Made by a program: the position numbers and the translations under genes. Positions 1-36,456 of a stretch of DNA of 36,456 nt are shown in pieces (position 1 is the first letter of the stretch; every line of letters begins with the position of its first letter). Source of the DNA: Candidatus Choladousia intestinigallinarum (lineage in GTDB: Bacteria > Bacillota > Clostridia > Lachnospirales > Lachnospiraceae); contig DVGR01000205.1 in the NCBI GenBank assembly GCA_018712605.1, forward strand, positions 1 through 36,456. Direction: 5' to 3'. The notes beneath the pieces were generated by a model. That model did no database searches, was not told the origin of the DNA, and saw only the letters and a list, made by a program, of their open reading frames with translations.

Positions 1-567
1 GAACTCCCGGACTCCCATATAGGCGGGAAGCTTATACCAATCCCGCACCCGGGTAGTTCCCTCCCCGATATAAATGTACTCCCGGTCCTCCACGTCATTG
101 GTGGTGTCACCGTTATAGAATCTCTCCGTGAAGATCTGATACATGACAGCCCCTTTGGCCCAGTCCGGGGTAGAAAATCCAGGAACCACGCAGAAAGCGT
201 TGCTCTCCTGCAGATCTTGGGAAACACCGGATTTATTATAGAACAGACGAAGCTTTCCTGTCTGGACTTCAAAATAATAAAAAATAGGCTTGTCACCGGC
301 CACGATCTCTGTCACATAATAGTCGAATTCTCCGCTGCTTTTCTCCAGCCGCATAAGATTCTTCACTGTGCCGCTGATAAAAAAGACAAAATCCACGTTG
401 TCCTTCGCTGTCCTGAAACGAATTTTTACGGTTTCCCCCGCCTTAGGCTCCATAGGACAGACGTAGTTCTCTGTCTCATCTGAAAAAAGTGCCCGTGTAT
501 TGAGAACCGGACGCATAAATGCAATATAACGCTGTGTATGCAGTAAATATTTTGACCTCTGTTCCAT
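1..567 (-). CDS. Glycoside hydrolase family 13 (neopullulanase/alpha-glucosidase-like), N-terminal part, truncated by window start
   Basis: Minus-strand ORF open to the window edge; starts MEQRSKYLLHTQRYIAFMRPVLNTRALFSDETENYV..., with ...VPGFSTPDWAKGAVMYQIFTERFYNGDTTNDVE typical of the GH13 start after an N-terminal Ig-like domain. Confidence 0.8.
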   Translation of the reverse strand, partial: MEQRSKYLLHTQRYIAFMRPVLNTRALFSDETENYVCPMEPKAGETVKIRFRTAKDNVDFVFFISGTVKNLMRLEKSSGEFDYYVTEIVAGDKPIFYYFEVQTGKLRLFYNKSGVSQDLQESNAFCVVPGFSTPDWAKGAVMYQIFTERFYNGDTTNDVEDREYIYIGEGTTRVRDWYKLPAYMGVREF

Positions 568-641
568 TCTTACCTCCGTTGATGTCCTAAACGGCATATT
601 TTCAATCCTCTGTTAGAGGGTTATAAACTGTCTTTCTATCT

Positions 642-670
642 ATTCTATACTAAATTCGCTCTAAATACAA
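642..670 (-). promoter_or_regulatory. Candidate sigma-A promoter for the GH13 gene
   Basis: Minus strand TTGTAT (670-665), 17 bp spacer, TAGAAT (647-642), about 75 bp upstream of the start codon. Confidence 0.45.
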
Positions 671-699
671 CCAATTCCCAACAGCACATTTGCACCACG

Positions 700-731
700 A
701 AAACAGCCGGCTGCAAGCAGCCGGCTGTTTT
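700..731. terminator. Perfect 15-bp-stem hairpin, intrinsic terminator-like
   Basis: AAAACAGCCGGCTGC-AA-GCAGCCGGCTGTTTT; A and T tracts at the ends make it usable on either strand. Confidence 0.75.
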
Positions 732-839
732 GGAGAAGGTATTTCTTCTAATGGGGTGTAGCAAAAACTATATAATGTATTGGGGGGGTTTTACGGTTTT
801 TATTATAGCATCGGTGTCAAAATAAGTGTGCATAAACTT

Positions 840-865
840 CACAAAAATGAGTCTCATTTTTTGTG
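840..865 (-). terminator. AT-rich inverted repeat downstream of ftsH
   Basis: CACAAAAATGAG / CTCATTTTTTGTG inverted repeat just after the ftsH stop. Confidence 0.45.
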
Positions 866-931
866 CACATTGCCATTTGGCTTTTTTTGCCTCTGATTTT
901 ACCCCCGTCATTTCACCCAAACATGGGGATT

Positions 932-2740
932 TTATGAGAAAAGAGCCTCAAACTCCGTACGCCCAATCTTCTCTTTTTCCATGAGAAGAGCCGCGCAGGC
1001 GTGAAGAACGCTTTCATTTTCCTTCAAAAGTCTTCTGGCTTCCTGATAAGCGCCGTCAATAATATTCTTTACCTCCTGGTCGATGACAGAAGCCACGGAT
1101 TCCCCGTATGTTCTGGTATGGGCCAGGTCTCTCCCTATGAAGACCTCGTCTCCCTCCGCATCGTAATTAATCAGTCCCACTTTCTCAGACATGCCGTATT
1201 TCGTCACCATCGCCCTGGCGATGGAAGTGGCCTGCTTAATATCCTGGGAGGCTCCGGTGGTCACATCCTTTATCACAAGTTCCTCCGCCACCCGGCCGCC
1301 GAGACTTACCACAATGTTCTGCAGCATCTGCCCTTTCGTATTAAACATCTCGTCTTTCTCAGGCAGGGGCATGGTATATCCTGCCGCTCCCCGTCCTGTG
1401 GGTATAATGGAAACCGTGTGTACCGGCCCCACATCGGGAAGGAGATGGAAGAGGATCGCATGGCCGGATTCATGGTAGGCGGTGATCTTCTTCTCTTTCT
1501 CAGAAATCACCCGGCTCTTTTTCTCTGCCCCGATTCCCACCTTCACAAAGGCTCTGTTAATGTCTTCCTGCTTCAGATAGGCCCTCTGATCCTTAGCCGC
1601 AATGATAGCCGCCTCATTCATCAAGTTCTCCAGATCCGCCCCGGTAAATCCTGCTGTGGTTCTGGCCACTTCCTCCAAATTCACATTGTCCGCCAGCGGC
1701 TTTCCCTTGGAGTGTACCCTCAGAATCTCTTCACGGCCCTTTACATCCGGGCGTCCCACAGCCACAGAGCGGTCAAAACGTCCCGGCCTTAAAATAGCGG
1801 GATCCAGGATATCCACCCGGTTCGTGGCCGCAATAACGATAATGCCCTCATTGACGCCGAAGCCGTCCATCTCCACCAAAAGCTGGTTCAGCGTCTGTTC
1901 CCTCTCGTCATGGCCGCCGCCCATGCCGGTTCCTCTTCTCCTGGCCACCGCATCGATCTCATCGATAAAGATAATGCAGGGCTGGTGCTTCTTCGCCTCT
2001 TCAAAAAGATCCCGGACTCTGGAAGCGCCCACGCCCACGAACATCTCCACAAAGTCAGAACCGGAAATGCTGAAAAAGGGAACTCCGGCTTCTCCCGCAA
2101 TGGCCTTGGCCAGCAGTGTCTTTCCCGTTCCGGGAGGTCCCACCAGAAGAACCCCTTTGGGAATTCTGGCACCCACCTGGATAAACTTCTGGGGATCTTT
2201 CAGAAAATCCACAATCTCCTCCAGCTCTTCTTTTTCTTCCTGCAGTCCCGCCACATCCTTAAAGGTCACTCTTTTAGCATCCGGCGTGATCATCCTGGCC
2301 CGGCTTTTTCCAAAATTCATCATCTTGGCATTGCCGCCTCCGGCCTGTCGGTTCATCATCATAAAGACGATCACCACCACGGCCCCTACCACCAGTGTGG
2401 GAAGAAACATCGTCAGGAACACACTGTCCCGCCTTACGTTCTCCATATTGGCCTCAATGGCCGAATACTCCATCAGACGGTCCTGCTCTTCTTTCACATC
2501 AGCGACATTTACGTATTTCACTGCCCCGTCCGTGAGAACCACCCGCAGCGCTCCTGTGGGCACCTCTTGGTTGGGGGTAATATCCACCCGAACCACCTCG
2601 CCGTTCTCCAAGGCTTCCTCGTACTCCTTCTGGTTCCAGGTCTGGCTCGCCTCCAGTCCGCCTCTGAAGGTCATCAGAAGCAGCAGGATGATCACCCCGA
2701 TCACCAGATAAAAACCAAGTCCTTTGGCATTTCTGTTCAA
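932..2740 (-). CDS. ftsH: ATP-dependent zinc metalloprotease FtsH
   Basis: 602 aa; Walker [22 protein letters not shown] region, zinc site HESGH; N-terminal TM segments. Confidence 0.98.
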
Positions 2741-2786
2741 TTTAGAATCTCCTTTCCAGCCGCAGACAATCCTCTGTCTGTCTTTC

Positions 2787-3317
2787 TCATTCCCCTACAA
2801 ATTCTACTATGCCCACAAAGGGAAGATTTCTGTATTTCTGAGCATAGTCAAGGCCATAGCCCACAACGAATTCATCCGGTATATTAAAGCAGGTGTAATC
2901 CACCTCCACAGAAGTGACCCGGCGCTCCGGCTTATCCAGCAGGGTACACAGCTTAAGGCTTCTGGGATTTCTCTTTCCCAGAATCTCCATGAGATAGCTG
3001 AGGGTCCTTCCCGAATCCACGATATCCTCCACGATCAGCACATCTTTTCCGTCCAAAGGCTCATCCAGGTCTTTGATGATCTTCACCACGCCGCTGGACT
3101 TGGTGTCGCTTCCGTAGCTGCTCACGGACATAAAATCCATGGACACCGGCACTGTGATCCTCTTGGCAAGTTCACACATAAAAAAAACACTGCCCTTGAG
3201 CACACAGATCAAATGGACCTCCCGGCCCGCATAGTCTTCACTGATCTGCTTAGCAACCTCCGCAATCCTGGCATTTATCTCCTGTTCCTGCAGAAAAATT
3301 CTGACCTTTTCTCTCAT
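2787..3317 (-). CDS. hpt: Hypoxanthine phosphoribosyltransferase
   Basis: 176 aa; PRPP motif [14 protein letters not shown]; adjacent to tilS and ftsH as in Bacillus. Confidence 0.96.
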
Positions 3318-4753
3318 GTTTCTTCCTCCTCAATCTGTATTTTCATCACTCTGTATGTATTTTCCCTCACCTTTGCGGCCTCGCTGATCCGGTATCCCAC
3401 CACCCAGAGCACATGGTTTTCCTGAGCCACCAGCCAGATTCCATCCCTCTGGTCCTTGGGGATTTTCAGGTCAATCAGATAGTCTTTCAGCTTCCTGCGC
3501 CCTCCGGATTCATTCACCACCAGATAATCTCCCGTCCTGCGGGTTCGCAGACAGAGATTTTGATTTATTGTATCACATGCAAGCCATTTCGTATACTTTT
3601 TTTCTTCCATAAATTCTTCAGCAGACAGTTGATGTCTTTCCAGAAAATCCACCCGCACCTTCATCCCCTGAAAATACACCGTGCCATTTTCTCTCAGCAT
3701 AAGCTCTTCCCGGTGCTTATGCTCTTCTTCCCGGTCTTCGCACCTTTCCAAAAACCGAAGAGAATCTTTCTCTCTGACCGCCTTTCTTCCGCCGGGCAGG
3801 GGACATTCTCTGCCGCAGGGAAGCCCGGCCAGTCTCTCCAGGGCTTCCAGGTGTACGCTTCCCACGTCCCTAAGCCCCCCGGTACACTTCTCCACGCACC
3901 TGCGCAGAAGCTCTTTTTGTATCAGCTTATGCTGCTCAAAAAAAGAAGGCAGATTTAAGACCCAAGTCTGCTTTCCTTTCCGATTCTCCTGGAAAACACA
4001 GGCGGCTTCCGCCTGGTCTACCTGCCCCTCCAGGTACTCCCATACCTCCTGCAGCCGCAGAGCCGCCCCGGCAATATGCTCCCCAGCCCTCGCATTCACC
4101 TGGCTTTCCAACGCCGGCAGAATCTCAAGACGGATTCTGTTTCTGGTATACTCCGGCTCCAGATTCGTCCGGTCTGTCCGCCATCCAATTCCCTGTTTCT
4201 TAAGTATGGCCTCTATCTGTGTCCTGGGCAGAAAGAGCAGGGGCCGTATAATATTCCCCTGTACCGGACGGATCCCGCCAAGACCTTTCAGTCCGCTTCC
4301 CCTGGCCAGGCGAAACAGAAGGGTCTCTGCCTGGTCGCCCTGGTTATGGGCTACCGCCACCCGGTCGCCCTGCCAAAGCTCCCTCTCCTTCTCAAAAATT
4401 CTATATCTCGCCTTGCGTCCCGCCTCCTCCAGAGAGAGCTTTTCTTCCCTGGCCAGGCTCTCCACCGGACAGCGGGCCACCTGGCAGGGAATTCCCCATT
4501 CCCTGCACAGCTCTGCTACCCACCGGGCATCCTGCAGGCTCTCCTGCCCCCGGATCCCATGCTCTACATGTACGGCTTTCAGGTGAAAGGGCACCTTTTT
4601 TTTATACTCCTTCAGAGCATACAGAAGGCATACAGAGTCCGCCCCTCCCGAGACGCCCGCCAGAAGGCGCATTCCAGGGCGGATCATTTTATATTTCTCA
4701 ATGGTCTCAAAAATTTCTTTCAGTTCCTTTTCTACTTCTCTCTCCTGCATCAT
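3314..4753 (-). CDS. tilS: tRNA(Ile)-lysidine synthetase
   Basis: 479 aa; PP-loop SGGADSVCLL; overlaps hpt by 4 nt; classic tilS-hpt-ftsH order. Confidence 0.96.
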   Translation of the reverse strand: MMQEREVEKELKEIFETIEKYKMIRPGMRLLAGVSGGADSVCLLYALKEYKKKVPFHLKAVHVEHGIRGQESLQDARWVAELCREWGIPCQVARCPVESLAREEKLSLEEAGRKARYRIFEKERELWQGDRVAVAHNQGDQAETLLFRLARGSGLKGLGGIRPVQGNIIRPLLFLPRTQIEAILKKQGIGWRTDRTNLEPEYTRNRIRLEILPALESQVNARAGEHIAGAALRLQEVWEYLEGQVDQAEAACVFQENRKGKQTWVLNLPSFFEQHKLIQKELLRRCVEKCTGGLRDVGSVHLEALERLAGLPCGRECPLPGGRKAVREKDSLRFLERCEDREEEHKHREELMLRENGTVYFQGMKVRVDFLERHQLSAEEFMEEKKYTKWLACDTINQNLCLRTRRTGDYLVVNESGGRRKLKDYLIDLKIPKDQRDGIWLVAQENHVLWVVGYRISEAAKVRENTYRVMKIQIEEEET

Positions 4754-4779
4754 ATCCCTGAACTTCCAAATGTATTCCT

Positions 4780-6261
4780 CTATTTTTCCCAGATCGTTCC
4801 CACCAGAACGGTCATATCGTCTCTGGCCTGAAGCTTCTGCATCAAATATACCCGCTCCATAAGCCTTTGGGCATATTCCTTAGCATTTCTGCAGGCGGCT
4901 TTCCTTATGACCTCTTTCATGCCTTCTTCCCCCTCTTCCTGGGAAAAGGCCTCCAGAACTCCGTCCGTCACCATAACCACCGTGTCCCCCGGGGAGAGCT
5001 GTCTGTGGATGCACTCATAGTCCGCCTGCTGCATCACTCCCGGAGGATAAGCATTGGAATGGATCACCTCAATCTCCCCTCCGTGGCAGAGAAAGGTGGC
5101 CGCCGCCCCTGATTTCATCAGGTCACATTTTGCATTATACAGATCTACCATACATAAATCAATGGTTGAGTACATCTGATCCCGATTCTGCAGCAGCATA
5201 CAAGAATTAATCATCCGCACAGCCGTCTCCTGAGGAAACCCGGCTTCCAGAAACTGCTCCAGCAGCTCGATCACCTTTTCACTCTCCCGGCAGGCCCCTA
5301 TCCCGGATCCCATGCCGTCCGCCAGGCTCATAACCACTTTTCCCGTCTCTTTCTGAAGGAGGGCATAATTATCCCCGGACACCAGCTCGCCGGCTTTGGT
5401 GATCTTTGACACGCCGCAGAACATCTGATACCTGGTATCCGGCACAAAATGAAAATTTGCATATTCCGGCAGCACCGCCCCATGACAATTCCAGGAGGGG
5501 CACATTTTCTCCTGGCAGCAGTCGGAAAGAATCTCTCCTATGGTCCGGGCTGAGACACAAGCTTTCCCCGTGCTTCTCAGAGTCAGATAGATCTCCATCC
5601 TCTCCCCGTCAAAAAGAAATACCCGCAGGTTTCCAAGCTGGATCCCCAGATACTTAAATTCCCTGCGCAGTTTTTTCCACAGGACTTTTTCCAATTTGGG
5701 AACTCCCACGAAGCCGTCTGCCAGCCGCCCAAGAAGATCCGCAGTCCGGCTCACCTGTTCTCCCACCGCGGCTCTCTGCTCCAGCATCCTGTTCTTCCAG
5801 AGCAGCTCTCTTCTTGCCTCTTCATACTCCTGCTTCAAAGCCTCCGCCCCATAATCCGGGTGAAGGCATGTCCTCTTCCAGTCCTGGATCAGTTCTTCTG
5901 AAACCTCTCCCCTTTCTTCCAGCTCACAAAGCATCTCATAAAAAATACGTCCCGTCTGAAAATAGCGTTCTCCCCAGCAGGATTCCGCAGCGGAACAGTC
6001 CCGGCACAGTCTCTCCTGCACCTGCCTGAACATTTCTTCCAGCTCCCTGTCCCCCAGACGCTCTTTCTGGCATGGCAGTTCCTGAAAAAGCCTGGCCAGC
6101 CCCTCAAAGGCCTCCGCATATCTGCGAATCTGCTCCTGCTCTGGAAGAGGATATACATCCCGGAATCCATATCTCCCTGCTTTGTCTTTCTCCTGTGCTT
6201 CCTTTCTCCCTGCCAGGAAATTCTCCCGTATCTGCGAAATCGCAGCCAATAACTCGCTCAT
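4780..6261 (-). CDS. spoIIE: SpoIIE-type PP2C serine phosphatase lacking the N-terminal membrane domain
   Basis: 493 aa; C-terminal PP2C motifs (SLADGMGSGIGA, VMVTDGVLEAF); no hydrophobic N-terminus; positioned between divIC and tilS. Confidence 0.85.
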   Translation of the reverse strand: MSELLAAISQIRENFLAGRKEAQEKDKAGRYGFRDVYPLPEQEQIRRYAEAFEGLARLFQELPCQKERLGDRELEEMFRQVQERLCRDCSAAESCWGERYFQTGRIFYEMLCELEERGEVSEELIQDWKRTCLHPDYGAEALKQEYEEARRELLWKNRMLEQRAAVGEQVSRTADLLGRLADGFVGVPKLEKVLWKKLRREFKYLGIQLGNLRVFLFDGERMEIYLTLRSTGKACVSARTIGEILSDCCQEKMCPSWNCHGAVLPEYANFHFVPDTRYQMFCGVSKITKAGELVSGDNYALLQKETGKVVMSLADGMGSGIGACRESEKVIELLEQFLEAGFPQETAVRMINSCMLLQNRDQMYSTIDLCMVDLYNAKCDLMKSGAAATFLCHGGEIEVIHSNAYPPGVMQQADYECIHRQLSPGDTVVMVTDGVLEAFSQEEGEEGMKEVIRKAACRNAKEYAQRLMERVYLMQKLQARDDMTVLVGTIWEK

Positions 6262-6306
6262 GTTTTGACCTCCCCTGCCTCCAAAGCCTTATAAACAGCA
6301 GCGTCC

Positions 6307-6339
6307 ATTATACCGCCTTTTCCCTGCAGTTTCTGTCAA
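6307..6339 (-). promoter_or_regulatory. spoIIE promoter with 21-bp spacer and 0A-box-like sequence
   Basis: Minus strand TTGACA (6339-6334), 21 bp, TATAAT (6312-6307); TGTCAAAA on the plus strand overlaps the -35. Confidence 0.65.
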
Positions 6340-6344
6340 AACAT

Positions 6345-6389
6345 GGAGCCCGGACAAGCCGTTTCACGGCCTGCCCAGGCTCCTTTTTT
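6345..6389. terminator. Strong hairpin between divIC and spoIIE
   Basis: GGAGCC...GCCGTttcACGGC...GGCTCC; followed by TTTTTT on the plus strand and by ATGTTTTGAC on the minus strand. Confidence 0.65.
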
Positions 6390-6394
6390 CATTT

Positions 6395-6700
6395 TTATTC
6401 TGCCGCCTTAAAGATAATCTCATCCTCATAGACAAGTCCCAGCTTATCCCTGGCGATCTTCTCGATAAACTCCGCCGAATCCACATAATCTTTCAGATTC
6501 TCAATCTCTTCGGCCCGTATCTCCTCGTCCTTGAGCTCCTGCTGCAGCTCTTCCTTCCTCTGCGTGTATTCCTGGTTCTTATGAATCAGATTCTGGCTCT
6601 GCACCAGAAGAACAATCAGGAGCACCATTACCACAAAGGCAATCCCCATCATGCCCCTGCGGTTGCTCTTACTGGGTCTTCTTTTTTTTCTTTGACTCAT
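6395..6700 (-). CDS. divIC: Septum formation initiator, DivIC/FtsB family
   Basis: 101 aa; basic N-terminus, single TM, coiled coil; located between yabQ and spoIIE. Confidence 0.85.
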   Translation of the reverse strand: MSQRKKRRPSKSNRRGMMGIAFVVMVLLIVLLVQSQNLIHKNQEYTQRKEELQQELKDEEIRAEEIENLKDYVDSAEFIEKIARDKLGLVYEDEIIFKAAE

Positions 6701-7166
6701 TTATACTACCCCGTTTACCTCTTTTGTTATTTTCTTTTTTTATTTTACCCCTTTTTCTCCTTAAATTCAATTCTTTTACAACAAAATTCTCCAGCAGTAT
6801 CTTCCTGGCCAGTTTTTTAAGCAGCCTTCCCGCCTTTCTGACAATCCCCGCCGCAAACTGCAGGCTTTTCCCCAGCACAAGAACCACATAGGGGCTTGCC
6901 GTTTTATGATACAGGAAAGCTCCCAAAAAAATCCCCGCCCCCACATAGCCCCGGATCACTCCGTCTGTTCCGGAAAAAATCAGGCAGAAGGTAAGAAAGC
7001 CCGCTGCCATCCAGAAAAAGAAATCTTCCAGGGAAATCAGAACAATCCCATGGGGGAAGGCCCTGCGCAGAGAACGGAAGAGATCATAAAGCAGGGTCAG
7101 AAAAATTCCGTGCAGGATGGAGAGCAAAAAGATCCACATTTCCTGACGGATTACACTGCTCATCAT
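6669..7166 (-). CDS. yabQ: Spore cortex biosynthesis protein YabQ
   Basis: 165 aa membrane protein (EMWIFLLSILHGIFLTLLYDLFRSLRR) next to yabP and divIC. Confidence 0.87.
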   Translation of the reverse strand: MMSSVIRQEMWIFLLSILHGIFLTLLYDLFRSLRRAFPHGIVLISLEDFFFWMAAGFLTFCLIFSGTDGVIRGYVGAGIFLGAFLYHKTASPYVVLVLGKSLQFAAGIVRKAGRLLKKLARKILLENFVVKELNLRRKRGKIKKENNKRGKRGSINESKKKKKTQ

Positions 7167-7441
7167 TGGAGAAGCCTCTTAAACAAGCTGCCCTTCCTGG
7201 CCGGGCTGCTTCCCTGATAGCTAAAGCTGTCGGCTGATCCCGTCAGCTCCACCTCTCCTTTATCCAGATCAAGCTGGCCAATGTGCAGTTCCTTTCCTTT
7301 GATGGACAGCATTCCCTGTTCTGTATCCAGAAGCACGCTGGACTCATCAAAGGAGACCACCTCTGTCACCCCTGTGATGCTTCCCTGCTTCCTGTCCTTC
7401 CACAGAATACTGTGGGGCTTAACGCTTTTCTTTTCTTCCAT
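7163..7441 (-). CDS. yabP: Sporulation protein YabP
   Basis: 92 aa YabP/YqfC-like (VTEVVSFDESSVLLDTEQGMLSIKGKELHIGQLDLDKGEVELTG). Confidence 0.88.
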   Translation of the reverse strand: MEEKKSVKPHSILWKDRKQGSITGVTEVVSFDESSVLLDTEQGMLSIKGKELHIGQLDLDKGEVELTGSADSFSYQGSSPARKGSLFKRLLQ

Positions 7442-7469
7442 ACGCCTACCGGAACCATGCGTTTCTATT

Positions 7470-7498
7470 ATTCTATGAGACGGTCCGCCGTCCTATGA
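7470..7498 (-). promoter_or_regulatory. Candidate SigE-type promoter for yabP-yabQ
   Basis: Minus strand TCATAGG (7498-7492), 14 bp, CATAGAAT (7477-7470), close to the SigE consensus kmATATT-N14-CATACAmT. Confidence 0.5.
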
Positions 7499-7528
7499 CA
7501 GAAAGGCTTTCTGACCAGATCCCGCAGA

Positions 7529-7789
7529 TCATAAATACCGATACATTTCTGCCGCCGCTTCCTTCTTCACGGTCTCCTGCACAGATAATACTTCTACCCG
7601 CACAGCCTTCCCTCCAAACTGGATCTCTATGGTATCTCCCGGCTTTACAGCCAGGGAAGCTTTGGCCTCTTTCCCATTCACCAGAACTCTTCCCGCATCG
7701 CAGGCCTCATTTGCCACGGTTCTGCGCTTAATCAAACGTGATACCTTTAAATATTTATCAAGACGCATTTTTTCCTCCTGACGAAACAA
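7529..7789 (-). CDS. rqcP: RNA-binding S4 domain protein (RqcP/YabO family)
   Basis: 86 aa; MRLDKYLKVSRLIKRRTVANEACDAGRVLVNGKEAK S4 motif; synteny. Likely start is the MRLDKYL Met at 7768. Confidence 0.87.
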   Translation of the reverse strand: MFRQEEKMRLDKYLKVSRLIKRRTVANEACDAGRVLVNGKEAKASLAVKPGDTIEIQFGGKAVRVEVLSVQETVKKEAAAEMYRYL

Positions 7790-7801
7790 AAGTAGGACAT
7801 A

Positions 7802-7830
7802 AAAGAGAATCCTGGAAAGCAGGATTCTCA
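7802..7830 (-). terminator. Intrinsic terminator downstream of hup
   Basis: 10-bp stem GAGAATCCTG/CAGGATTCTC with TTTTA on the minus strand. Confidence 0.75.
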
Positions 7831-7842
7831 GTTCATCTGTCT

Positions 7843-8118
7843 TTATTCGTTTACTAAATCCTTCAGTGCCTTGCCGGCTTTAAACTTCGGAGTCTTGGAA
7901 GCTGCGATCACCATGGTCTCGCCCGTCTGAGGATTTCTTCCCTCTCTGGCTGCTCTCTCTGATGTCTCAAATGTTCCGAAGCCTACCAGCTGAACCTTTT
8001 CTCCATTTTTCAACTGTTCTGCAACAACATCCACAAATGCTTTCAATGCCTTCTCAGCATCTTTTCTGGATAATTCTGTCTTCTCTGCGATTGCAGCAAT
8101 TAATTCTGTCTTGTTCAT
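7843..8118 (-). CDS. hup: HU family DNA-binding protein
   Basis: 91 aa; [25 protein letters not shown]...[22 protein letters not shown]. Confidence 0.97.
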
Positions 8119-8220
8119 GGCTAAATTCCTCCTCTGGATTTATTTCTATCCTTATTCATCTTTTAGCAGATTTTCTGCCGCTGTGAACCTATTTTCTCAT
8201 TCAAATAAGCCCTGGTATTA

Positions 8221-8249
8221 TTTATATAATGCAACAGGTCTTTTGTCAA
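8221..8249 (-). promoter_or_regulatory. Sigma-A promoter for hup
   Basis: Minus strand TTGACA (8249-8244), 17 bp, TATAAA (8226-8221); overlaps the 3' end of mazG. Confidence 0.7.
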
Positions 8250-8749
8250 GGAATTTCCGAAGAAGATCTCTTCAGGTTCTCAATTACCTGCTCCGCCGCC
8301 CGGGAAAAAGCCTCTTTTTCCATCTTTTCCCACCCAGGAGGCTTCTCGGCCTTCTCCATCCGCTTAATCTCATCCCACTGTCCCGGCACTTCCTCTATGG
8401 AGGAATGTTCGCTGCTGAACACATGGGGATGACGCCGAACCATCTTCCTGGAAATGCCTTCAATCACATCCTCAATCGTAAACAATCCTTCTTCTTCCGC
8501 AATCTGGGACAGAAGCACTACCTGCAGCAGCACATCCCCCAGCTCTTCACAGAGATTCTCCGGGCTGCCCGTAGTCTTATACAGGTCAATCCCGGCAATC
8601 GCTTCTGTCATCTCGTTTATCATACAGGGTTTCAGACTCTCCATCGTCTGGGCTTTGTCCCAGGGGCAGCCGTCCCTGCCCCTGAGTCTTGCCACGATTC
8701 CCCTGAATTTCTCAAAAACTGAAACCTGTGTTTCGTATTCCTGATTCAT
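8246..8749 (-). CDS. mazG: MazG family NTP pyrophosphohydrolase (single domain)
   Basis: 167 aa; LRGRDGCPWDKAQTMESLKP, CEELGDVLLQVVLLSQ, RRHPHVF. Confidence 0.92.
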   Translation of the reverse strand: MNQEYETQVSVFEKFRGIVARLRGRDGCPWDKAQTMESLKPCMINEMTEAIAGIDLYKTTGSPENLCEELGDVLLQVVLLSQIAEEEGLFTIEDVIEGISRKMVRRHPHVFSSEHSSIEEVPGQWDEIKRMEKAEKPPGWEKMEKEAFSRAAEQVIENLKRSSSEIP

Positions 8750-10485
8750 TAGAGCATCCCGTTAATCATCTCGAGAACCTGCGCTCCCAGAGCCTGGGAT
8801 TTCGCATCCGCATCCTCCAGGGAGGTTCCCTTAATCCCATAGTAGAATTTTACCTTGGGCTCTGTACCGGAAGGTCTCACGCAGAGCCATGCGTCATCCG
8901 TCAGGTCATAGTAAAGTACGTTGGATGACGGGAGACCCGTGGGCTTCACTTCCCCAGTAGCCGTATCCTGGATCGTATCTGCCTTGTAATCCCGCACGGA
9001 GGTCACCTTATAGCCGCCGATCTCGGCAGGAGGATTCTTCCTGAGGGTATCCATGATCTCCTGGATCTTCTGGAGTCCCTCGATCCCCTTCAGGGTGATG
9101 GATTTAATGTCGTCTTTATAATAGCCATATCTCTCGTAGAGCTCAATCATAGCATCCCACAAGGTTTTTCCCTGAGCCTTATAGAAGGCAGCCGCCTCCG
9201 CCAGGGCCATGGAAGCCACGATGGCGTCTTTATCCCGGGCATGTGTGCCGATCAGACACCCATAGCTTTCCTCAAATCCGAAAAGATATGTGCCTTTTCC
9301 GGTTTTTTCAAAATTAAGGATCTGCTGGCCGATATATTTGAATCCAGTGAGTACCTCGATTAAGCCTGTCCCGTAATATTTCGCAATGGCGTCCGCCATA
9401 TTGGTGGTAACAATGGTCTTAATCAGCACGCCGTCCTCCGGAAGTCCCTGCAGCGCTTTCTTCTGTCCGATCTCATAATCCGCCAGCAGGCATCCTGACA
9501 TATTTCCCGTAAGGGTATGGTATTCTCCAGTCTTGCTGTCCTTTACTCTCACGCCCAGGCGGTCCGCATCAGGATCCGTCGCCAGCACCAGGTCCGCATC
9601 GATCTCTTTAGCCAGCTTCAATCCCAGGTCAAAGGCTTCATCCGCTTCAGGATTGGGATAGCTTACAGTGGGGAATTCCCCGTCCGGCAGCTCCTGCTCC
9701 TTCACAACGTGGACATTCTCAAAGCCAAGCTCAGAGAGAACCCGTCTCACCGGTATGTTTCCGGTTCCGTGGAGGGGTGTATATACAATGTTCAGATTCT
9801 TGCTCTCCGCAGCAATAGCTTCGGGATGGAGCACCAGGCTCTTCAGTTCCCCGATAAAAGCGTCGTCCACTTTAGCGCCGATTACTTCATAAAGCCCTGC
9901 CTCCATGGCAGCAGCCTTGTCCATGGTCTTGGCAGCCGTATAGCCCGGCACCTTCTTCACCTCTGCCATGATTCCTGTGTCATGGGGCGGCGTGATCTGG
10001 GCGCCGTCCTCCCAGTATACCTTGTATCCATTATACTCAGGCGGATTGTGGCTGGCTGTGATGTTGATGCCCGCCGTACACCCAAGCATACGCACTGCAA
10101 AAGAAAGCTCCGGCGTGGGACGAAGAGATTCAAATACATAAGCTTTAATTCCGTTGGCCGCCAGGCAAAGAGCCGCAAAATCCGCAAATTCCGGGGACAT
10201 CCTTCTGGAATCATAGGCGATTGCCACGCCCTGATCCTTCCGTCCCAGAGAAAAGATATAATTAGCAAGGCCCTGGGTAGCTCTCTGCACCACATACTGG
10301 TTCATACGGTTCGTGCCCGCTCCGATAATCCCTCTCAGGCCTGCGGTTCCAAACTCCAGCTCCGTGTAAAACCTTTCCCGGATCTCTCCTTCATCCTCTG
10401 CGATCCCCCGCAGTTCTTCTTTGGTTGCCTCGTCAAAATACGGATCCTCCAGCCATTCTTCGTACGCTTTCCTATAGTTCTCCAT
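8749..10485 (-). CDS. pgcA: Phospho-sugar mutase (phosphoglucomutase/phosphomannomutase family)
   Basis: 578 aa; active-site ITASHNPPEYNGYKVYW, metal loop ATDPDADRLGV, SGTEPKVKFY. Confidence 0.94.
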   Translation of the reverse strand: MENYRKAYEEWLEDPYFDEATKEELRGIAEDEGEIRERFYTELEFGTAGLRGIIGAGTNRMNQYVVQRATQGLANYIFSLGRKDQGVAIAYDSRRMSPEFADFAALCLAANGIKAYVFESLRPTPELSFAVRMLGCTAGINITASHNPPEYNGYKVYWEDGAQITPPHDTGIMAEVKKVPGYTAAKTMDKAAAMEAGLYEVIGAKVDDAFIGELKSLVLHPEAIAAESKNLNIVYTPLHGTGNIPVRRVLSELGFENVHVVKEQELPDGEFPTVSYPNPEADEAFDLGLKLAKEIDADLVLATDPDADRLGVRVKDSKTGEYHTLTGNMSGCLLADYEIGQKKALQGLPEDGVLIKTIVTTNMADAIAKYYGTGLIEVLTGFKYIGQQILNFEKTGKGTYLFGFEESYGCLIGTHARDKDAIVASMALAEAAAFYKAQGKTLWDAMIELYERYGYYKDDIKSITLKGIEGLQKIQEIMDTLRKNPPAEIGGYKVTSVRDYKADTIQDTATGEVKPTGLPSSNVLYYDLTDDAWLCVRPSGTEPKVKFYYGIKGTSLEDADAKSQALGAQVLEMINGML

Positions 10486-10571
10486 CTTTCACCCTCCTGT
10501 TACGTGTTATATGAACGATATAGGTAATTATATACTATCCGATGAAAAAAGGAAACTGCAATTCCAGCATT

Positions 10572-10760
10572 TTGTCAAAAATTTAGCAACAGTTCAGCCA
10601 TCCGGTATGACACGGGATGATTTATGCTCGCATAAAAATCAGACCGTGCCACACCGGATGAGCTGAGCGCCCGAAGATGAGCAAAACAGCGGCGGCAGCC
10701 GCAATTAGCACGGAGTGCGGTTTTGCGAATGGCGCGGGCTGAACTGTTACAAAATTTACA
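10572..10760 (-). repeat. Structured intergenic repeat, long copy (multibranch RNA predicted on the minus strand)
   Basis: Outer inverted repeat GCAACAGTTCAGCC / GGGCTGAACTGTTAC; inner stems CCGGTGTGGCACGG/CCGTGTCATACCGG (fully paired with GU on the minus strand) and GCAAAAC/GTTTTGC; 28/31 identity of one end with 18248-18278. Confidence 0.8.
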
Positions 10761-10781
10761 GCCAAATCGAAGGTCTCAAAC

Positions 10782-11960
10782 TCAGTGATGGAACAGCCGG
10801 ATGCCCGTAAATGCCATCGCCATTTGGTATTTATTGCAGGTGTCAATTACATCCTGGTCTCTCACAGATCCTCCCGGCTGGGCGATGTAGCACACTCCGC
10901 TCTTGCGGGCTCTCTCAATATTATCACTGAAGGGGAAGAACGCATCTGAGCCAAGGGTCACCTCTGTCATCCCAGACAGCCACTCCTTCTTTTCCGCCTC
11001 CGTAAACACCTCTGGCTTCCTGGTAAATACCTTCTCCCAGGCTCCGTCCGCCAGCACATCCATGTACTCGGCCCCAATATACACGTCAATAGCATTGTCT
11101 CTCTCAGCCCTGGTGATATGTTCTGAGAAGGGAAGCTCCATAACCTTGGGGCACTGGCGCAGATACCAATTATCCGCCTTCTGGCCGGCCAGACGGGTGC
11201 AGTGTACTCTGGACTGCTGTCCGGCGCCGATCCCAATGGCCTGGCCGTCCTTTACGTAGCATACAGAATTAGACTGGGTATACTTCAGTGTAATCAGGGC
11301 AATCTTGAGATCCCTGAGCGCTTCCGGTGAAACTTCTTTTTTCTCTGTGACAAAATTGGAGAGAAGGGCGTCGTCAATTTTCAGATCCTGGCGTCCCTGC
11401 TCAAAGGTGATGCCGTACACCTGCTTATGCTCCAGGGATTCCGGCACATAGGATTCGTCAATCTGGATTACGTTATAATTTCCTTTCTTCTTCTGTCCCA
11501 GGATCTCCAGAGCCTCCTCCGTGTAGCCCGGCGCGATCACGCCGTCTGAAACCTCCCGTTTAATCAGCATGGCCGTATCCTTGTCGCATACGTCTGACAG
11601 GGCGATAAAATCACCGAAAGAGGACATTCTGTCGGCTCCTCGGGCTCTGGCATAAGCGCAGGCCAGGGGTGAGAGTTCTCCCAGGTCGTCCACCCAGTAA
11701 ATCTTAGCCAGGGTTTCCGTAAGAGGAAGTCCCACTGCCGCTCCTGCCGGCGAAACGTGCTTAAAGGAGGTGGCTGCCGGAAGCCCCGTCGCCTCCTTCA
11801 GCTCTTTTACAAGCTGCCAGCCATTAAAGGCGTCCAGGAAATTAATATATCCGGGCCTGCCGGAAAGCACCTGGATGGGAAGCTCACTTCCGTCCGCCAT
11901 ATAAATGCGGGAAGGCTTCTGATTGGGGTTGCAGCCGTATTTTAACTGTAATTCTTTCAT
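10782..11960 (-). CDS. purH: Stand-alone phosphoribosylaminoimidazolecarboxamide (AICAR) formyltransferase
   Basis: 392 aa; KYGCNPNQKPSRIY, TSFKHVSPAGAAVG, DAFFPFSDNIERA...YIAQPGGSVRDQDVI; no IMP cyclohydrolase (MGS-like) domain. Confidence 0.93.
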   Translation of the reverse strand: MKELQLKYGCNPNQKPSRIYMADGSELPIQVLSGRPGYINFLDAFNGWQLVKELKEATGLPAATSFKHVSPAGAAVGLPLTETLAKIYWVDDLGELSPLACAYARARGADRMSSFGDFIALSDVCDKDTAMLIKREVSDGVIAPGYTEEALEILGQKKKGNYNVIQIDESYVPESLEHKQVYGITFEQGRQDLKIDDALLSNFVTEKKEVSPEALRDLKIALITLKYTQSNSVCYVKDGQAIGIGAGQQSRVHCTRLAGQKADNWYLRQCPKVMELPFSEHITRAERDNAIDVYIGAEYMDVLADGAWEKVFTRKPEVFTEAEKKEWLSGMTEVTLGSDAFFPFSDNIERARKSGVCYIAQPGGSVRDQDVIDTCNKYQMAMAFTGIRLFHH

Positions 11961-11975
11961 TCCTGTTCTCCTCTC

Positions 11976-12689
11976 TCACTGATTCTTATTCATGATCTTG
12001 GTTTCATACTTTCCTGTTTCCAGGTCGATATACCGCACAAACAGAGAAACCTTGTTCTCCTCATTCAGGCTTTCCCAGAGCATCTTTGTGAAGCCTTCGC
12101 AGTCCTCCGTGATCTCCACCAGCTTGGGCTCTCCCTCAAAGCTTGGGAGGGGATTCCCATCTCCCTGGTAGGTATGGATAAAGCGTCCTTCCCCTGGATG
12201 GGGAGCGTCATAAGAGAAGGTATACCGCAGACATTCATCCGGCCTGCCGCTGCTGCTCTTTAAAATAGACATCTCATAAAAGCACTGCCCGTCTTCCACC
12301 ATAACCACCCCGGAAATCCTGGGGGTATAATTGGGGGCATCCGGCTCAAATTCACGGCTCTCAAGAGAGGCGGCAAAGCTCTTTCCCTGGCTCATGCCCT
12401 CATAGACCGTATCTGTCTGATCCCCATTTGTCACAATGGTTCGATTTCCCAGGACACGGACCGGCGCATAAATAATCAGGCTTGGATCTGTCAGCTTGGA
12501 AGGATCGTATGCCTGGGTGCGGATTCCCTGTCCATCCTCAACAAATATACGGTTTCTGCTGTTTTCGCTTCTTCCCATAATGAAATACGCCGTCACAGCC
12601 TTCTTGCCATCCATGCTCCTTCCGATCACAATTCCTCTTCCTGGGTAGCTGATTTCCTGCAGTTCTTTTTCCAAAGAAATTTTCTTCAT
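11976..12689 (-). CDS. purO: IMP cyclohydrolase, PurO type
   Basis: MKKISLEKELQEISYPGRGIVIGRSMDGKKAVTAYFIMGRSENSRNR... resembles the PurO-like family; adjacent to the AICAR transformylase that lacks this activity. Confidence 0.85.
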   Translation of the reverse strand: MKKISLEKELQEISYPGRGIVIGRSMDGKKAVTAYFIMGRSENSRNRIFVEDGQGIRTQAYDPSKLTDPSLIIYAPVRVLGNRTIVTNGDQTDTVYEGMSQGKSFAASLESREFEPDAPNYTPRISGVVMVEDGQCFYEMSILKSSSGRPDECLRYTFSYDAPHPGEGRFIHTYQGDGNPLPSFEGEPKLVEITEDCEGFTKMLWESLNEENKVSLFVRYIDLETGKYETKIMNKNQ

Positions 12690-12779
12690 CTGCACTTCTC
12701 CTTTCCTCTTAGCGCCGTTTCTTTCGCCCAAAACTGAACTTTTCTTGTCCGCCGCAGTGCGATTCTTACTCTATCAAAA

Positions 12780-12890
12780 CAAAAAAAGACCATCCTCCGG
12801 ACTCTCTTTTGCCCAGACGGTCGGCCTCTCATACGCTGCACTTCCTGTGGTCACTTCCACTTCCGTCAGTCATGCAGCTTCCTACACCAT
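12780..12890 (-). ncRNA. ZTP (pfl motif) riboswitch with expression platform
   Basis: Minus strand GCATGACTGACGGAAGTGG...GACCACAGGAAGTGCAGCG...GCCGACCGTCTGGGC, matching pfl conserved elements; upstream of purO-purH. Confidence 0.92.
12781..12825 (-). terminator. Riboswitch-controlled intrinsic terminator
   Basis: GACCGTC(tgGGC)...(GTCC)GGAG-GATGGTC followed by TTTTTTT on the minus strand; the 5' arm is the aptamer's CCGUCUGGGC. Confidence 0.82.
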
Positions 12891-12947
12891 ATCATTCTTT
12901 TCACAAAAAATCAATCCCTAATTTTTTCACGGCTCTTCAGCCATCCC

Positions 12948-13004
12948 AAAAATGGCAAATCGGACTGTGCAAATTTACTTGCAGCAGGCTGATTTGCCAT
13001 TTTG
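12948..13004. terminator. Long hairpin downstream of the ABC-class ATPase
   Basis: AAAATGGCAAATC / GATTTGCCATTTT perfect 13-bp inverted repeat with an internal TGCAA/TTGCA stem. Confidence 0.65.
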
Positions 13005-13016
13005 AATACGGAGGGG

Positions 13017-14669
13017 TTAGATCATCCTGTATCTCTGCAGGCAGGCCAGAATCTCCTGTACCCGGACTGCCGCCGGAGCTCCGGCCCCATAATTTCTTGG
13101 CACCATGGAAAGGAGCCCTTCCTTTCGGATCTTCTCTCCTGCCAGAACCGCCAGCTCCGCCGCCGTCCTCTTTCCGTTTGCCGACCGCTCTAAAAGCCAG
13201 GGGACGATATAGGCTAAAGCCGCAGTCTGGGTCTCATCCACAATCTGCTCCAGATATCTTAAATCCACTTCCGTCTTGTCAAAGCTCAGAGTATCCCATC
13301 CGTGGACTCTGGCTTTTTCAATCCGTTTTGCCGGAACAGGCTTCTTTACCCAGTTTCTTTCCTCAGCCTTTCCCTGGGTCACTTCTTCCGCAAGGGTCCT
13401 GGCTTTCTCCGTCACATCCTTCGCCACATAGCAGTCCATCTGGATCACTGTATCCGCCACGGACAGATAAGCCCCAGAGCTTCCTGCCACCAGCACCGTG
13501 GAAACCCCCAGATCCTGGTACAGGCTTCGGATAAAACGGATAAAGGGAGTGATGGGTTCCTTCTTATCCTCCACCAGCCGGGCCATCCTATCGTCCCGGA
13601 CCATAAAATTGGTGGCGGAGGTGTCTTCGTCAATCAAAAGCACCTGACTGCCGCAGGCCAGGGCCTCCACAGTATTGGCCGCCTGGGAGGTGCTCCCGCT
13701 GGCGTTCTCCGTCACAAAATTCCTGGTATCCGTGCCGCTGGGGAGATTGCTGATAAACATAGAGATATCTACCTGATGAATGCATCTGCCCTCTTCTGCC
13801 CTCAGTTTGAAGGCAGTCTCATCCGTGATCACGTACTCCCGTCCGTCTCCCTGAATGTGGTTGTAAACTCCCCTTTCCACAGCCTTCAGAAGCGTGGATT
13901 TCCCGTGGTAGCCGCCGCCCACGATCACTGTAATGCCCTTTTTTATCCCCATTCCCCGGACAGGCCCCCGGTGAGGAAGCTGCAGGGTTACCGCCGTGCT
14001 GTCAGGGCTTTTAAAAGGAACGGCGGCCTTCATGGGCTTCTGGGAAATTCCGCTCTCTCTGGGAAGGACAGAGCCGTCTGCCACGAAGGCTGCCAGCCCC
14101 TGCTTCTTAAGCTCTTCCCGGATATACTGCTGGTCGTCCGCCAGTGCCGTCGCCTCATCCAGCTCCTTTTTCATACCGGGCCCGAAGACAAAGGTTCTTC
14201 TGGCCGCCTCCGGCAGGAACCCAAATAGGATCTGCTCCAGCTCTCCGGCGGCAATGGTCCTCCCATAAGCAGGAAACCCTACTTCCAGGCGCACTTCCAC
14301 TGTCTTTAAGGAGAGAAGCACCGCTGTCCGCTCCAGAACCTCCTGGCCTGTGCGGCAGGCCGTAACCATTCCGCTCTTTCCAGAACCCCTGCGCTCCTGG
14401 CCTCCGCTCCTTAAATTTCTGTGGAGGCGCCGCAGGAGATAATCCTCCGCAGCCGCTTTCCTGTGACGGCTTTCAAAATACTCCGCCGGTATGCTGTTTT
14501 TATACAGCAGGCGCACTCTGGAGGGAGTTGCGAAAGGATCGCCCTGCACATGGTCAATGCACAGTATGTAGGCTCCGAAGCTGTATTCCCCCTCCAGTGT
14601 CTTGTAGGCTTTGTAGCCCTTGTGGTCAATCTGTTTTAACTGTCTCTTTAATTCGTCCTGGGTCTTCAT
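13017..14669 (-). CDS. Predicted ATPase of the ABC class
   Basis: 550 aa; Walker A VGGGYHGKSTLLKAVERGVYNHIQGDGRE, QVLLIDEDTSATNFMVRD; ABC_ATPase family. Confidence 0.9.
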   Translation of the reverse strand: MKTQDELKRQLKQIDHKGYKAYKTLEGEYSFGAYILCIDHVQGDPFATPSRVRLLYKNSIPAEYFESRHRKAAAEDYLLRRLHRNLRSGGQERRGSGKSGMVTACRTGQEVLERTAVLLSLKTVEVRLEVGFPAYGRTIAAGELEQILFGFLPEAARRTFVFGPGMKKELDEATALADDQQYIREELKKQGLAAFVADGSVLPRESGISQKPMKAAVPFKSPDSTAVTLQLPHRGPVRGMGIKKGITVIVGGGYHGKSTLLKAVERGVYNHIQGDGREYVITDETAFKLRAEEGRCIHQVDISMFISNLPSGTDTRNFVTENASGSTSQAANTVEALACGSQVLLIDEDTSATNFMVRDDRMARLVEDKKEPITPFIRFIRSLYQDLGVSTVLVAGSSGAYLSVADTVIQMDCYVAKDVTEKARTLAEEVTQGKAEERNWVKKPVPAKRIEKARVHGWDTLSFDKTEVDLRYLEQIVDETQTAALAYIVPWLLERSANGKRTAAELAVLAGEKIRKEGLLSMVPRNYGAGAPAAVRVQEILACLQRYRMI

Positions 14670-14703
14670 ATTCTTTCCGTCCTTTTCTGTTCTGCCTTAG
14701 GAA

Positions 14704-15666
14704 TCAGTTTCCCCACTCCCGGCGAATCCGGTCTAAAAGCTCCATCACATACAGGGTATGGGCATGGGGCATCTCCGGGCACTCAAGCTTTCCCTCTGCC
14801 AGGGCCCGCCTGCAGGCCAGCAGCTCATATTCATACCCGGTGATTTGTTCCGGCCGTTCGATGGTCTCCTGCAGCCGGTATTCATTGTCATAAATTCTGA
14901 AGCGCTCAAAATTATTAATATTGTCCACTTCCAGGTAGCCTTCTGTGCCGTAGATCACTCCCCGGCGGTCTGTCACCGCCTGCATAGTGGAAAACAGTCC
15001 GGCTGAAACTCCGCCTGGATAGACAAAATTCAGAAATTCCTGTTTGTCCACCCCTGTGTCATGGGGAACCATGGAGGATGTGATCTCCTGGATCTCATCT
15101 CCCAGAACCCAAGTGGCAAAATTTATGGTATACACCCCCAAATCCAGCAGGGCACCTCCTGCCAATTCCGGTCTGACCATCCGCTCCACGTGCATCAGAG
15201 AATACCCCAAATTGGCCGTAAGGCCCACGATCTCCCCGATCCTTCCCTGGGAAAGAATCTCCTTCAGCTTAAAGGACATAGGCATATACCGTACCCACAT
15301 AGCCTCAGTGATGAAGACTCCCTTCTCAGCGGCAAACTGGATCAGCGCTTTCGCCTCCACCGCATTCTCTGTAAAAGCCTTCTCGCACAGTACGGGCCTT
15401 CCATGCTCAATGCACAGCTTTGCATGCTGATAGTGATGAGAATGGGGCGTGGCCACATAGATCAGATCCACATTTTCATCCGCCGCCAGCTCTTCGTAGC
15501 TTCCGTATGCTTTCTGCGCTCCATATGTATCCGCAAACTTCCTGGCCTTTTCATATTCCCTGGCCGCCACTGCATAAAGGACTACCTCATCCATCTCCCT
15601 TACCGTAGTCGCCATAGTGGCGCCGATTGCCCCGGCGCCCAGAATCCCTAATCTTAATTTGTCCAT
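14704..15666 (-). CDS. Gfo/Idh/MocA family oxidoreductase
   Basis: From MDKLRLGILGAGAIGATMATTVREM (Rossmann GxGxxG); VDLIYVATPHSHH; GRPVLCEKAFTENAVEAKAL. Confidence 0.92.
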   Translation of the reverse strand: MDKLRLGILGAGAIGATMATTVREMDEVVLYAVAAREYEKARKFADTYGAQKAYGSYEELAADENVDLIYVATPHSHHYQHAKLCIEHGRPVLCEKAFTENAVEAKALIQFAAEKGVFITEAMWVRYMPMSFKLKEILSQGRIGEIVGLTANLGYSLMHVERMVRPELAGGALLDLGVYTINFATWVLGDEIQEITSSMVPHDTGVDKQEFLNFVYPGGVSAGLFSTMQAVTDRRGVIYGTEGYLEVDNINNFERFRIYDNEYRLQETIERPEQITGYEYELLACRRALAEGKLECPEMPHAHTLYVMELLDRIRREWGN

Positions 15667-15761
15667 CTTTCGCCTCCCAAATACAGCCGTTTGTTTTTCT
15701 ACTGGAAAGTCTAACGTATCTGCCCAGGAAATGCAAGAAAAAAAGGGCGGCCCAGGCCGCC

Positions 15762-16184
15762 TCAGCCTTTTCCCCATCCCATAAAGAAAAGATACAGGCT
15801 TCCCGCAGTTTTGCCTGCCGCCAGGGCGATTACCAGAAGACCTGTTCCCCTGGTGATGCCAAGGCGCCGGCTGAACACAGGAAAGACATTGGCCAGCTCC
15901 GCCAGCGCCAGGATCCACCCGCCCACGAAGATCCCCATGAACAGGCCGCAGATTCCAAGACCCACCGCCCCCAGGGGCATCTTCACATCCAAAAACACGG
16001 TCATAACCGTTCCCCAGAGAGTTCCCAGAAAAATCCCCTTTTCATACAGAGAAATTTTATCCGCAGTCCGTGAGATGCCTGCAAACCTGACGATAATTCC
16101 CAGGCCGGTCATAAGCGCCACCACCCCGCCGGAGATCAACACCCCGGAAGACAGTCCGATTGCGGCCAGCAACAGCTTTTCCAT
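15762..16184 (-). CDS. spoVAB: Stage V sporulation protein AB
   Basis: 140 aa, multi-TM; directly downstream of spoVAA. Confidence 0.85.
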   Translation of the reverse strand: MEKLLLAAIGLSSGVLISGGVVALMTGLGIIVRFAGISRTADKISLYEKGIFLGTLWGTVMTVFLDVKMPLGAVGLGICGLFMGIFVGGWILALAELANVFPVFSRRLGITRGTGLLVIALAAGKTAGSLYLFFMGWGKG

Positions 16185-16186
16185 CC

Positions 16187-16813
16187 CTATCCCTCCTGTC
16201 CTTCCATTTCCCGTTCCTCCGCTTCAATGACAGTGGCATTTACCTCATCCTCATAAGTTCTCATCTCCACTTCCAAAGGCGATGGGTCCGTGACCCGTTT
16301 CTTTTTGGAAAAGTGATTAAAATAGAGCAAGATTCCGATTCCCACGCCAAGAGAGTACGTTATCTCCAACACCGTGAAGCCATTGGAAGCTTCTCCCGTA
16401 AACTGCCTGTAAAGCTGCCCAAATAGGTTCGTAATGCCGATATCATTGTTAAAGGCCATTATGGAAAAGGCGGCCCCGAAAAAAGAAAGGACACAAACCA
16501 GCACCGTTTTGCACCAGCTCCAGGCTTCGGAAGCCTTTTTTGCCTTTTCCATGGTTAGAATAAAATCAGACTCTCCCAGATTGCATATCTCTAGGCTGGG
16601 AAACTCTTTCTGTATCGCTTCTATTACATCCGTCACAGAAAAGACATACCTCCCCGGCCCCTGGATTCGGCTGGCCGGAAGTTTTATGGTTTTTGCCCGG
16701 TTTTCCACCGTTTTCTCCTGGCACAGAACAGTAGCTATATCCTTCAGGCTTACCGGTGTACCGCTGATGCGGATATTTCTGTCAATCTTCAGATACAATG
16801 TCTCAGACTTCAT
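16187..16813 (-). CDS. spoVAA: Stage V sporulation protein AA
   Basis: MKSETLYLKIDRNIRISGTPVSLKDIATVLCQ... with two C-terminal TM segments; SD AGGAGG upstream. Confidence 0.85.
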   Translation of the reverse strand: MKSETLYLKIDRNIRISGTPVSLKDIATVLCQEKTVENRAKTIKLPASRIQGPGRYVFSVTDVIEAIQKEFPSLEICNLGESDFILTMEKAKKASEAWSWCKTVLVCVLSFFGAAFSIMAFNNDIGITNLFGQLYRQFTGEASNGFTVLEITYSLGVGIGILLYFNHFSKKKRVTDPSPLEVEMRTYEDEVNATVIEAEEREMEGQEG

Positions 16814-16961
16814 TCTGCCCTTCCTCCTCATACTGCACCAGCACGGCGTCATCCGCCGGTCTGGCAGGCTCTCTGACAAAGCACCAGGCCGCCCCGGCCA
16901 AAAGTACCGCAAGGATCAGAAGCAGGATACATTTTGCCATTATATTCCGGTTCAGAATCAT
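16803..16961 (-). CDS. Small single-TM protein (52 aa) overlapping the spoVAA start
   Basis: Read directly: MILNRNIMAKCILLLILAVLLAGAAWCFVREPARPADDAVLVQYEEEGQNEV*; SD-like GAAAGGGTGTG before ATG; stop overlaps spoVAA by 11 nt. Below the ORF-track length cutoff. Confidence 0.68.
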   Translation of the reverse strand: MILNRNIMAKCILLLILAVLLAGAAWCFVREPARPADDAVLVQYEEEGQNEV

Positions 16962-17061
16962 CACACCCTTTCTTTCCTTTAGTGTGACCGTTTTCTGCCC
17001 TATTTATCCCTCAAATGCAAAAAAGGAGCTGCCGCAAAGCACTTTCACGTTTTAGCGTGAC

Positions 17062-17120
17062 AAGGTCTTTCCTATGACATAAGAAAAGACCTGCACTGCA
17101 GACGCGGTACAGGTCTCTTG
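17062..17120 (-). terminator. Terminator/competing hairpins downstream of ldh
   Basis: Minus strand AGACCTGTAC...GTGCAGGTCTTTTCTT, then a further AAAGACCT that can pair with the same GGTCTTT. Confidence 0.55.
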
Positions 17121-17180
17121 GAAAATGCGGGCAAACCGCATTGGGGTCTTATTTATCTGCCGAAGGTTCAGATCTTTGTA

Positions 17181-18131
17181 TTAGATCTCGATGCTGCTGA
17201 TAACTTCCTTCAGGGAATCAGCGCTGGCTTTCAGCTTCGCAATCTCCTCATCTGTCAGCTTCACTTCCAGTCTGCCCTGTACTCCGTTGGGGCCTACCAG
17301 TGTGAGAACGCTTACACATACGTCTTCAATGCCATACTCTCCGTGCAGCATGGAAGAAACGGTCATAACAGAATCAGAAGAAGCCATCAAGGTTGCACAG
17401 AGCTGGCATACGGAAGCAGATACGGCGTAGAAGGTAGCGCCCTTTCTGGAAATGATCTGTCCGCCGGACTTGTGAACGTACTCCGTCATAGCATCTTTAT
17501 CAAGAGTCTCAAAGGTCTTGCCCTGCTTCTTCATAAGCTCAGCATAATCGTCTAAAGGCGCACCGGAAACGTCTGCACAGGACCAGGGCACAAAAGAAGT
17601 ATCTCCATGCTCGCCAAATACGTATGCGTGAATATTCTTCTGGGCAATATCGTAATGCTCAGACAGGCCGTAACGAAGACGGGCCGTATCCAGGATCGTA
17701 CCGGAACCTACGATTCTGTTCTCCGGAATACCGGAGATCTTAATAAACACATACGTCATAATATCTACCGGGTTCGCCACGATCACATACAGGGCTTCCG
17801 GAGCCACTGCCGTAATCTGCGGGGTAATGCTCTTCAGGATATTTACATTGGTCTGCGTCAGCTCGATTCTCGTCTGACCCGGCTTACGGGCGATACCGGA
17901 TGTGATGATAACGATATCGGAACCCTTCGCATCCTCATAATCACCTGCGATAATAGAAATAGGAGTTCTGAAGAAAGTACCCTGAGCGATATCCATAACC
18001 TCGCCCATTACCTTCTCTTTATTAATATCAATCAAAACGATCTCTGATACGGAGTTGTCTTCCATTGCCAGTGTATATGCAATAGTTGCACCAACGCTAC
18101 CTGCTCCGATTATGGTAATTTTTCTGCCCAT
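17181..18131 (-). CDS. ldh: L-lactate dehydrogenase
   Basis: 316 aa; GAGSVGATIAYTL, SGIARKPGQTRIEL, GSGTILDTARLRYGLSE, VFGEHGDTSFVPWS. Confidence 0.95.
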   Translation of the reverse strand: MGRKITIIGAGSVGATIAYTLAMEDNSVSEIVLIDINKEKVMGEVMDIAQGTFFRTPISIIAGDYEDAKGSDIVIITSGIARKPGQTRIELTQTNVNILKSITPQITAVAPEALYVIVANPVDIMTYVFIKISGIPENRIVGSGTILDTARLRYGLSEHYDIAQKNIHAYVFGEHGDTSFVPWSCADVSGAPLDDYAELMKKQGKTFETLDKDAMTEYVHKSGGQIISRKGATFYAVSASVCQLCATLMASSDSVMTVSSMLHGEYGIEDVCVSVLTLVGPNGVQGRLEVKLTDEEIAKLKASADSLKEVISSIEI

Positions 18132-18175
18132 GTCTCTAGTCCTCCTTGACTTTTGTGTGCTAACATTTTTTCACT

Positions 18176-18193
18176 TTGTGATTAATTTAACAA
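18176..18193. promoter_or_regulatory. Candidate Rex operator
   Basis: TTGTGATTAATTTAACAA, near-match to TTGTKAANNNNTTMACAA; overlaps the ldh -10 region. Confidence 0.6.
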
Positions 18194-18213
18194 CTTTTTC
18201 ATCAAATTGTCAA
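18185..18213 (-). promoter_or_regulatory. Candidate sigma-A promoter for ldh
   Basis: Minus strand TTGACA (18213-18208), 17 bp, TTAAAT (18190-18185). Confidence 0.55.
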
Positions 18214-18244
18214 CCCCTATTCAGCATTTTTCTAAACTTTTACA

Positions 18245-18287
18245 TATCAGTTCAGCCATCAGGGATGGCACGGGATGAACTGATACA
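18245..18287 (-). repeat. Structured intergenic repeat, short copy
   Basis: TATCAGTTCA...TGAACTGATA arms with CCATC/GATGG inside; CAGTTCAGCCATCAGGGATGGCACGGGATGA is 28/31 identical to 10590-10620. Confidence 0.75.
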
Positions 18288-18298
18288 ACCTATACATT

Positions 18299-19027
18299 TC
18301 AAACAACAGCCTGGCGCAGCTTCCTGAGAATTTTTTTCTCTGCCCTGGAAACCTGCACCTGGGTCATGCCCAATCGCTTAGCCACCTGAATCTGAGTCTG
18401 GTCCTGAAAATATCTGAGCCGGATAATCTCCTGCTCTCTCTCATCCAGGAGACTTAGAAGCTGGTTCAGAAGCATCCTGTTTAAGAGTTCTTCGTTCCTG
18501 TCTTTCTTATCCGGCAGACGGTCCGCCAGCAGAACCGGCGTCCCATCCCCGCTGTAAATGGTCTGGCTCAGGGATTCCACCTCGGATACGGCCTCCATGG
18601 CCAGCACCAGCTCTTCAGGGCAAAGCCCGGCCCGATCCGCAATCTCTTCCACCGTGGGTTCTGCTCCCTTTTCCTTTTCAATGGCCTCCCTGGCCCTGCT
18701 GGCCTTGGCCGCCGCCTCTTTATGCAGGCGGCTGACCTTGATCATGCCGTCATCCCGAAGAAACCTTCTGATCTCACCGGTAATCATGGGGACCGCATAC
18801 GTGGAAAAGCATACGTCAAAGGAAGTGTCAAAATGGTCAATCGCCTTCAGAAGCCCGATGCATCCCAGTTGGATCAGATCCTCCTTCTCGCAGCCCCGCT
18901 CCCGAAACCGGCGCACCACCGCAAATACAAGGCCCATATTTTCTTCTACTAACTGTTCTCTGGCTTTTTTATCCCCTTCGTGTACCTGCTTAATTAACGC
19001 AAGGGTATGCTCCATCCGCCAGACCAC
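18299..19027 (-). CDS. sigF: Sporulation sigma factor SigF
   Basis: 242 aa (start GTG 19027 or ATG 19015); NMGLVFAVVRRFRERGCEKEDLIQLGCIGLLKAIDHFD; downstream of spoIIAB. Confidence 0.95.
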   Translation of the reverse strand: MVWRMEHTLALIKQVHEGDKKAREQLVEENMGLVFAVVRRFRERGCEKEDLIQLGCIGLLKAIDHFDTSFDVCFSTYAVPMITGEIRRFLRDDGMIKVSRLHKEAAAKASRAREAIEKEKGAEPTVEEIADRAGLCPEELVLAMEAVSEVESLSQTIYSGDGTPVLLADRLPDKKDRNEELLNRMLLNQLLSLLDEREQEIIRLRYFQDQTQIQVAKRLGMTQVQVSRAEKKILRKLRQAVV

Positions 19028-19467
19028 TACCTTTCAAATTTATTTTCCCGTCCAATCTGCCTGGTCATTGTCACACAGGTGCCCTTTCCCACTTCCGACT
19101 CCACTTTCAAAGTATCCATAAAGGCCTCCATAAAGGCAAACCCCATTCCGGCGCGGTCGCATTCCGCCTTGGTGGTAAATAAAGGCTCCATGGCTCTTTG
19201 AATATCCTCGATCCCTTTTCCCGTATCCTTTACTTTTACCTCCAGGGTCTGCCCTGTAATCCTGCACTCCACAGCCACCTTTTTTACCGCTCCCTCATAT
19301 CCATGGATGATGGCGTTCGTCACTGCCTCAGACACAGCCGTCTTTACATCCGCCACCTCTTCCAGGGTAGGGTTAAGCTGCGTCATAAAGGCCGCCACAG
19401 CCACCCGGACAAACCCTTCATTGCAGGAGCGGCTGTCAAACTCCAGTCTCATCTCATTTTGCTGCAT
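19027..19467 (-). CDS. spoIIAB: Anti-sigma F factor / serine kinase SpoIIAB
   Basis: 146 aa; AVSEAVTNAIIHGYEG, VKDTGKGIEDI, AGMGFAFMEAFMD. Confidence 0.96.
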   Translation of the reverse strand: MQQNEMRLEFDSRSCNEGFVRVAVAAFMTQLNPTLEEVADVKTAVSEAVTNAIIHGYEGAVKKVAVECRITGQTLEVKVKDTGKGIEDIQRAMEPLFTTKAECDRAGMGFAFMEAFMDTLKVESEVGKGTCVTMTRQIGRENKFER

Positions 19468-19480
19468 GTATCTCTCCCCC

Positions 19481-19816
19481 TTATAATAAATTTAAACGCT
19501 GCGGCATACCTTCGTAGATGTCAATCACTTTGTATACTCCCGAAAGCGTAAGAATTCTGCGCATTCTCTCATTTACACGGACAGCGATCACCGTCCCTCC
19601 CATAAAGCGCATGGTCTTATATCTCCCCATAATCATGCCAATGCCGGAGCTGTCCATAAAGTCAGTCTGTCCAAAGTCGAACACCATGCGCCGGATATTT
19701 TTCCTGCGCAGAATCCGGTCCGCTTCGTACTGGATTCCTTCTGCATTGTGGTGGTCAATCTCCGCCGGAAGATGAATGGTAAGGGTGGTCCCGGCAATCT
19801 CAAATGGCTGTCTCAT
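19481..19816 (-). CDS. spoIIAA: Anti-anti-sigma factor SpoIIAA
   Basis: STAS domain; RRMVFDFGQTDFMDSSGIGMIMGRYK. Confidence 0.93.
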   Translation of the reverse strand: MRQPFEIAGTTLTIHLPAEIDHHNAEGIQYEADRILRRKNIRRMVFDFGQTDFMDSSGIGMIMGRYKTMRFMGGTVIAVRVNERMRRILTLSGVYKVIDIYEGMPQRLNLL

Positions 19817-19846
19817 AAATATGTTCCCCCTTAAGATCAAATATTA

Positions 19847-19875
19847 ATAATCCTGCCCGAAAATCCTTTTCCTTC
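19847..19875 (-). promoter_or_regulatory. Possible SigH-type promoter of the spoIIA operon
   Basis: Minus strand GAAGGAAAA ... GATTAT, resembling RnAGGAwWW-N11/12-RnnGAATWW with mismatches. Confidence 0.3.
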
Positions 19876-19971
19876 CACATGCCTTCCCAAACGTACATGC
19901 CTGCTGCGCAGGCTCTGCCGTATATGAAAGCCCCTGGATTGCCGCGCATCTATGGATGCTCCCGCAATCCG

Positions 19972-20022
19972 GGAAAGAAAAAGCAGAGAGCGTGCCCTTT
20001 GCCTTTGGCGCACACCCTCTGC
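19972..20022 (-). terminator. Intrinsic terminator of the zinc-ribbon/TPR gene
   Basis: GCAGAGGGTGTGC...GCACGCTCTCTGC followed by TTTTTCTTT on the minus strand. Confidence 0.78.
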
Positions 20023-20052
20023 TCCGAGGTTTATCACCTGTATCTTTCACAT

Positions 20053-21642
20053 CTAGTAAATCGTAATAGCGTTCCCGTCTCCCGTGTTTGTCGTTCCCGC
20101 ACCGGACATATCCGTACCGGCTGCGTTCGTTTCACTCTGGCCTGTATTCTGTCCTCCGGTTCCCGCCGCATTCTGGCCGGTAGCCGCATCTCCCAGGCCG
20201 CTGACGTCCGCCGCCCCCGTGACATTCTGCTGTGTCCCGGAGGTACCGCCTACAATATAAGGCTGTACTTCCCCTGCACGGTCTGGATAGTATGTAGTAA
20301 ACTGGTTAAACACCTGGTCAGACTGATTATAGTTCCCCAGATTATAATAGGCAAATCCCAGATAAAACAGCGCCTGGGCGTAATTGGCATTCTCACGGTT
20401 CGTATCCGCATCCACCGCCTGCTGAAGCTGGGCCGCAGCCGTGGAATAATCCCCATTGGAATACGCCTGTGTGCCTGCCGTGTAATACTCTGTAAAGAGA
20501 CTGCTCTGCACAGCTCCGCTTAAGCTCTCGTAGAGCGTCTTGGCATTGCCCTCAAAATCCTCGGCATTCAGCGTGGTAATCATGCTGGCTGCCGTGGACT
20601 GGTCTCCGCTGATATATAAGTTGGCTATCGCCAAAAGATCATCATAGCTCTGCACCTGGGTATTGGCATTCTCCTGCTCCTGCTTGGCAGCGTCCACCTG
20701 CTGCAGATAGCCGTCAATCTCTTCCTCCAGCTCCTGTACCCGGGCAGACTCAGAGGCAAGCTTTGTGTTGGCGTCCGTCACCTGCTGGTTGGCCTGGTCG
20801 TTTACGCTCTGCCTGTTGGCCGGCACTACCAGGAACCACACAATGGCGCCTCCCAGAAGAAGCCCCAATATAATATTAATAAAGGTGGCAATGGTGGAGC
20901 TGTCCCTGAAGGTGGTGGGCTGAATCACCATCTCCGTACCGCTCATATACCGCAGGGTTCCAGAGATTCCTCCTTCTTCCTGCTCCCTCTCGTATTTTTT
21001 ATGGCGCCGGCTTAAATTGGTTCCCTTCCCCGTAGCCTCCTCAATCTCCTGCAGATACCGCAGTGTGGTGGTGTTGGTGGCATCAATCTGCGCTGTCTTT
21101 TTCAGAAGACGTCTGGCCCGCTCGTACTCCTGGCGCTTCATGTAGAGAAGGGCCAGAAGCTGATACGCCTTCACCAGCTTCGGATTCTGGCTGATCACCT
21201 TCTTAAGCTGGATGATAGCCATATCTTCATTGTCTTCCCGGCAGTACATGACTGACTGATTGTATTTGCGGATCGTCTGGTTCATCACATCCAACCGGTT
21301 CTTGTTTGACTGAAGCATGTCAATATAATGATCCGCCAGATTGTCCTCTCCCTTCATATTTTTGCTGACTACCCACTCGCACAGAGCGCTGACCGCCTCT
21401 CCGGTCTCAAAATAGCACAGCCCCAGAAGGTTTCTCGCATCAATATTCTCTTTGTTAAATTTTAGGCTCCTCTTAAGACAGGCAATGGCCCCGTCCATAT
21501 CCCGAATCCTGGCTTTCTCCAGTCCCTGGTTATACAGCAGATTGGAAATACGCATAATCCGTTTCTGAATCGTTATGTCCGCACCGCACCCCGGGCAGTA
21601 ATCAATGGCAGCAAGAGGGGTATTACAGTAAACACATCTCAT
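20053..21642 (-). CDS. Zinc-ribbon, TPR-repeat, single-TM membrane protein
   Basis: 529 aa; CVYC...CPGC zinc ribbon, cytosolic TPRs, TM (FINIILGLLLGGAIVWFLVV), coiled coil, second TPR block, G/T/N-rich tail. Confidence 0.85.
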   Translation of the reverse strand: MRCVYCNTPLAAIDYCPGCGADITIQKRIMRISNLLYNQGLEKARIRDMDGAIACLKRSLKFNKENIDARNLLGLCYFETGEAVSALCEWVVSKNMKGEDNLADHYIDMLQSNKNRLDVMNQTIRKYNQSVMYCREDNEDMAIIQLKKVISQNPKLVKAYQLLALLYMKRQEYERARRLLKKTAQIDATNTTTLRYLQEIEEATGKGTNLSRRHKKYEREQEEGGISGTLRYMSGTEMVIQPTTFRDSSTIATFINIILGLLLGGAIVWFLVVPANRQSVNDQANQQVTDANTKLASESARVQELEEEIDGYLQQVDAAKQEQENANTQVQSYDDLLAIANLYISGDQSTAASMITTLNAEDFEGNAKTLYESLSGAVQSSLFTEYYTAGTQAYSNGDYSTAAAQLQQAVDADTNRENANYAQALFYLGFAYYNLGNYNQSDQVFNQFTTYYPDRAGEVQPYIVGGTSGTQQNVTGAADVSGLGDAATGQNAAGTGGQNTGQSETNAAGTDMSGAGTTNTGDGNAITIY

Positions 21643-21650
21643 CCTATCCC

Positions 21651-21797
21651 CTACTTTCTGTTCTTCCGTTCTTCTTTCAGCATCTCTTTCAGTATATCTG
21701 TTACGTCTGTAAGATCCCGGCTGTAAATGGCGTCCTCCGCCTCATTTACATCCATACTGGGATGGTATTTCTTTAATTCCTCTTCATAATTAATCAT
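21651..21797 (-). CDS. Small conserved-looking hypothetical protein (48 aa)
   Basis: Read directly: MINYEEELKKYHPSMDVNEAEDAIYSRDLTDVTDILKEMLKEERKNRK*; strong SD AGGAGGAGAGG; sits between folC and the TPR gene. Confidence 0.7.
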   Translation of the reverse strand: MINYEEELKKYHPSMDVNEAEDAIYSRDLTDVTDILKEMLKEERKNRK

Positions 21798-21844
21798 CTG
21801 TACCTCTCCTCCTGCCTTGCCCCAAAGGGGACTTCTGCTGCGGA

Positions 21845-23167
21845 TTATTCCGGCTGCCGCATTCCAAGAAGCGCCGCTTTGATCTCTCCCACCAGATACA
21901 GAGAGCCTGCACAGAACAGCATACTCTCCCCACGCTGTTTCAGCGCCTCTTTAAAAGCTTCTCTTACATCAGGCTGTACATACACCGGAGCCTTGGTATG
22001 CCTGGAAAATTCTACGCCAAGCTCTGCCGCCGGAACCTCCCGGTAGCCGCCTACCTCCGTAACCACCACAAAGGACAGATCCACCGCCTGGCAGATCGTC
22101 TCGATCATCTTCTCATGCTCCTTGTCCGATACGGCGGAAAACAAAAGAGAAACCGGCATACGTTCCCGGACACTTTTCACTGTATGGATCAGCTCCCGGA
22201 TCCCGTCTTCATTGTGGGCTCCATCTAAAACAACCCCCGGCAGCACAGTCTCCATCCTGCCGGCCCAACGGGTCTTGCTGATCCCTGCGGCCGCAGTCTC
22301 GTCTGAAATCTCTTTCCCGGGATCCAGAGCCCTCAGGGCCGTCAGCGCCAACGTGCTGTTCACCACCTGATATTCCGCCAGGTAGGGCACAGTCACCCGC
22401 ATACGCTCATAATACCTGTTATCAAGAATAAAATCAATGCTTTTATCTGTTTTTGAACAGATTCGCCACATGGAAGCATCGCAGGGATATTGAGGCGCAT
22501 GCTTTTTTTCCGCCTCCTGCCGAATCACTGCGGCTGCAGTTTCGTTCCTGGCATCATAGACCACAGGAACTCCTTCTTTAATGATCCCAGCCTTTTCTCC
22601 GGCAATTTTCTCCAGGGTATCTCCCAGATACTCCATATGATCCATGCCGATGCTGGTAATCACAGTGACCGCAGGGCGCTCCACCAAGTTCGTGGCATCC
22701 AGCCTCCCTCCAAGCCCGGTCTCCAGCACCAGATACTCTGTCCCGGCCTCCTGGAACAAGAGAAGACCCACCGCAAAGAGCAGCTCAAAATAGGCCGGAT
22801 GGTAAAACCCATCCTTTTCCATCTGTTCCACAGTATGTTTCACCCTGGAAAAGGCCCTGGCAAAAGATTCTTTATCCGCCTGCTCCCCCTGAATGACCAT
22901 GCGTTCCGTGATCTCCACCAGATGGGGAGAGGTAAACAGCCCCGTCTTTCTCCCTGCCTGCATCAGGACGGATGCCAGGAAAGCGCAGACGGAGCCTTTT
23001 CCATTTGTCCCCGCCACATGGATCACTTTCATCTCCCTCTGGGGGTGTCCAAGACGCCTTAAAAGCTCCCAGGTGTTTTCCGGTTTATTTTTCTTTGCAA
23101 ACTTCGGAACCGACTCTATATAATCTACCGCCTGTTCATAAGTGTATTCATCTGTCTGTATATTCAT
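21845..23167 (-). CDS. folC: Folylpolyglutamate synthase/dihydrofolate synthase
   Basis: HVAGTNGKGSVCAFLASVL, TSPHLVEITERM, DGAHNEDGI. Confidence 0.96.
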   Translation of the reverse strand: MNIQTDEYTYEQAVDYIESVPKFAKKNKPENTWELLRRLGHPQREMKVIHVAGTNGKGSVCAFLASVLMQAGRKTGLFTSPHLVEITERMVIQGEQADKESFARAFSRVKHTVEQMEKDGFYHPAYFELLFAVGLLLFQEAGTEYLVLETGLGGRLDATNLVERPAVTVITSIGMDHMEYLGDTLEKIAGEKAGIIKEGVPVVYDARNETAAAVIRQEAEKKHAPQYPCDASMWRICSKTDKSIDFILDNRYYERMRVTVPYLAEYQVVNSTLALTALRALDPGKEISDETAAAGISKTRWAGRMETVLPGVVLDGAHNEDGIRELIHTVKSVRERMPVSLLFSAVSDKEHEKMIETICQAVDLSFVVVTEVGGYREVPAAELGVEFSRHTKAPVYVQPDVREAFKEALKQRGESMLFCAGSLYLVGEIKAALLGMRQPE

Positions 23168-23388
23168 ATTTCCTCCCTTTTGAATGCCCGGGCCTTCCGG
23201 CGCCGGCAATCCAGCCCTGCGTTCCGCAAACAGCGGTTCAAGACTCCTAGCTGATATACTATACCAAAGAGCCTTTATCTTTCAAGCAGTTTTTTTCGCA
23301 AAATCCGCCCCTTTTCTGTCTTTGATTTTCCCAAGATTTCCAACTCCCTTATGAAATCCTTAATATTGCTTAACAGTCTTTGTTTCTG

Positions 23389-23417
23389 TGGACAGTTTTT
23401 GACAGCTATGCTATAAT
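23389..23417 (+). promoter_or_regulatory. Sigma-A promoter for the secreted Met-rich protein
   Basis: TGGACA, 17 bp, TATAAT; spacer contains TTTTTGACAG. Confidence 0.65.
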
Positions 23418-23465
23418 TGTAACGATTTTAAATCAATTTTACCTACAGAAAGGAATTGGGGAATT

Positions 23466-24482
23466 ATGAAAAAGAAATTATTAGTCGGATTGTTATCACT
23501 TGGCATGATTTCACTCCTCAGCGGATTTGACAGCGCCCAGACAGCGGATTCTGTTCTGGACAGCATGAGCCAGGCTTCTGCGGAAGCAGACAATATGAGC
23601 ATGGATATGGCCATGAACATGGATCTTGGCATTGATGTAGGAGACGGCACCACTACCTCCACCATCGCCGTGGCTATGAACGGCGGGTTTAAAGTAGATT
23701 ACATCCTTGAGCCTCTCTCCATGATGATGGACGGTTCTTTCTCCATGTCAACCATGGGCCAGAACCAGGATATGGCTATGAAGATGTACATGGTAACTAA
23801 TGAAGACGGTCAGATTGACACCTATACGTACACGGAAGACTCCGCTACGGGCGAGGCCGGCTGGACTCATGAGTCAACCGCTGACCTGGGTATTGACATG
23901 AGCTCCCTCATGGAGATGCAGGGTTCCATCACGGCTGCCGACTATGCAGAATGGGGACTGACCTTTGAGCTGGCTCCGGAAGCCGCTGACGTAAACGGTA
24001 CAGAGTGCTACCTTCTGTCCACCTCCATCGATGCTTCCACTCTGTCCACCATGATGGACAAAATTGCGGAGCTGAGCGGAGAAGCATTCACTGATGAGGA
24101 TATGGCTGTTATCGATCAGGGTCTGGCATTCCTGGACGGCCTTGTGATGAATATTGAATATTACGTGGACACCGCCACCTATCTGCCCGTTCAGATGCAC
24201 ATGGATTTCAACGGAACAGATCTCAGCGCCATCAATTCTCTGATCACCTCTTCCATGGGTGAGTCTGCGGAAGGCACCACGGTAGCCGTAAATCTCAACG
24301 ATCTTTCCGTTGACGCTACCATGAGCTACGGAGATGTTGCCGAGATCACGGTTCCTCAGGAAGCCATCGACAGCGCCGTTGACGCTGGCAGCGTATACGA
24401 TGATCTTGAGACGTATGAGGACGTAATCTCCGGTGTGGAAGATGCCACGACAGAAACCGCCGCTACGGAAGTCATCGAGTAA
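23466..24482 (+). CDS. Secreted/exported hypothetical protein (DUF6612-like, Met-rich)
   Basis: 338 aa; signal peptide MKKKLLVGLLSLGMISLLSGF; LppX/LprG-like pattern (dMAMkMYM..., CYLLSTSID..., YYVDTATYLPVQMHMDF). Confidence 0.65.
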   Translation: MKKKLLVGLLSLGMISLLSGFDSAQTADSVLDSMSQASAEADNMSMDMAMNMDLGIDVGDGTTTSTIAVAMNGGFKVDYILEPLSMMMDGSFSMSTMGQNQDMAMKMYMVTNEDGQIDTYTYTEDSATGEAGWTHESTADLGIDMSSLMEMQGSITAADYAEWGLTFELAPEAADVNGTECYLLSTSIDASTLSTMMDKIAELSGEAFTDEDMAVIDQGLAFLDGLVMNIEYYVDTATYLPVQMHMDFNGTDLSAINSLITSSMGESAEGTTVAVNLNDLSVDATMSYGDVAEITVPQEAIDSAVDAGSVYDDLETYEDVISGVEDATTETAATEVIE

Positions 24483-24518
24483 GCTTTTTAGAAAACAGAA
24501 TCTTTTTACATTTTCCGC

Positions 24519-24553
24519 CGCACAGTTTCATGAGAAACTGTGCGGTAAATTTT
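24519..24553 (+). terminator. Intrinsic terminator
   Basis: CCGCACAGTTTC-ATGA-GAAACTGTGCGG perfect 12-bp stem followed by TAAATTTT. Confidence 0.8.
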
Positions 24554-24587
24554 ACTGCTTCGGCAGGATGATCAGGAGTTGCACATC

Positions 24588-25787
24588 ATGGCTGCGGTTA
24601 TTTTATCCCCTTTTTATCTTTTACTGAATTACTATCTGCTTAGACGGATGCTTCTGTGGTTTTCCACTCTGAATGGATTCATGGGAAGGATCTGGTTTGC
24701 GGCGCCCTTCACCTTCCTCTTTATCCTTCTGGTGCTTTCCCCCCTGGCTGCCGCTTTCACTAAGGGCCGGGCAAAAGCTTTCACCCAGCGCATCTGCAAT
24801 TACTGGCTGGGAATTCTCATGTATCTGCTGATCTTTTTATTGCTGGCAGATCTGACGGCTCTCGTTTTCCGCCTGATCCGCCATCAGCCTGTTTTTTCCA
24901 ATCCCTCCCGGGAGATGGTGCGAATCGGAGGCGGAGTGGTGTTTTTCGCTGTTCTCTCTTTCTCCGGTTATGGGATTTTTCACGCCAGACATTTAAAAAC
25001 TGTCCGCTATCAGGTATCCCTCGCCAAAAGTGCTTCTCTCCCTTCCCTGAAAATCGCTCTGGCAGCCGACTTTCATCTGGGATATAACACAGGGAAATAT
25101 CAGATTCAGCGCATAGTCAGAAGGATCAACCGTATGCACCCGGATCTCATTTTGTTTGCTGGAGATATATTTGACAATGATTTTGATGCCATCCAAAACC
25201 CGGAAGGCCTGATCCATGCTTTCCGTGAGCTGAAAAGCACTTACGGCGCCTATGCCTGCTGGGGAAACCATGATATCTCCGAGGTGATTCTGGCCGGCTT
25301 CACCTTTTCCCGCAAAGACTCCCCTCACACCAGCGACCCCAGAATGGACGCTTTTTTAAAGTCCTCCGGCATCCGGCTTCTGGAAGACGAAACCCTTCTG
25401 GTGGACAACGCTTTCTATCTCATAGGCCGCCTGGACGCCTCCTGTCAGGAAAAAAGCGGGATCACCCGGCTTGCGCCTTCCAAGCTTCTAGCCTCTCTGC
25501 AAAAAGAAAAGCCGGTGATCGTTTTGGATCACCAGCCTTCTCAGCTAAATGAATTGTCAGAAGCGGGAGCGGATCTCGTCCTCTCCGGCCACACCCACGA
25601 TGGTCAGCTCTTCCCCGGAAATCTTACCACCAGACTTGGCTGGGAAAACTCCCGTGGCCTCCTTGCCAAGGGAAAGATGATCAGCATCGTCACCTCCGGC
25701 GCAGGCGTCTGGGGACCAGCCATGCGGGTGGGCACCTGCAGCGAAGTGGCAGAAATTACAGTAAAATTTCTGCCGTCTCCAGATTAA
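24588..25787 (+). CDS. Membrane metallophosphoesterase (YkuE-like)
   Basis: N-terminal TM helices; ADFHLG, FAGDIFDND, WGNHD, LSGHTHDGQLFPG motifs. Confidence 0.93.
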   Translation: MAAVILSPFYLLLNYYLLRRMLLWFSTLNGFMGRIWFAAPFTFLFILLVLSPLAAAFTKGRAKAFTQRICNYWLGILMYLLIFLLLADLTALVFRLIRHQPVFSNPSREMVRIGGGVVFFAVLSFSGYGIFHARHLKTVRYQVSLAKSASLPSLKIALAADFHLGYNTGKYQIQRIVRRINRMHPDLILFAGDIFDNDFDAIQNPEGLIHAFRELKSTYGAYACWGNHDISEVILAGFTFSRKDSPHTSDPRMDAFLKSSGIRLLEDETLLVDNAFYLIGRLDASCQEKSGITRLAPSKLLASLQKEKPVIVLDHQPSQLNELSEAGADLVLSGHTHDGQLFPGNLTTRLGWENSRGLLAKGKMISIVTSGAGVWGPAMRVGTCSEVAEITVKFLPSPD

Positions 25788-25814
25788 AATGGTGTGACCA
25801 GGCAAGTCCTGGTT

Positions 25815-27341
25815 CTAGCCCACATACTCCACGAACCGCAGAAAAGCTTCTCTTCCCTCCGGCGTGTTCTTGTATACTCCGGCGTCCTCCAGCACTTTCT
25901 CAAACACAAGGCCCACTTCTTCCTGAAGAATTTCTTCAACCGTGTCTTTGCTGAAAGAGCCGTACTTCTCTTTCAGCTCATCCGCCCAATCGCCGTGCTT
26001 ATCCAAAGTTTCATCCCCATGAATCGGACTGCCCTCCACCAGCGCCGAAGCCAGGAGCTCCAGCTCATTTTTCAGACGGGCAGGGAGCACTGCCAATCCC
26101 ATCACTTCAATGAGTCCGATATTTTCTTTCTTAATATGATGCAGTTCTTTGTGAGGATGGTATACACCCAGGGGATGCTCCTGCGTGGTAATATTATTTC
26201 TCAGCACCAGATCCAGCTCATAGAGCTCTCCCCTGCGTCTGGCAATAGGGGTGATGGTGTTGTGAGGCTCGCCCTCCGTCTCTGCGTAGACAAAAGCCGC
26301 CTCATCCGTGTAGCCCCTCCATGCCAGGAGGATCTTATCCGCCAGGTCAGAGAGCCGTTTGGGATCCTGACCGTTCAGACGGATCACCGACATGGGCCAG
26401 CGCACGATCCCCGCCTTTACATCCTCAAAGCCCTGGAAGGAAATCTCCCGCTCCACAGGAGCCTTTGCCATGGCAAATTCATAGCAGCCTCCCTGGAAGT
26501 GGTCATGGCTTAAGATGGAGCCTCCCACAATGGGGAGATCCGCATTGGAACCCACAAAATAGTGAGGGAACTGTCCCACAAAGTCAAGAAGCTTGTCAAA
26601 GGTAGCCTTCTCAATCTTCATCGGCACATGCTGCGTGTTAAAGACGATGCAGTGTTCATTATAATACACGTACGGAGAATACTGGAACTTCCAGGGTGTA
26701 TTGTTAATGGTTACCGGAATAATCCTGTGGTTCCCTCTGGCAGGGTGGTTCAGCCTTCCGGCATACCCCTCATTCTCCATGCAGAGAAGACATTTGGGAT
26801 AGGATGTCTGCTTGGCCAACTTTGCAGCGGCAATGGCCTTGGGGTCCTTTTCCGGTTTTGAAAGATTGATGGTGATATCAAGATCCCCGTATTTTGTCCT
26901 GGTAACCCATTTCTTATCCTTGGCGATCCTGTAGCGGCGTATGTAATCTGTATCCTGGCTGAATTTGTAATAAAAATCCGTGGCCTCCTTGGGAGACTTC
27001 TGATACAGATCCTGGAATTTCTTAATAATATTAGACGGCCGGTCTACCAGAAGGGCCATCATCTTCGTATCAAAAAGATCCCGGTAGCCCACCGTATTTT
27101 CTTCCATAAGCCCTGTCTCATAGGCAAAATCACAGATCTCTCCCAGAGTTTCCTCCAGGCTGTCCACCAGCTCCCCATTTCCTCCTTCATAGGAGCAGAT
27201 GGCTTTCTCCGCTTCCTCTTCCAGGCTGTCCAGACGGAGAGCCTCCAGAATGCGGTTTGCCGTATATATGGCGTCTTCCTTTTCAATCAATCCTGTAGAG
27301 AGGCCATACTGCACTAATTTTACAATACTGTTCTGAATCAT
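25815..27341 (-). CDS. galT: UDP-glucose--hexose-1-phosphate uridylyltransferase (class II GalT)
   Basis: VYYNEHCIVFNTQHVPM, GGSILSHDHFQGG; adjacent to galK. Confidence 0.96.
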   Translation of the reverse strand: MIQNSIVKLVQYGLSTGLIEKEDAIYTANRILEALRLDSLEEEAEKAICSYEGGNGELVDSLEETLGEICDFAYETGLMEENTVGYRDLFDTKMMALLVDRPSNIIKKFQDLYQKSPKEATDFYYKFSQDTDYIRRYRIAKDKKWVTRTKYGDLDITINLSKPEKDPKAIAAAKLAKQTSYPKCLLCMENEGYAGRLNHPARGNHRIIPVTINNTPWKFQYSPYVYYNEHCIVFNTQHVPMKIEKATFDKLLDFVGQFPHYFVGSNADLPIVGGSILSHDHFQGGCYEFAMAKAPVEREISFQGFEDVKAGIVRWPMSVIRLNGQDPKRLSDLADKILLAWRGYTDEAAFVYAETEGEPHNTITPIARRRGELYELDLVLRNNITTQEHPLGVYHPHKELHHIKKENIGLIEVMGLAVLPARLKNELELLASALVEGSPIHGDETLDKHGDWADELKEKYGSFSKDTVEEILQEEVGLVFEKVLEDAGVYKNTPEGREAFLRFVEYVG

Positions 27342-27368
27342 CTTTTTCCTCCCGGTTCTGATGCGCAC

Positions 27369-28532
27369 TTACAGTTTATGAGGTCCGTCCCCAATGGAAA
27401 CTACGTAGAAATCAGCTCCATAGCCGATTTTTTCTTTATAAGCCTCTCCTACTTTTTCCTTAAAGTCAGAAATATACGCATCCTTCACAATGCTTACCGT
27501 ACAGCCTCCGAAACCGGCGCCCGTCATTCTGGAGCCGATTACACCTTCCTGCTTCCACGCCTCTTCTACAAGGGTATCCAGTTCCACTCCTGTCACCTCA
27601 TAGTCGTCCCTGAGGGAGACGTGGGAGTCATTCATAAGCTTCCCAAAGATCTCTATCTCATTCTTTTTCAGGGCTTCAACAGCTTTTACCGTGCGCTGGT
27701 TTTCATACACGGCATGGCGTGCCCGGCGCACCCTTACCGGATCCTTGATAGCATCCTTGTGTTCTTCAAACTCCGCTTCCGTCAGTTCGCCAAGTGACTG
27801 GATGCTGCAGACGGTCTGCAGCTCCTTTAGGGCTTCCTCGCACTCGCTTCTGCGCTCATTGTATTTGGAATCTGCCAGTCCGCGCTTCTTATTGCTGCAG
27901 GCAATGACAATCTGCGCTCCCTCCAGGAGAATCGGCGCATATTCATATTCCAGAGTGGCTGTATCCAGGAAAATGGCGTGATCCTTCTTTCCCATAGCAA
28001 TGGCAAACTGATCCATGATGCCGCAGTTTACCCCGTTGAAATTCCTCTCCGAATACTGGCCAATGAGAGCCAGATCCTGATTGGATACCTCAAATCCGTA
28101 CAGCTCCCGGAGAATCGCTCCCGTAAGCACCTCCAAAGAAGCGGAAGAAGAAAGCCCGGAACCGTTCGGGATGTTGCCGAAAATGGCAATCTCAAGACCG
28201 CAGTCCATCTTCATCCCTCTCCCCTCAAAGGCCCACATCACACCCTTGGGATAATTGGTCCAGCCAGCTTCTTTCTGGGGAGTCAGGGAGTCCAGGTCGG
28301 ATTCCAGTACGCCCAGATGAGCAAAATTGGCTGAATAGAAGCGCAGCTTCCGGTCGCTTCTCTTGCGAACCGCTCCGTAAGTCCCTATGGTAAGGGCGCA
28401 GGGAAAAACATGTCCTCCGTTATAGTCAGTATGCTCGCCGATGAGATTCACCCTCCCCGGAGCAAAGAACACTTCCGCTCCGGTTGTGTCTCCAAAGGCC
28501 TTTTTAAAATATTCCAGCATCTGCTGTTTCAT
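27369..28532 (-). CDS. galK: Galactokinase
   Basis: APGRVNLIGEHTDYNGGHVFPCAL, GSGLSSSASLEV, GAGFGGCTVSIV. Confidence 0.97.
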   Translation of the reverse strand: MKQQMLEYFKKAFGDTTGAEVFFAPGRVNLIGEHTDYNGGHVFPCALTIGTYGAVRKRSDRKLRFYSANFAHLGVLESDLDSLTPQKEAGWTNYPKGVMWAFEGRGMKMDCGLEIAIFGNIPNGSGLSSSASLEVLTGAILRELYGFEVSNQDLALIGQYSERNFNGVNCGIMDQFAIAMGKKDHAIFLDTATLEYEYAPILLEGAQIVIACSNKKRGLADSKYNERRSECEEALKELQTVCSIQSLGELTEAEFEEHKDAIKDPVRVRRARHAVYENQRTVKAVEALKKNEIEIFGKLMNDSHVSLRDDYEVTGVELDTLVEEAWKQEGVIGSRMTGAGFGGCTVSIVKDAYISDFKEKVGEAYKEKIGYGADFYVVSIGDGPHKL

Positions 28533-28617
28533 GTACAAAACCTCCCTCGTCTTTTTTTCTAATACCAGGGGGAAGCAGCCCTTTTTCTATGAAGGGCCGC
28601 TCCTGCCGTCTGGTAAA

Positions 28618-28646
28618 ATTGTACCATACTGCCATTGCTAAAACAA
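28618..28646 (-). promoter_or_regulatory. Candidate galKT internal promoter
   Basis: Minus strand TTGTTT, 17 bp, TACAAT between lacZ and galK. Confidence 0.45.
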
Positions 28647-28655
28647 GTCAGTACA

Positions 28656-31706
<3,051 letters not shown>

Positions 31707-31751
31707 TTATTTTATTATAGATAGTATAATAGATGCTGCCTATAAGTTTTC

Positions 31752-33017
31752 TCATTTCAGGGCGGCCTGTGCGTTTTTCAGGGCCGCTTCTACCTCCGTC
31801 CCTGCCAGCACATCATTCACCGCCTCTGCCACCGCATCGGCCCCTTCATAATACGCCGTCCCCGACTCGTTTACGGCTGCCAACCGGGTATACTGCAGAA
31901 TCTTTGACAAAGCCTCTTCATCGCTGGAAACCGCCAGCTTTTCTTCATATACCCCCCACTGAACCGCCGGTTCGTATGCCGCCGCAACAGCCGCTGCGGG
32001 AATCACTGCCTCATAAAACTCCTGGCTGCCGCCAAAGGTGTCCGCCAGAAAATCCACGGCCTCCCCGGTATCTCCACGGTTAATCACCATCCAACTGGTT
32101 CCGCCGTTTCCGGCGTAATTTCCTGCGCTTTCCACGTTTTCCAGGGATGGCAGGCTGGCGACGCTCCATTTCCCTTCCTGTTCTTCTCCCTGTCCCAGGG
32201 ATGCCAGAATCCCCGAGCTGTTTACACATCCAAGGACGCTTCCCTGGATAAGCTCTTCCACATACAAATCATACTCATCCCAAGCTTCAATTTCCCTTAA
32301 AACTCCAGACTTTACAAGATCTGTATAGGTGGTCACGGCTTCTTTAAGCACCTCGTTTTCCGCAAGGCTCAAGTTCCCTTCCTCATCAGAAAGGCTGCCT
32401 CCCCCAAAATGCAGCATGGCCAGGACAAGCCCCGGATCGCCTTTTACCCAGGAAAGAAGCGGCGTCTCATTTTCCCGAAGGATCCTTTCCCCAATCCTCT
32501 TAAACTGTCCCCAGGTAATGTCCGTAAAGTCATCAGCCGTATAGCCCATCTCTTCCAGAAGATCTGTGCGGTAGCAGGCGACCATCCCTCCCAAGTCAAA
32601 GGGCACTCCGTAATTCTTACCCTGTTTCGCAGAAAAGGCCGCCGCTTCCTGGTTAAAATCCGAAAACTGAATTCCCGAATCTGTCAGATCCGCAAACAGC
32701 TCAGGGCATTCTGTCAGATATTGGGAAATTCCATAATTCTGCATAAGCAGAATATCCGGCAGCCCCTCCGTCTCTCCAGCTTCGGCCGCCTCATCCAGCG
32801 CTTTCCTAATATCATCCCAGGAAACTTCCACCGTCTCCATCTCAAATTCCGGGTGCTCTTCTCCATAAATCCGGGCCGCCTGTCCTAATGCCTGAAAATT
32901 CACATCCGGCCCCCAGCACCAGACAGAAAGCACCTCTTCCTCCTGTGCCATAGCTGCTGGACACACAGATCCTGCTGCTATCGCCAGCACCAGAATTTTC
33001 AAAACTGTTTTTTTCAT
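31752..33017 (-). CDS. Extracellular solute-binding protein (sugar ABC transporter type)
   Basis: 421 aa; signal peptide; LPDILLMQNYGISQYL, KNYGVPFDLGGMVACYRTDLLEEMGY typical of CUT1 binding proteins. Confidence 0.85.
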   Translation of the reverse strand: MKKTVLKILVLAIAAGSVCPAAMAQEEEVLSVWCWGPDVNFQALGQAARIYGEEHPEFEMETVEVSWDDIRKALDEAAEAGETEGLPDILLMQNYGISQYLTECPELFADLTDSGIQFSDFNQEAAAFSAKQGKNYGVPFDLGGMVACYRTDLLEEMGYTADDFTDITWGQFKRIGERILRENETPLLSWVKGDPGLVLAMLHFGGGSLSDEEGNLSLAENEVLKEAVTTYTDLVKSGVLREIEAWDEYDLYVEELIQGSVLGCVNSSGILASLGQGEEQEGKWSVASLPSLENVESAGNYAGNGGTSWMVINRGDTGEAVDFLADTFGGSQEFYEAVIPAAAVAAAYEPAVQWGVYEEKLAVSSDEEALSKILQYTRLAAVNESGTAYYEGADAVAEAVNDVLAGTEVEAALKNAQAALK

Positions 33018-33201
33018 TCTTCTGCTCCTCTCTCGCAGCTCTCAAACAAAAGCCGCTCTCTTCTCCTAACTGCCCCCTTCACTTCATTTATGGGGCTATT
33101 GTATCACCAGTTTCCTCTATATGTAAGCATATTCAACCACAGAATGCGCAAATTCGATCATTTTTTATCCTTGTTTTATCCTCGCTCTATTCCTGTTCCT
33201 T

Positions 33202-34161
33202 CTACTCCCAGCCATCATGATATGCAATCCTGTACTGGGCCAACCGTCCCTGATAGTTTTCTGGAGATTTCTTCCATTCTCTGGGCGTCACCCCTAAAAT
33301 CCTCCGAAAGTTTCTGTTAAAAGCCGAGACACTGACAAAGCCTGACTGGGCAGCCGTGGCGGCTATGGACTCTTCCGTAGTTTTCATCCGCTGGCAGGCT
33401 TTTTCAATCCTAACATAATTTACATAATCCATGGGCGACATGGCCATAGCCTGGGCAAACAGCCTCCGAAGATGAGATTCGCTCATATGGCAGGCCGCAG
33501 CCAGATCCCTCGCCCGAATCTCCTGTGTATAGTGGAGGCTCACATATTCAAAGGCGCTGAAAAGATGCTGGGCTCCCGTCCGTTCTCCCAGGCTGCGCTC
33601 CATTCCAGTTGGATTCTCCCCGGTATTCCTGGCAATCTCCACTAAAAGCGCTCCCAAAAGCCCCCGCACCATCTCCTGATATCGCTCCCGTTTCCGGGAC
33701 ATTTCCTGGAGAATCATCACCACCAAACGGTACAACTCCGGCGCCTCCGCCTTGTTTCTGCAGAAAGCTCCCCGGCCGCAGCGGGATAAGATCCACTCAT
33801 ACATCCGCCTGTCCTGCCCGTACAGTTCTTCTGCAATCTTCTCAATATCCAGAAACAAAAACTCCCACCGGCTGACCTCTCCCCCGGGGCTTAAAGTGGT
33901 GTGGGGAAATTTCCTGGGTATTACGGAAACCATCCCCCCGCAGAAGGCATACTTCTCCGCCTCCAGAACCAGCTCTCCCGTCCCTTCATAGCAGCATCCG
34001 ATTTCCATGAGATTGTGAAAATGCAGGTCGGTCACCAACTGATGATCCCGGTCAAACCCATAGGGCTGATTCCAATGCTCTCCCAGCAAGGCCAGCACTG
34101 GTTCGCCATATGGAATCTCATAATAGCGAAATTCCATCTGCTTCTTTTTTTTGTTCCCCAT
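33202..34161 (-). CDS. AraC family transcriptional regulator
   Basis: Cupin-like N-terminus and C-terminal double HTH (ARDLAAACHMSESHLRRLFAQAMAMSPMDYVNYVRIEKAC...FNRNFRRILGVTPREW). Confidence 0.93.
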   Translation of the reverse strand: MGNKKKKQMEFRYYEIPYGEPVLALLGEHWNQPYGFDRDHQLVTDLHFHNLMEIGCCYEGTGELVLEAEKYAFCGGMVSVIPRKFPHTTLSPGGEVSRWEFLFLDIEKIAEELYGQDRRMYEWILSRCGRGAFCRNKAEAPELYRLVVMILQEMSRKRERYQEMVRGLLGALLVEIARNTGENPTGMERSLGERTGAQHLFSAFEYVSLHYTQEIRARDLAAACHMSESHLRRLFAQAMAMSPMDYVNYVRIEKACQRMKTTEESIAATAAQSGFVSVSAFNRNFRRILGVTPREWKKSPENYQGRLAQYRIAYHDGWE

Positions 34162-34275
34162 CCGTCCCTCCTTCTGTATATTCCAAAACGAACCATTTTT
34201 TCCACACATTTCTTTATATTATAGACTTTTTTTGTCATTTCTGCTATTCTTTTACAAAGAGTTTATACAATGCCT

Positions 34276-34292
34276 CCGCTGGTTCCCAGCGG
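34276..34292 (+). other. 5'-UTR hairpin upstream of the DUF402 gene
   Basis: CCGCTGG-TTC-CCAGCGG perfect stem. Confidence 0.5.
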
Positions 34293-34343
34293 TGTTTGCA
34301 GCTGCAGGCCCTTACATAAAAAGCTTCTGACAGGAGGACACAA

Positions 34344-34862
34344 ATGAGTGAGGTAAAGCTTTACCGCAAAAGAATCATCCCGGAAGAATGCATTCTTTTA
34401 GAAAATGATGAAATCCTTCATGTAGACCGGGAAATTATCGTCACCAAATGGAATACAATCCGTCCCAAAAAAACACTGCACCACGGCTACTCCTGTTATT
34501 TTCTGGAGCGAGGCTTTAAGGTCAGCAAATTTTATGATCACAGCGGAAATCTTATCAGTTGGTACTGTGACATCGTCTCCCACACCTTTGACCCTTCCAC
34601 GAATACCTACGTCTTCACAGATCTCCTGGTGGACGTAATCGTATACCCGGACGGCTTTGTCCGTGTGGTAGACTTGGACGAGCTGGCAGACGCTTTCCGC
34701 GAGGGCATGCTCACTCCCGAACAGCTTCAGCTGGCCCTTCGGCGAACTGACAAGCTGCTCTCGCTGATCTACAAAGGGGCCTTCTCCCGTCTTCAAAATA
34801 TTTTGGATGATTACGAAAAAATCTCCCCCACAGAAATTTGTGATCTCCCCGATACTCCGTAA
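34344..34862 (+). CDS. DUF402 domain protein
   Basis: 172 aa; GYSCYFLERGFKVSKFYDHSGNLISWYCDIVSHTFDPSTNTYVFTDLLVDVIVYPDG. Confidence 0.85.
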   Translation: MSEVKLYRKRIIPEECILLENDEILHVDREIIVTKWNTIRPKKTLHHGYSCYFLERGFKVSKFYDHSGNLISWYCDIVSHTFDPSTNTYVFTDLLVDVIVYPDGFVRVVDLDELADAFREGMLTPEQLQLALRRTDKLLSLIYKGAFSRLQNILDDYEKISPTEICDLPDTP

Positions 34863-34897
34863 GACCATTTAAATTCAAGGCCCGATCCACACAAGAG

Positions 34898-34925
34898 CAA
34901 AGGGGCTGTCGCAACAGCCCCTTTG
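34898..34925. terminator. Bidirectional terminator between convergent genes
   Basis: CAAAGGGGCTGT-CGCA-ACAGCCCCTTTG perfect 12-bp stem. Confidence 0.75.
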
Positions 34926-34946
34926 ACCTTCGCAGCCAGCGCTTCT

Positions 34947-35441
34947 CTATACCGTAATCTCAATCTTCCTTCCTGTTCTCTGGTAGCGGTAATACCGAAC
35001 TCCAGCAGCATCCATCATACGTTTAGACGCCATGACGGATGGTGTATCCTGATACTTGTCTTGATCATACACCACAGTTTTTATACCTGCCTGAATGATC
35101 GCTTTGGCACACTCGTTGCAGGGAAACAGCGATACATACAGCTTGGCTCCCTCCAAACTCCCGCCCCGATAGTTCAAAATCGCATTTAATTCACTGTGAA
35201 CCACGTAGAGATACTTAGTATCCAAAGCTTCGCCTTCCCTGGCCCACGGGAACTCATCATCCGAACAGCCCCTGGGGAATCCGTTATACCCCATGGACAG
35301 AATTTTATTATCACTGCTCACGATACATGCTCCCACCTGCGAGTTGGGATCCTTGGAACGCATACCTGCCAAAATCGCCACACTCATAAAATACTCATCC
35401 CAGGATATGTAATCCTGCCTCTTACCGTTACTGTTGTCCAT
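34947..35441 (-). CDS. comEB: Deoxycytidylate (dCMP) deaminase
   Basis: VHSELNAILNYRGGSLEGAKLYVSLFPCNECAKAIIQAG zinc site. Confidence 0.94.
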   Translation of the reverse strand: MDNSNGKRQDYISWDEYFMSVAILAGMRSKDPNSQVGACIVSSDNKILSMGYNGFPRGCSDDEFPWAREGEALDTKYLYVVHSELNAILNYRGGSLEGAKLYVSLFPCNECAKAIIQAGIKTVVYDQDKYQDTPSVMASKRMMDAAGVRYYRYQRTGRKIEITV

Positions 35442-35521
35442 CTTCAGCCTCCTTTTCACAGTTTCCCTACAGGAACCGTTCCTTTTCCTTGCTCCGACCC
35501 CTGCGCCTTCTCTTTTTCTTC

Positions 35522-35995
35522 CTATTTCTCCCAGATCTTTCCCTTCGCTTTCATCTCTTCCAAAAAAGCCTGGCAGCCTTCCAGAATGTCCTGGTAAGCT
35601 GTCTCAAAGTCCCCAGAATACCAAGGATCATCAATATCCCTGGGCCTTGAGGCAAAATCCAGCAGACGGCATACTTTATGCTGGGGATCCCCGCCCAGAA
35701 TCCGCATCATATTTCGGATATTGTACTGCTCCATTCCCAGGAGATAATCGTACTTCTGATAGTCTCCCGGCTGCATCCTCTTGGCTTGATGCCCCTCCGC
35801 CAAAATTCCATGCTGTTTGAGCTTCCTCTTGGCCGGAGGATAAATGGGATTCCCGATTTCCTCCGTGCTGGTGGCAGCGGAATCAATGTAAAACTGGGCA
35901 GAAAGCCCTTCCTTTTCCACTAAATCTTTTAAAATAAATTTTGCCATGGGGGAACGGCAGATATTGCCGTGGCAGATAAATAGTATTTTTATCAT
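35522..35995 (-). CDS. Low-molecular-weight protein-tyrosine phosphatase
   Basis: CHGNICRSPMAKFI active-site loop; DDPWYSGDFE. Confidence 0.95.
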   Translation of the reverse strand: MIKILFICHGNICRSPMAKFILKDLVEKEGLSAQFYIDSAATSTEEIGNPIYPPAKRKLKQHGILAEGHQAKRMQPGDYQKYDYLLGMEQYNIRNMMRILGGDPQHKVCRLLDFASRPRDIDDPWYSGDFETAYQDILEGCQAFLEEMKAKGKIWEK

Positions 35996-36060
35996 GTGTC
36001 AAAACTCCTTGTAAATGCTGATTTTTCTTGATTTTACGCTATTTCTTCATTTTTTTAAGT

Positions 36061-36120
36061 TAGAATAACTTGGTATATTTTAGTATAACTCGGAAGTAAT
36101 TTGAAGTAAAAATTGAAGTA
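36061..36120. repeat. Direct repeats beside integrase, possible attachment/arm sites
   Basis: TAGAATAACTTGG (36061) and TAGTATAACTCGG (36081); GAAGTA at 36093, 36103, 36115. Confidence 0.45.
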
Positions 36121-36132
36121 AAATGAAATTTT

Positions 36133-36456
36133 CTACTTCACTGCTTTTTTCTTTGCGGCAGATGAACTTTTCCCTACAGCGTTTTCTACTTCATGTAGCT
36201 CCTTTTTTGCGTCATCATATCCAACATGCGTGTATGTATTTAAAGTTACGCCAATGTCAGAGTGTCCCATAAGGTATTGTAAGGCTTTCGGGTTCATGCC
36301 GCTTTTTGCCATATTGGAGCAAAAGGTATGCCTACAAACATGCGGTGTAACTTTAGGCATTTGTACTTTGTAGATTTTGTTGTACTTCTCGCAGATATGC
36401 TGAAAATACTTTTCCCAGTGCAGAGCAACCATAGGCATATCATTTTTATCCAAATA
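36133..36456 (-). CDS. Tyrosine recombinase/integrase, C-terminal fragment, truncated by window end
   Basis: VTPHVCRHTFCSNMAKSGMNPKALQYLMGHSDIGVTLNTYTHVG: catalytic HxxR, LMGH and Tyr. Confidence 0.93.
   Translation of the reverse strand, partial: YLDKNDMPMVALHWEKYFQHICEKYNKIYKVQMPKVTPHVCRHTFCSNMAKSGMNPKALQYLMGHSDIGVTLNTYTHVGYDDAKKELHEVENAVGKSSSAAKKKAVK

Follow-up and report, generated by a model that had tools for sequence, protein, structure and literature searches.

The region between purH and pgm in Candidatus Choladousia intestinigallinarum holds a strongly folding repeat, which raises the question of whether it is a mobile element, a signal at the end of the purH transcript or a non-coding RNA. 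The window, i.e. the whole stretch of DNA analysed, comprised 36,456 nt of contig DVGR01000205.1. The original prediction had placed a structured repeat of ~190 nt at 10572-10760, and the stems it named are present in the sequence. A structured repeat does lie there, but its boundaries had to be redrawn, as the ends and the flanking duplication read from the sequence define a unit of 165 bp at 10586-10750 plus the 8-bp duplications. The outer stem is likewise real, and its nature is that of a 14-bp terminal inverted repeat (GYAACAGTTCAGCC/GGCTGAACTGTTAC), with one mismatch pair between the two ends of the window copy; the plus strand of the element starts with GCAACAGTTCAGCC and finishes with GGCTGAACTGTTAC. 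The sequence AAAATTTA appears on both flanks as a perfect 8-bp target-site duplication. No open reading frame of at least 80 aa was found inside the 165 bp, and the element thus carries no transposase gene, as is the case for miniature inverted-repeat transposable elements (MITEs). Its edge lies 31 nt after the purH stop codon, instead of the ~20 nt first given, and both purH and pgm are on the minus strand, the plus strand of the element being antisense to them. Moreover, the second domain is closed in the comparative structure by a GCGCC/GGCGC stem (10667-10671 with 10731-10735), which replaces the CCCG/CGGG stem previously proposed. The features are the following:

10578-10585, no strand: left target-site duplication, 8 bp, AAAATTTA (read from the sequence; 8 bp is the rule in the family)
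10586-10750, plus strand: whole element, 165 bp (ends, duplication, copies and homologues; the strand is the one that matches RF01699 and bears the conserved non-Watson-Crick motifs)
10586-10599, plus strand: left terminal inverted repeat, GCAACAGTTCAGCC (consensus GTWACAGTTCAGCC)
10600-10659, plus strand: domain 1, long hairpin with apex g(CTCG)c (double compensatory changes at base and apex)
10667-10735, plus strand: domain 2, GCGCC/GGCGC stem followed by ATGAGCA (10677-10683) against TGCGAAT (10724-10730) with tandem G.A (alignment and covariation)
10689-10702, plus strand: small hairpin GCGGC(GGCA)GCCGC within domain 2 (stem-loop analysis)
10708-10718, plus strand: small hairpin GCAC(GGA)GTGC within domain 2 (stem-loop analysis and covariation)
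10737-10750, minus strand: right terminal inverted repeat, GTAACAGTTCAGCC as read on that strand (end comparison)
10751-10758, no strand: right target-site duplication, 8 bp, AAAATTTA (read from the sequence)
18244-18286, plus strand: 43-bp remnant of the same MITE family, ATATCAGTTCAGCC...GGATGAACTGATAC, with both ends kept, the interior almost gone and no clear duplication (end comparison)

To begin with, the repeat is not confined to this locus, since a count of copies in the host and related genomes found further ones. Four full copies, 91-100% identical to that of the window, and roughly a dozen partial ones are present in the host genome. Perfect 8-bp duplications were found around one of these copies (C270, ATATTTTT on both sides), around a copy reduced to the hairpin (C147, CAACAAAT) and around an element with the same ends and an unrelated interior (C241, GAAAGTCT). 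Furthermore, the exact end GTWACAGTTCAGCC was present in 93 out of 397 Lachnospiraceae genomes (78 of 334 genera), reaching 154 sites per genome, while a control with the reversed pattern gave almost no matches in the same 397 genomes. The last 26 bases of the element, allowing up to three mismatches, occurred in 26 of the 397 genomes, with 53 sites in G345 alone. With ends in roughly a quarter of the sampled genomes and up to 154 sites in each, the repeat family is a main driver of insertions in these bacteria, which are a dominant family of the gut.

The duplications were then assessed in 40 elements from nine genomes other than the host. Exact 8-bp duplications flanked 23 of them, compared to 0.6 expected from random re-pairing of the flanks, and at least seven of the eight flank bases matched in 30 elements (1.0 by random re-pairing), with no exact duplications of 5-7 or 9-12 bp among the 40. 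The ten remaining elements, with six or fewer matching bases, would be expected among older or rearranged copies. The duplicated sequences were AT-rich (84% vs. 62% in the flanks). Moreover, an element of only 49 bp showed the same ends and a perfect duplication; the ends thus seem to be nearly sufficient for mobility.

In the two closest relatives that share this gene order, G022 and G019 (87% and 84% identity to the purH DNA of the host, respectively), the site is empty. The gap between purH and pgm measures ~103 nt in the former and ~101 nt in the latter, compared to 297 nt in the host, and the insertion is absent from both relatives, the difference being made up by the element, one 8-bp copy and ~21 nt of extra sequence. 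The region upstream of pgm, including a TATAAT-like box, is conserved beyond the insertion. Consequently, the window copy is a recent insertion between the two genes, acquired in the host lineage, and a processing signal at the end of the operon, one of the roles initially considered, is disfavoured because the closest relatives share the junction without the element. The ~21 nt of extra sequence, which separate the element from the purH stop codon (10759-10781), lack a counterpart in the two closest relatives, and the insertion does not explain them.

Another of the possibilities initially raised, a mobile or MITE-like element, thus proved right: the element is a MITE, i.e. a non-autonomous DNA transposon, found across many Lachnospiraceae, with multiple copies, shared terminal inverted repeats, empty sites in relatives, and exact duplications of 8 bp and of no other length from 5 to 12 bp, which settles its mobility. 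Searches of a literature library found no paper describing this repeat family. Among known elements, MITEAba12 is similar in being short and geneless, in having terminal inverted repeats and duplications of fixed length, and in being thought to be moved in trans (PMC6382973). It differs from the present element in its known parent insertion sequence (ISAba12), its 16-bp ends and its 9-bp duplications (PMC6382973), as against 8-bp duplications, no parent found and a conserved, covarying interior of several domains.

The complete account, in which a non-autonomous transposon moved by a transposase in trans inserted a copy between purH and pgm while retaining a conserved interior, is held with high confidence. 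According to it, the transposase would recognise the 14-bp GTWACAGTTCAGCC ends and the element would be joined to 8-bp staggered cuts in AT-rich DNA, generating the 8-bp duplication; the window copy landed between purH and pgm in the host lineage, and folding of the plus strand when single-stranded, at a replication fork or in a transposition intermediate, may be what mainly keeps the interior. The enzyme is probably a DDE-type transposase. The loci examined yielded no autonomous copy or parent with matching ends; however, there are other bacterial MITEs whose parent is not known, and the element can still belong to the class. As for the enzyme family, IS66-family insertion sequences generate 8-bp duplications, and the ends of the ISBst12 group within this family start with GTA/GTAA, as do those of the element. 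An IS66 end given as an example, GTAACCGTCCGGGCA (PMC12888890), resembles the MITE ends. An IS66/ISBst12-like enzyme is therefore tentatively put forward as the best fit to the GTA start and the 8-bp duplication. However, IS66 was not accepted as a proven partner, since the ends differ and the genomes rich in the MITE have few IS66 copies: none of the IS66 loci examined held a copy bounded by GTWACAGTTCAGCC, and the stretch read around the IS66 of the host genome showed no such end. Two other candidates were discarded. A pair of ends 2,159 bp apart in G024 spans ordinary genes (including adk and map, judged by eye) and represents two separate MITEs instead of an autonomous copy, and the frames next to unpaired ends in G091 look like ordinary genes (by eye).

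The question of why the interior is conserved was addressed through its fold. The minus strand taken as RNA (10565-10770) gave −88.9 kcal/mol (z = −7.6), a value matched by none of 200 shuffles, and DNA folding gave z-scores of −6.8 for the plus strand and −7.3 for the minus strand. An alignment of 17 window-type elements, four from the host genome and 13 from seven other genomes, showed a covarying fold. A structure of 42 pairs left 95.9% of the cells paired, a percentage that leans towards the structure because the latter was guided by a consensus prediction from the same alignment. Double changes appeared in 13 of the 42 pairs and in 45 cells, although kinship among the aligned sequences inflates such counts. 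None of 500 shuffles scored as high on any of these three measures, and the signal collapsed when the partners were slid. The double changes, distributed over all six helices, are stronger evidence than the percentage paired. Moreover, the plus strand as RNA is predicted to fold into the comparative structure, while the predicted fold of the minus strand departs from it. It should be noted that covariation alone cannot tell a functional RNA from a folded transposon.

The non-Watson-Crick positions were used to compare the strands. On the plus strand, ATGAGCA opposite TGCGAAT forms tandem G.A/A.G between Watson-Crick pairs, whereas the minus strand shows T.C mismatches there; both halves are intact in 16 of the 17 aligned elements (G129 departs). 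The perfect plus-strand stem-loops comprised 18 of the form c(GNA)g, nine c(GNNA)g and 14 g(CNNG)c, counts that are not independent because the copies are related, and none had the c(TNC)g or c(TNNC)g form expected of the reverse complement. All the c(GNNA)g loops listed have a pyrimidine in the third place, so none of them is a GNRA RNA tetraloop. The copies of RF01699 follow the same trend. In DNA, triloops of the GNA type are stable. The names d(cGNNAg) and d(gCNNGc) for the motifs are taken from the title of a paper by Nakano et al. 2002 (cited in PMC2984261). Two positions of the long stem had been taken as a sign of selection as minus-strand RNA. They are indeed G-U on the minus strand and A.C on the plus strand in the window copy, but this is not general: in the long hairpins of 13 homologues (window copy not counted), nine G.T and five A.C were found on the plus strand, and hence such pairs do not mark the minus strand as selected. 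That reading is consequently not supported, in view of both kinds of mismatch in the homologues and of the tandem G.A and GNA/GNNA loops conserved on the plus strand. Overall, these plus-strand features favour a fold of single-stranded DNA over RNA, the argument from the loops being indirect.

A search of Rfam returned a genuine match to RF01699 (Clostridiales-1 RNA), which Weinberg et al. 2010 (PMC2864571) include among their candidate RNAs, with Clostridiales and the human gut as its source. The plus strand of the window element aligned with model positions 1-166 from end to end, with 22.6 bits, short of the gathering cut-off of 48 bits. Seven homologous copies also matched at full length and in the same orientation with 31.6-39.7 bits, all below 48, while two elements with unrelated interiors (L474 and L494) gave no match. 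The element is therefore treated as related to RF01699 and not as a member. RF01699 itself had 48 copies above the cut-off in the host genome, and matches in 55 of 100 sampled family genomes and in none of 14 control genomes. It shares with the element the outer stem, the long hairpin and the ATGAGCA/TGCGAAT core in the same order, together with its nature as a dispersed high-copy repeat. However, its ends are of the GATGCC...CATC or TTTAC types instead of GTAACAGTTCAGCC, it bears a further GGATTG/CAATCC hairpin that the element lacks, and its direct repeats were of 7 bp in the small set tested, compared to 8 bp. The copies in the host (L113-L152) fall into types that differ by their ends. Exact 7-bp direct repeats flanked four of eight copies of the GATGCC...CATC type, which suggests transposition in this small sample. 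These results cast doubt on RF01699 as a family of sRNA genes. In addition, one type in the host resembles IS200/IS605-type elements: inverted ends are lacking, the hairpins are subterminal, and the boundaries read TTTAC (left flank) and GTTTAC (right end). A palindromic module, CTCCGCTTCGGTCGGCGCTAAACG...GCCACTGGCAC..AGCGCC, was observed both in host RF01699 copies (L132-L138) and in the GTTACAGTTCAGCC elements of other species (L212 and L213), so the interiors look like exchangeable modules. Other Rfam matches, to miRNA and fluoride families, were rejected as sub-threshold and typical of long hairpins.

Regarding the interior, the leading explanation, put at somewhat below an even chance on indirect evidence, is that it is conserved mainly since its plus strand folds as single-stranded DNA. 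A broader proposal is more speculative and rather unlikely: that a strand-specific module, consisting of the ATGAGCA/TGCGAAT core and the hairpins capped by GNA/GNNA and common to elements with different ends and duplication lengths (Clostridiales-1 RNA included), acts as single-stranded DNA, for instance by tying transposition to replication forks. If true, a family curated as 'sRNA' would in fact represent a DNA structure that belongs to mobile elements. The elements lend themselves to testing whether transposition is affected by strand-specific folding of single-stranded DNA.

Conservation as a folded transcript is the less probable explanation. The corresponding reading, a mobile element carrying a functional plus-strand RNA similar to RF01699, is similarly doubtful: the covarying fold, the folding of the plus-strand RNA into that structure and the filing of the related RF01699 as sRNA speak for it, but a simple scan showed no promoter-like site, the tetraloops are GNNA with a pyrimidine third and never GNRA, the strand is antisense to purH and pgm here, and mobility extends to elements that share the ends but have an unrelated interior. 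Still less probable is that the interior is functionless palindromic filler spread by mobile ends, its covariation arising from regeneration of the palindromes by repair or replication template switching. Many unrelated palindromic interiors do occur in MITEs with the same ends, and template switching, which can create compensatory changes in long perfect hairpins, could yield those seen here; however, the tandem G.A and the GNA/GNNA loops are non-palindromic and conserved always on one strand, and the core is found again in RF01699 copies, whose ends are different.

The reading of the original prediction, in which RNA from the minus strand would serve processing or termination where the purH transcript ends, is very improbable. 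The position 31 nt after the purH stop codon, with both neighbours on the minus strand, and the two G-U pairs of the window copy agree with it, but the closest relatives have the junction without the element, the non-standard pairs seen in homologues do not point to the minus strand, domain 2 holds the sole terminator-like site, which is weak, and the predicted minus-strand fold departs from the comparative structure. Finally, a REP-like single-strand element of the IS200/IS605 or RAYT type moved by a Y1 transposase, suggested by the strand-specific hairpins and by some host RF01699 copies with TTTAC at both boundaries and no inverted ends, can be practically dismissed for the window family, whose near-perfect 14-bp inverted ends and 8-bp duplications contradict it (Y1 enzymes are not known to make target-site duplications), but may hold for some RF01699 copies.

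Two further observations were made. The viral contigs scanned for the ends gave mostly single chance matches and three short MITE-like pairs; one IMG/VR contig filed as viral (L304) has at 2671-2808 a 138-bp element that shares the ends and is flanked by a perfect duplication of 8 bp, CACTGTAG. Within the window, a ZMP/ZTP riboswitch (RF01750, 56.9 bits) was identified on the minus strand at 12804-12883, upstream of the purine gene cluster that contains purH.
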